64,000 nucleotides of DNA from Aphrocallistes beatrix (Eukaryota > Porifera > Hexactinellida > Sceptrulophora > Aphrocallistidae): the NCBI GenBank assembly GCA_963281255.1, contig OY725489.1, positions 3,782,001-3,846,000 on the forward strand. Direction: 5' to 3'. Below, one piece after another: positions 1 to 64,000 of this stretch. The notes under the pieces were generated by a model, which was not told the origin of the DNA, did no database searches, and saw nothing but the letters and a program-made list of their open reading frames with translations. Each line of letters starts with the position of its first letter. Within the stretch, counting starts at the first letter, position 1. The position numbers and the translations under genes were made by a program.

Positions 1-54
1 ATACTTTAACACTTCACTTGGAGTAACCATCTGGAGTTTGATGTTTATTAATGA

Positions 55-978
55 ACAAGCACGCTTCGCTTGCTTGCGCTGCGCGGCTTGCGGACACTGT
101 GTGTCCGCAGAGTCACCCTGCGGGTGCCTGGAGTCACTCAATCTAACATATTTTGGGATTTTATTCCTTTATATAAATATTTTAAACAAAGGTCAACGAA
201 AAAATTCTCATATGGATCCGAAAATATAATATTCGAAATCTACAGCACTAAAAATCCCATATCAACCGTTGGAAGCTAGTCTCTGGCCTATTTTTGTAAT
301 TTGTTTACTTTATGTATATATTGTAAACAAAAGTAAACAAATAATTTATCATATCGATCTGAAAATATGATATTCGAAATCTACACCCCTAAAAACCCCA
401 TGTCAACCGTTGGAAGCTAGTTTCTAACATCTTTTTGAGATTTGTTTACTTTATGTATCTATTGTAAACAAAAGTAAACAAATTGATCATCAAATTTACT
501 CGAAAATATGATATTCGAAATCTACATCCCTAAATAACCCATGTTACCCGTTGGAAACTAGTCTCTAGCATTATTTTCAAAATTCATCAAATGGTGTGAA
601 AATATGTATATAAAGGTGTGAAAATATGCTGATAATCTTTTTTATTGCCAAATACTATAATACATTTAAGATATCAAACATAAGTTGTGGCTTTGAAATA
701 TTAATAACAATGACGATATATTGTAGTGTCGTACAATGGTTTCTATTGTGATAGTGTAGTCATTTATTTTGTATAGAAAAGGTGCGAAAATTTGTTTTCC
801 ATTTTTTTTGCAGAGGTGTGAAAATTTCGATTAGATTTTCGAACAATCCTAGATTCATCATTTGACACCTACATGCCAATTTTCGTATCTCTACGACTTG
901 CCAATTCTTCAATCAATTCGGACAAACAAACAAACAAACAAACAAACAAAAAAATCCTAGCATTTTAATATATAAGAT
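55..978 (-). mobile_element. Helitron-like element, family H1, full-length non-autonomous copy
   Basis: Read on the minus strand it opens with ATCTTATATATTAAAATG, then a (TTTG)n run and the block TCCGAATTGATTGAAGAATT. It closes with a GC-rich stem (GCAAGCGAAGCG and the complementary CGCTTG) ending CTTGT. A second complete copy at 9414-10167 and several fragments share both ends. I see no terminal inverted repeat, no target duplication and no Rep/helicase reading frame. A 5' TC, a terminal hairpin and no target duplication are Helitron/Helentron traits. The usual CTRR 3' terminus is not evident, so the superfamily is an inference. Confidence 0.6.
143..575. repeat. Three tandem ~140-bp units inside the H1 element
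   Basis: The phrase CAACCGTTGGAAGCTAGT recurs about every 140 bp (near 265, 406 and 546, the third as CCCGTTGGAAACTAG), each with ATTCGAAATCTACA before it and TTGTTTACTTTATGTAT after it. One further diverged unit lies at 15245-15400 inside another H1 remnant, so the unit belongs to the H1 family and varies in copy number. Confidence 0.8.
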
Positions 979-1793
979 GTATATAAGAGATAGACTCTGT
1001 CGACAGTACGCACTTACATTGCTCAACCCTTGCGTGATGTTACCCTTGACCGGAATGCTTTAAAACATCTACTCACTTGGGGAACCATCTGAGTTGAGGC
1101 TTGTCTGGTGAATTGACTGTAAACTCACACAACATTACACACTTTACTCTAAAGCTGGAATATACAAACTCGCTGCCCAAATAAAATTCGTCCAAGCTAT
1201 GGTACATTCCATCTATACATTACCAAACACAAACAGACACATAGTACACGAACATCTGGAGAGGAAAGGGATGGCTTGAGGGGAGGAGGAGGCCATCACG
1301 TACCAGTTTTCAACTTTTTTTCATTTTTATTTTTATTGAATTGTCAAATATGTATACTTGTACATTCTGCTTATTCCTAATAATATTACTTGATTTATCA
1401 ATAGTGTTACTTTTTTGATATATCCTTACAATGAATGCTTATATTTACTCAATAAATGATAAAATCTAACTCTTTGTTATATAATGTTTATTAGTGAAAG
1501 GGGTTTCAAAAAATACATTAATTAATGTATTATTATAAATCTTGTAACATACCATACATACACAGGAATGGATCGTTTATGAGTTCATATTCCTTAAGAG
1601 ATTAATTGATCTAATCACAAGTTGGTTTGTATGGATCAGTAAGGATAATTTTTCATTGAACCGCACTGGCCCTCTATTAAAATGGGGTTTAATTAAATAA
1701 AGGAATTACTTTGTGAGACATGGCGAGAAAATTATAAAAATACTGATCAATTTAGAAACAATTTAAGATCTTCAGTCATATTATACAATTCAG
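979..1793. other. Non-coding stretch, no gene recognised
   Basis: No reading frame or element end is recognisable. A block at about 1060-1103 (ACTCACTTGGGGAACCATCT) resembles positions 3-45 on the far side of the H1 copy, so an older repeat or duplicated segment may flank it. A short purine-rich tract lies near 1258-1295. Confidence 0.5.
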
Positions 1794-2030
1794 CGAGTTA
1801 AAAAGTATCAGCATATCCCTATACTTATTTAGTGAGTTAAAATCACACAGTAGAAGATATCCCTGTTCCAGTAATACAAGTGAGTTAGAATCACACGGAG
1901 TGAGTTAAAATCACACGATATCCCTGGTCCAGTGATACAAGTGAGTTAAAATCACACGATATCCCTGGTTCAGTGATACTAGTGAGTTAAAATCACACGG
2001 TGAGTTAAAAACGCACGAAACAGTGCTAAG
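1794..2030. repeat. GTGAGTTAAAATCACAC minisatellite
   Basis: The motif GTGAGTTAAAATCACACG alternates with ATATCCCTGGTCCAGTGATACA about six times with irregular spacing. The core GTGA-GTTAAAA-TCAC is itself a short inverted repeat. No coding potential is seen. Confidence 0.8.
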
Positions 2031-2262
2031 GAATTTCAAATTCCCCCGGGGTAAATTCGAATTTCATTTTTCTCCAGGTGAATTTTAAATTCCTCCAGTG
2101 GAAACTCCAATGTGCCCTCTTATTTTGAGGAATTTCAAATTCCCCCGGGGTGAATTCGAATTTCATTTTTCTCCAGGTGAATTTTGAATTCCTCCAGTGG
2201 AAACTTAATTTCCACTAGGGAAATTTAAAATTCCCCCGGATTTTAAGTTTCCCCGTGACATA
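2031..2262. repeat. Tandem duplication of a ~97-bp CCCCCGGGG-containing unit
   Basis: GGAATTTCAAATTCCCCCGG occurs at about 2030 and again about 97 bp on. Each is followed by AATTCGAATTTCATTTTTCT and CCAGGTGAATTTTRAATTCC. The unit is full of GAATTT/AAATTC inverted words around a CCCCCGGGG centre. A third, partial unit ends the block. Confidence 0.75.
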
Positions 2263-2270
2263 TGTATCAA

Positions 2271-2520
2271 ATTGCTGGAAATCTAGTGCTGAGCATGAAT
2301 TCAGCATTAAAAAGATGATCTGACACTGTTAAAAGAAGTTATAGCTGTGGAACATTTCGCATTTAAAATGTGTCGTTTTTAGAGCGACACCAGGTGATAC
2401 AAGTGGCTCAAAGTGGCGAAATATTGGGGCTGGAGTTATAAAAATCGAAATTCTTGTTTAGAACCTCTATAAGGATCTAAAAATAATAAAAACGTAATTT
2501 GGGCACATTTTTTGTAAAGA
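2271..2520. repeat. Dispersed repeat, shared with 14185-14400
   Basis: The block starting ATTGCTGGAAATCTAGTGCT and continuing through TGTCGTTTTTAGAGCGA and CAAGTGGCTCAAAGTGGC is found again near 14.2 kb with scattered differences. It lies just left of, and may belong to, an old TTAA-type element. No coding frame is recognised. Confidence 0.65.
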
Positions 2521-2721
2521 ACAAGTGTCCCATGGGAAATACCAACCTTAAGTGACCAAAACATTGTTTAAGGTCCATATAATTAATTATAAAATATCGA
2601 GGGCTGGGGTTGGTTAACCAATTTTATGGCTCGGTTATTTTGGTTTCCTCTAGGGCGGTTAACCGGTTAACCGATGTCAATATTAATTAGCTGAAATAGG
2701 GATTTTTAGACTAATATTTAA

Positions 2722-4641
2722 GGATACCACCCTCAAAAAAACAGATGATTTGGCTTACAGCATAAGATGAAAGTAGAGCTATAAGAGTTGTTAAGCGTGG
2801 GGAGGTATCTCCATCAAGAATACTGACACATTCCAAACCATTTTTGATTCTCTGTTCTAGTTTTTGAGATACAGTCTCTCAAAGTCTGTTTTTTTCGTTT
2901 TCCGCTAGCACATCTTAATTGTAGAAATTCGGGCACTCAAGGAATTGTTTAGGACATACAAAGGAATCAAATGCTTCCAAAATCGAATCATAGATAGTCT
3001 ACCATATTTGCAACTTCATAGGACCAGAAGAAAGTTAAAATTACGAAAATTGTAAATTTTATCGGTGTCCGAAAAAAAAGGGCCAAAAATGTCTGTTTTT
3101 TTGTGAAATCAGGAATAAAATCACCAAGTTAGAAGATATCGAAAAAATGGGCCTACGTTCATCGCAAAATAATATGGAACAACTCTTGAAATTTTCAAGC
3201 CTCTCTCAAACCAATTTTGAGTAAAAATTCTTTAAAGACGGTCAATTATGAAATATTAAAGTCCCGAGATATAGAGATTTTAAGTTTAGATGTTAAGAAT
3301 AATGTAGAATGAGTTATTAATAATGAACAAAAGCATTCACAAACATTTATTCTCATTTATACTGCTGATTTAGGTATATTTGAACCAAATATTCGCAAAA
3401 AATAGAAAGAGTACACTGAAAATCCACAAATTTCCTTGAGGACCCTAACCACGAATGTTTGGGATAATTGTGAATAATAATTAATATTCCTAGCACTACG
3501 AAGTATAATCTATCAGTTTAGAATGGTTAAAGAGCTTCCGAAAAGTATATTAGGAAGTTAGAGCGAAAGTCTACGACTTTTGGTTTCCAAGTTAGGATTT
3601 TCGAAAAATGCTACGTCATCATGACAAAAATCTAAAACTTAACATTCCATAGGGTGTAGTGCAATTATTCGCAAAGAATTATATATGTACACTCATAAAA
3701 AGTATATTAGGAAGTGAGAACTACGAATTTGGACTTATATTTACAGAGATATTGATATATCTCTTTTTGGATCCTAAATGGGGGTTTTTGACCGAATCTG
3801 GGAGGTCTAAGGCCAGAACTTTCAAAATAATCATTAAAAGTTCTCCAATTTTTCTATACACATTATTAACGACAATTGTATTAATTATTTAGCATAATAG
3901 CCACATTTGGACACATATTTAATGATTAGTTTCGCCATTTTCTAATATATTCAAAGTTCTCCATATAATTTGTATTACAATTAAATCAATGATAAGTCGA
4001 GAAATATTTATTTTTTGACAAAGGAATGTTTGAGTAACCTATATATTTTCGCATATATCCTTTTAGTTAAGAATATAATAGATTATATATCTTCAATAGT
4101 TTTTAAGATATGACATCGCCCTCTTTCGGGACCATAGAGAGATATTATACCCGAACTTTCCCTATAATAAGCGATATCTCAAAAACAAATTGTCGGATCC
4201 GAACAAATTTTTTTTTTGAAACGATCAGAATTTTATTTCTGACCCAGTGATCGCTAAATATCTGAGATCAAACAGGCGATTTCCCGAGCATTATATAAAT
4301 GAACTCCCTTATAGAGCTATTTTGTTTGGATTTTATTTGCTCATTATTTTATATCTTTGTGTAATATAGTCTCCAAAGGTGCCAAAACAATGTTAAGGTC
4401 CATATCATTAAAAAAATATCAAATAAGTTAAAAACCAATTGGTAAATGTGTCAAAAACCTCCAATAATTTTTCAATTTTTATTAACGCTAAACTTTAGGG
4501 GGTTATGCTTCAAAAAATACAAAAAAATACCGTCCAAATAGTGCTATCAGATGGTAGACCGATCAGTAATACAATGGAATTAGCAATAAAAAATTTTGCC
4601 GTTTTTTTTCACGCCAGGCAAGGTTTTTGAGGTTGGTATCC
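2722..4641. mobile_element. TTAA-flanked non-autonomous DNA transposon, copy 1
   Basis: The ends are GGATACCACCCTCAAAAAAA and, inverted, TTTTTGAGGTTGGTATCC, bounded by TTAA at 2718-2721 and 4642-4645. It sits in the GGTTAACC element. Unoccupied copies read CTAATATTTAACCTGATA (near 53186) and CTAATCTTTAACCTGGTA (near 36380), so the insertion duplicated TTAA. TTAA duplication is known for piggyBac and Kolobok. No transposase remains, so either could have moved it. The internal 1.9 kb has no credible gene. Confidence 0.8.
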
Positions 4642-4742
4642 TTAACCTACTAGTGATTAATTTGATAATTTTCTGTTGTCTCGAAATATACTATCCTTAC
4701 TATTTAAACTCGATTAATCTATATGTGTATATAATATATATA

Positions 4743-4930
4743 CAGTCGACTCCGCTTAATAGGGTCACATCGGTCAGAGGACATTTTGACCCGATTAAGC
4801 GGAGAACCCTATTAACCGAAAATATTTTGTATTAGGTTCTATGTGTGAGAGCTATTCTGGTCCTACCAAAAGTGGCCCGATTAAGCGGCTGACCCGATTA
4901 AACAGTGGCCCTATTAAGCGAAGTCAACTG
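4743..4930. mobile_element. pogo/Tigger-type MITE, 188 bp
   Basis: The ends are CAGTCGACTCCGCTTAATAG and CTATTAAGCGAAGTCAACTG, flanked by TA on both sides (4741-4742, 4931-4932). A second copy of the same length lies inverted at 36536-36723. CAGT ends with a TA duplication are typical of the Tc1/mariner/pogo group. Inner inverted words (CCGATTAAGCGG) add to its hairpin character. No coding capacity. Confidence 0.85.
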
Positions 4931-4942
4931 TATATATCTTTG

Positions 4943-5406
4943 TAACGAATTGATTGAAAAAACTGCCAGGCGTAGAAGGCTGATTTTTGGCATGTGGGAG
5001 TCTTTTGGCTATGGCTCCACTAAGTTCTGAGCTCAGAGCAAAATGTCGACTCATCATGGAATTATGACGTCATTGTCACATTTTTAAAAGTTAAGCAATA
5101 CAGTTATTCGAGCATAACTGAAATTTTAATAGAATATGTATACTAACATATCTCATATATGATGCAACTATCATCAAAAAATGATGACTCATCACTTTGT
5201 TATGACGTCATCATTACGCATCAAGATTTTAAAACTTGACAAATTTCGTGATTTTTCGAGTGATATCGATTTTTACTAAGATGGACATATTTAGAGATGT
5301 TATCTCCCTTATAATTAACCAATGTGACTCCAAGCCACCGAAGGGAGCCCCCGTCCCGACGCAAAGTGTCCGCCAGCCCGCAGCGCAGCAAGCGAAGCGC
5401 GCTTGT
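4943..5406 (+). mobile_element. Helitron-like element family H2, copy 1
   Basis: It starts with GTAACGAATTGATTGAAAAA behind a TA-rich run and ends with the hairpin AGCGAAGCGCGCTTGT. Inside are TGACGTCATTGTCACATTTT, a second TGACGTCATCATTAC block and a GGCGGACA-like GC-rich tail. H2 shares the CGAATTGATTGAA head and the terminal hairpin with H1, but the bodies differ. No reading frame of significance. Confidence 0.65.
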
Positions 5407-5435
5407 CCTTACTATTAAAACTCGATTAATGTTTG

Positions 5436-5437
5436 TG

Positions 5438-5490
<53 letters not shown>

Positions 5491-5984
5491 GTAATGAATT
5501 GATTGAAGAAACTACCTGGCACAGAAAGCTGATTTTTGGCATGTGGGAGTCTTTTGGCTATGGCTCCAGTAAGTTCTGAGCTCAGAGCAAAATGTCGACT
5601 CATCATTAAATTATGACGTCATTGTCACATTTTTAAAAGTTAAGCAATACAGTTATTCGAGCATAACTCGGCCATTATAGGAGATAGAAGGCTGAAACTT
5701 TGAGAGAATGTGTATATTAATATACCTCACATATGCTGCAACTATCATCAAAAAAATGATGACTCATCACTTTGTTATGACGTCATCATTACTCATCAAA
5801 ATTTTAAAAATTGATAAATTTTGAGATTTTTCGTGCGATATCGATTATAACAGTAGGACAGACGTATTTAGAGATGTTATCTCCCTTATAATTAACCAAT
5901 GTGACCCCAGGCGACCGAAGGGAGCCTCTGGCGGACACATAGTGCCCGCCAGCCCCGCAGCGCAAGCAAGCGAATCGCGCTTGT
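5436..5984 (+). mobile_element. Helitron-like element family H2, copy 2, with (TA)n head
   Basis: A (TA)n microsatellite at about 5436-5488 leads into GTAATGAATTGATTGAAGAA, and the copy ends AAGCGAATCGCGCTTGT. The segment before it (CCTTACTATTAAAACTCGAT) repeats the segment before copy 1 (4692-4711), so copies 1 and 2 look like a local tandem duplication that includes the flank. Confidence 0.65.
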
Positions 5985-6181
5985 ATGATTAAAAATAGAA
6001 ATTATAATGTATTATTAATTTTTTAGAAGTAATATTCATGAATCTCTGTCGAAAAAACAATGAAATTAGTGTAAATATTTAGAAAATAATGCAGATCGGC
6101 TAGCCGATCTAAGATTTTCTTAACCGTTAACCGAGATCGACGGCGGTTAGCCGGTTAACCGGTTAACCGAATCCAGCCTTG

Positions 6182-6423
6182 AAATATCAAAATAAGTAAA
6201 AAGCAACTAATAAATGGATCAAAAATCCTTCAATTATTCAGCTTTTCGTTGCTCTAAACTTTAGGGAGTAAAATCATAAAAATCAAAATAGCTACCATAT
6301 AATTACTAGTAGTAGGATTAGCTGGTAGACCACTCAGTTTATTACGAAATCAACATTGAAAAATGTTTTGGGTTTTTGGCGTTTTTTTTTTTCACTTAAG
6401 GTTGTTTTTCGAGGGTAGTATCC
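6182..6423. mobile_element. Right end of an older TTAA element
   Basis: It matches the last ~240 bp of the copy at 6678-8446 (ACTTTAGGG, then a T-rich run and TTTTTCGAGGGTAGTATCC) and ends at TTAA (6424-6427). Copy A of the GGTTAACC element interrupts it at AAATATC. The left part may continue before 2592, where ACATTGTTTAAGGTCCATAT corresponds to the full copies. Confidence 0.6.
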
Positions 6424-6677
6424 TTAATGATCTTTTGCAGTTCATCTATTATTTCAACCATCTACTGCATCCCTCGTCCAAAATCCCAAACTACTTTTTG
6501 GCCTGGTATGACGCCATGTTTTCGTTTAAACTATTCCATGGTATTTGTCAAAATTATCTACCTGTTATTACTTTTTTTGTTTTAGCAAGATATATCTTCC
6601 TGCAAATTGTATTTAATATTTTTGACCCTTTAGATCAGGATTTTTTTTAAGGTTTAAACCTTGGTGTAACTGCTTAA

Positions 6678-8446
6678 GGATAAGGCCTCGAAAAAACATA
6701 TGATTTGCATTATAGCATACGATGAAAGTAGAGCTATAAGAGATGTTAAGCGTGGGGAGGTATTTCTATCAAGAAATACTGGCACATTCCAAACCGTTTT
6801 TGATTCTCATTTCTAGATTTTGAGATACAGTGTCTCAAAGTCTGTTTTTTAAATTTTCCGCTAGCACATCTTAATGGTAGAAATTTAGGCACTCAATGAA
6901 TTGTTTAGGACATACCAAGGAATCAAACGCTTCCAAAATCGAATCATAGATAGTCTACCATATTTGCAACTTCATAGGACCAGAAGAAAGTTAAAATGAC
7001 AAATATTGTAAATTTTATCGGTGTCCGAAAAAAAAGGGCGAAAAATGTCTGTTTTTTTGCGGAAAAAATGAATAAAATTACCGAGTTAGAATATATCCAA
7101 AAAATGGTGGTCCTTCGTTCATCGCCTAATGATATGAAACAACTCTTGAAATTTTCAAACTTCTATCTCAAACCAAATTTGAGAAAAAATTCTGTAAAGA
7201 CGGTCAATTTTGAAATTTTAAAGTCCCGAGATGTAGAGATTTTAAGTTTAGGTGTTAAGAAGAATGTAAAATGAGTTATTAATAATGCACATAAGCATCC
7301 ACATACATTTAATCGCATCTATACTGCTGATTTAGGTATATTAAAGCCAAATATTTACCAAAAATAGCAAAAGTACCCTGAAAATCCACAAATTTCCTTG
7401 AGGCCCCTAACTCCGAATATTTTGAGATAATTGTAGATAATATTTCATATTCCTGGCACTGCGAAGTATAATCTATCAGTTTATAATGAATAAAAAGCTT
7501 CCAAAAAGTATATTAGGAAGTGAGAACTAAGAATTTGGACTTGTATTTACAAAGATAGAGAGATATCTCTTTTTGGACCCTAAATGGGGGTATTTGACCG
7601 AATCTGCGAGGTCCAAGGCCAGAACTTTCAAAATAATTTCCAAAAGTTCTCCAATTTTTCTGTACATATTATTAACGGCAATTGTATTCACTATTTAGCA
7701 TAATAGCTAAATTTGGACACATATTTAATGATTAGATTCGCCATTTTCTAATAGATTCAAAGTTCTCCATAGAATTTGTATTACAATTAAATCAATGATA
7801 AGTCGAGAATTATTTATTTTTTGACAAAGGAATGTTTGAGGAACCTATATATTTTCGCATATATCCTTTTATTTAAGGATATAATATATTATATATCTAC
7901 AATAGTTTTTAAGATATGACATCAACCTCTTTCGGGACCTTAGAGGGATATTATGGCCGAACTTTACCTATAATATGCGATATCTCAACAACAAATGGTC
8001 GGATCCGAAAATTTTTTTTTTGAAACGATCAGAATTTTATTTCTGACCCAGTGATCGCTAAATATCTGAGATCAAACTTGCGATTTCCTGAGCATTATAT
8101 AAATGAACTCCCTTATAGAGCTATTTTGTTTGGATTTTATTTGCCCATTCTTTTAAATCTTTGTGTTTTATAATTTCCAAAGGTGCTAATACAATGTTAA
8201 GGTTAATATCATTAAAAAAATATCAAATAAGTTAAAAACTAATTGCTAAATGAGTTAAAATCCTCTAATAATTTTTCAATTTTTATTAATGCTAAACTTT
8301 AGGGGGTTATTTCGCAAAAAATACTAAAAAATGCCGTCCAAATAGTGCTATCAGATGGTAGACCGATCAGCAATACAATGAAATTAGCAATAAAACATTT
8401 TGCAGTTTTTTTTTACGCCAGGCAAGATTTTTCGAGGGCGGTATCC
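6678..8446. mobile_element. TTAA-flanked non-autonomous DNA transposon, copy 2
   Basis: The ends are GGATAAGGCCTCGAAAAAAC and TTTTTCGAGGGCGGTATCC, bounded by TTAA at 6674-6677 and 8447-8450. About 1.77 kb. The body matches 2722-4641 and 61723 onward. The short open frame at 6996-7274 is shared by the copy at 62042 but resembles no protein I know, so I do not call a gene. The right end abuts the middle of a Tc1-like transposase whose N-terminal half is missing. Confidence 0.8.
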
Positions 8447-8450
8447 TTAA

Positions 8451-9073
8451 GTGAAAAAAATCGACTTTTACGTGTTGAGTGGGGAAAGAAAAATCAAAAT
8501 ATTCACTGGTGCCATGCTGTGTTCGCGGATGAAGCATCTTTCTGGCTGAAAGGTGGTAGAGTTAGACTGTGGACAAAGGGTAATCAGAAAGTCATCCAAC
8601 CCACAACAAAGCACTCCACCAAATTACACATTTGGGCAGCTTTTTCGAGTATGGGGACCTTCCCGCTATGTTTTTTTAGACGGAATATGGACGCTACCTT
8701 CTTCGTCAACATATTGGAGTGGCATTTGATTGAACAAGCTCTAGTTTTTCATGGTGATAGGTGGTTTCTTATTCAGGATAATGACCCTAAGCATACCTCA
8801 AGGATCGCCAAAGCTTGGATGGAGAAAAATATGTAGAAAAATCAACGAGAATGGCCAAGTCAAAGTCCCGATCTTAACCCGATTGAGAATCTATTTGGTT
8901 GGATCAAACAAAAGCTGTATAGAGACAACTTTACTAGCCTGGTACAACTAGAAAAGAGAATCCAAGAAATTTGGGATTCTATCACCCCGGAGTTTTTAGC
9001 TCCATACTACAAATCAATGCGTCATAGGTGTAGATTAGTGGTGGAGAACAATGGTTCAAAGATAGATTATTAA
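8451..9073 (+). pseudogene. Tc1-like transposase, C-terminal half
   Basis: It would encode a cut-and-paste DDE transposase. Visible motifs in one frame are FADEASFW (first Asp), IQDNDPKHTS (second Asp) and SPDLNPIENLFGWIK (Glu), then a normal-looking C terminus and a stop. One in-frame TAG lies at 8834-8836 between the second Asp and the Glu. The N-terminal DNA-binding region is absent. The frame reads in from the end of the adjoining TTAA element, which shows either insertion of that element with loss of the left half, or a deletion. The element end is near 9178 (GGGACATACTG followed by TTTA). The family is certain from the motifs. It is clearly non-functional. Confidence 0.85.
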
Positions 9074-9178
9074 ATGTAAACAAAACTTTATTAGATTTAT
9101 TTGTTAAAACATTCATATATTTATCGTGGGGCAAAATATCGTCGTTTATGTTAGTCTCAAAAATTATGGGACATACTG
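8451..9178 (+). mobile_element. Right half of a Tc1-like transposon
   Basis: It contains the transposase remnant plus ~100 bp of 3' flank ending GACTAACATAA-complementary sequence and GGGACATACTG, a plausible CAGTATGTCCC terminal repeat. No matching left end is found within the window. Confidence 0.6.
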
Positions 9179-9183
9179 TTTAT

Positions 9184-10433
9184 ATATATGTAACGAATTG
9201 ATTGAAAAAACTGCCGGGTATAGAAAGCTGATTTTTGGCATGTGGGAGTCTTTTGGCAATGGCTCGACTAAGTTCTGAGCTCAAATTAAAACGTCTACTC
9301 ATCATGGAATTATGACGTCATTGTCACCTTTTTTAGAATTTGAAATTTCAGATTTTCGGGTATAACTCAGTCATTTTGGGTGATAGAAGCCTGAAATTTT
9401 AATAGAATGTCTATCTTATATATTAAAATGTTAAAATTCTTTTTTGTTTGTCCGAATTGATTGAAGAACTGCAAAACTGAAGCCGTAAAGATACGAAAAT
9501 TGACATGTAGGTGTCAAATGATGAATCAAGTATTATCTTCGAAGATCTAAGCGAAATGTTCACACCTCGCCGTGATAGGTGACAAAATGTGCTGACCAAT
9601 CAAATTCGATTATTTTATAATGCAAATACATTGGAATAAAATAGTAGTGACTTATGCATACAATCCAACGGACTATTTGTGATTGAAAGTGATTGGTTTA
9701 TGTGAGAACCATCAATTATCAGCCTTTTATAATGCTATTCAAACGATTATATTTCATATAAATGATTGAATAATGCTATTTTGAGTCTACAATTTGATTG
9801 GTAACAACAATTCAAATGTATTATATACTACGATCAATCAATTTGATCATAAAACAACTTTTAACGACATGGATTAGAATTGATTATTTAATTATAATAA
9901 TATTTAGCAATGTGAACTTTGGGTATTCAAATTGAGCATTCATTCAGGATCAGTTGACATAATACGAAGTAAATTATATTTATCATGAATCAAAATTTCT
10001 GCTGCAGTTCTGATTTCAGTAACCGTGGACAAATGACATTCCAGCGTACTTAGTATAAAACAAGAAAGCGACGTATTATTTCTCTAATATCCCAAGCGCC
10101 TAATGGGTAAATCTGTGGACACCAGTGTCTGCAAGCCGCGCAGCGCAAGCAAGCGAATCGCGCTTGTATTAATATATTTCACTTATGATACAACTCTCAT
10201 TCAAAAATGATGATTCATCATTCTGTTGTGATGTCATCATCACGCATTCATAATTTAAAAATTGACAAATTTGATGATTTTTCGAGTGGTTTCGATTTTA
10301 GCAGTTAGTCAGACATATTTATAGATGTTATCGCCCTTATAATTAATCAATTTAACCCCAGGAGACCAAAGGGAGCCTCCAGCGGCACAAAGTGTTCGCC
10401 AGCCGCGCAACGCAAGCAAGCGAAGCGCGCTTG
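9184..10433 (+). mobile_element. H2 element split by an H1 insertion
   Basis: The H2 head (GTAACGAATTGATTGAAAAA) runs to about 9413. H2 sequence resumes at 10168 with ATTAATATATTTCACTTATG and ends with the hairpin AGCGAAGCGCGCTTGT. The uninterrupted copy near 5711 reads GAATGTGTATATTAATATAC, so the H1 insertion left no duplication beyond one ambiguous base. Confidence 0.75.
9414..10167 (+). mobile_element. Helitron-like element family H1, complete copy inside H2
   Basis: It begins TCTTATATATTAAAATG and ends AAGCGAATCGCGCTTGT. It lies between A and A/T of the H2 target without target duplication, the behaviour expected of rolling-circle elements. The body shows no reading frame of note. Confidence 0.7.
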
Positions 10434-10565
10434 TTTAAATCAAACAGTAATGATTTATGCATACAATCAAAGGGAATATTTTTCATTAAAATTCATTGGT
10501 TCATGTGAGAACCAGTCAATGATCAGACTTTTATAATGCGATTCATACGATTCTATTTCATATAA

Positions 10566-10985
10566 ACAAGCGCGCTTCGCTTGCTTGCGCTGCGCTGCAG
10601 GCGGGGACTTTGTGTCCTGCCTAGGGTCACATTGATTAATTATATGGGAGATGACATCTCTAAATACATCTGTCATACTGTTATATTCGATATCGCACGA
10701 AAAATCACAATTTGTCAATTTTCTAACATTTTTGATGATAGTTGTATCATAAAGTTTCTGGCTCTATCACCTAAAATGGCTAAGTTATGTCGAAAAAATG
10801 AAATTACTAATTATATAAAAGGTGACAATGACGTCATACGTAATTCCATGACGTCATACGTAATTCCATGATGACTCGACTTTTTCGTCTGAGCTCAGAA
10901 CTTAGTGGAGCCATGGCCAAAAGACTCCAACAGGCCAAAAATCAGCTTTCTGCTCCTGGCAGTTTCTTCAATCAATTCGTTACAT
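10566..10985 (-). mobile_element. H2 element, minus orientation, inserted in H1
   Basis: On the minus strand it reads from CAATTCGTTACATAC-complement through the TGACGTCAT blocks to the hairpin GCAAGCGAAGCGCGCTTGT. The phrase GACGTCATACGTAATTCCAT is duplicated in tandem at about 10832-10872. A TA-rich microsatellite lies at its head (10986-11019). Confidence 0.65.
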
Positions 10986-11021
10986 ACTTATATATATAGT
11001 ATGTATATATATATATATATA

Positions 11022-11498
11022 CAGTACCCGGACAAAAGTATTCGACCACCACAGAAACCTCCATATAAATAGCATTAAAGTGGGCATATTCATAAAGGAA
11101 TATGTACTCAAACCGTGAGAAATATTCCATTTTTTATTTCAAATTCGTAAATACACTTTCTAATTACTCATAATTGATAGCTTCAACTCAATTACTAACT
11201 CCCAAGTTAATAAATAACAATATTTGATACTTGATACTACTTGTCCCAAGTCACAGTCATTATATATGATGGCGATTGGTGACACAAAGTGGCAGAGGTT
11301 GACAATTTTTTACATAAGAATAAGTATTTGAGTTGAGATTCTGAATTACGAGTAATTAAAATGTGTAGCTTACGAATTTGAAATAATAAATAGTATTTTC
11401 TACTGTTTGAGGACATGTTCCTTTTTTTGAATAGTTCCAATTTAATACTATTTGTATGGAAGTTTTCGTGGTGGTTGAATACATTTGTCCGGGTAGTG
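11022..11498. mobile_element. Tc1/mariner-type MITE
   Basis: The inverted ends are CAGTACCCGGACAAAAGTAT and ATACATTTGTCCGGGTAGTG, with TA at 11020-11021 and 11499-11500. The subterminal sequence TCGACCACC is mirrored by GGTGGTTGA. A related right end lies at 42770-42882. No coding capacity. Confidence 0.85.
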
Positions 11499-12211
11499 TA
11501 TGTTTTAATAATAAGGATAGATAGATAGATAGATAGATAGATATTTATCCAGTTTTAATAAGAATGATTGTATACAACTATTTTGAGTCTATAATTTGAT
11601 TGTTGAAAGTTATTTTATGATCGAATTGATTAATCACTCACTGCATATAGCGCACTTTAATTGCTGTTAACGACATGGGCTGAAATTGGTTGATCCGGTA
11701 TAATAATCTTCAGTAATGACTTTGTGTATTCAAATTGACCTTACATTCAGGATTAGTTGACTTTATACGAAGTAAATTCTATTTATCGGATGAATGTAAC
11801 TGCATAAAAATGGCAATTCAGCATACTTCGTAGAGAACAAGAAAGCGACGTATTGTTTCTCTAATATCCAAGCACCCACTGAGTAACTCTCCAGATACGC
11901 AGTGTCTGCAAGCAAGTGAAGCGCGCTTGTATTTAACTAATCAGGGATCCAAGATGCCCTAGAGCAGTGATTTTCAAAGTGGGCTTAGAGTTACCTAGTG
12001 GGTGTTGGAAGTGTATTTGGGGCGGTATGCAGATAGGTGGCGCCAGGTTTTAGTAGCAAAGCATTTGACAAAGATCGAAGCATAAGTGATATCCCAGGAT
12101 TTTGTTGAGTTGATATACAGATTTGAGAAAAATCAATTGATCATTTTGTATATCAAATAAAATTTGTTTTTATTGTCAAATCAGAACATCAGAACAAATT
12201 GTACAATAATA

Positions 12212-12368
12212 CAGTGGTCTTCAAACTGGGGTACGCGAGCTCTCTTTGAGACGAGTCTGTTAAGTATGTTATATCTCATTCAACCATAATTTCTCCTTAC
12301 TTGGAGGTACGCGTAAAGTTCAAAAAATAGCCAGGGGGTACGCTGGGAAAAAAGTTTGAAGACCACTG
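12212..12368. mobile_element. hAT-type MITE, 157 bp
   Basis: The ends are CAGTGGTCTTCAAACTGGGG and AAAGTTTGAAGACCACTG, flanked by the perfect 8-bp duplication CAATAATA (12204-12211 and 12369-12376). Inner copies of GGTACGC are also inverted. The 8-bp duplication and CAGNGG end are hAT hallmarks. Confidence 0.9.
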
Positions 12369-12376
12369 CAATAATA

Positions 12377-13060
12377 GTTCCTACACTCGCTTATTCTCCC
12401 AAGTATGCTAGACAGATGTACCAAACATTTTGACCATTAGCTGCTCAAATTTCAATCTATAGCTATTCTTTGCCACTCATAGAGAAAAATTATATAAATT
12501 TATCTTACTGGTCGGGTATTAGGATCCTTAGATCAATTATAATTATCATAATATCAGGATTGTGAACTTTATTGTAGTTAGTGGGAGGATCTCTAACCAT
12601 TCTGAAATTTAGCATTTGGGACTCGGATCGGATCGGAGATTAAGTTTCGATCACTGCTGATCTACTTAGAAGGTCCAACTTTTGTCATATGAATGTGTAC
12701 TAATTAATACGTTCTAAAATTAATTAGTAAAATTTATCAAATTATCCATACAGAGGATAGAAGATTAAACAAATCACTTCAAAAGCTATATAATCTGAGC
12801 CCATCTTAGATCTAAACTTTACAAAAATGATCAGAATCGAATCATAGATATTCTTTGAATTTACGATTAGAATCGGAAAAGTAAATTATATTTTGATTTA
12901 GAACGCCATCCTTTTGAGGAATCCAAATGTATTTATATTTATTCTAATACTTTTCATCATTTAATCTACTAGGAAGTGTATGTGTTGCAAAATTTGTATA
13001 TACATGGGTAGTAGAAAAAATTATTCTTAAAATTGCTGCACCCTCCCAGCCATTATTTGT
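12377..13060. other. Non-coding stretch, no element recognised
   Basis: AT-rich sequence without a credible reading frame, terminal repeat or match to other repeats in the window that I could see. Confidence 0.5.
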
Positions 13061-13062
13061 AG

Positions 13063-13175
13063 GTGAGGCAGCTCTCCTCTACGACCAATTTGGCCAAGTT
13101 TATCCTTATGATATGGCACGTGGAAAGGCTTCGGGGGAGCATGGCTCATACCCATCCGGGTACAATACAGATTGA
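13063..13175 (+). CDS. Possible exon of an unknown gene
   Basis: A pyrimidine-containing stretch ends in TTATTTGTAG, a plausible 3' splice site. It is followed by an open frame of about 37 codons including LLYDQFGQVYPYDMARGK and a Gly/Ser/Tyr-rich tail before a TGA. Composition is less AT-rich than the surroundings. The sequence to 13275 keeps somewhat protein-like stretches in another frame. I recognise no family. It could equally be chance or a dead fragment. Confidence 0.2.
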
Positions 13176-13410
13176 TTGAAAATTTTAAAGCCACAATCAA
13201 AAGGTTTTTGGGAAATGGTTTCTTTGAGGATATGGCTGCTCAAGGTTGGTGTTTCCTTCCAGAACGTACTCCGTACTACAAGGTTTTCATTGTATTCTCC
13301 AGAATTTTTTTATGGAAACTGTTCCCGATGAGTTATCTGCAAAAATACACTTTTAGGGAGTTCAAGAAGCAAGAACAAAATGTTTTTCCCAAATCACCTA
13401 ATTTATAGAG

Positions 13411-14184
13411 GACATTCAAGTAAACTTCAATGGCTTATGCCTCTTTTACTCAATTATTTTTGCACGAAATCGTTGAATAAAGAAAATAATAAGAATATAA
13501 TTTTCAATTATAACCCAAATCATTTTTTCTTTCCAATTACGTTGCTACAATATTTAAGAGCAGATTTTCGTAAACAAAAATATTTTAACGTTTTTCTAAA
13601 GTTACAATATCGAAAATCTGTCTCAGTCATTTTTTTCTACGCGACGAGATCTTTCCAAAACCGTCGAGTATTTACTCTACGACCTTTGTAACTAGAGATT
13701 CCACCTTTGTAAAATTGATTTTTTGAGTGCCAAAAACATGCTACAAAGTAATTTTCTTCGGAAAGGCTTGATTTCTATTAGTTTTTACTGTGTCCTAGTA
13801 TTAAATAACATCTAAACATCTTAAATCAACAACTTATAGTAGTACTTAACTTCAGAATATGGTATATCAAATATTTTCACATCATGACACCTTCAAAAGT
13901 GTGAAAAAGTTGTCAATTATGAGTGGAGACCCAAAAATGACCATTTTCGATAGTATTCGCTGAAACTTCATATCTATTTCTTTATTTGACTATGCCAGAT
14001 CGTTAATATAATACTGAATTTGTACTCAGCACTAAATTTCCAGCAATTTCATTTATATAATGACCATATTTGGAGAATATTTTGGTTGCCATTTCCTAGC
14101 AACGGTCAGGAATTTGAAAAATTCATAGCCGATGCTAGGTACGATCAAAAAAAAATGTTTCCAAATATAGTCAATATATATATC
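13411..14184. other. Non-coding stretch, no element recognised
   Basis: AT-rich. Short frames are present but none looks like protein. No terminal repeats were identified. Confidence 0.45.
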
Positions 14185-14400
14185 AAATTGCTGGAAATCT
14201 AGTGCTGAGCATTAAAAAGATGATCTGGCACTGTTTAAAAGAAGTTATAGCTGTAGGACTTTTCGTATTTAAAATGTGTCGTTTTTAGAGCGAGACCAGG
14301 TGATACAAGTGGCTCAAAGTGGCAGAATATTGAGGCTGGAATTATAAAAATCGGAATTATTGTTTAGGAACCCCTATAAGGATCTAAAAATGATTTGTCA
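14185..14400. repeat. Dispersed repeat, second copy of the 2271-2520 block
   Basis: It shares TTGCTGGAAATCTAGTGCTG, TGTCGTTTTTAGAGCGA and CAAGTGGCTCAAAGTGGC with the first copy. No coding capacity. Confidence 0.65.
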
Positions 14401-14615
14401 CATTTTGTGTGACAAATTTCAAACCTCCATATAAAGTATATATCGACTAAATTTGGTGCAATGGAATTTACAAGAGCGAGTAGACCGACGTTACAAGCCG
14501 ATCATGACGACATATAGCCCAGGACTACGAGGATTCAAACCGAGAAATTTCAGATGTATGAAATCTTTTGCTAGTTTTGAGTTATTAGGGGTCCATGCCA
14601 CTTTTGTATGTTTAA

Positions 14616-15076
14616 TAGTGAACGACCGAAACCGAATTTCGGCCGAAATTGAAATTTTCCACCGAAATATCGAAACCGAATTTCGGTATTTCGGCCACAA
14701 TTTGCAAGACAATATATACTATTTTATATTTAATCAAGGTGCATAAACATAACTAATCACTAATTCATTAAGTACGTGTATGTAGATATATTGTGTAACT
14801 AGATTATATGATAGAAAGTATCATGTTTGTACGATGACACTGCACATGTTAATACAATACCATTGTACAAACATGAGTTCCCCATAGAAATGCAGCATAT
14901 GTATGGTTATCCAATTAAAGGCTATGTAGATTGTGTGTAGATTATATATTTATCACTCTTAGTAGTTATTCTTTCATTACTCAGAAATTCTGAGTCAGAA
15001 TTTAATCATGATTTCGGTGAAGTCACCGATACCGAAATTCGGCCGAAACCGAAACCGAAATTTCGGGCGTTCACTA
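14616..15076. mobile_element. hAT-type MITE with CCGAAA-rich ends
   Basis: The ends TAGTGAACGACCGAAACCGA and GAAATTTCGGGCGTTCACTA are inverted and flanked by the perfect 8-bp duplication ATGTTTAA (14608-14615, 15077-15084). The subterminal regions repeat CCGAAA/TTTCGG many times, a possible array of transposase binding words. It has no gene. Confidence 0.9.
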
Positions 15077-15239
15077 ATGTTTAAGCAATTTTTAAAATCT
15101 AGATATTTCCAGGGATCCTGAGTAATTCGGAAAATTCCCCTTTCAGGAAATCCTACTAAATGATCATGTAGAGTGTTGATTTATGTTTTTTTGATTAATA
15201 TAATATAGTAGAGCAAAACAAGGGGTTACTAGGAGGTTA

Positions 15240-15660
15240 CTAGGAGGGTTGAAATCTACACCCTTAAAAATCCCATGCCAACCATTAGAAGCTAGTTTCT
15301 AGCATATTTTTGAGATTTGTTTACTTAATGTATCTAGTGTCAACAAAGGTAAACCAAACATTTATCATATTGATCTGAAAATATCATACAATAGAACTCG
15401 GTTAGTGCGTACTTACAGATAGTACGTACTTTTTCACGTTTCACGGAACGGAAGGTGTAAAACTATACACATAACCTTCCTAATTGCAATACACTATAAT
15501 CAAATTGAGACATCTATATAAGTTTTTGCTTAGAAATATCAATAGCAATGACAGTATATATGGTGTCGTACAATGATTTCGATTGTGATTGTTCATCATT
15601 TGACACCTACATGCAGATTATCGTTCGTATCTCTACGACTTGCCAATTCTTAACGCTGCC
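15240..15660 (-). mobile_element. Degenerate H1 copy
   Basis: It holds one diverged 140-bp unit (AACCATTAGAAGCTAGTTTC), then the GTCGTACAATG block and TTTGACACCTACATGC, in the order of the 55-978 copy. The terminal 5' sequence is lost after CTTGCCAATTCTT. Confidence 0.6.
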
Positions 15661-16189
15661 GTTTACTATTCCATTATTTGTGTAGCACAATAAATTTTCT
15701 AGCGCTCGATTTTTATTATTCATCATAGAAAGATTAGAAAAGGGATGGTAAAGAGTTTACTATAAACTTGGGACTTAATATTCATCAGATTTATATTTAG
15801 GATGAATCAAATGATTTAAAATAAACACTCAAATACAATCGCTAAAAATTAATTTAGATCATTTATCCATTTTCCAACCACGAATGAAGAAAAAGTAAAA
15901 TATTTTCAGAAGTTATATGTTATTATCCATGGTCAAGAATGATTCGGATGTCATGTACATTCTGTAAATGAAAATAATTGAGAGACTGCCATACAAAAAC
16001 ATAGGCTCCTGAGACTGGTGGCAGGTCCAGCTGCAGACGGACCAATGTTTACCCCAAGTTACTTCATAGTCACACTAGTAGTGCAGTGTTTCTCAAACTA
16101 ATTTAGCACACCGCCCCCTCCCCTTACTCATGATCCGTAAGCCATCAACAGTGTAATTGTTATATTAAGATATCAAACATATCTTGTGG

Positions 16190-17460
16190 CTTTGCCAAAC
16201 CGTTTTTGGATCGCATTTCTAGTTTTTGAGTTACAGCGTCTCAAAGTCGTTTTTTTTTTTTTTTTCTAGCACATCTTAATGGTAGAGAATTTTTCACTCT
16301 GTGAATTGTTTTGAACATACCATTGGAGCAAATGCTTTCAAAATTGATTCATAGATAGTCTATCATATTTGCTATCGCATAGGACCAGAATAAAGTTAAA
16401 ATTACAAAAATCGTTGATTTTATACAGATTTGAAAAAAAAGTGCCAAAAATCGGCGAAAAAACCCCTTTTTTTTTGGTAAATCAGAAATAAAATCGTTAA
16501 AAGTTATAAGATATCGAAAATCTGGTGGTCCTACGTTTATCGCACAATGATAGTGAAGAACTAGTATGAATTTCAGCCTTATATCTCAAGCCAAATTTGA
16601 CATTTAATTATTTGAAGACAACTAATTTTTGAATTTTAATGTTTTGAGATATAAGGATTTAAAGTTAGCCGATTCAAAATAATGCACAATGTGTATTAAA
16701 TGACGACGAAATGCGTTAGTAGGTGTATAATATCATAGAACTACATTATTTTAACATATTTGGAGTGAAATTAATGATAAATATTGAAAAATCTTTTTAA
16801 AATGGCTAGATTTCGCTGAGTCCCGAAGTCCCGATTTTTTTCAAAAATTTGAGAATAATATTTCATGTTAGTTGATATAAAATGTTAAATCTATTCGTTT
16901 ATAGTGAAAGAGGGGCATCTCAAAAGTATATTAGGAAGTTAGAGCAAGAGTCTACGACTTTTAGTTTTCAAGTTAGTATTTTCTGATTTTGCTGCGTCAT
17001 CAAATGCTAATAAATTAAAAAATCAACATTCCTATGTATACGAAGCAATTATTATTAATGAATCCTGTATATTTAGCGGTATAAATGTATATTAGCCGTT
17101 AAGAGCTAAGAATTTGGGCATTTAGATCCTAGGATGAAGAGAAATGTCTTGTTTTCGCCGAAAAAAGGGGGGTTTTGTACAAATTTTGGAGATCCAAGGC
17201 CATAACTTCGACATTTTTTGAGGAAATTGAACCATTTTTTAAATATGCATTAATAGCAGCAATAGTAAGTTTTTCCTGGATAAAATAATCAAGTGACTCA
17301 TATTTCTTGATCAGGATCACCCTTTTTATATGGATTCAAAGTTCCCCATAGGATTTGTACAACAGTAAAAGCAATGATAGCTCGAGAAATATGTGTTTTT
17401 TGACAGAAGGTTCCTTGAGGAACCTCTATATTAGTATATTATTTAATGTAATTTTAAATA
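16190..17460. mobile_element. Diverged TTAA-element relative
   Basis: Blocks match the TTAA elements in order: CAAACCGTTTTTGGATCGCA, CTAGCACATCTTAATGGTAG, CATAGATAGTCTA, and AGTATATTAGGAAGTTAGAG, up to the region of TTTTTTGACAGAAGGTTCCT. Both terminal GGATACC ends are missing, and similarity is lower than among the three main copies, so this is an older subfamily or relic. Confidence 0.6.
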
Positions 17461-17469
17461 TCATGTATT

Positions 17470-17789
17470 TTATGGCACAGACATCAACCAATTCTGAAGT
17501 TTATCTAAATTTTAAATTATTTTGAGGTATTATTCGCAATGATTCGCATGATAACCTTTACTTTAGGTATTTTTCCAACGCTTTTATTGTGCTTATCCTA
17601 ATATTACCTAGTTTATTGAATCGGATTTTGGAAATGTATCAGATTAGCTTTCCCTAATTGTATCTAGGTAAATGCTTCTATCATCATGTACATTTCGGTT
17701 TATATCTAAACCTGTAATTGGTTTATAAATAAACCTGCAGCTGGAATTGGTTTATAAATAAACCTGTGAATTTTGGAATGGAAATCATA
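17470..17789. other. 3' flank of the Mutator-like gene, with short tandem repeat
   Basis: GGTTTATAAATAAACCTG, a near-palindrome, occurs twice in full and once in part between 17698 and 17768. It lies just downstream of the transposase stop codon (minus strand). No terminal inverted repeat partner was found on the far side of the gene. Confidence 0.5.
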
Positions 17790-20268
17790 TTATTTCTGTG
17801 GACACACTTCGCAAATCCATTGATTGCGGTCTTTTACTCTCGACTCATCCACGCAATAAAAATGCCACCATTTAGAGCACCTAACACATCTGAGCCAATC
17901 AACGCTCTCTTTACGACCAATCTGACGCTTATTGAGAACTGGGGGATATTCAAGGTCACACAAAAAGCACGTTTTGCCATCTTCACTAACGTCACTAGGA
18001 CTAGAAACATCCTCAACAGAGCTATGATACCCTGGAGACTCATCCGACGAGCTAAAAAGACTCCTCTTGGACCGAAGAGAAGAAACCGAAACGATATTCC
18101 TCCCTTCGCGTGCTGTTATCGATGTCTTTCCCCGAGTTACAACCTTCCTGGTTCCACGAAGAGATGTTCTAAGACCTCTCGAAGAGCTAGGACCAGAAGA
18201 TACTCCAACACTACCCTCTGAACCAAATGACGAACTTAGATAACTTGGCCCACCCTCTTTTTTCTGTAGATCTCTTTCACGATGTAACTTCATATTACGA
18301 AGTCGCCTCCTTCGTCGTTGGACATTGGTCCCGACCTGACGACTAGCATTCCTTCTACGTTCATTTTCGCGGTTCATTGCTTCAAAGTATATATTCCCAG
18401 AGGGATTCAATCCTAGCTCTGCCATGAGCTTATAAATAAAAGCTTCGCCTTCATTGAAAATCAGGATAGCAAACTTGACGCTGACACGAATTGACTGCGG
18501 AGACACGTACCGACTCTTGGGAATCAAACTCCAGATAGTATTATGGAGTGATTCATTGGCATTCTGATTCAAACCATGAGTGAGATGGCTGCAAAACTCG
18601 ATAGAAGCAAATAGTTGGAATGTCTCTTCAACTTTCGCGATGTCCAAGGCGGAAAAATTTGTAACAGCTGGGGGTGCGATTGAACCAGTAGTTTCGGCTA
18701 GTTTCCATCGGCACCAGGATGCTGACCCATCTGGACATTTATTATGATCTCCTGAGACGTGAGAAACTAAAATCCATAAGGCCTGTGAAATAGATTCTGC
18801 TGATTTACCCCGATTCTGGAAGACTACAGTCGAATAATTAGATGAAATATAATTTGCCTTGTCTTCTGTTAGGCGATGTTGTATGTATGTATGGTTTTTC
18901 GTGTTACTTTTTATCTTTTTTAAATGTTTTCCAAGTCGTTTTGTTACATGAGTGGTACACTCCTGCTTACTTACTCTGACAAATTGATAAGGATTCATAC
19001 TAGAGACAGCTTGGTATGCTTTAGAATCACCATCCCCGACAAAGATCGAATAGGCAAGACCGAGATCTAAAGACCGAGCCCAAATGCGTCGAGCTGCCTC
19101 TGGTTCCATTGCCTGCGAAGATCCCTCAAAATTCTTCATGCAACGAGGTCGGTGTAATTCAATCCACTGACTGTACTTCTCGGGTTCAGATTCTCGCTTT
19201 GCCGCTGACCATGATCCGCACTTCTCACAAAGCCGACTAAGAAGCTCGAAATCCAGAACCTTCTTCGACACTGTGGAAATAACAGATCCGAAGCCAATGT
19301 TGGAATAAAAGCCTCGAGTCTTCCAGGAACTGTCACAGCTAACGATAACATTGATCGCTTTAGACTCAGGAGATGGTTGTGCGTCTACTCGCGATCTCAA
19401 ATTCTGAGCTGCTGAGAGCATAGAGATATGGCATGCCTGGGTTCCAAGGGTATCCAAGCGTTCGATATATCGCGCAGGCATATGTCTAAGAGGTGGAGGC
19501 ATATCAAAGATGGTGGCGAGATCTCTCCAGGACATTCCAGTAGAGTGTACAGCGAGTACGGAACGCATAGTAACATCCGTCATTTCTCTGACTGGAAGGG
19601 AAACATTGACACATGTTTCGTTCCTTGGCTTCTCAAGAGGTTTGGAGGAAGGAAACTCTGAAACAACTAGGGGACAACGGCTACATTTCACAAAAAAACG
19701 CGTATTCCATCCATGTTCCCACGGATGTTCATAAAGTTCTAAGTGACCTCCGCAGTCCGAACATTTGAGACACGCGAAAACATCGGATAGAATGTTCATA
19801 TCAAGTAACCGCATTCCTCTAGGTCTATGTGCACCAACTGAAAAAGTGCGGTTGGAGGTTGGAAAATGGCATAACATTTGCGATTTAGTGGACTTTCTAG
19901 GCACTGATATATCGGATATATATCCTCTCCTAGGGAGTCGGTGTCCTACATTTATTATGTGGTCGTGATTCATCCAGTTTGACAGTCTTTTTGGGCAGGG
20001 TGTGTTGATTCCCACGAAAGGTCTTTCTAAATCGGCGCCCTTTTTTCGATGTTGGAGGAGATTGGTGGGAAGAAGCTGCTGTCTCCTGGGAAGATAACTC
20101 AAAATCAAAGAAATTCCTGGAAAGTCCAACTGTACTGGGTGTAGAGGTGGTGGGGGATTGAACAAGAGAATCTGAAGAGATTGAACCAGAATCGGCCCCA
20201 GAATTGGGGTCGCCAACATCCCAAATAACAAGGGAGGCATTGCTACTCGAAGAGGTGAAAGACATCAC
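17790..20268 (-). CDS. Mutator-like transposase with C-terminal PHD finger
   Basis: A cut-and-paste DDE transposase acting in the nucleus. The long open frame ends at 17790 and runs back to 20240 (816 codons). Using that numbering: a zinc-binding region near 155-190 (CLKCSDCGG, CSRCP); the RNase H-like core with CDSSWKTRG near 301 (first Asp), VGDGDSK near 400 (second Asp), CPDGSASWCRW near 520 and ANESLHNTIW near 563 (candidate Glu); a Ser/Arg-rich linker; a PHD finger near 758-812 (CFLC, CVRCSKWWHFYC, WICEVC). The first ~95 codons of this frame read poorly, while the overlapping frame 19930-20268 gives a Ser/Thr-rich then basic N terminus starting MSFTSSSS. I infer a one-base frameshift at about 19930-19980 with the true start near 20265. 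The rest is intact, unusual here. The same architecture recurs, decayed, at 26.6-31.2 kb. Confidence 0.85.
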
Positions 20269-20424
20269 TGGACTAACAGTATGCTAAAACTCTAATTATG
20301 TAAAAAGTATATTAGTAATTTCATAATAGATTTAGAATTCATAGAGTAAAACTTTTTATATTATAAAATATTTCATCATCTTTATCAAGTGGAGATATAT
20401 CTCTTTTTCAAGGGAAATGAGTAG

Positions 20425-20708
20425 AGAATCCATAGTATATACCACAAGTACAAACAATAAAACAATCATTACTAATTGATAACGTAACATTGAATATTTC
20501 TGGAGCAAAAATAAAAAAAATGGAATGAATGAGGTTCGATCCTGGTTACACATGTGTTACATGATAAGAATCCATAGTATATACCACTAGTACAAACAAT
20601 AAAACAATCATTACTAATTGATAACGTAACATTGAATATTTCTGGAGCAAAAAGAAAAAAAATGGAACGAATGAGGTTCGATCCTGGTTACACATGTATT
20701 ACATGATA
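20425..20708. repeat. Tandem duplication, two 142-bp units
   Basis: The units 20425-20566 and 20567-20708 are nearly identical (they start AGAATCCATAGTATATACCA and end ACATGATA), with few differences, so the duplication is recent. Each includes GGTTCGATCC, which equals an RNA polymerase III B-box, but no tRNA fold surrounds it. The pair sits just upstream of the Mutator-like gene. Confidence 0.9.
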
Positions 20709-20829
20709 GAAAATTACAACGCTCTAACAGACTAGGTTAAAAAGTCTAATATAATTTCAAATCATCTAAGTAATAATAAAAGCATCAAATAAACACTTTG
20801 AGACTAAAAGGGTGGAAAAAATTTATAAA

Positions 20830-21024
20830 AAAAAAAAATTAAAAAGTGACCGAAATTTTCAATTGTTAGGGAAGATATAGGGGGTAAAAATTTGGAAAAA
20901 CTTAATTATTATGAAATCATTCGAGTTCAGAGTGAAAACCTACCCTATGAAGTTACTTTTAAGACAATTAAAAAAAATTCGAGTTCCGGTCAAGAAAAAT
21001 CAAAAATTTCGAAGGCGGTATCCT
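20830..21024. mobile_element. Terminal remnant of a TTAA element
   Basis: It ends AAATTTCGAAGGCGGTATCC next to TTAA (21025-21028), matching the right end of the main copies. The sequence before it is too diverged to align confidently. Confidence 0.45.
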
Positions 21025-21029
21025 TAATC

Positions 21030-21146
21030 GTAGGAATATCAATTGACACCTACATGCCAATTTTTATACATCTACTTGGCAATTCTTTAATCAATTCGGA
21101 CAAACACACGAACAAAAAAAAATCCTAGCGTTTTAATATATAAGAT
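21030..21146 (-). mobile_element. H1 5'-terminal fragment
   Basis: On the minus strand it begins ATCTTATATATTAAAACGCT, with the TTTTTTGTTCGTGTGTTTGT run, then TCCGAATTGATTAAAGAATT and TTGGCATGTAGGTGTCAA. Only the first ~115 bp of the element are present. Confidence 0.7.
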
Positions 21147-21201
21147 ATTGTGATTATCATACGTGTTCCAATTACATGTATATTAAAATCACTGATTTTT
21201 T

Positions 21202-21481
21202 CAGTGGCAGTGCTAGCTCTCCGGGACTGATGGAGCTGAACTGGGCTTGAACTATTTTTGGTAGGGCTGAACGTGTAATTATAAAATTGCACAAAACAAT
21301 TTGATATTATTTCAATGGTGATTATTCGAAATTTGATTCTACAATCGTGATTATCGAAATTTGATGCTACACAATAATGAATTTTCAATAATAAAAGTTC
21401 ATGTTTTAAATATTTTTTCTAAAAGTTCCCTAGTCTGTCTCTTCTCTACCACACCAAGCCCCATCTCTAGCGCCGCCACTG
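21202..21481. mobile_element. hAT-type MITE, 280 bp
   Basis: The ends CAGTGGCAGTGCTAGCTC and TCTAGCGCCGCCACTG are inverted, with 8-bp flanks GATTTTTT / GATTTATT (one mismatch). The interior has the duplicated phrase CGAAATTTGATKCTACA. A fragment of the right end appears near 35810-35880 (CCTAGTCTGTGTCTTCTT). Confidence 0.8.
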
Positions 21482-21489
21482 GATTTATT

Positions 21490-22160
21490 TTTATTCAATG
21501 GTTCATCTAGGGTTTTGAAAAGGTCTATGACAGTAATTTGTTTGTAATATTTTCTGAAATGAGTTTGGTGGATACGCTTGCTTGAATTGCAATAAATTTA
21601 AAACTCCAAATATAATTAATTCTTTATTATTGAGAAACAAATTAAATATATTTGATCGTTTCACCGAAGTGAAACGATCGTTAGATTTCAATAAAGCAAT
21701 ATTTTATCCTGAATTATGCGAGATCCCGTGAAAAGTTCTGAATTTACTCCTCAAATTTTGAAAATATTCCCAAAACAAATTGTCAGCAAGCAGTCTCTGT
21801 AAACCGGATAAACAATATTTTATTCTACAAATATTAACTATGTAGGCGGTTACGTTTTATATCCACACCAATCGATACTATTATATGTTATGTAAACTCT
21901 GATTATCTGAATTCCTTTTAACACTACTGTACCAGATTGGGATAATCGAGGTTCACTGACATAATGAGCATTGAAGATATGGTATCAATCCAATTCATTA
22001 TGGTACACATTGGGGTCACCAATGATTATCTAAATATAAACCAACAATTACAGTTAGTTTAATGTAGAAAAGTAAGCGGACATGAGGTATAATAATTAGG
22101 AACAAACCACAAACTTAGATATCGTAATTGAAAATGTAATCATAAGCACAATGAAGTCAA
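21490..22160. other. Non-coding stretch, no element recognised
   Basis: A small inverted repeat GATCGTTTCACCGAAGTGAAACGATC lies at about 21655-21680. Otherwise I see no gene or element ends. Confidence 0.45.
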
Positions 22161-22280
22161 GGGGGGTCATTTTCCTATGGGGGTCACTTTCCTAGCAAGT
22201 AGCGTAGGAAAATGACACCCCAGAACATCCATGGTTCATGTTCAAGGAGGTAATTTTCCTACGGGGGGATCATTTTTCTA
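22161..22280. repeat. GGGGTCATTTTCCTA inverted and direct repeats
   Basis: GGGGTCATTTTCCTA (from 22163) is mirrored by TAGGAAAATGACACCCC (to 22221), with two further direct variants (GGGGTCACTTTCCTA, GGAGGTAATTTTCCTACGGG). It could be a miniature foldback unit or the edge of an unrecognised MITE. Confidence 0.55.
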
Positions 22281-22285
22281 TGCAA

Positions 22286-22480
22286 CAGTTCCCAACAGGT
22301 GGTCCGCGACTCCATGTGAGGCCGCAGGACTCAATGTATGGGGCCATTCGATCACTTACTAGGATTTTATCTGCAATAATACGTATCCATCATATAAAAT
22401 TGATAATCACTTTTTGGGCAATCAGTATCCCTGTAGGTCCAAATGGGGCCCTCTGGCGGCAAACGTTGGGAACCACCGCT
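22286..22480. mobile_element. hAT-like MITE fragment
   Basis: It begins CAGTTCCCAACAGGTGGTCC and ends GTTGGGAACCACCGCT, close to the common hAT end CAGNGGTTCCCAAC. No matching 8-bp flanks are visible, so one end is probably damaged. Confidence 0.5.
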
Positions 22481-22489
22481 TTGAATGCT

Positions 22490-24040
22490 CACACAACTAC
22501 GCAATGAATGTTAACCTTTTGACAGTCCTTTTGGCGCATTCATCCTTATAACTAGTGGTAATTTAAATTTACTAATGTATAGGTAATGTTGTCACGACTA
22601 ACAATGCTTTCACTAAATACATATCGTAATCACCAGATATGTGTGATATCCAACTTGCTTACGATGGAATAAAAGCCTTATAAAAGCCTTAGGTCATGAT
22701 AAGGTGAATATACTCAATGATTTGATTCATTGCCATGTAATTATGGTCTAAATATAGATGATATATTTTGTGACCGTGATTGTAAATGCAATTTAATAGG
22801 ACAATCATGTATACGTTTATTTATACGAAAATTCTGATTCAATAAGATATTATCAGTCATTGGTACTACATTGCAGTTTTGAGTGATTACAAATTGCAGG
22901 AAAGAACCTCTTCAGCCGAATTTGAGTCTATACTAGCACAAGATTTCCAAATAACTCATCCGTGCACACTACAACCTGAGCAAGAAGAATCTGTACTCTG
23001 TGCGAGGATGGAATCGTCTACACTATTTAGAGCAGGATTCCCTCGAGCGAACGCGCCCATAAGCACTCAAAGCGCGGTTATAAAATTATGTTGAATGATT
23101 TTGTCTCATTTCCATTTCCATTTGGTTAAAATATATCTTATATATTTTATGAACGTAATTGTAATCGCAATTTAATAGACAATTATTAGTAAGATTTTCA
23201 TTATCATTTATTTACTAATACATCGCAGTTTTGAGTGGTTTCAATCTACAAGAAAGACCTTCCTCTTAATTCCTGAACGAGTAATGTTTGGAATAATTGG
23301 GCAAAGTAGTACAATAGTATAAAGGTATCAAGTGTTGTATCGGATAATGTGAATAAACTCGGAAACAAGTCAGTGTATTAACAGGCCGAACATTTACTAT
23401 CGTAACAAATATATCCCAATTTTTTAAAAATTATTCTTTAGGGTACTTGTAAATCGCCCATGATAATTTCGAATCTGAAATCAGATTTTTAGTTATGTCT
23501 ACTTGTAAATCTATATTGGAATCTGTTGGATATTGTTTTAACAATATGAATCTTCACATGTTTTTGTTGGCTAATTGCCTCATTATAATCTAATTATATT
23601 ATAATTACTTACTTCATTAGGGAACCCATAAGCTTATTCAGTCAAGCCAGTCACATATTTGCTCAATAACTTATCTGTAGTTTCGAATTCCAATAATGAC
23701 TATAGTACCATTCTTTCAATAGGGGAACATGCTATTTCGGATTTAGAACCAGTAGTGGGTCAGATCTTAGATTAGACTGAGGGACCGGATGGAGCCTATT
23801 TTTGTGTGCTTGTTACTATAATTGCGTGATAGATAATATACCTAATATTACTCACTTTGCAAAATCTTAGAAACCAATTCAGGTAGCCATGCTCCCATGT
23901 AGAGAGGCGTTTGTGCCCAGTATCTTTAAATACCTCTTTTTCCATTGAATCATAGAGCAGGGTGGCGAACCATATAACTTTTACTAGTGATTACAATTTT
24001 TAATTAGGGGTTAAATGAGATATATATACTTGGTTAAAAA
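22490..24040. other. 1.5 kb without recognisable genes
   Basis: AT-rich. Two weakly similar blocks (around 22735-22910 and 23095-23260, sharing TTTTGAGTGRTT and ATTGCAATTTAATAG-like words) suggest an old internal duplication. No terminal repeat or protein match was seen. Confidence 0.45.
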
Positions 24041-24057
24041 AACAATAAAAAATTATC

Positions 24058-25460
24058 TCAATAATATTTACAATCTAATGCTGTGCCGATATGATGTCTG
24101 CTCGGTTCCGCCTTGCTAGGGACTGAGCTGTCCCGATATGATGTACTACTCGGTTCCGCCTTGCTAGGGACTGAGCTGGCCCGATATAATGTACTGCTCG
24201 GTTCCGGCTTGCTAGGGACTGAGCTGGCCCGATATAATGTACTGCTCGGTCCCGGCTTGAAAGGGACTGAGCTGACCCGATATGATGTACTGCTCGGTTC
24301 CGCCTGGCTAGGGACTGAGCTGTCCCGAAATATTGATGCCTCATTGACTTCCTGATCTTCAACTATATCGCTGCCTGCATCATCAGCATATCGTTCAAGT
24401 TCTTTACACCACAGTCGTAACAATACGGAATTTTACATACGCCGCATGCTGTTCTTTTTAGAACACCACATTCTATGCATCTAGAGGGAGTGGAAACCAT
24501 CCAAGATATTTGAGAAACTGGTTGGATCTGGTGTTGCGTTGCTCTCATGATTGTTTGGATTGAGGGAGGAGGTTTCGACAGTTTCAGGGATGGGGCTTGT
24601 TTTTTTGTTGTGAAGGTTCCACAAAGTGCCGAAATTACTTTTTCTTTGACCATGCAAGAATATGCCTTCGTTCCTCGGCGAGATTCCATATTCCTTTTGT
24701 TTTTTGAGCCGTTTTGAACAGTATCCAGGAATTTACGACTGCTGAATCAAGTAAATGAAAGAAAACTTTCAAATATCCTCTTTGGAAGTCAACGGAATTG
24801 AGTGGTGCTCAACCACTCTATCGTGGCGGTCTACACCTCCCATTCGATTATTGTAAGCTTTCAGTACTGGTGGACTCGGAATAAGCTCTCTTGAATATTG
24901 TTTCGAAGCATCTCGAATATTCTTTAGCTGGAATTGAACTGGGGACTTTGGAATGCTTGGCAGGCAGTTGGTAATAAAGACTACCTTCTTATCCATCCCG
25001 ACAACTAGCGAAACTGCATCATTCGCTCGTAGGTGATGAATAATGCCGTTTTGTTGGTATTTGATGTCTGCTTCTTGATGAAACCACTTGTAGGCCTAAG
25101 ACAGTGGATGCATATGCTTAACAAGGTAGCCAAGGTCGAGGGGCAAGGAAGTTGCAGATGATGTACCACCATTCCTGTTTTTCGAGATTTGAGATATGCT
25201 GCCAGGCCTAGATGTGAAAAAATATATCGCAATAAATTACCATGCCCTTTATCCAAAAAGGGCTCGGAGAGTTGAATCACAACGTCACGCCCACCAACAG
25301 ATCCTGCTGTACTTCCTAAATACATATTTTGTGTCAAAGAATAGCCACAACAGGCACAACAAATAGCAATAGCCCGAGAGTTTTACGCCATATTTAGTTG
25401 GTTTCGCATTGATGTATTGCCGTATAACGCTCCTCCCATAGAATTTTACCATAATCTCGT
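24058..25460 (-). pseudogene. piggyBac-type transposase, decayed
   Basis: piggyBac transposases move DNA by DDD chemistry at TTAA sites. Pieces in order on the minus strand: LDEIMVKFYGRSVIRQY and INAKPTKYGVKL (about 25460-25370, first catalytic region); YLGSTAGSVGG, LDKGHG and GLAAYLKSRKTGM (25337-25005); YNNRMGGVDRHD (24996-24769), the conserved GVD block; and a C-terminal zinc finger RCIECGVLKRTACGVCKIPYC (24689-24363). Each piece is in a different frame or separated by stops, so at least three frameshifts or stops have accumulated. The N-terminal third was not found. A 48-bp repeat tail follows. The family is clear. I saw no terminal repeats, so element ends are unknown. Confidence 0.85.
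24095..24340. repeat. 48-bp tandem repeat, about five units
   Basis: CTCGGTTCCGCCTTGCTAGG recurs at 24101, 24149, 24197, 24245 and 24293, an exact 48-bp period. Because 48 is a multiple of three, frames stay open: one minus frame reads repeats of SSVPSKPEPSSTLYRA (16 residues), and two other frames are open as well. The array follows the piggyBac zinc finger and is much more GC-rich than its surroundings. Confidence 0.9.
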
Positions 25461-25469
25461 CCAGTGTAT

Positions 25470-26587
25470 TTTAAGCTAAATTAGAGGGCCCAAAAGGACC
25501 TCTAATTTCTCTTCAGGGACCTCTAATTTCTTAACTTTCGTAATGTACTGAATATCATAAAATGTAGTATTCCAGGTAAAGGACCTCTAATCTTTTGCAG
25601 GGCCCTCTGAGCAAATATCCTCATTGACAACGGGATACAAGTAAATAATGGGTGGTAATTTAACACTCAATAGGGGTGTAATGAGATATTGCAGGCAAAC
25701 CTCCAAAACAATAAAGACAATTATTGACTAAACCACAAATACAATTCATTAATTTCAATGAACTCGATACTATCTGAAATTCTAAACTGATATGATCCAC
25801 TTTGAGATAAACTGTCAATAGTCTAATATCTCAACTTTTTATATTATTTATTAACAATACACAAAATTTTGTAATTTCTTCGAAAGAAATATCAAATAAG
25901 ACATTATTTTCAATATTGTGATGGATTGGTTCAGTCTTCTAATACTCGTAAATTCAAAATCTAACATTATGATACATCAATTTTGTAATTTTTAATTTGT
26001 CATAATCACTACCACTATACAAGATTATATGTGTCAATTTGTAGAATTTAAATAGATGATATTTACATCCGAAAACATTTTTCTCTTATGAAATGTAAGA
26101 TATTATATTAGTGTTTGTAAAACATCAAACAAAATAATATTTTTTTTTGCATCACCGAAATTTCATTTTATCACTTTCTTTATTTGGTAATTTGTATTTC
26201 AGAAATAGTTTAAATATAAACCTGTTAATAACACTTAGGTACTTCGAAGGAAATACAATATAATAGACATAGAACTTAACAATTACGATAAAAATTACGA
26301 CTACATGTACTTGTGAAGGCTCAAGAAGGAAGAGCTCAGGTATATATTGTAGCAACAAACTTTTTTATTACTAAACTAAAATCGATATCACTTTTCTTTT
26401 ATTTATTTATTTAATTTTTTATTGAGGAAATAAAGATATTTTGGAAATATTTTCGGTAGGCATCTCAATTCACTATATAGCATTTAAGGTTGGTATTTCC
26501 CTCCAGAACATTCAGGATAATATACTTAACAAACAACTGAATACAAAACATTTATCCAGTGACTCTCCCGTAGTTTCCCATCATCAT
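25470..26587. other. 1.1 kb without recognisable genes
   Basis: Very AT-rich. The phrase AGGACCTCTAATTTC repeats three or four times near 25490-25610. Nothing else is recognisable. Confidence 0.5.
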
Positions 26588-28308
26588 TCAGCTTCTGTTA
26601 CTTTTTGGACAGAACCACAGCTCATCTTTCTTCGGTACTTCGAGTAGGTGTTTGGTCTGCCATAGACAAAAGAAATGAAACCAGTCTCGGCAGATATCAC
26701 ACCGTAGCCAGATATCCTCATCATCTCTAGATCTGCCACCATCTCTGATTACTCCAGTCTGTTCAGTCCCACCGCATATGGCACAATTATCTTCGCCGGA
26801 GTCATCATCAGAATCTAAAGAAATAGAAGGAGCCGAATACGACCACACTTATAACCCTTTCCAGTACGCTTCCTAGGTCGCTTACTCCTTTTCGAACTAC
26901 ATTTGTGTTTTTTGCTCAATACGCTATCAACTTTGATGGATTGAGTTACTCTCCTCCTATCTATTTCAACCAGGATATTTATGAAGGTGCTTTTTGGTTG
27001 AATTCCAATTTCTTCAAATACTGTCAGGTAGCATATACAACCATCATTGAAACGAATGATAGCAAGTGCTGCCCCAAAATTCATCAATTCAACTTCGACT
27101 GAACCAGTTTTAGGAACTGGTCCCCAAATCAGCTTATGAATATTTACATTTATATTAGATGTTTTTGCCACCTTTGACGTTGACTAAAAAGTTCTCGCTC
27201 AAATAAGGGGCCAAGATATCAAGGACATGTTTACGGCATTCATCATTGAGGAAACTTGGATATTGAGGTGGAACATTGTCTAATGCAATGGCTTTCTGGT
27301 AATTACACCATGACTCTCTCCCTTTTTTGCAAAATTTATGCATTTCATCGCAATTCAGTTCATTTGCCGATAGATGGTTTATAATTCCAATCAATGCATT
27401 TTGGATGTCTAACACCGGTTGATCGTGACTATTCTTGATAACAAGCCTATATAAAGATGTTATTTATCGATCATCCGATCGCTCAAAAGATTTATTTCAG
27501 ATATAGTTTGAACGGAACCCCAAGCGTCGCGATCGTGCTTTAGATCTCGTTTTGTTTTTCTTCTATGATTTTCCCGGATCTTTTGCTCTTCGTTCTTAGT
27601 TTTACATTGGGCTAATAGATTGTCCATTTCAGTTTTCATCTTCTCAACAAAAGCTTTCTGCTTTTCAATCTAATGGATTCTTATACGTTTTTGGACATGG
27701 GACAAGTATACTTTTCTAAAGATATCAATCATGTACTCGGAATATATATTTCTCTTTCAACATTGAAATGCTCTTATCATCACCATTAGCAATCACAGCG
27801 GAATAAATAAGATATTGTTCTACAGATCTTTTAAAGATTACCGATGCTAGTTTCGACTCGAGAGCAACATAATTTGTCACCATATTCATCAGCTTGGCAA
27901 TTTTTTTGATGTTTACTGAACCACTCAACATACTGATCTCGTGTTACTCTGCCATTCTTAGTGCCTGTTGTTTTTATGTGCATTGTCGAAATGAATTGCA
28001 CGCGATCACAAAATCTAGTACTTTCCCAGATTCGGTACTAATGGCACTGGCAAAACAATATCAAAAATGGCCACCTCCTTTAGACCCTCCCCTCCTTTGA
28101 TTTGCACCATCATATGAAACTTCAACCTCTAACATTGTATTCTCGGGAACATCAAATTTCTGGCGCAATTCATTGCATGCTCTCTTGCAGCTATCTCTGG
28201 CAACCTTAGTTGCAACTTCACTCACATAGGAATGGATCTCATAAAAAGCTCTCTTACCTAGTGTTTTCGGAAATTCCCAAAATAGAATTCAGAAGATCGA
28301 GACCAGCA

Positions 28309-30251
28309 GCCGTATTCACTAAGATCTTAAGCACTAAGATCGATCTTAAGTCTTAAGATCGATCTTAAGATTAAACTTAGAGCTATTCACTAACAATTAA
28401 GATCGAACTTAAGATCGATCTTAAGATCGAACTTATAAATAACGTTAAGGTTAATATGATTAAAAAATTGCGTTATACTAATCAAAAACAAAACTGAATT
28501 ATAATATTAGTAATGGTAAGTAGTCATTTATTATTGATCTAGTAAAAATATATATATTTCTTCTTTTTGAGCAAATTTGAGGCCATTAATATCAATATTA
28601 GGACCAAATAAAATTGATTAACCCACGTCTGTAAGACATAGCTTCTATCTATGTAGTTGTAACGCCTGGAATGCCTGCTGGTGAGTCTTACAATATCTGT
28701 GGTGAAATCTTCGTTTTAACTTTGAATTCTACGTATTATGAAAATTCAAAGTTTTATGTATGTAATCTATAATTATTCTACACTAGTCAATATCAAAGGA
28801 AGAGCTATGTATCAAAGAGCATAAGTTGTATCTCATGAATTCATAATATTATATCAAACAAAACATATAAACAACAAGTGTCTTTATATATTGTAACATG
28901 AAAACCTCTCTAAGACAAAATATAAACACTGGATATGAGAAGTAAAATATATTTAACTCTATCGACGTTAAAATTTCTGCGTCATTTGGTGTTACGAAAA
29001 TAAATGGTGTCATTAGTGGTTATGGTAAGTCGGCGTCCTCCCGTGTATATAAATTGCTGCTGAGTACTTGCATTAACAATACCGAAACAAATGGAAAAAC
29101 CCCGCAAAACAAATTGGACCAGGAAGAAGAGTGCAGTCTCATTAATGAAATTGAGTCAGCAGGTGATATTTTGAGAGGGTCACGAAATTCTACTGACAAA
29201 AACAAAAGGAGGAAACAAATCTGGAGAGACATCGCAGCCAAACTCAACTCAATACATGGCAATGGCAGAGCTGTAGAGGATATCAGAAAAAAATGGACCA
29301 ACCTAAAGCTAAACGCAAAGTCCAAAGTTGATGCCAGTTTAGGGAAGCCAAAGACTGGAGGGGGTACGAACAGTGCTGGACAGGTAGAAGACGAGGACAT
29401 GCAAATCCTATCAGCAAATAGAAGTATTTTTGCTGACTCTGCAGATCGGGTAACAGAGATGTTCCAAAACACCCCTGCTTTCATTGGAATTTCAAGTGCT
29501 GCTGATCTTTTCAAGCACCAGCAATAGCGTCAACAGTATCAGCTGCAGGTCCCGATGAATCTGAAGATACTCGATTTTAGAGTCAATTTTAGAGTCTCCA
29601 GAATTTGAAATACCGACAACGTATAAGACATCAAAGAAAAGTCGGAATAGAAGGCGAACTGTTGATGAACGAGATGATTCTGTCGAACTCTTGAAGGCTG
29701 AAGACTTACTACCGTTACAGCAGGAAGTTTTGTTCCAACAGATGGCTGTATTCTCAGCACAGCTGTAGTTAATAGAAGAACAGAGGGATTATTATCGATT
29801 AAAACGTCAGAGACTGCTGGAAAAATCATTGTAAATAGGAAAATAGGATCAAAGTGATTATTATCAGTCATGTGAATCAATATATAAAATCGTCTCTATA
29901 ACTATGCATGTTAGAATTAGTGTAAGATTATATAATCAAAGAATGTATGTTTGTTTATTCATACAAACCCAAGAAGAATTTCCCACGAATTATAGCATGT
30001 GATACATGTTGCGATGTTACACACAATAAATGTTTTTAAAATATTTAAAATTTATTTGAAGTCTAATATCAAACAAGGTATATTCAATATTCGATAGAAG
30101 TAATTTTGAACAACATTTATGGAGTAATTAGTGAAAATCGAATTAATTCCAATACTTAGGACACCTCCCTAGGTTGCTTAAAGTTCGGTCTTAAGATCGA
30201 ACTTAAGACTTAAGCACTAAGATCGATCTTAAGTTCTTAGTGAATACGGCC
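28309..30251 (+). mobile_element. PIF/Harbinger-type element carrying only a Myb-like gene
   Basis: The ends GCCGTATTCACTAAGATCTT and TTCTTAGTGAATACGGCC are inverted, followed by many AAGATCGATCTTAAG palindromic words. The 3-bp flank GCA (28306-28308 and 30252-30254) is duplicated, assuming one terminal G was lost on the left. Removing the insert leaves the Mutator-like frame continuous (reads GKSA then GLDLL). Harbinger elements usually encode a DDE nuclease and a Myb/SANT protein. Only the latter is seen, so movement would need a nuclease in trans. Confidence 0.8.
29054..29833 (+). pseudogene. Harbinger-type Myb/SANT-like DNA-binding protein
   Basis: The accessory protein of Harbinger transposons. 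It binds the transposon ends and helps bring the transposase to the nucleus. The first frame (to 29527) has the Trp-containing trihelix pattern: EEECSLINEIE, KRRKQIWRDIAAKLNS, EDIRKKWTNLKLNAKSK, as in NAIF1-like proteins. The first 10-15 residues look unlike the rest, so the true start may be lost or spliced. A second frame (29590-29833) continues as TSKKSRNRRRTVDERDDS then a Leu/Gln-rich coil ending QRDYYRLKRQRLLEKSL, with a stop in it after FSAQL. So one frameshift plus one stop separate it from an intact gene of about 260 codons. Confidence 0.75.
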
Positions 30252-31014
30252 GCAGATTTACCAACACCAATAATACTAATAATACGTCTCCCCAGCAATT
30301 GCAAGATATTGTTTGCGAAATGTTTTTTTACGGATTGAGTTTGAGTAGAGTTGTAAAAGTCGGTCCCAGAATGACACCCTTCGCAAATGATATAAATGTG
30401 TACTACAATTCCGGCTGTCAATGTGGATTTATAGAATCGTAGATTGCTATATTTACAATGTTTGCATTTGAACATTTTACTGATGGCATGACGAAGGATG
30501 TCGCAATCAAATATGCTCATCGCCTGTCGAGATAAATTCAAGATTTCCTCGCCTGATTTATCTAAATTCACATATTGGACCTCTTCATAATGGGCAGGTA
30601 GTATTTCAACTTCGGACCTTAGCTTTTTCTGCGCAGTTGTTAGTTCTAAGTCAACTACGGAACAGGTGAAGCTAGTAGGAATTTCAGGTGGTATAGTAGG
30701 TGGAATTTCAAGTGAACTCTCACTACTAGCTTGAGTCAATTTGGGTATCTTACATAATAACTCAAGGTCCTCAGTTATACTCGATTGACTTGTGCAAATA
30801 ATATCATCTGACTCGTTTAACAACTAAAACTGACTAGTGGGAATAGTTTAGCTCTTTTTCTATCCCCAAACTTTCTACGGCCTCAGTAAAGAGGTTTCGA
30901 CGTAGTAACGGGCGACGGTAATGTAAAAACATCAGAAGTATCGGATAAATTCAAATCGTCACGCGTTTCCATTGTCTCTGCAGCTGTCTGTTCGCTTTCA
31001 ATCACCTTCTTCTG

Positions 31015-31074
31015 AGGCCCAGGATTTTTCTCGACTCCGCCAATAATGAGGAGCACCACCAGCACCACTTGCAA
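31015..31074 (-). other. 2A-like motif at the head of the Mutator-like gene
   Basis: A hydrophobic run (VVLVVLLII) is followed by GGVEKNPGP. 2A peptides (consensus DxExNPGP) make the ribosome skip a peptide bond before the last Pro, and 2A-like copies are known at the N termini of some retrotransposon proteins and of some sea urchin proteins. Here the consensus Asp is Gly, so activity is uncertain. Upstream in frame come basic residues (RGRKGQSK) and no ATG before a stop, consistent with a preceding exon. Downstream, one frameshift near 30840-30880 separates it from the transposase frame. Confidence 0.7.
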
Positions 31075-31199
31075 GATTGAGCTGAACCTGCACTTCAGTC
31101 CTGCAAAAAGGTTGGATGTGGCTTTACTCTGGCCCTTTCTTCCTCTAGAAATACAACTCCAAATCCGGAATCTCTACAACTCTAAGGAAATCATCTAAT

Positions 31200-31960
31200 T
31201 TGAAAAAAAGTATTATTATTGAATAATACGATTGAATAAATTATCTCATATATATACATCACCCCTTGGGATTACATGGAAGACAATTCAATACCCAATT
31301 AGGGAGCCTCCTGTCAAAACCTATGATAATTTGAATCTCAAGTGTTTAGTCATAATATTGGTGCATATTGTAAATAAAATGATATAGTTTGTTCGCATAT
31401 AATTTATAAATTTGGAAATCTAGTGCTAATTCGGATCGTATCAAAATCGTTCTTATAAGTAAAAACAATCATTTCAAGTACATATTCATGCTAAAATTAG
31501 AGACTCCCCACAACGCTAGTTTTTAGTGATTATGAATCATGTCATCAATTACATTGTAGCAGAACAAACAATTCGTTTATTATTCAAGTACGCAACATAG
31601 AACGAGATCTAGTCGAACCATATATTTCGAATATTCCACTATCGATATGTGTGAACCAGGAATCAAATATATCATTTTTTTCTCTAACAACAAAACAAAC
31701 TCCAAAAATATAAAAACAGATGGGAGGGTACATATCCTGCAGGAGAAGAAACACGGGAAGGAGAGAAGGAAGTCCTGATTCCCTCGCCAATCATCAGTCC
31801 CCTCCTCCAATATATCGATGTCCGGGATGTCCAAACCCGAATTGTCCGTGGGAATTAAAAGTGCTAGACATTGATTACCACCTAATTTTCCCGTGGCATA
31901 AATTGTACTGATTGAAAGATACTTGAGAAAAATTATATATCTACTCGTAGTTATTATGAA
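31200..31960. other. Non-coding stretch, no element recognised
   Basis: AT-rich. No gene, terminal repeat or match to other repeats was recognised. Confidence 0.45.
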
Positions 31961-31968
31961 TTGAATGT

Positions 31969-32430
31969 TGCGCGGCTGGCGGACACTTTTTGTCCGCCAA
32001 AGGCTCCCTTCGGTCCCCTGGGGTCATAGTGCTTAATTATAAGGCAGACATCATCTCTAAATATGTCTGTCCAACTGTTATAACCGATAACACTCGAAAA
32101 ATCACCAAATTTGTCAATTTTAAAATTTTTCATGCGTAATGATGACTCATAACAAAGTGATGAGTCATCATTTTTTGATGATAGTTGCATCATGTGTGAG
32201 GCACGTTAGCATACAGATCCTATTAAATTTCACCCTTCTATCTCCTTTAATGGTTGAGTTATGCTCGAATAACTGTATTGCTTAACAAAAAATGTGACAA
32301 TGACGTCATAATTCCATGATGAGCGGACATTTTCGTCTGAACTCAGAACTTACTGGAGCCATAGCCTAAAAACTCCCACAAGCCAAATATCAGCTTTCAG
32401 TGCCTGACAGTTTCTCCAATCAATTCGTTA
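31969..32430 (-). mobile_element. H2 element, minus orientation, 3' tip lost
   Basis: It reads from the (TA)n at 32433-32460 through CAATTCGTTACAG-complement and the two TGACGTCAT blocks to the GC-rich GGCGGACA tail. The final hairpin is truncated after GCCGCGCAAC. Best matched to the 5436-5984 copy. Confidence 0.65.
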
Positions 32431-32432
32431 CA

Positions 32433-32460
<28 letters not shown>

Positions 32461-32463
<3 letters not shown>

Positions 32464-32577
32464 GCGCACTTCGCATGTTCGCGTTACGTGGCTGGCAGAC
32501 ACTTAGTGTCCGCCAGAGGATCTCTTCGGTCGCCTGGAGTCACATTGGTTAATTAAAAGGGAGACATCATCTCCCAT
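32461..32577 (-). mobile_element. H2 3'-terminal fragment
   Basis: CAAGCGCACTTCGCATGTTC (hairpin end), CGGACACTAAGTGTCTGCC-like stem and GGTTAATTAAAAGGGAGACA form the last ~115 bp of another H2 copy. It is joined head-to-tail with the previous one through a (TA)n run and cut off by the LINE sequence. Confidence 0.65.
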
Positions 32578-32589
32578 CCTTACGAAAAT

Positions 32590-33993
32590 CATAAATGGTT
32601 CCCTCTCCACTGGTCATTTTCCTTCTCCCTGGAAGCGCGCTATCATCTTGCCCAAACTTAAAAGACCAAATCTTGATCCCATCTTCTCTATCGTCCACTT
32701 AGCAATCTTTCTTTCATTTCTAAGATCACTGAGAGGGCCGCTTCCATCCAGGTCATCAATTATCTTACAGTACATCATCTCTTCCCCGGGACGCAGTCTG
32801 CCTATCGTAAACACCACAGCACGGAGACTGCGCTCCTGAAGGTTACAAACGACATCCTCCTCAGCATGAATCGCCAACACGTATCCCTTCTGGTTCTTCT
32901 TGATCTTAGCTCAGCCTTCGACACCGTCGACCATACCATCTTACTCAACCGTCTCCAGTCTCATTTCTGCATTTGCGGCTCTTCTCTGTCTTGGTTTGAA
33001 TCTTACCTCTCTGGTAGGACTCAATTCGTCTCGATTAAGGGTTCTAATTCCTCCAATATCCCGGTCCAACACGGAGTTCCTCAGGGTTCTTGTCTTGGTC
33101 CGCTTCTCTTTAGCCTCTATACTAGTCCTCTATTCGACCTCATTAGGTCCCACCTCCCGACATGCACTGCTATGCCGACGATACTCAGGTCTATCTTTCT
33201 TTTAAACCCGGTTCCATCTCTTCTGAAGAATCTGCTTTCTCCGCCATCCAATCTTACATCTCCGCGATCCGTTCATGGTAGGGTTGCCAACTCGACTCAT
33301 TTTGATTCCGGGAGATATTTGTTTTCGGGGTGGGGGGGCAACCGTGGGAGCTTCTTAGAAACAGAGAACAACGATTTATAGGCCTAATTTTAATAATCCA
33401 GTAATAAAGCAAACTAACTAAAAAAGGTCTAGTGCTCCTTCTCTATTTCTGCTGCTTGAATGTATACTTCTGCTGAGATTTACGATAAAACCTCCCGGAT
33501 TGGATTTGCTAATTTCCGGGAGATTGGTTGAGATTCCGGGAAACTCCCGGCCAATCCGGGAGGATTGGCAACCCTAGTTCATGGCTCCTCACCAACAAGT
33601 TGCTTATCAATGACACCAAGACTGAGTTCCTTATTATAGGGACTCGTCAACAACTATCTAAGGTTCAAACTGATAGCATCTCTGTTGGTGAGTCGAGAAT
33701 CTCTTCTTCCAAAGAAGTACGGAATCTTGGAACTTGGCTCGACAATACCCTCTCAATGTCTACTCAGGTCAGCAAAGTTGCCTCATCCTGCTTCTATTAC
33801 ATCTATAACATCCGGCGTATTAGAAAGTATCTCTCTAGGGAAGTCTGTGAAACTCTTGTTAATTCTCTTATCACATCTCTTCTTGATTATTGTAAGTCTC
33901 TTGTATGGTTGCCCCTCATCCCTCTTAGCTCGACTCCAGCGAGTCCAGAACAGTGCAGCCAGGCTTATCTACAATGTCTCTCGTACCTTTTCG
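32590..33993 (+). pseudogene. CR1/L2-like LINE reverse transcriptase fragment
   Basis: A non-LTR retrotransposon polymerase that would copy its own RNA at a nicked target. Read across frames: FPSPWKRAIILPK, ISKITERAASIQV, QSAYRKHHSTETALLKVT, then 32866 on: LLDLSSAFDTVDHTIL, VQHGVPQGSCLGPLLFSLYT (RT motifs), YADDTQVYLSF (catalytic YADD near 33173), then after the MITE NKLLINDTKTEFLIIG and GTWLDNTLSM. It ends at the (ATT)n tract in the thumb region. Frameshifts occur near 32690, 32830 and 33170, and an hAT MITE interrupts it. No endonuclease domain is present (5' truncated). Jockey-superfamily affinity is clear. CR1 versus L2 is a guess. Confidence 0.85.
33279..33576. mobile_element. hAT-type MITE inserted in the LINE
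   Basis: The ends TAGGGTTGCCAACTC and GGATTGGCAACCCTA are inverted and flanked by the perfect 8-bp duplication GTTCATGG (33271-33278, 33577-33584). TTCCGGGAG-type words are repeated internally. The LINE frame continues across the site if the insert is ignored. Confidence 0.92.
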
Positions 33994-34037
33994 TTTTATT
34001 ATTATAATTATAATTATTATTTATTATTTATTATTTA

Positions 34038-34082
<45 letters not shown>

Positions 34083-34121
34083 ATTATAATTATAATTATA
34101 ATTATTATTATTATTATTATA

Positions 34122-34172
<51 letters not shown>

Positions 34173-34225
34173 CATTATTATTATTGTGATTATTATTATT
34201 ATCATTATAATTATCATTATAATTA
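33994..34225. repeat. Long (ATT)n microsatellite
   Basis: About 230 bp of ATT/TTA units with occasional ATA and CAT interruptions. Open frames of Tyr, Asn or Ile across it are artefacts. It joins two LINE fragments of opposite orientation. Confidence 0.95.
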
Positions 34226-34521
34226 GAAAGTGATAACAAGTGGTGCACTGTTTCTCTTTTTCCAAGCTGTTGTGTTTTTAACATAGTACCTAAGAACACT
34301 AGTTAGAAAAAGTAATAGAACCTGAAAATATTAAAAGTATGACGTCATCATGTAAAGAGGGTGTCAAAAAATATTTCTACATGTATAATTGGAACTTACT
34401 ACAAGATACATCATCAAAATGCATAACATTGATATAAATAACGGAAATGTCGTAACTGTAGAACTCCTATTAACAATTATAACTTGGTTGTTTAATAACT
34501 AAGTATATTCTAAATAATTAA

Positions 34522-35060
34522 TTGACAGACTGTAATAATAATAATAATAATAATCATAATCATAATAATCATAATCATAATAATAATATACATTTATATA
34601 GCGCAGATTCCATATTAATATGTTCAAGTGCGCTGTACAATTCAATAAAAGTAAGTGTATGTTATGCATGTACGTATGTATGTGTATGTATGCGTATTTA
34701 TGTGTATGTATGGTTGTAAGGTATGTAGTATATGCATTGAAATTAATTTAATAAATACTTATTTAAGTGGACGTATCGTGCGCGATACGGAAAAGATGAG
34801 TTTTCAGGAGTTTTTTGAAGAGAAGAAGTGATGGGGCCTTTCGAATGCTCGGAGGGAGAAGATTCCACTCAACAGGTGCAACTAAAGTGAATGCACGATC
34901 ACCCAGAGTTTTGGAAGATTTGATAGTAGGATGCTCAAGGAGGATGGCGTTGGATGATCGTAGAGTACGATTGGATGACTTAAACGGCCTCTGAAAATCA
35001 CCAAATTTGTCACAAATATAGTTTATTGCGCAACCATATGGGTACTTTGACACCATATTT
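34522..35060 (-). pseudogene. LINE 3' end with C-terminal coding region
   Basis: On the minus strand, LRSSNAILLEHPTIKSSKTL, GDRAFTLVAPVEWNLLPPSI and LLFKKLLKTHLF (35056-34763) are the typical C terminus of CR1/L2-like polymerases, followed by a stop. The 3' UTR has the motif GCGCTATATAAATGTATATT near 34600 and ends in a (TTA)n/(TGATTA)n tail at 34522-34590, as such LINEs do. It may be the 3' part of the same family as 32590-33993, inserted in the opposite direction. Confidence 0.8.
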
Positions 35061-36263
35061 ATATATGCTGGTAATACATTCCTAAGCTATATTGTGCTTT
35101 GTAAATGATTTAAGGCAGCTCATGTATTAGTTCAACGGTCTTCCACCGCATCCCTAGTCCAAAATCCGCAAGTTACTGTGAGGCCTTATATACAGTAGGC
35201 TATGACTACATCTTAACCTACTAGCAATTTTACTTTTCGCGATATTTAGGATTTCTGAAGAATGGCCGAAAATTTCATTAGATTTCTTCATTAAGGATCT
35301 ACCAATGAGCTGAAACAAGAGATTGGAACTTTCAAACTAATTTTTCTGACATAAAAAGTTAGATAAGACAAGCCAAGGCACTTTTTCTATGAAAATGGAG
35401 ATTTTGTAAAATTCTTGCCTTAAATCTTACTAACTAGCCTTGGTAACTATAATGGTGAAATATAGTATTTAGTTTTGAAAATTGATGCATAAGGAATAAT
35501 TTTTTTTCAAAGACCACGAAGCTAGCACTTTCTGATGTCTTCGACTCGATTCGTCTCCTACTCATCTCATAAACTACTGATTCGGAATTTTTCATTTCGA
35601 ATTCACAAACATTTCTTTATAATGCGATCCATACTTGGACAGATTATTGTATTATTTTCACTCTTGATAGTACTAGGTTTGCAATACGTGCTATTTATTC
35701 GGAAGTATGACAATAGTGATTATCCTAAATTTTATCCTAAATAATCACGAATTTAAATTCTTTTTAAACCTCAATAATAAAGGTGTAAGATTTGATAATT
35801 TTTTATAAATGTTTCCTAGTCTGTGTCTTCTTATCCCCATCAATTGATGAGGCTCTAGTCCCTGGCAGCGCCTTTGATTCCCAACTTTTTTAGGTATTAT
35901 CAAATTAACCTTCAATGGCAAAATTCTTGTTCAGCATAAGTTTCCACATTTTTAATGGGTCACCCGACAATATTCTGTTGATTTGTAACCGTGGCAACGC
36001 TATAGCATCATCGGAATGTTGTAACATTCTATTCTCAAATCTCGGTTCTACCCTATCGAAATAGGGCGCTACTTTTGTTGTGCTCGTTATTTTGTGGTCA
36101 ACTATTCACATATAATTGGTCATTTGTATTAATTCATGGGAAGTAAAATGGATTGATTATACTAGACTAATATGATGGCAACGCAAAACTTTTCGAACAA
36201 AATGTTCAAAATAATTCACCCCTTTAACCTTTTCTGCCTCGCCACTGATATTTGAGTACTAAC
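35061..36263. other. 1.2 kb, dispersed repeat fragments only
   Basis: 34990-35210 resembles 43960-44190 (TTGCGCAA-CATATG then TGGTAATAC) and 54270-54370 (GCATCCCTRGTCCAAAATYC, then a TATA-rich end with GGCTATGA). Near 35810-35880 is a piece like the right end of the hAT MITE at 21202. The short Leu-rich frame at 35535-35744 shows no recognisable family. Confidence 0.5.
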
Positions 36264-36270
36264 GTGGGTT

Positions 36271-36840
36271 CAGGGCTGGGGTTGGTTAACCGATTTTAGA
36301 GTTCAGTTATTTTGGTTTTATCCAGTGCGGTTAACCGGTAAACCGATGGCAATATAAATTAGAGTAATATGGATTTTTGGACTAATCTTTAACCTGGTAT
36401 CAAAAATTTTATAATTTTCAGTGGTCTCGAAATATATTATATGATTATAAAATAGGAATTATACTGTATTATCAAATTTTTAGAAGCAATATTCATGGAT
36501 CTCCGCGTAGAAAAACAATGAAATTAGTGTAAATACAGTCGACTCCGCTTAATAGGGCCACTGTTTAATCGGGTCAGCCGCTTAATCGGGCCACTTTTGG
36601 CAGGACCGGAATAGCTCTCACACATAGAAGCTAATACAAAATATTTTCGGTTAATAGGGTCCTCCGCTTAATCGGGGCAAAATGTCCTCTGACCGATGTG
36701 GCCCTATTAAGCGGAGTCGACTGTATTTATAAAATGAAGCCGATGGAGGATTTCCTTAACCATTAACCGAGGATTTCCTTAACCATTAACCGAGATTGAC
36801 GGCGGTTAGCCGGTTAACCGGTTAACCGAATCCAGCCTTG
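36271..36840. mobile_element. GGTTAACC element, copy C, with a pogo MITE inside
   Basis: The ends CAGGGCTGGGGTTGGTTAAC and GGTTAACCGAATCCAGCCTTG are flanked by the 7-bp duplication GTGGGTT (36264-36270, 36841-36847). It is longer than the 367-bp copy because of the MITE at 36536-36723 and a short local duplication of TTTCCTTAACCATTAACCGA near the right end. Confidence 0.85.
36536..36723. mobile_element. pogo/Tigger-type MITE, 188 bp, second copy
   Basis: Inverted relative to 4743-4930 and of equal length. Ends CAGTCGACTCCGCTTAATAG and CTATTAAGCGGAGTCGACTG with TA flanks. Both copies lie inside GGTTAACC elements. Confidence 0.88.
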
Positions 36841-37177
36841 GTGGGTTTTAGAAAGTAAATTTGAAAAGTATATTTTATAGATGCCCTCTTTAATTTTTTA
36901 CTTTACAATTGTCGGACAGTTTTGAATTTGGCCCTTGGAGGATCACTGGACTTTGATGCTTTATAACTGGAATAAATGTATATATTGCTATCTGATGAAT
37001 AAAAAAGTATCTATAATATATATTTTCCAATGCTCAATATTAATGATATTGCCATGAATTGGAGTTAAAATGCATTTGAATACATATTTGTAGATGGTAG
37101 AATTTGATTTTGCACAATTCGATCTGAATCATCTTAGGATTCACATGAAAGAAGATTGTTTAAAGCATGCTATAGTA

Positions 37178-37686
37178 CAGAGCAACCTCTCCTCCATTAT
37201 CCGAACAGCCTACCTATCCATTTTAAGTTCTAAATCAGTATAATTTTGAAATAAGTAGAAAAATTTTTAAAAAACATTTTCATGCTCAAACCTAAGTTGA
37301 CTAATTTCATGAATTATCAATGAATTACTTAAAATTTAAAACAAAAATAATGAAAAAAATATTTGATATTTCGCTTAGGGACTGAGCAATGTTGGAGGTA
37401 TATAGCATGAACAACCTTGTAACCACTTTTGGGCATAGAATCTGCACCAATGTTTGAGATTTTGACTGATTCATTAATTGAATAATTCATTGGGAAACTT
37501 GATAATACCAACATTTTTCGAACATTTGCTTGTTTATTACATCTTTCGAAGTCGATTGAGTATACATGAGTTGTGCTGATTATCACACAGATCGGGTTTA
37601 AATTGAGTTAACAATTCATTCTACTTATCAGAACTCCAATTCACTCTACTGGACATAGAGGTTTTCGGATAAGCGAGTATGCACTG
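37178..37686. mobile_element. pogo-type MITE or decayed element
   Basis: The ends CAGAGCAACCTCTCCTCCAT and TCGGATAAGCGAGTATGCACTG are imperfect inverses built on TTATCCGAA, flanked by TA (37176-37177, 37687-37688). The interior has an open minus frame of 85 codons without recognised motifs, possibly a chance frame or a worn transposase piece. Confidence 0.7.
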
Positions 37687-38074
37687 TATGTGCATAAGCT
37701 TAATCATCGCCTACTATACATAAGGGTTCACAGTAACTCGTGGATTTTGGACTACTGTGTCTTTTTTGGGCCATTCAAAGGGAGTAAGTGCTTAACTGGA
37801 AAATAGACCCTTGAAATGCATATGCACCTATGGGATTTATCCATAGTTAGAAGTAGAATAGTGAAATCAGAAAGTTTGTATGGCTTCAGATTTTTAGGTT
37901 ATTGCGTAATCATTTGTAACATGTCAATCAAGGGAAAAAACTATCTAGTCTGAATTTATCCTTACCCATCACAGCATCCTCATCAAAAAGAGTATTACCG
38001 AGTGGTGTCAATCGAACATTCTTTCGCCTTTTTTAACCTATTTCTTCATGATAGTGAAATATACCAGTCAGACA

Positions 38075-39858
38075 CTATCCTCCCTCAAATCTATCGAATT
38101 CGCTTCTCAGAGATTCAATAAATACTTTGAAAGATTTCAAAAGGTGCACTGAGGTATTCAAGTCCATTTTAGGATTTTGGAGCTGTATGTTCGTAGCATT
38201 TAATCGCTCCAGGATAACATTCCAGCACTCGGTAATATCCCTGTCTCTAGACGATGCATTTGCTTGTGCAAACCAGTAGCAGCAGTATTGCAAACGTTTC
38301 CCTTCTCATTCCTATCTTCTGCAATTTCGTTCAGTACCTCCCTTATCACTCTATACCCTTTGAATACTGCTTGACAGCATCTGCGTGGGCTGACCAGCGG
38401 ATGTTGATTAATCTTTTTGGTACTGGCAGTTTCTTCTCAGTTAACTTTGTGTTGAGAAGTTCATAACGCGAAGTGGATGCAGTGAAAAATGTATAAAGCC
38501 CCTGTGCACAAAATCGAAAAATGCAATAGCAGATCTACAGGAATCCACTACAGCCTGACCCACTAAATTCAGCGAGTGGGTGGAACATGGAATAAAAACA
38601 GCTAGGCTATTTCTCTCTCGTAATATTGCTTGCATTCCGTTATATCTACCACTCATATTCGACGCATTATTGTAAGATTGACCACGACAATCACCAAAAT
38701 TTATTTCGTTCTCCACCAGTACGTTCAGAAGCGAATCAGCCATTCTCTGCCCCTGTGTGGCCACGTTTATCAAGAAACGTTATGAATCGTTCAACTGACT
38801 CGTCGACTTCAATGTAACGCAATATGACTGTCAGTTGATCAACATGAGCGATATCAGGTGTAGAATCTACTGAAACAGAATTCCTTGCTGCGTCTGACAC
38901 AATCAACTATGACCTTCAATGTCGCTTTCCCCATGATTTTTATTAATTCTTCATATACAGTTGATGACAGATAGTTGGTGTGACCACTGCCTTTGTTCGC
39001 ATGTAAACTGATATGCTCCGCTAAAAACTTGTCATACTCAGTGATCCGTTCTAAAATACCAGGAAATTTCCGTTTTTTGACGATCCAACAATTTCATCTG
39101 CTCCCCGATATGCTAAGCCACGCTCAGCAATTAGTCTTGTCAGGCTGACACACCTCTTCAGGATATCCCGCCAGTAGTTACACCTATCTTCTAGATGTTT
39201 CTTTTGTTCAACATCGATTCTATCTGGGATATTCCCCCTCTGAACCAGACTAATTGTGTTTGCAGTATGCTATAGTGACAGTTCGTGTTTAGCAAGACGT
39301 TCACCAGCATGACCCCAGTCACAGTACCCTTCTCCCGATAGTTGTTGTTCATCTCCAACCATGAGCTTGCATATGTAACAGTATACACGACCAACGGCAG
39401 GAGAATTGCACAGCCAAAAACGATGGATAATCTCACTATTCTGAGCTGGTCGACTAAAAATTGCCTTAGTATATCGTCTTATTTCGTTTATAGGTCCTGA
39501 TGTCAACTGAATTTCTGACTTATCGAATTCACCCTCATAATTCTGTAATTTCGATATTTCAATAATCGATCATCATGTTCGTTGTTTTACCTGGCCATAA
39601 TCCAATATCATATCCAAATCCATCAAAAGGAGTGACTCCAATCACAATCTGCCGTTTTGCGATATCATCAATACTTAGATCGTTCAGTGGTGGCAGGATA
39701 AGCTGATCCTTTTTTTGTGAAGAAAAAATTGATGTGATGCATTTATTTTTCTTCTGTTCAGCTTCCTGTCTTATCGATTTCTCCCTGGCGGCTTTCCGTT
39801 TTGATGCCCCACTACTGTTTTTTCGCACGAATTTATGTCGATCACTATGCAGTCTCAT
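38075..39858 (-). pseudogene. hAT transposase, ZMYM1-like with TTF-type zinc finger, decayed
   Basis: hAT transposases cut and paste DNA with an RNase H-like core. Minus-strand pieces in order: a basic region (39858-39559) with SKRKAAREKSIRQEAEQKK and a hydrophobic DDIAKRQIVIGVTPFDGFGY tail; the TTF/zinc-finger region RRYTKAIFSRP, RFWLCNSPAVGRVYCYICKL (39506-39270); SVSVDSTPDIAHVDQL (about 38880, first catalytic Asp); INVATQGQRMADSLLNVL, FGDCRGQSYNNASNMSG (second Asp), IPCSTHSLNLVGQ (38773-38441); and a helical ECWNVILERL segment (38293-38075). The C-terminal dimerisation domain with the last acidic residue was not found. Several frameshifts and stops. No terminal repeats identified. Confidence 0.85.
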
Positions 39859-40289
39859 GTAGTAATGTAGTAATTCATTAAAAAAGTAATATACAAGTTA
39901 TGAATGATCTAGTAATTCAACAGATAGCCTTTATATATTTATTTGTATCATTACGTTGAGTAAAAATTTGAAATGAAAGTGAAAAAATGAGATTTGCTAC
40001 AATATCCATATACAATATTCATATTAGTGAGAGTGTTTCATTAGAAAAACAAGTACAAATAATTTATGTCAATTTGTGGGGGGCCTGTGCGGCTGCACAC
40101 TCCTAAATCCGCTACTGCACATGATTTCAATATTTATATTTAACATTATGTTATTTTTATCAAATTCACTGAGTACCCTAGTAAGGACTTTAAATACATG
40201 CAAACACTCTAAATAATGCATATGCTAAATGGAAAGGTTTTTGAATATGCGAGAGTCTACGAGCATTTCCTGATCCAAAATCAGGCTTT

Positions 40290-40470
40290 CATCCAGGTGT
40301 ACTGGACGCGCCTAGAGGCGCGTATTTGGTCCCTTAGATCACAATTAGGCGCATGATCTAGGCGCGCGGCATCCGCCTACTTAGACGCGTGGCATAAAAC
40401 TTAAATTAAAATGCAGAGTCTAGGCGCGTAGAAAATGGTGGCGCCCATTTAGGCGTATGACATTGGAAAG
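40290..40470. repeat. Cluster of TAGGCGCG motifs
   Basis: CTAGGCGCG or close variants occur about seven times, including the perfect palindrome ACGCGCCTAGAGGCGCGT near 40306-40323. It is a strong GC/CpG island in an AT-rich region. No gene frame. It may be a small foldback element or the edge of an unknown element. Confidence 0.6.
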
Positions 40471-41670
40471 CTGGATAAACTCTGTCTAAAATGGCATTCG
40501 GTCCCCTTTGCATTCCTCGTTCCTGATACACAATAACATGGTATGTAGAAATAGGATAAAAATCATAACCTGGATTGCTTTATAATGTTGATATTTGAAT
40601 TCAGACCCTCACAAACCTCAGAAAACATTTAACGTTTCCATTTAGCTCTTACGTCTATTCAAAAGAGATTATCATTGATATTCTAAAAATAGAATTTATG
40701 CTTTCAATTTTCAGCGATGACGTAATTTTTAATAATTTGGATTCTTTGAGTCAAATATCTGTAATTTATAGTATAACAATCGAAAGCAATTTTGTTGCTG
40801 AATAATAAATACATCAATCGTTACCCCTATGATCTAATGAGATGATGTAGCGTTATCACTTAAATCCTGATCAATCATTAAACCTGTTTATTCATACATA
40901 TAAGAATTGATTGCAATTTTTTATCGCGGAAACGATAAGCTAGAGTTTGGTGACCACACTGATTTGCCTGTCTGTAAATGTTAGATTTTGATTCATATAG
41001 GTAATTGAGAATCAGCAAGCAAAGGAATAGTTTCGAATAACCGCAACAAACTTTGATGTAAGATCTGCCTATTGGAGGTTATGGCAATTCCGATGGCAGT
41101 ATTCATTTCATTTTCTACGAAGTATAATTAATTTGTTAGATTGACGTTTTGACACTCCAGTACGAGCTTGGAATATGACCAAAAATATATATTGTTCGGA
41201 CTTACAGAGATGCCTGAAGTTTTTATATTTTCGACATCCTATTTCAGGGAGCTCTGGCAAAAAGCTGACTTATCGATATGCATGGATTACATTTTACCCG
41301 CCGCGAATGTCTCCATTGTTATTATTCCTTTGCAAACATTTTATGTATTTAACATCTTTGGAGACATCAGATATCAGCAGTATAAAGCGTAGGCAGCGAT
41401 TGTTTTAGGATCAATTTCCTCTTTATCTGTGATTATGTCTATCAGTTTGAAAGAGGTTAAGTCTTGTTCGTAGAGCTTTTGATGTGATATAAGATAAAGG
41501 CTTTCTTTGTTCCATCGATAGATCGGACTATTGTATTATCTTTTCTGCGTTTTGTCGAGGTATGTGAAATTGGAAATGTATAAAACACTTCCCTCCCATT
41601 CTTTCAGCACCTTTAACCGTTGCGATGAATCAATCCCTTGCAGATTTGAGGGTGATGAACTTGTGCCATA
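40471..41670. other. 1.2 kb without recognisable genes
   Basis: AT-rich. Short frames at 41168-41408 do not resemble known proteins. No element ends were identified. Confidence 0.5.
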
Positions 41671-41674
41671 TACG

Positions 41675-42008
41675 CTAAGCGGACATAAATATTTGTACAC
41701 CTCAATAATTCCCATTACAATGTTACTAAAATGGGTATATTAGTGGACGATCATGCACTTAAACTGTAAGAAATATAGTAAATTTGATTTAAGATTAGTA
41801 TTCTACCCATGTGAAAATACCTATTTTAGAAGCATCCCACTCAATTACGTTTTTGGTGACATAAGTTGTGAATTTTCAACCTTAACAATTAATATTTGAT
41901 TTGAAAATCTCTTACAGTTTAAGTGCATGCATGACCTTCCACTAAGGACCCATTTAGTAATATTTTGAAGGAAAATATTGAGGTGTACAAATACTTATGC
42001 CCACTTAG
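41675..42008. mobile_element. Tc1-type MITE, 334 bp
   Basis: Long inverted arms: CTAAGCGGACATAAATATTT, GTACACCTCAA, ACTAAAATGGGT on the left, and ACCCATTTAGTA, TTGAGGTGTACAAATACTTA, TGCCCACTTAG on the right. An inner inverted pair GCACTTAAACTGTAAGA / TCTTACAGTTTAAGTGCATG adds a second stem. TA is adjacent on the right and two bases off on the left. Confidence 0.8.
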
Positions 42009-42769
42009 TAGTGTCGGTTCCAATACGCTCTAATCCAGACGAAATTCTTTAACAAATAACCTGGCAGCAGTTCGTATTGAATCCTTGATTGAAAAGTATT
42101 CCCATGCGTCTCGATTATTCATTTTAAGATATAGATGCCATTAGCAGTAATATGAAATACTATGGTTAATTTGTATCTATAATTGCTAATCTGCAGTTAT
42201 ATACTCACTGATTTTTTTTGTGGGTGGTTTCGGGTTGTTAAAAAGTGGTTAAAACAAAGGTTAATTAGTTAAACTTTAGTAAATTAGGCTTAGAAACATG
42301 ACACGAGACGACACTATAAGTTTGCGCACTTCCAATACAAGGAAATGATCAATTCGGGCACTTCCAAGAAACACATTTTACAATGAGCCAACAACTGAAA
42401 AATATTTGATTCGATTTCAAATTGTCAGCTATTCTAGAATGATCCAAGCTATAATACTATGTTATGAAAATCTTAGATAATTGTGATAGAAACCAAATAA
42501 GAGCACAAATGATGAAGTGAACTAGATTATGAAACCACAAAATTTCTGAAATTCCATTTAGTCATTCATTTGTAATAGGACGTATCATTTTATAATCTGA
42601 AAATTACGTAAATTGAAAAATACTTAGTCCTAGGTTCTAGACTATGCTGAAAACAATATAAAGGTTTCGCTGCCAGACATGATGGTACTTATTCATACAT
42701 TGTGGGCATAAGCTGAAATTAACCTAGTGAATAAGTAATTTAGTTGAAAGCTTCAAAATGGGTGATTTA

Positions 42770-42882
42770 AATACGTATAATACGAATCCATTTGATTGCA
42801 AATCCTCTTTATGAGTAGACCCATTTTAGTACTATTCGTATGGAAAATATTGTGGTGGTCGTTTACTTTTGTCCTAGTACAG
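42770..42882. mobile_element. Right end of a Tc1-type MITE
   Basis: TGGTGGTCGTTTACTTTTGT and CCTAGTACAG resemble the right end of 11022-11498, followed by TATA. CCCATTTTAGTACTATTCGT also matches the subterminal region. The left end was not found. Confidence 0.6.
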
Positions 42883-42889
42883 TATATGT

Positions 42890-44430
42890 CATCATTTGTC
42901 GCTTTCTATTTATAGCCTCAGTAAGTAAATATAAATTTTCTTAGCAATCTAGAAAGCTCACATACTCTTTCGAATGCCCACTGGACACGTAAAAATCCTG
43001 CACAGAACGATGGTCATATTTTATTTTATATTGTGTATTTATACGTGTACGTATTATAAATACACGTATAAAAGTTGAACTACATAATCGTACTTTCCCA
43101 ATTTTGGCATTTCTGCATTATATTCGTCTAGTCTTTAGGTAGATTTCAACAAAGGTTAGGGAATATGGCGTTTTGAAGCTATCAAAATTTAGTTATTGAA
43201 ATTTTGGAATTACCTCATTACATCTGCAAAAGTTCCAAATAAACGTGGTCCTCTATTTTTATTTTATTTCAATGGGCTTTCGTAAAGAGAATATGACTTT
43301 AATCAGTTATTGACACATTTACACATTTCGATTTCTTCGAAATTTTTCAGTCTAAAAAGCTTCAAAATTGTGTTATTTCTAAATTACACAGAACTGATTT
43401 ACAGTTTGAATGTCGATTTTAATTTCAAATTTCCTCACAAACTACAGATTTTTGATCAAAAGTAAATTGTTTAAAATATTTTTTGGTTTTTTTTTGAACC
43501 TTTCCCCTCAACATTGACAGAATGTAACTTTTTAAAATATGAGACTATTTTGGTACTATGACATTGCCAAAACAGTTTAAATAATCTGATTTGCAACTAT
43601 TGTTCCAAGAGAGTCTTAGCATTAATTAATACCGAAACCTCTGTTAATACTTATCTTTTAGATAGCTTTCCTGAATATTAATCGCTTCTTCAGTATACAC
43701 ACAAAAGTCTACTTTATCTACTTGCCTATCGCCTTCCCAATAAAAGCAAATTTCAAAACCTAGCATTAGTTGTTTTGAAGATATAGCCTATAATAATCAA
43801 ATTGCATTTCCCTGGAAACGCAAGAATGTCGTTGCATTCCTATGAAAATTTCCTAAATTTTCTCATTATTTTGCCACTATGTGCGCTAATCATACAATTA
43901 TTTTGCACTAAAGGATGTTGAAACGTGCCTAGAAAACCATCAGAAAACCATCTAAAAATTGTCTATTGCGCAATCATATGATGACGAATCAACTTTAAAA
44001 CGGCTGATTCGCATACTTTTGCCATCATGTACATATAGGTTGGTAATACTATCCTATGCTCATCACACATGGTTTTCGATTGATTGGCAGAATAACATTT
44101 TTATGCAGTAAAAACAGGTCTTCTGGTTTGTAGGCCTAGTCGGGAACATGTATAGCCGTATTAGTATGCCATGACTCAGGTGAGGGTGACAAATCCAAAC
44201 GTATAAATATCATTTCCAAGTCATTTTAGAGGTTAAAATGTTCCCCATTAGGTATTGGATCCTTATATTATTACTTCAGCTAAAAAACTATTCTATCTAG
44301 GAGAATTTTAATTGCTGTCAACGATTTATTTCATCACCGACTCGGCTTGAATTCAGATTCTGCTAACGTTCTCGCCTTCCAGATCTCAACTGTCTCTCTC
44401 TTTCTCTTCCAATATTGTTCTATCGCTATT
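42890..44430. other. 1.5 kb without recognisable genes
   Basis: AT-rich. 43960-44190 is a dispersed repeat shared with 34990-35210. Nothing else was recognised. Confidence 0.5.
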
Positions 44431-44434
44431 ACTT

Positions 44435-44625
44435 CCATCTTAACTAATCTTTTCCAAAAGTTTGAAAACAACTGAACAATACCCTTTCTAGACTTATTAG
44501 TAACAAGGAAGGATACTAGGCCAGACTCTGATAAGATGTACAGGAAACTAACACACACTGGCTGGGCAATCAATGTAAGATCGAACCACCACGAGTCGGT
44601 TAAGATCTCTATGCTATCTCTATGC
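44435..44625 (+). pseudogene. Penelope-like retroelement RT fragment
   Basis: In one plus frame, after a TGA, the sequence reads TIPFLDLLVTRKDT, KMYRKLTHTGWAIN and SNHHESVK. The pattern PFLDxLVTR...VYRKxTHTxxYLNxxSxHH is characteristic of the region after the catalytic motifs in Penelope-like reverse transcriptases. Only this ~60-residue piece is present. A longer frame on the opposite strand is its shadow. Confidence 0.7.
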
Positions 44626-44689
44626 TCGTCCATAGATGTTGGAAACTTTGTGATGAAGAAGTGCAAGCAGTAAAGACTTAGTTAGGGAT

Positions 44690-46745
44690 GCATCTTTCCT
44701 AGCTTTAACTAGCCAGGATAGTAGTACTGGTAAGTGGAGCAATAATACTTGCTATCGCTGTAGAGGCCGCCACGGGCTGAAACTTGTCATTTCAAATCGA
44801 TGGAGTGTTTCAAATGTAAAAGAAGAGGACATGCTGCGCGTGCGTGTCGAAATAGACTAACCTGGAGTGATAATAGAGGCAAGAAACCAACAACTGCCAC
44901 TCATCAGATAAGAGAGGACGAAAATGGTGATTCACCTGAAGTCAATACAACAGCCGGTAGAGCGAAACCTATTATGCAAACGATGGGAATTAACGGTTCC
45001 GATTTGCAAATGGAAGTTGATACGGGAACTTCAGTATCAATTATTTGTGAGTTCAACACACAGGATATTGTGGAATAATCATCACAGACCCTTAATTCAG
45101 GAAACCAACATCCGACTGTGGACATATACTGGTGAAAGTATCAACATACTCGGATCTATCTCAGTTATAGTTGAGTATAAGAATCAAAAAGAGAAACTAC
45201 AGCTCCTAATAGTGGCTGGTGATGCACCGAGCCTAATGAGAATAGATTGACTCAAAAACATAAGGTTAGAATGGCATTCTTTGAATAATATAAATAGCAC
45301 AAGTAATAATTTGCAGGCTATTCTCAATAAACACATTGAGGTTTTTAATGAAGAACTTGGAAACATTCGGAACATAACAGCGAAAATCCATGTGGCTCCC
45401 CAGGCAGAACCACGGTTCTGTAGAGCCCGTTCAGTTATGCTCTGCGTAATAAGTTAAACAAAGAGTTGGATCGATTGGAGAAGGCTGGCATCATAGAGAG
45501 TGTAGATTTTTCGGATTGGGCAGCTTCTATTGTTCCAGTACTTAAGCAAGACGGTTCGGTGAGACTTTCTGACTATTATAAGTTGACTGTTAATCATGTA
45601 TCGAAGCTCGACACATATCTACTCCAATCAATATCAACCATCTTTTCGCATCATTGTCAGGTGGTTATAGATTTTCAAGACTGGATTTAGCCCATGCTTA
45701 CATGCAAGTTACATTACACCCCGATTCTAAGAAATTCGTTACAGTTAATATGCACAAAAGGGCCTATATCAATATAATCGCCTACCTTTTGGAATATCAT
45801 CAGCTCCAGCTATTTTCCAGCGTACAATGGAGAGTGTTCTACGTGGAAATCCGAATGTGTTCATATACTTAGACGATGTATTGTATTGAGGTCCAAATGC
45901 ATATCCCACAAACCATCGGTAGAGTATCTGGGCCACAATACTTCTGGTGAACGACTGCAACCTACTTAGGAAAAAGTGAAAGCTATTATGTGGAAGCTCC
46001 AGCGCCGCAGGGTGTTTTACAGTTGCGTTCATTTCTTGTGCTTGTTAACTATGATGCAAAATTCTTACCTCGATTTTCGAGCATATTAGCACTACTTTAC
46101 AGATTGCTTCAAAGCAAGGTTCAATGCCTTTGGGAAACCACACAACAGGCAGCATTTGATGAAGTTAAAGAGAAATTAGCATCTTCATGTCTACTGACTC
46201 ACTATGACCCAAGTAAGGAACTGTGCTTATCATGCGATGCTTCTCCATATAGATTAGGGGCCGTTCTATCTCACCGGTTAGCCGATGGCTCAGAAAGACC
46301 AATTGCATATGCTAGCCGAACTCTTGCTCCAGCAGAAAGAAAGTACTCTCAAATGGATAAAAAAGGATTGGCGATAATATTCGGAGTAAATATATTTCAC
46401 CATATCTCCTGGGTAGAGAATTCGTTATATATTCTGATCACAAGCCATTTCAGCACTAATTTGGCTAGTGGCGCACAATTTCACCAATGGCTTCTGCCCG
46501 TATTCAAAGGTGAGCTTTTACTTTCTCAATTCGAGAAGGATGTATACTTTGGGGAGTCGAGTAGTTGTTCCCATATCAGGAAGAGAGAGAGAGAGAGAGA
46601 GAGAGTCGTAGCATATTTTACATGATGGACATCCAGCCATTTCAAAAATGAAGGGTTTAGCAAGAAGTGTTGTATGATGGCCTGAGATTGACAGTGGTAT
46701 AGAAGAGAAAGTAAAATACTGTACAAAGTGTCAAGTTAATCAGAG
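44690..46745 (+). pseudogene. Ty3/gypsy retrotransposon gag-pol remnant
   Basis: Pieces in retrotransposon order, described only. Two zinc knuckles (CYRC at about 44755, CFKCKRRGHAARAC at 44806), an aspartic protease motif (VDTGTSVSII near 45015), reverse transcriptase pieces (about 45400-45890, with FSRLDLAHAYMQV and an LDDVL catalytic box near 45870), a connection/RNase H region (45990-46430, CDASPYRLGAVLSH and PIAYASRTL), and the integrase zinc-binding piece (about 46610-46745, with CTKC). Frames change at least five times and stops are present. A (GA)n run at 46581-46604 interrupts it. No long terminal repeats were recognised, so the element is a dead internal fragment. Confidence 0.8.
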
Positions 46746-46749
46746 GTGT

Positions 46750-47860
46750 ACTCTTAACTGCAATTATTACATCAATTGACAACAGTGATGACAGTAGAGT
46801 GATTTAAATAGACAATACTTGTATAGTTTAGATAGTGTTGAGTTTATGTTTGTAGATTTAAGAATTTTTTAATTTTATAAAAGCTATCAAAAAGTTGTTA
46901 ATAGAAATTTTGTTATTTGCCCAAGATATTAACGATTGATCACAAAAAATGATAAATTATCGACCACAAAAAATGATAAATTATGTTTCAACAATGCAGG
47001 TTCACGTTTTCAAAGTGCAAGTTCGATATGAATTGACTTCAAGTTTGTTGCTAAATAATTAAACAAATCTATTTATAATACACGTGCTTTAATAATATCC
47101 CTAATCTTATCCTTCTGTCAAACTATGGGTTTATAAGTTTCCAATCCTTCGTTTCAGCGCATGGGATTTGCCTAAATGAAGATTGAAACTCAATGAATTT
47201 CGCACAAAATTCAAAAACACAGAAAATAATCAAAAATAAACTACTTAGGTAGTCTATCTATTTTTCTCTGTATTTTTACAATCAAAATGTAGATGCGAGT
47301 GTTGAGGCATTTTTTATACGAGAAAAGAGATATTTTAGTTTTTCTTCATTACTACTGTCAGTCAGGCTTGAACATAAACTTAGTGTGAAATGATGCGACT
47401 GCTATGCCCTGAAGAAATACTTGCAGCAAAGTCAATTCACTTTTATTGAGTTATACATTTAACAAATTCAGGAATCAAGGAGTTTGGAGTTTTTTGAGGT
47501 TTCAAAATTCATTTGATTAAAAAAATGGAAAGTGAACATGAAATACACTCATTTAATACTGCAAATTTAAATTAAACTACGATCTACTGTCTATTTGAAA
47601 TTTTATTGCTGTTTTTCAGTAAAATATGTATTATCAAAAAATGGAAGTCTTTTTGATGTGCGTTCGACATGATGTATTTTTGCTTAAATAATTTCCAAAA
47701 AATTTAAATCTAAATTGATGCTATTTAATAAAATGACAATGAAATATCGTAGTATTGAATGCTCATGTTTCATTTTAATTTCGCACCTAAATGTTATTAA
47801 CTTTTCGAAATAAAATAGTTGCGATCTCTTTTTTTAATATCTAATTTTAATATCTATACT
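46750..47860. other. 1.1 kb without recognisable genes
   Basis: Very AT-rich, with a local duplication of CACAAAAAATGATAAATTA near 46940-46985. No protein-like frame. Confidence 0.5.
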
Positions 47861-48030
47861 CGCAGAGGCACAGCCTACGTAACTATAGCCTATTCACGGT
47901 ACGAATTTTACCTTACCATGGATTACTTCAAGTCTATTTTGCAAACAAACCATAATGTTTGAAATACATTTGACTACGATAAAATGCAGTGTACGATATG
48001 GGATATGTATCGTTGTTACTAGTTTAGATT

Positions 48031-49396
48031 GTAATACCGGGGGAGTTGCATTTGTCAGAATTTTGAAGCTGTCACTTGTCAGAATTTTCCTAGTTGTCAC
48101 TTGTCAGAATGGTTTTTAGGACTGCTGTCACTTGTCAGAATGGTTTTTAGGACTGCTGTCACTTGTCAGAATTGTTTTTAGGACTGCTGTCACTTGTCAG
48201 AATGGTTTTTTAAGAATGCTGTCACTTGTCAGAATGGTTTTTAAGAATGCTATCACTTGTCAGAATGATTTTTAGGACTGCTGTCACTTGTCAGAATGGT
48301 TTTTAGGACTGCTGTCACTTGTCAGAATGGTTTTTAGGACTGCTGTCACTTGTCAGAATGGTTTTTTAAGAATGCTGTCGCTTGTCAGAATTGTTTTTAA
48401 GAATGCTGTCACTTGTCAGAATGGTTTTTGAGAATGCTGTCAATTGTCAGAATGGTTTTTAGGACTGCTGTCACTTGTCAGAATGATTTTTAGGACTGCT
48501 GTCACATGTCAGAATGGTTTTTAGGACTGCTGTCACTTGTCAGAATGGTTTTTAGGACTGCTGTCACTTGTCAGAATGGTTTTTTAAGAATGCTGTCACT
48601 TGTCAGAGTGGTTTTTATGAATGCTATCACTTGTCAGAATGGTTTTTAAGAATGCTGTCAATTGTCAGAATGGTTTTTAGGACTGCTGTCACTTGTCAGA
48701 ATGGTTTTTAGGACTGCTGTCACTTGTCAGAATGGTTTTTAGGACTGCTGTCACTTGTCAGAATGGTTTTTAGGACTGCTGTCACTTGTCAGAATGGTTT
48801 TTAGGACTGCTGTCACTTGTCAGAATGATTTTTAGAACAGCTGTCACTTGTCAGAATGGTTTTTAGGACTGCTGTCACTTGTCAGAATGGTTTTTAGGAC
48901 TGCTGTCACTTGTCAGAATGGTTTTTAGGACTGCTGTCACTTGTCAGAATGGTTTTTAGGACTGCTGTCACTTGTCAGAATGATTTTTAGAACAGCTGTC
49001 ACTTGTCAGAATGGTTTTTAGGACTGCTGTCACTTGTCAGAATGGTTTTAGGACTGCTGTCACTTGTCAGAATGGTTTTTTGGCAAACATGGAGTTGAAT
49101 ATAATTGGTAGGAAAGTGAGAGTAGGCATTTTGAGTTTGAAATAATATAAAGTGGCACGCGAAAGTGGTTTTTTTATTTCGTGAGGGTGGGTGATTGTCA
49201 TTTATTATTTGGTAGAATGAATGAGAGAATGAAAGTAGTGATTCTTTAATTTCATTCAAAGAAATATCAGTGACGAAACATAACCCATTCTGACAAGTGA
49301 CAGCAGTCCTAAAAACCATTCTGACAAGTGACAACTAGGATAATTCTTACAAGTGACAGCTTCAAAATTCTGACAAATGCATGCACCCCGTATTAC
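48031..49396. mobile_element. MITE whose arm has expanded into a 31-bp satellite
   Basis: The left end GTAATACCGGGGGAGTTGCA, then TTTGTCAGAATTTTGAAGCT, is mirrored by AGCTTCAAAATTCTGACAAA and the right end CACCCCGTATTAC. The arms are ~85 bp and each includes one or two GTCACTTGTCAGAAT units. On the left the unit is amplified to about 33 copies (48057-49085). On the right only two or three remain. A ~190-bp spacer lies between. Confidence 0.8.
48057..49085. repeat. 31-bp tandem array, about 33 units
   Basis: The unit CTGTCACTTGTCAGAATGGT plus TTTTAGGACTG repeats with variants (TTTTTAAGAATG, ATTTTTAGAACAG). Variants recur in blocks of several units, suggesting higher-order duplication. The repeats abut directly with no unique spacers, so this is a minisatellite and not CRISPR. 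Confidence 0.95.
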
Positions 49397-49639
49397 CTAC
49401 ATTATTCCATACATTTTTCTTCCTAATTCCCGATTTATTTATCCACATGTATCCCAAATTGTCATACATCCTAAAGAAGCAGCCGAGCAAGTCGGCGAGG
49501 AAGACGAGGCTATGAGAGCATGGAACTGGTGATATGGAGGAGTTTAGAGAAGATGGGTTAGATGTGCCTAGAACTGCAGATGACCAGGACTGCTTTAGCA
49601 AGGTTATTGTGGTGAGAGCGCTTAAAAGAAGTCTGCTGA

Positions 49640-50010
49640 AGGTATGCGAGCACCTCACATCTTCCAGACAGATAACGGAGGTGAATTTACTATTAATCTG
49701 CTGAATACGACACTGCGCAATGGTGACTACATATACTTCTTACTCATAGTTGATCTCTTTTCACATTACCTCGAAGCAATCCCGTTGAAAGACCAGACCA
49801 CCATGTCCATCGTTAACGGAAGCTTATAGGAAGCTTATAGATCAGAGGAAGAATGTGGATCGGTTAGCAGTGCACGAACTGTGCCTCGACTTAGGGATTA
49901 CTAAACGTCACACCACACCGTAACACCCGGATTCCGATGGGATGACCGAAAGACATATCGACTTCGTCAAACAAGTGATACGATGCTCGAACGCCACCTA
50001 GAAAAGGGTT
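49640..50010 (+). pseudogene. Retroelement integrase fragments
   Basis: Two pieces of integrase-type core are joined out of order. HIFQTDNGGEF near 49660 (middle of a core) comes before DYIYFLLIVDLFSHYLEAI near 49722 (start of a gypsy-type core). The latter continues in altered frames with LAVHELCLDLGI near 49870 and DSDGMTERHIDFVKQVI near 49935. Stops and frameshifts are present. They may belong to the gypsy remnant upstream, cut off by insertion, or to a separate element bounded by the inverted repeats at 47862/50537. Confidence 0.65.
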
Positions 50011-50852
50011 CCTGACCGTCGTTGTTGCAACTTATTACTATCTACTGAAATAATCTGGACAACGCATCGAGTAAAATATATCCACACATGTTGGCGTTTG
50101 GCCGTCATCGAGATTACTATTCGATATGCTCATTAGCACTGGTAATACTCCAACAAAAGTTGGCCAGTTAGTATCTCGAAACAACAGTAAAGAAGAGGCA
50201 AGAAATGAGTGAAATTGCTCTAGAAAACCAGGAGTGCACCCAACCGGGGGCTAGGAAGAAGACGATTAAGGCAAGAAAACATCCAAAATAACCCCCGGAG
50301 ATTGGGTTATGATTAATATGAAGTAATATTCGTATGCATTTTAGTTTGTAGTAAGAGAGAGAACTATCACAATTTTCCACCTCTTTTGTATTAATATTCA
50401 TTATACTCCATTAAATTTCAGCAAAATATACATAGACATGCTATACAGGTTGTATTTTGCACTTTAGACTTGCAGTAATCCATGGTTAAATACCGTGGAA
50501 AGGCTATAGTTACGTAGGCTGTGTCGCAGTGGCAATCTATTATTTATTATTGATTATTCTTATGAATTGTATGACATAATAAAAGATATATAGAACTGTA
50601 TAAATTCGGGTTTTACCTTTTGAATTTTGTGATAAATTTCCTGTTTCTATGAACTTTCACCAACTTTTTAACCACCGCGTTTGAGTGATCTAAAGTAGTA
50701 GTAATTTACTAAATTACATTTATTCTTATATAAGTATTGTGGATTATAGCTGAAACCTCCCATTTGATTTTTGGCACAATGACTTATATAATTAGCTTAA
50801 TACGATCAATTTACTCTTATACTAATTTTTCAATTGATCCTTTTTTCTATTA

Positions 50853-51315
50853 CAGTGGAACCTCCGTAATCCGACACCTCTGTAATCTGACATTATTTCT
50901 GTTCACGGATCGTTTTTCTATAGAAAACAACCTCTATAATCCGACACCTCGCTATTCCGGAATCCGACAATTTAATGATTTTCCAGTAATACAAATTCGA
51001 CCTGTATAATCCGACAATTTTTTCGTCTATCAAATAATGTCGGATCATGGAGGTTATTTTACCTCCATAATCCGACAATTTTTTCGTCCATCAAAAAATG
51101 TCGGATTATGAAGGGGTTATTTTATCTCTTTGATTAGACAAATTATTCGTCTGTCAAATATTGTCGGATTGTGGAGGTTATTTACCTCCATAATCCGACA
51201 TTTTGCTGATTTTCCACAAATGTCGGATTATGGAGGTTATTCGATAATCCGACAATTTGCTAATCCGACATTTTTTTCGTCTCCCATTGAATGTCGGATT
51301 GTGGAGGTTCCACTG
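50853..51315. mobile_element. pogo-type MITE with stacked internal palindromes
   Basis: The ends CAGTGGAACCTCCGTAATCC and GGATTGTGGAGGTTCCACTG are inverted with TA flanks (50851-50852, 51316-51317). Inside, AACCTCYRTAATCCGACA and its inverse TGTCGGATTATGGAGGTTAT alternate at least six times, so the element is a chain of hairpins. Confidence 0.88.
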
Positions 51316-51910
51316 TAATCGATATTCAGAATGAGAAAAACAAAAAAATCTCCAATCCGTTATACTGGATCCAGGATGGCAACCCCAAGTATAGTTGTAT
51401 CGCAACAAACCAATATTCCAATTGGATGCTGATGCATCAGGAATCCATGCATCTAATACTCAATATTTATCACTATTTTTTTTATTTTCAGTTTTAATTG
51501 GTACTTATTTAATTATTCTGTGAGCTGTTGTTTCCAAGGAGTAGTGTGATTTTATTATAATGTTATAGGCATTACGATAAATTCCGGGACCCCGGGATTG
51601 GGATTTAAGAAGGAGATTCAATCCCGTAGTTAATGTGCTTAGAGATCCAGGAATTCTGGGGTTATAAGCCCTTGATACTTGATAGACACAAGTGTTTGCA
51701 TACGATTTTAGTTTATTTTTATGCAAGTTTTGTCTAGCAAGCGTTTGCATTTACTCTATGAATTTTGTTCTGTATACTTTTTCCTTTTTCAAAATTTTTG
51801 AATATAATTTATATTCCGTAAATGATGATAATCATAAATATAGCTGATTTTTTATTACTCGAATATGCAATTTCCATATCCATTATCATGCTCATGTTTT
51901 TTTTTAATAG

Positions 51911-52159
51911 AAATCCGCAAGTTTGTCTCAGGCACAGTCTCTCCTCCCCTGGCATCTCTGAAACCTTCCCACCCACATCTCACGATTATGCCAGCACTAG
52001 TGCACTCTCACATCACACATCCCACAATCAATTCCCCATGTTTTTCAACCCCTCTACCTCCTCTGGCTCCCCACAGCGACCTAAATCTTCCAGCCTCAAC
52101 GACATCAACTTCGACAGCCAGTCAAAATTCCCACTCATCAAGGATCAGGCAACATCGAC
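51911..52159 (+). CDS. Possible exon, Ser/Pro/His-rich
   Basis: A T-rich tract ends in TTTTTTTTTAATAG (3' splice site). The next ~250 bases are markedly C-rich and lack stops in two frames, with a possible donor GTTTGT at 52160. One frame gives SLSSPGISETFPPTSHDYAS-type sequence, the other PPLASLKPSHPHLT-type. The second frame has the phase needed to splice to 54421. No family recognised, so this is a low-complexity disordered region at best. Confidence 0.35.
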
Positions 52160-52404
52160 GTTTGTTTTATTATCTCCTATCTATTTATTTCACCGTTTTT
52201 TTGAAATCTTAAATTAACACAAAATCTTTTTCGCATTTTAATAATCTATCAGATATCACCAGGCTTCAATTTATGTAAAATCTCACCACCCCGACTAAAA
52301 TTCATGCAAATTCGTTCAGACACTTCTTGATCAGTGATACGTATTCCACCAATATGGAGGAGTTTGTAAATTTCGTCCGCCTCTGGTATTTATATCTATC
52401 TATC

Positions 52405-52791
52405 TGTAACGAATTGATTGAAGAAACTGCAGGTCATAGAAAGCTGAATTTTGGCATGTGGGGGTTTTTTGGCTATGGCTCCACTAAGTTCTGAGCTCAG
52501 AGCAAAATGTCGACTCATCATTGAATTATGACGTCATTGTCACATTTTTAAAAGTTAATCAACAGAGTTATTCGAGCATAACTCAGCCATTATAGGAGAT
52601 AGGAGGCTGAAATCTTAATAGAATCTATATACTAACGTACCTCACATATGATGTAACTATAATCGAAAAATGATGACTCATCACTTTGTTATGACGTCAT
52701 CATTACTCATTAAAATTTTTAAATTTGTTAAATTTGGTGATTTTTCGTGCGATATCGATTATAACAGTAGGGCAGATGTATTTAGATTGAT
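52405..52791 (+). mobile_element. H2 element, 3' truncated
   Basis: From GTAACGAATTGATTGAAGAA through both TGACGTCAT blocks to GTAGGGCAGATGTATTTAGA. The GC-rich hairpin end is missing, replaced by a short TTGATCTTTGATAA tandem repeat (52790-52850). Confidence 0.65.
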
Positions 52792-53071
52792 CTTTGATAA
52801 CTTTGATCTTTGATATTTGATAATTGATCTTTGATAACTCGTATAAGTAAGAGTGCCTATATTAGGAAAGGAAATCACTCCAAAAGCTAATACATCAACC
52901 TCATCACTATCAATGGAGATGCGAACCGCATAACTAAAAAATTAGAATTATCTCTAGAATTTGTTATGCTCAATCGAGTCTTTATATATTTGTATACTAT
53001 TTTCCATCGGCTGATTTTATCCTCTAAAACTCAATCAATTACGAATTGTTGATAATATTATCATATATGGA

Positions 53072-53438
53072 CAGGGCTGGGGTTGGTTAACCGATATTCG
53101 GGGTCGGTTATTTGGTTTCCTCCAGGGCGGTTAACCGGTTAACCGATGTCAATATAATTAGTATAAATATGGATTTGTCGACTAATATTTAACCTGATAT
53201 TGAAAAATTTACAATCTTCAGTGCTCTCGAAATATACTACATATATGGTTAGAAAAATTGTAATAATATTGTAATAGCGAAATTTTAGAAGTAAGTAATA
53301 TTCATGAATCTTCATCGAAAAACAATGAAATTAGTCTAAATATTTAGAAAATAAAGCAGATCGGTTATCCGATCCAAGATTTTCTTAACCGTTAACCGTG
53401 ATTGACGGCGGTTAACCGGTTAACCGAATCCAGCCTTG
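53072..53438. mobile_element. GGTTAACC element, copy B, uninterrupted (367 bp)
   Basis: The ends CAGGGCTGGGGTTGGTTAAC and GGTTAACCGAATCCAGCCTTG are flanked by the 7-bp duplication ATATGGA (53065-53071, 53439-53445). It serves as the empty-site reference for copies A and C. Subterminal GGTTAACC palindromes occur two or three times at each end. No reading frame. Confidence 0.88.
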
Positions 53439-53792
53439 ATATGGATTTGCAAAATCGCTAACCCAAATACTAGAAATAATTTAAATTTCAAAATATGTCC
53501 AATGGACTCCTACATGTTACTTCATTTCGATGAAAGTACATTGTCCAGGTGCTGTCTTAGGGCGCCATCCGAGGCAAAAACTCCGGTTAAATCATCCTAC
53601 CCATGCCAGGCCCCGACCCAATTCTCATAAAATGGAGACATTGGAACAAAATGTTTGATACTATTTTGATGTTTTTTTTTCTCCCTGGATTTGAACACTC
53701 TCAGATGTATTATTAATGTCCAATTCCCGTAGTGATTCAGACTGGAGACCAGTTATTTTGGAATACTATGTCAATATTTGAATGGGATGTTT

Positions 53793-54151
53793 AGCATTCC
53801 TGCGTCACTAGGGGAATGTATTTTGACCATTTAAAGCTGTATTTCGAAAACTATAAATTATAGAGGCCAAGAACATGCCGTCTTCTGGTAGGTTGGTTTT
53901 TCTTTTCAACAATAATATGATTTATCCGCCTACTTTTAACAGTTCTCTAGTAATGGGGTAATTTAAGAGTTTGAATTTTAAATTGCTCTATAACAAAGAA
54001 CTATTTAATGCATGAAGATAAAGTATATTTTTCATGAATAGTAAATCTCTATTGCTTATCATAAACGCCATGTGTTTGTCTCTATCATTTGTAGTTTCGA
54101 GATACAGCCTTAACTTGCCAAAATAAATTTGCCTAGCAAAGCAGGAATGTG
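53793..54151. mobile_element. Foldback MITE, ~360 bp
   Basis: GCATTCCTGCGTCACTAGGG, AAAGCTGTATTTCGAAAACT and TATAGAGGCC on the left are mirrored by AGTTTCGAGATACAGCCTTA and CTAGCAAAGCAGGAATGTG on the right, with arms of ~100 bp and ~75-80 percent match by eye. No coding capacity. The target duplication is not clear. Confidence 0.7.
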
Positions 54152-54420
54152 TCAACATGCTATTCAAGAATTCCGCATTTTCTAAATAATGGTTCCCATT
54201 TTAATCTCAGAAGTTCATTAAACAGAGAGTGTCTATATATCCAGTAAGAAAATCACCCTAAATTGCAGTAAAATAGCCTGTTGCGCCATAACCGAAGATA
54301 ATCTCCATCCACTTCTGCATCCCTGGTCCAAAATTCGCTAGTTATTGTCACGCCTTTTATATAGTGGGCTATGAATCAATATGTTATACTTTATCAATAG
54401 TTGAAATCTTACTATTATAG

Positions 54421-54659
54421 GTACGAGGCTATTTCACCGAAAATCCCCCGGAAAAACTATTGTGAAGTTAGAGAGAAAGATGCGTGCCTTGACGAACAGA
54501 GTAGTATTGGGGGAGACGGAAATTCTAAAGCTGAAAGACGAAAATCTCAAATTTTCACAAGAGGTATCACGTATGGCACAAGAATTAGCTGTAGTTCAAC
54601 AAAAAGTAAGGATATTGGAAAATACACTTTCTCACATACACAACATCAGCCACACTTAA
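54421..54659 (+). CDS. Possible coiled-coil exon
   Basis: TTACTATTATAG gives a 3' splice site. The following frame ends at a TAA at 54657-54659 and encodes a basic stretch (HRKSPGKTIVKLERKMRAL) then a leucine/valine heptad pattern (EILKLKDENLKF, MAQELAVVQQKVRILENTL), i.e. a coiled coil of ~50 residues. It could be the last coding exon of a host leucine-zipper or structural protein. The frame is free of stops, unlike the transposon relics nearby. The basic-then-zipper look is suggestive of bZIP but lacks the Asn/Arg signature. Confidence 0.4.
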
Positions 54660-55089
54660 ACAATGAAAGTGAGTTGCCGTAAATACACTTTGTTTTTCAA
54701 GTGACACATTGTTTGTTCTGCAGATAAATGTCAGTATTGATACTCGATTGCCTGAGCAGTTCCTGTTTTTCATATCTATGATTATTTGGTATATAAAAAG
54801 CTAATCCCTATCTATCTCTTATAGGGATACTGGAGTTATACATGTATTTTTTTCCGTTTTCTATCATCCCCCACCCCCCGAATTTATTAATGCACAATAC
54901 AACTAGCCTTATTGTCAAACGTAGTTAAATCGGTGTCTAAATCTAATTCATCATTATATTGTAATGAAGATATCTGATACACATTTCATACACCATGCAC
55001 TTAACTTAGTTACCATTTATCTAATATGGAACTTGATGTGAATTATTCTTAAATACTCTTATCAGTTAGTCCTTTAAAGTAATTATATT

Positions 55090-57077
55090 CGTATCATTAA
55101 TTAATTTCGAATGTGGCAGGATATATGCGTAGTAAATATTTTATCCTGTGTTTGGTTATCCTGGACCCGATATCAACTAGAGACGATTTTGCGAAAGAAC
55201 AGCAGAAGTAATAGTTCGTATCTATGAAAAGTCTTCCATCCCAACAATATCTGAGATCAAAATTAAACAATACATCAATTCTTGTGTTATTGAGAGAGCT
55301 AAATCCAATGGAAAAAATATCCAAAACAAGCAACAACCTGACCATATCAAGGATATTGTTTCCGAATTCAATATTGTGTTCGATATCTCAAGTAGCAAAT
55401 GCCCGATTGAAGAAGGTAAATGATTTTGCTCTTTTGATATAAAGATACCATGGTGCGTGTAGCCATTTCTCCTTGATCAGCGAAACGTTCGGAAATTATT
55501 TATATCTAGCTCGGATCGCTCGACCACTTCCAAAGATATTGCTACTCAAAAAAGAAAAGAGGCACAATATGAAAGAGAACTGAAGCGAAAACTGCTTGAT
55601 CATCCTTCGCTGGAATTTATAGAATGTGACTTTGAAGAGTTTCAATATTTTGAGCCAAGCACATCGAATAATCACAAGCATATACGTAATCATGATCAAT
55701 TACGAAATTTTGCCATAATGTGTGACAGATATCAAATAAGCGATCGAGCAGGCGCAGCTATAGTTAACACAGTACTGCAGGATTACGGTATAATCACACC
55801 AGATGAAAAGAGCCTAATGATTGACAAAAACAAACTCCATAGATCTAGATTCTCTGTGAGAAGGGATCTAACTGACGAAGCTCACCAGAATATTAGTGAT
55901 AGCTCTCCAATTCCTTTTGATGGCCGCAAAGATCCAACTCGAGTGCTGGAGAGAGAAGATGGAACTCTGCACCAGGATACTACAAATGAAGAATATTACA
56001 CCATCTTATCTAAACCAGGAAATCAGTATATTCCCCATGTAACACCAAGTTCTGGTAAAGCAAAATACATAACAAGGGAATTAGTTGATCTTTGCTGGTA
56101 GCGTGATTCAGATTTAAAGGCGGTTGGAGCTGATGAAGCTCGAGTTAACACTGGAATCCATAATGGATGTATTAGACTCCTTGAACTTGAGTTCTCAAAA
56201 CCACTCCACTGGTTTATTTGCCAATTAAACGGTAATGAGCTTGCATTGAGGCATCTATTGGGAAGAATAGATGGAAAAACCAGTGGGCCCAATTCTTTTA
56301 AAGGAGTAATTGGAAAAATACTTCATTCTGATTTTACTATCAAGCCAATCGCGGTTTATGATCCTATATGCGGCAAAACCCAGTACATGAATTACGATGT
56401 TCTCAACAATTTCAGTTCAGATCAGAAATATCTATATAATATATGTCATGCAGTTCAGTTCATCTGAACTTGCATCGATGAAACCTGGTCCTATACATCA
56501 TGCTATATGGATAACACTAGCTAATTGGCTGCTTTCTATCCTACATTTCAACGATCCATCCTACACCTGATTTGTCCCGAATTGTCTATTTTATAGTCAA
56601 TATTTATGCACCAGGTTGGTTTAGAATTAAGAGTAAACCGATATGCACAGATGGACCCAGAAACATGTTCCCTGCAATATTTTTACTGCGAGAGTTACCC
56701 GAGGATGATCAAATAGTAAATTGTGATATTCTACAGAGAAATGCATATTTTTGTCATCCAGAAAATATCGATGCTTGCAGACAGTGATGTGCAAATTAGA
56801 CAAAAGGCCGTGAAAACTATTTTAGATATCCGCACCAACAACTGATCATTTGGACACATCACCATTTACCAAACACTTCTCAAAAGAAGTACTACTCAAT
56901 ATTGTGTGTGCTCCTATGGAAATTTCAAGATATCCATGCCATACACAAGCTGTTGAAAGAACTATTCAACTGGTTACTAAAGCTTTGTCTTCAGTAACAG
57001 GGGAAGAGGCGAGACATGGGTTCATTCTTTCAACACTAACCTCGAGAGAAAAAATGCCTGCTTTTGATTCAAAATAA
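55090..57077 (+). pseudogene. Decayed gene of an uncharacterised multicopy transposon-like family
   Basis: Pieces in order: KSSIPTISEIKIKQYI and KDIVSEFNIVFDIS (about 55225-55415); FLLDQRNVRKLFI then TSKDIATQKRKEAQYEREL (55465-55600); IMCDRYQISDRAGAAIV, SRFSVRRDL, IPFDGRKDPTRVLE, YIPHVTPSSGKAKYI (55718-56101); after one in-frame TAG, AVGADEARVNTGIHNGCIRL, LHWFICQLNGNELALRHLLG, RIDGKTSGPNSFKGVIGK (to 56467); IYAPGWFRIKSK and QRNAYFCHPENI (56572-56787); and YPCHTQAVERTIQLVTKA, EEARHGFILSTL (56850-57077). I recognise this motif series as a hypothetical-protein family present in many near-copies in arthropod genomes. I know of no assigned reaction. Conserved acidic residues in GADEARVNTG, RIDGKTSGP and HPENI or AVER could form a DDE site. 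At least three stops or frameshifts. Ends unknown. Confidence 0.6.
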
Positions 57078-57258
57078 GATTATGCATGCTAAATTAACTG
57101 GATATGATATTAGTGAATCTTGCTCCATTCAACATTTGATCAAAACGCTTGTGTTGTACGTTTTATTAATATTTGGGAAATAAAGGCAACTTTCCCTTAT
57201 GTAGAAGCTGATCCGACCATTTGTACATTTCTTGACCCGGCTTAAATTGATTATATTA

Positions 57259-57991
57259 CAGTAAAACCTCTCAGATCCGGGCAGTCCCGTCCGAACGGTG
57301 TCCGGATCTTAGAATTGTCCGGATCTCAGAATTTTGTCCAGTATAACATGCGAAACCGGTAAGTGTACAGTAATGGAAACTTATATGGAAGCGAGTTCTA
57401 TTTCCCTATAAAGCGGCGATTTGTACACTCTTTTGGGAGGATAAGAGTGCTTTTCTCTCTTTGACATTAGGAGAAATCAGCAGATAATTGAAAGTTTATG
57501 GATTCAATTTCTCCATATAAGTAATTCAGTGCAATAGATATTTATGCAAGCTGTATATACTTCCCAGTTTAACATGGACTGGGTTTAATTTCATTATCCA
57601 GGTATCAAGCTTGTTGTGTACACAAGAAGCATATTAGTTGAATTCTATTCTGAGAACCGGACAGCTCTAAATTTCAACGCTCTGAGATCCGGACATTATC
57701 CATTTATTTTCTACCCATAATTCTATACTCGCGATTTCTATTATATCATCTACATGATGTGTGTATTAAACTCAAATTTAAATTTATTCTGAGATCCAGA
57801 CAGCTCTAAATTTCAATGCTCTGAGATCCGGACATTATCCATTTTTAATCTTACATGAACATTAGTGTACTGAATTTTACTTTTTTATGAATTTTTGTGT
57901 CGAACATTTTCATTGGTTGTAGAAAAAAAATAAATTTCGAGGAAAAATATGCCCGGTCTAGGGAGGTGTCCGGATCTCGGAGGTTCGACTG
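57259..57991. mobile_element. pogo-type MITE, 733 bp
   Basis: The ends CAGTAAAACCTCTCAGATCC and GGATCTCGGAGGTTCGACTG are inverted with TA flanks (57257-57258, 57992-57993). GCTCTGAGATCCGGACATTA recurs twice inside. No transposase frame remains. Confidence 0.85.
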
Positions 57992-58344
57992 TATATATTT
58001 GTAATACTGTGTGCAAAGATTGATTTTAGTCTACTTTCTATATACTATCTTATATTAGCGAAATCCCGAAGTCTTTGGTGAAGGTTTGAGTATGTATGCA
58101 ACTCGGTATACGATTTTTGATTTATGATAAATTGTAAGAGACTATAAACAGTAGAAACTTGATATTGGAACCAAGGGTCTCAAAGGATGCCCTCTAAACC
58201 AATTTAACTCCAAACCAAAACGGACAATGAATTTTTCAGACTGCGGTCATTGACATACTTACTAACTGCTTCTATAAGAGCATGTTTGTGCGCAGGGATG
58301 GTTTACTGTTCTTTAAAATGTCTTTAAAAATATCTCCAATCGTA

Positions 58345-58410
58345 TAATAATTAATAATAATAATAATAATGCTACTAATAATTAATAATAATAATAATAA
58401 TAATTTATTT
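58345..58410. repeat. (AAT)n microsatellite
   Basis: Two runs of AATAAT units separated by GCTACTAATAATT. Confidence 0.9.
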
Positions 58411-58510
58411 TAATCATGTACGAATTCTATTGTATTTGAATGATAGTTAGACAAGATGCACCAATTTAGTTTTTAGGTTCTTTTGTTTTTAAAATTCATA
58501 TTGCCCCAAT

Positions 58511-59221
58511 ACGAACGCAACGCTCCGAATATTATTTAGGAATTTCAATCTACTCAAAACCCAGAAATTAAACTTAATTTTCCTATCTCCATTTGATGAT
58601 ATTTCTGCAAATTTCACCAATTTCTTTTTGATTTTCGAATCTATCCCTCGATACTAGTTTTCCAAAGATTGCTCTCATGAACATTTTCGGTGTAACCTTT
58701 TAGATATAATAATATTGTCAAACACGCGTGAACAGTTGGAGTTGCACATACAAAATATATTATTCACCTATATAGCTATAGTGAGTTAGGTCTAAGGACT
58801 CTTTTGAGTGTTTAAGCATGAATTTACAATTAGTAATTTTTAGAATTCGAAGTTTTAATACTATTTAGATAGAAATTGGAGCAAAATCATATAGTGTCAT
58901 AACTGAAAATCTTATAAGATATAAATCAACAAATCAACAAATATACACTCTGATCGACCTAACTTACCATAGTTGAATAATATATTTCGTGTCTAACTGC
59001 AACTGTTTACGAGTTTTGGACATTAATATAAGATCTAGAGAGGTAATAATGGATACCTCAATTGGAAATTATTTTCGTGGGATAGATTAAAAATGTTCAT
59101 CCGAAAATTGGTGAAATTTCCCGAAATATCATCAAATGGAGTTAGGAATAACAGTTTAACTTCGGGGCTTGGAGGGGGTCCATTATAATTCCTAAATAGG
59201 GTTTGGAGCGTTGTGTAAGTT
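58511..59221. mobile_element. Long foldback MITE, ~710 bp
   Basis: The arms are ~300 bp each: GCAACGCTCCGAATATTATT, CCATTTGATGATATTTCTGC, TATATTATTCACC and GTGAGTTAGGTC on the left are mirrored by GACCTAACTTACCATAG, TGAATAATATATTTC, TATCATCAAATGGAGTTAGG and TTTGGAGCGTTGTGTAAGT on the right. The spacer between the arms is only ~130 bp. No protein-like frame. Confidence 0.75.
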
Positions 59222-60345
59222 AGGCTAGTTTGTTATAAATAATATTTCGAAAACCATATGAATTATATTAGTATTTACATAGCATTCGATACATAAGGCA
59301 ATAGCAGTCACCAAAAACAGAGTGCCATGGATTACTTAGTATATACAATCCTACACCGCTAAATTAATAATGTTATTATCAACTATATAATTATTGCATA
59401 TTTTGTGTTCATGGGTTGATTAAATATTCATTTTGAAAATATTATATAACCACAATATTTATATTTACTTCGCTTACAACACTAGTGTATTACACTTACG
59501 TATTGTAGTATATCATTTCTATTACTCATTTATTATGCCTCATTTGACAACACTAGTTGCATTAATTAATATTTGGACGAGATGTTTTGCATCGCGCCTG
59601 GCTTCACTTCCATTTACAGAGGAAAGAACACTTCCATTTACAGAGGAAAGAACACTTCATGAAGTTTTATTATTTTACCAAAAATATGGTGCTCTTCGTG
59701 AAAATGGCTTCGAGTCATTCCAAGACCTATGAATACTTTCAAAACGACAAGATTCCAAAGGTGAGTGATTTCTTAAGACTTAAGTATTCTAATTATTCTA
59801 GAATCATGCATATCCTCAAGTTTGTTCGAAACAATTGCCGAATTTAAAAGGTTGCAAAAAAGTATTAACCTTCCCCCAATTTAGTGAATGCAATCCTCGT
59901 TACTCGAAAAACATGTGCATAAGAACCTAATTTTGAATAAATGCCATTTATTTAAAAGTGCACCAAGTTAACATCGAAAGCCTGCGGCTATCAGCTTGGA
60001 AAGGGAAATATAAATTTGGCTCTTAAAGTTTCCCATGGAATCAACTTATGTCTGACACTTAGCTTATAACATAGAAAAAACATTGTGAGAAGCAAACTGT
60101 TGAGTTCTTGAAATTCATCAAAGATGTTTGGAAAATGTTCAATGAGAATTGGGTAGAGAAGAATAGTCATTTTAACGACGATGTATCATCGCTATGTGCA
60201 ACTATGGAATTAGAACATTGTATACTTTGAGGCATTTTGCACATGCAGTACGTCACGTTTTAACATTCCACCAAAGCTTTTTTCACTGTATTCAACTGTT
60301 TTTATCTAATAAAGTTAAGACTTCTAGTATATAATGCACTATCGT
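59222..60345. other. 1.1 kb without recognisable genes
   Basis: CTTCCATTTACAGAGGAAAG with AACA is exactly duplicated at about 59607-59652. Nothing else is recognisable. The short open frames here have no family resemblance. Confidence 0.5.
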
Positions 60346-60349
60346 AGTA

Positions 60350-60681
60350 CAGTGCACCCTCGCTAATCCGAACCTCGCTAGTCCGAACCCTCGCTAATCC
60401 GAACACTTCATTCTTACGATCCGAACCCCCGAAATATAATCTTATTCGCCTCTATGCCTTAAATCAACGTTTATAATATTATATATTTCAATAAGATTGA
60501 GAAACCTCATTAAAGAAGCAATTATAACAAATTATTATCCTTAATATTCTAACAATACAAATTTTTTATAGTTAATACCCCATTGAATTAGTGTTATTTC
60601 ACTAATCGGAACAAATTCACTAATCCGAACGATTTTTTCGATCATTGGCACAGAGCTGTTCGGATTAGCGAGGGTGTATTG
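60350..60681. mobile_element. pogo-type MITE, 332 bp
   Basis: The ends CAGTGCACCCTCGCTAATCC and GGATTAGCGAGGGTGTATTG are inverted, flanked by TA (60348-60349, 60682-60683). TCGCTAATCCGAAC repeats three times at the left end. Confidence 0.88.
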
Positions 60682-60879
60682 TATTGGAACATGATAATAG
60701 TTTACTAAACTTGCTAAATTCAAGAACAAATTTGATAATATTATTTGTTTATTTAGTCAACTTCATCATGCTGTAAAGCCAGAATGTGTGGCTTATATCC
60801 TATTGGAAGGCCAGAATGTGTGCTTGTTCCTTATTACTCGTAGAAGTATATTGTTCCCGTATGACGTCTCACGTCTGTC

Positions 60880-61080
60880 TCTCAAGTGAAGCCAAGTCTA
60901 TCACTAGCTAAGTCAAGTCTACCTCAAGCTAACTCAAGTTTATCTCTCAAGCTAAATCGAGCCTATCTCAAGTTAAGTCAAGTGTATCTCTAGCAAAGTC
61001 AAATACGTATGTCTCAAGCTAAGTCAAGTCTGTCTCTCAAGCTAAATCGAGCTTATCTCGAGCCAAGTCAAGCCATTGTC
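60880..61080. repeat. CTCAAGCTAAGTCAAGTCTA minisatellite
   Basis: About nine imperfect units of 18-22 bp built from AGCTAAGTCAAGTCTATCTC, with variants AAATCGAGC and AACTCAAGTT. No coding potential. Confidence 0.85.
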
Positions 61081-61531
61081 TGCTATCACGAAGTAGAAGT
61101 CCGTCTCATTAGTACTTCTCGAAATCCAATGTTTATTTTGTATGTATGAGCTTAATATTTATATCTTGTCATATTTGTTTTCTCCAGAATAAAAATAATT
61201 ACATAGATCATTTATGTCTTAAGAATAATGATCATATTTGTGAGTGGAGTCACCTAAAATGCTTAATTAATCATATATAACGTATAAAGGATTAATGTAA
61301 ATTTGAATATGCTAAGCAATCCCTGATCCAAAAAAATAGTGACTACCATTGCTTTATGTATAGAATGTTATGGTATTAGATATATTATTTTTGGATAGGA
61401 AGTCATCTATGACGATTTCTTTGGTCATATTAGCCTATTTGAAATGTTTGTGGTTTGTGATTTTTGCGTTTTTCACACCTTTCTATCTATGGTAATATTG
61501 TAAATAATTCGGAAAGTTATAAGTGAAAAAT

Positions 61532-61555
61532 GTATATATATATATATATATATAT
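61532..61555. repeat. (TA)n microsatellite
   Basis: About 12 TA units directly before ATTCAATGGATCATCTCGGC. Not linked to an H2 head here. Confidence 0.9.
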
Positions 61556-62281
61556 TCAATGGATCATCTCGGCTTATCCGGTCGCAGTGAAACTTTGAGC
61601 CGACTTGGCGGGGCACAAAATTTGAGATTGTTTTTGCTACCATGATAATATCTAATTGAACTCTGCAAGATGAATTATATCTGTTTTTTTTCCATTAATT
61701 ATATACAAATATGCTATTTTAAGGATACCGCCCTCGAAAAAACATATGATTTGCATTACAGCATACGATGAAAGTAGAGCTATAAGAGATGTTAAGCGTG
61801 GGGAGGTATCTCCATCAAGAAATACTGGCACATTCCAAACCGTTTTTGATTCTCATTTCTAGATTTTGAGATACAGTGTCTCAAAGTCTGTTTTTTAAAT
61901 TTTCCGCTAGCACATCTTAATGGTAGAAATTTAGGCACTCAATGAATTGTTTAGGACATACCAAGGAATCAAACGCTTCCAAAATCGAATCATAGATAGT
62001 CTACCATATTTGCAACTTCATAGGACCAGAAGAAAGTTAAAATGACAAATATTGTAAATTTTATCGGTGTCCGAAAAAAAAGGGCCAAAAATGTCTGTTT
62101 TTTTGGGGAAATCATGAATAAAATCACCGAGTTAGAATATATCCAAAAAATGGTGGTCCTACGTTCATCGCCTAATGATATGAAACAACTCTTGAAATTT
62201 TCAAACTTCTATCTCAAACCAAATTTGAGAAATAATTCTGTAAAGACGGTCAATTTTGAAATTTTAAAGTCCCGAGATATA

Positions 62282-63627
62282 CAGGGTGTCTCAAAAGTTT
62301 TTTCCGGTTTTATAATTTATCAAAATATTCCTTTTACATCAGTGCTTGCATTTAAACTCGCCCTTCTTTGATAATATTTAACTTGAACGGTCATAATGTT
62401 TGAATGAAATACAAATCAATTGTATTTGTTAACATCTTGTGATTTTCTTGACCTCACTTCATCATCAATATATAGTTTATATTATGGATGTCCAAAATTC
62501 CAGAATTGGTAAGAGATTACGTGCAATCGGTATGTTAGAATCTGGTATTAGCCAGAAACAGATTGCTCAGACCTTAGGGGTTACAGTTAAGACTGTTTGG
62601 AATTGGAAAACGAAGATTCTATCAGGCAAATCTATGGCGGTCAAACCTCGGTCTGGGCGTCCAACACGGCTTTCTCGCGTTCCTAAAATCATTATTAGAA
62701 AATCTCTAGGCAAACGTTGGCAGTCTACGTGAAAACTTGCTTGTATCGTTTCGAAAAATTCACAGAGAGTTAGTAAAGACACGATACATCGTTATTTAAG
62801 GAATACCATCGGAGCAAAGCCATACAAAAGACCTTCGCAACCAAAATTGTCGGAAAGACAGAAGGAACAGCGGCTACAATTCTGCCTTAGTCATAAATTT
62901 TGGGATGAACAGGATTGGAAAAGGGTTCTTTTTAGTGACGAGAGTTTTTTTGAACTTTTCCATCCAACAAATCGGCAGAACGATCGGGTTTGGAGTCAGA
63001 ATGCGCGAAACATTAAGCCTATTCAGACAGTTAAATTCCCGCCTAAAATCATGGTCTGGGGGATGATGAGTGGCACTGGGATCTCGGAACTCCATTTTCT
63101 TCCTCCCAAACAATCTGTAAATCCAGAATACTATATAAAAGAAATTTTGGAGAAGTCCTGCCTTCCTACCTTGAAGAGAAGGAAAACTACAGGCCCAGTG
63201 ACAGAACGGAAAATGTGTCGCTTGATGTCCCAGGCCATTTTTATGCAGGATGGTGCTCCTGCTCACACCGCCAAAAAGACGCAAACCTGGCTTTCCAATC
63301 ATATTCCAGGGTACTGGGCTAAAGGAATTTGGCCTAGCAATTCACCAGATTTAAATCCCATTGAAAATCTTTGAGCGATTATTCAAGCAGAGCTTGACAA
63401 GAAGAGACCAGCCACCAACTTGTCAGAGCTCGCTAATTACCTGAAAAATATCTGGAATGGACTCACACCGTCGATTTTGGGGAATTTAATCTCAGGGATG
63501 CCTGCTCGAATTAATTCTTGTATCCAACTTAAAGGAGATTATATTGGCAAATAATTTAAGATTTCTATACTATAGTTTACAAGTTATGGGTATTAGTACA
63601 ACCGGAAAAAACTTTTGAGACACCCTG
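62282..63627 (+). mobile_element. Tc1-like DD37E transposon, complete, 1346 bp
   Basis: The terminal inverted repeats CAGGGTGTCTCAAAAGTTTT and AAAACTTTTGAGACACCCTG run about 28 bp and match perfectly over 20 bp or more. They are flanked by TA (62280-62281, 63628-63629). The single gene fills most of the interior. The near-perfect repeats and light damage point to recent movement. Confidence 0.93.
62484..63554 (+). pseudogene. Tc1-like DD37E transposase, two nonsense codons
   Basis: A cut-and-paste transposase that inserts at TA. The frame from ATG at 62484 to TAA at 63552-63554 is 356 codons with no frameshift, broken only by TGA at 62730-62732 and TGA at 63372-63374. N terminus: helix-turn-helix (RLRAIGMLESGISQKQIAQT, VTVKTVWNWK), then a GRP-type hinge PRSGRPTRLS. 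Catalytic motifs: LFSDESFF (first Asp), MQDGAPAHTA (second Asp), SPDLNPIENL (Glu). Exactly 37 residues separate the second Asp and the Glu, the DD37E spacing known from a mosquito-type branch of the Tc1/mariner group. The second stop sits where the family normally has Trp after PIENL. Length is normal for the family. Confidence 0.92.
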
Positions 63628-64000
63628 TAGAGATTTTAAGTTTAGGTGTTAAGAAGAATGTAAAATGAGTTATTAATAATGCACATAAGCATCCACAGAC
63701 ATTTATTCGCATCCATACTGCTGATTTAGGTATATTAAAGCCAAATATTTACCAAAAATAGCAAAAGTACCCTGAAAATCCACAAATTTCCTTGAGGCCC
63801 CTAACTCCGAATATTTTGAGATAATTGTAGATAATATTTCAAATTCTTGGCACTGCGAAGTATAATCTATCAGTTTAGAATGAATAAAAAGCTTCCAAAA
63901 AGTATATTAGGAAGTTAGAGCGAAAGTCTACGACTTTTAGTTTCGAAGTTAGGATTTTCGAAAAATGCTACGTCATCATATGACAAAAATCTAAAACTTA

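What the first reader, a model, noticed from the sequence alone, without database searches (positions are those of the whole stretch)
55090..57077. Relic of a widespread but mechanistically undescribed transposon-like family
Ordered motifs (VNTGIHNGCIRL, LHWFICQLNGNELALRHLLG, DGKTSGPNSF, QRNAYFCHPEN, YPCHTQAVERTIQLV) match, from memory, a protein family found in many near-identical copies in arthropods with no assigned function. Multicopy behaviour plus conserved acidic residues suggests an RNase H-fold DDE transposase of an unnamed superfamily. The copy here is dead, but it adds a genome to the distribution and shows the domain order.
Basis: partly seen in the sequence, partly recalled or inferred. 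Interest (0 to 1): 0.75.

Follow-up and report, generated by a model that had tools for sequence, protein, structure and literature searches.

The report
Dead copy of hAT-like jumping gene
This stretch is the broken remains of a cut-and-paste jumping gene from a many-copied animal family that the Pfam domain library does not recognise, and its relatives' ends, insertion footprints and predicted enzyme shape point to a distant branch of, or neighbour to, the known hAT transposons.

The parts
54787..57244 (+). whole transposon relic, truncated on the left
   Evidence: blastn homology to copies on C6, C19 and C11 (L020, L027, L026) begins at 54787; with L013 and L025 it begins at 54859 and 54881; right terminus at 57244 by TIR match
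54787..54970 (+). inner part of the left terminal inverted repeat and 5' leader; the outer ~255 bp of the left repeat are missing
   Evidence: 54787 aligns to L020 3067 and L027 3506; L027's left repeat starts at C19:1705950, i.e. L027 3251
55110..57077 (+). decayed transposase coding region (stops and frame changes), TAA at 57075-57077; the start is approximate
   Evidence: tblastn of relatives covers 55163-57089; frames
55919..55921 (+). codon of the presumed first catalytic Asp (FDGRKD; D309 of P0009), retained
   Evidence: invariant in 82 of 82 and 101 of 101 relatives
56132..56134 (+). codon of the presumed second catalytic Asp (GADEARVNTG; D383 of P0009), retained
   Evidence: invariant in 82 of 82 and 101 of 101
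56219..56230 (+). CxxH motif, here CQLN (His lost)
   Evidence: C and H each in 82 of 82, and in 100 of 101 with 1 gap
56496..56531 (+). RW motif region of the helical insertion (HHAIWITLANWL; relatives HSRWLTxANRIL), Trp retained, Arg lost
   Evidence: W invariant in 82 of 82 and 101 of 101
56955..56957 (+). codon of the presumed catalytic Glu (HTQAVER; E714 of P0009), retained
   Evidence: E in 82 of 82, and in 99 of 101 with 2 gaps
57181..57244 (-). outer part of the right terminal inverted repeat (reads TAAGCCGGGTCAAGAAATG... inward on the - strand)
   Evidence: 92% match to bases 1-65 of the subfamily TIR, one of 30 matches in the genome; 23-bp core exact, none in 100 shuffles

Best explanation
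The finding is a dead, left-truncated copy of a class II (cut-and-paste) DNA transposon. Its full-length form encodes one ~740-825-aa transposase: a mostly helical N-terminal region, then an RNase H-fold catalytic domain split by a large all-alpha insertion. The enzyme is inferred to work like hAT transposases: it binds the terminal inverted repeats, a D-D-E triad helped by CxxH and a Trp in the insertion cuts at the ends (probably through hairpins on the flanking DNA), and the element is inserted with an 8-bp staggered cut preferring nTnnnnAn. Shown here: multicopy, TIRs, 8-bp duplications with T2/A7, invariant motif order; by prediction, the fold. Inferred: catalysis, hairpin step, oligomer state, DNA binding by the N-terminal region, spread of a coding-defective subfamily in trans. 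It is best placed as a deep, uncharacterised lineage inside or next to the hAT superfamily.
Against: No hATC, BED or other hAT Pfam model matched any of 41 relatives scanned. The 82-row profile finds no Hermes chain at E <= 10, whereas an ordinary hAT of the same genome finds it at 6e-14. hhalign against that hAT gave probability 3.4%, though it put Asp on Asp twice. For the second model Foldseek has no match at E <= 0.001, ISCth4 leads (E 0.007), and Hermes is not among the 50 rows shown. Hermes W182, needed for efficient hairpins and two residues after its first Asp (D180, recalled), has Arg at that place in the family (DGR). TIRs of ~80 and >= 124 bp exceed the 10-25 bp given for hAT (PMC3942097, passages). 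In the window's own, older subfamily 0 of 5 paired ends kept an exact 8-bp duplication (in one of the 5 the outer left end is itself gone). In 3 of 10 young pairs the duplication is not exact. Whether family W513 falls on Hermes W319, and the carboxylate distances, could not be inspected.
Confidence: 0.85

Rival explanations
1. It is a transposon of a separate, unnamed DDE superfamily, sister to hAT, that has retained or converged on the 8-bp footprint and the helical insertion. (It shares the mechanism of the best explanation and differs in classification only, so the odds overlap.)
For: No hAT or P transposase Pfam model in 41 relatives, no Hermes match from the family profile, no detectable hATC or BED domain, long TIRs. 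Repbase's rule separates superfamilies that do not converge in PSI-BLAST, E < 0.005 counting as converged (PMC4455052, passages).
Against: Footprint bias, motif order and best structural alignment agree with hAT. A full iterative search against hAT proteins could not be run.
Confidence: 0.3
2. It is already catalogued in Repbase or Dfam under some hAT subgroup or other name, so that only the protein-domain library misses it. (This too can be true together with the best explanation.)
For: Relatives occur in several sequenced insects. hAT subgroup names such as hATm, hATw and hATx are in use (search listing). UniRef labels two members 'DUF4371 domain-containing', and DUF4371 is said to include hAT transposases (PMC3985635, passages).
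Against: Those two members (P0046, P0137) match no DUF4371 model here at E <= 10. Strings of family motifs occur in 0 held papers. Neither Repbase nor Dfam is on hand.
Confidence: 0.5
3. It is a P-element-like transposon (also 8-bp duplications, recalled; RNase H fold with insertion).
Confidence: 0.04
4. It is a decayed host gene (domesticated transposase or multigene family), not a mobile element.
For: Some frames in the genome are long, up to 408 aa, and a few relatives sit on chromosome-size contigs.
Against: TIRs and distinct 8-bp duplications around near-identical copies in unrelated flanks.
Confidence: 0.02

Closest known systems
Hermes transposase / hAT superfamily (PDB 4d1q, 6dwz, 2bw3)
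   Same: RNase H fold with all-alpha insertion before the Glu helix, CxxH and Trp motifs, 8-bp duplications biased at positions 2 and 7, length class 2.5-5 kb
   Different: 8-11% identity in the structural alignments, no detectable BED finger or hATC domain, Arg where Hermes has W182, TIRs of ~80 to >= 124 bp
Ordinary hAT elements of the same genome (150 PF05699 matches, a lower bound; P0121)
   Same: same order D, D, CxxH, RW, ER in P0121
   Different: P0121 carries PF05699 and finds Hermes by sequence (E 6e-14); profile comparison with the family is not significant
Drosophila P element transposase (6p5a)
   Same: RNase H fold with insertion; 8-bp duplications (recalled)
KDZ (Zisupton/Kyakuja/Dileera)
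   Same: Zisupton also makes 8-bp duplications (PMC12730594, passages)
   Different: no KDZ-type match appeared in the Pfam scan (that Pfam holds such a model is recalled); no structural comparison was possible
ISCth4 (PDB 6xgx)
   Different: bacterial copy-out/paste-in element (PMC7780238, abstract in a search listing); weaker and shorter alignment than Hermes

Membership tests
DDE cut-and-paste DNA transposon (class II, TIR order) | RNase H-fold transposase with D, D, E at canonical positions | tested here: met
   models of P0009 and P0001, best matches transposases; residues invariant. Carboxylate distances not measured; prediction, not a solved structure.
DDE cut-and-paste DNA transposon (class II, TIR order) | terminal inverted repeats and target-site duplications of fixed length | tested here: met
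   young subfamily: 10 TIR pairs, 7 with exact 8-bp duplication, 1 with 7 of 8, 2 without. Not recoverable for the window copy (left end lost); 0 of 5 pairs in its subfamily.
hAT superfamily | 8-bp duplication with preference nTnnnnAn (consensus recalled) | tested here: met
   13 of 14 positions T2/A7 in 7 exact duplications; site-2/7 bias in hATx-6 from PMC8721813, passages
hAT superfamily | terminal YARNG-type ends (recalled) | tested here: inconclusive
   TAGGG/TAGAG in most ends of the young subfamily fit; TAGGC, TATGC or TAAGC in the window's subfamily depart at the fifth base
hAT superfamily | short TIRs, 10-25 bp | tested here: not met
   ~80 bp and >= 124 bp; range from PMC3942097, passages
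hAT superfamily | hATC dimerisation domain (PF05699) | tested here: not met
   0 of 41 relatives scanned at E <= 0.1, and 0 of 9 at E <= 10 (partly the same proteins); an undetectable version is not excluded
hAT superfamily | N-terminal BED zinc finger | tested here: not met
   0 of 41 relatives; not every hAT need have a detectable one (recalled)
hAT superfamily | Hermes-like catalytic domain with all-alpha insertion, CxxH and insertion Trp | tested here: met
hAT superfamily | sequence convergence with known hAT transposases | tested here: inconclusive
   no Hermes match at E <= 10; hhalign probability 3.4% against a 3-sequence hAT alignment; no large hAT profile or iterative search was available
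P element superfamily | THAP domain and P-type RNase H domain with GTP-binding insertion | tested here: not met
   no such Pfam match in 41 of 41 relatives; insertion all-helical in both models
KDZ superfamily | KDZ transposase domain | tested here: inconclusive
   no such Pfam match in 41 relatives; no structural comparison possible

The most novel reading that the evidence does not exclude
The family is a separate DDE transposon superfamily of animals, sister to hAT, which has kept a Hermes-like architecture and the 8-bp nTnnnnAn footprint without recognisable hATC or BED domains, and which current protein and transposon classifications do not name.
Probability: 0.25. Interest if true: 0.65.

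Novelty: new variant of a known kind. Interest (0 to 1): 0.5.

Why it matters
Such proteins from insects, a leech and a placozoan are stored as 'uncharacterized' or 'hypothetical' where they have a name at all. Recognising them as hAT-like transposases lets genome annotators mask them, and gives a test case for how far hAT-type machinery can change (no BED or hATC signal, long TIRs, no W182) while keeping the same footprint. The window copy alone is an ordinary relic.

Tried and rejected
Pfam scan of six window frames gave nothing above cut-off; the weak rows (for example GP4 0.19, STATa_Ig 0.02) I take as noise. Pfam scan of nine relatives at E <= 10 gave nothing relevant; the UniRef name DUF4371 was not reproduced, and a PHD-finger match in P0165 lies in a tail that looks foreign. 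Profile search of the PDB: one chance hit, E 2.9. hhalign against an ordinary hAT: not significant. Viral contigs: 25 pattern matches, none confirmed. Viral fold library: one match under 0.001, a protein named as hAT-type of a Pandoravirus, E 2.7e-8. Automatic TIR-plus-duplication search on ten loci: only L017 and L018 gave pairs (scores 20 and 21; best of 20 shuffles 18 for each); the other eight gave none, among them L019, whose two flanks differ. Paired ends of the window's subfamily: no exact duplication in 5 pairs. Paper searches for motif strings: 0 papers; eight topical searches showed no description of this family in their listings; only open-licence papers are held, and their lists were short. 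Folds absent from the structural lists are not taken as excluded (P element is not among the rows shown for the second model). The N-terminal ~230-300 residues were modelled only within the whole protein and are barely tested by the fold searches.

Full report
Observation. Whole relatives used as tblastn queries match the window in order from 55163 to 57089 (P0063 E 6e-73 and 1e-14; P0102 2e-72; P0001 6e-61; P0009 2e-59; P0138 4e-53; five of five queries). The reading frame is broken by stops (56099-56101, 56465-56467) and frame changes, and the His of the CxxH motif is lost (CQLN). The two Asp and the Glu presumed catalytic are still encoded.

Extent of the relic. Compared with five other copies of its subfamily in the same genome (L013, L020, L025, L026, L027; 75-96% identity over pieces), homology starts at 54787 in three of them (54859 and 54881 in the others) and reaches 57248 at most. 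The subfamily has a long terminal inverted repeat: 120 bp at 96.7% in L020 and 243 bp at 86% in L027; L013, L025 and L026 showed no long one. The outer 124 bp are found 30 times in the genome, including the window's right end at 57181-57244. The window copy has lost the outer part of its left repeat and inner parts of the right one. Five paired ends of this subfamily had no exact 8-bp duplication; in one, on C6, the outer left end is itself gone. Age would explain this, but it is a negative result.

Mobility shown on a younger subfamily. One 121-aa piece of the relic finds 54 places in the 100.5-Mb genome (65 candidates scored; a lower bound). Among them is a young element: L014, L015, L016, L017 and L018 match L019 at 96.7-98.7% over 2.2-3.2 kb, with unrelated flanks. 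Its 80-bp end occurs 23 times; I pair 20 of these 23 into 10 facing pairs and 3 are single. The pair on C1 is 21 kb apart and that on C16 6.6 kb, probably by nested insertions; the pair on C2 is a 1.46-kb form. Seven of 10 pairs carry exact 8-bp duplications (ATACACAT, CTTCACAG, CTGTATAT, ATATACAG, GTACTCAA, ATGAACAG, ACCTACAT), one (C2) has 7 of 8, and two (C10, with a damaged right end, and C12) do not match. The chance of one exact match is about 3e-5. T at position 2 and A at position 7 hold in 13 of 14 positions, P 4e-6; the consensus nTnnnnAn is recalled, and a hAT element of Hydra shows strong bias at the same two positions (PMC8721813, passages). Six of six young copies compared share the same frame break and internal deletion, absent from two related copies, L009 and L011. 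The simplest reading, an inference, is that they were moved in trans by a transposase made elsewhere.

The protein family. A search of 5.8 billion proteins returned 285 relatives at E <= 0.001 (best 120 listed) and, from a 41-row profile, 63 (candidates capped). Named sources in the lists include Anastrepha, Diatraea, Brassicogethes, Callosobruchus, Daktulosphaira, Diabrotica, Helobdella (leech) and Trichoplax. Two clusters of this 90%-identity database stand for 812 and 939 sequences (P0143, P0147). No listed row has a precomputed Pfam family except P0165, whose extra match I take to be a foreign tail. In 82 aligned relatives, D309, D383, C412, H415, W513, E714 and R715 (numbering of P0009) are invariant; in a wider set of 101, which includes shorter entries, D, D and W are 101 of 101, C and H 100 with one gap, E 99 with two gaps. 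Other acidic positions are invariant too (for example D313, E400, D429), so conservation alone does not single out the triad.

Is it a hAT? For: footprint, structural alignment, motif order, and ends in the young subfamily. Against: none of 41 relatives matches a hAT or P Pfam model, the family profile does not find Hermes while an ordinary hAT of the same genome does, hhalign between the two is not significant (probability 3.4%, though its one alignment puts both Asp in register), W182 is absent, and the TIRs are long. One comparative study says that in its hAT/P clade only P elements lack the hATC domain (PMC3985635, passages). I therefore say that it works like a hAT (likely), and leave membership open between a deep hAT clade and a sister superfamily.

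Novelty. Strings of family motifs occur in none of 5.39 million held papers, and eight topical searches listed no description of it. Repbase and Dfam, where it may well have a name, were not available. The window copy itself is an ordinary relic; the family is a lineage unknown to Pfam and worth naming.

Noticed in passing
window 57256-57995: Short element with ends TACAGTAAAACCTCTCAGATCCGG and, inverted, TACAGTCGAACCTCCGAGATCCGG next to TA, with internal copies of TGTCCGGATCTCAGA in both orientations; looks like a non-autonomous Tc1/mariner- or pogo-type element directly behind the relic (the type is recalled resemblance).
   Followed up: partly
window 54405-54659: Open frame preceded by an acceptor-like AG, with a weak, below-cut-off match to the HMMR C-terminal coiled coil (E 9e-4); could be the last exon of a host gene just upstream of the relic.
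   Followed up: no
window 17793-20264 (-): 824-aa open frame, the longest in the window; not identified.
   Followed up: no
window 62733-63371: 213-aa frame that reads like a Tc1-type transposase (recalled resemblance).
   Followed up: no
own genome, e.g. C8:609281, C11:3098078, C13:4098085; L063: 150 ordinary hAT (PF05699) matches, a lower bound, some in long open frames; three places have a 717-aa frame and the same score, so the host genome also carries apparently young classical hAT elements.
   Followed up: partly
L009 against L010, L012, L018, L028 and others: Abundant repeats of about 200-470 bp recur in many of the fetched 10-kb loci, several times within one locus and in both orientations (the printed list was cut to 150 rows, all from L009).
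   Followed up: no
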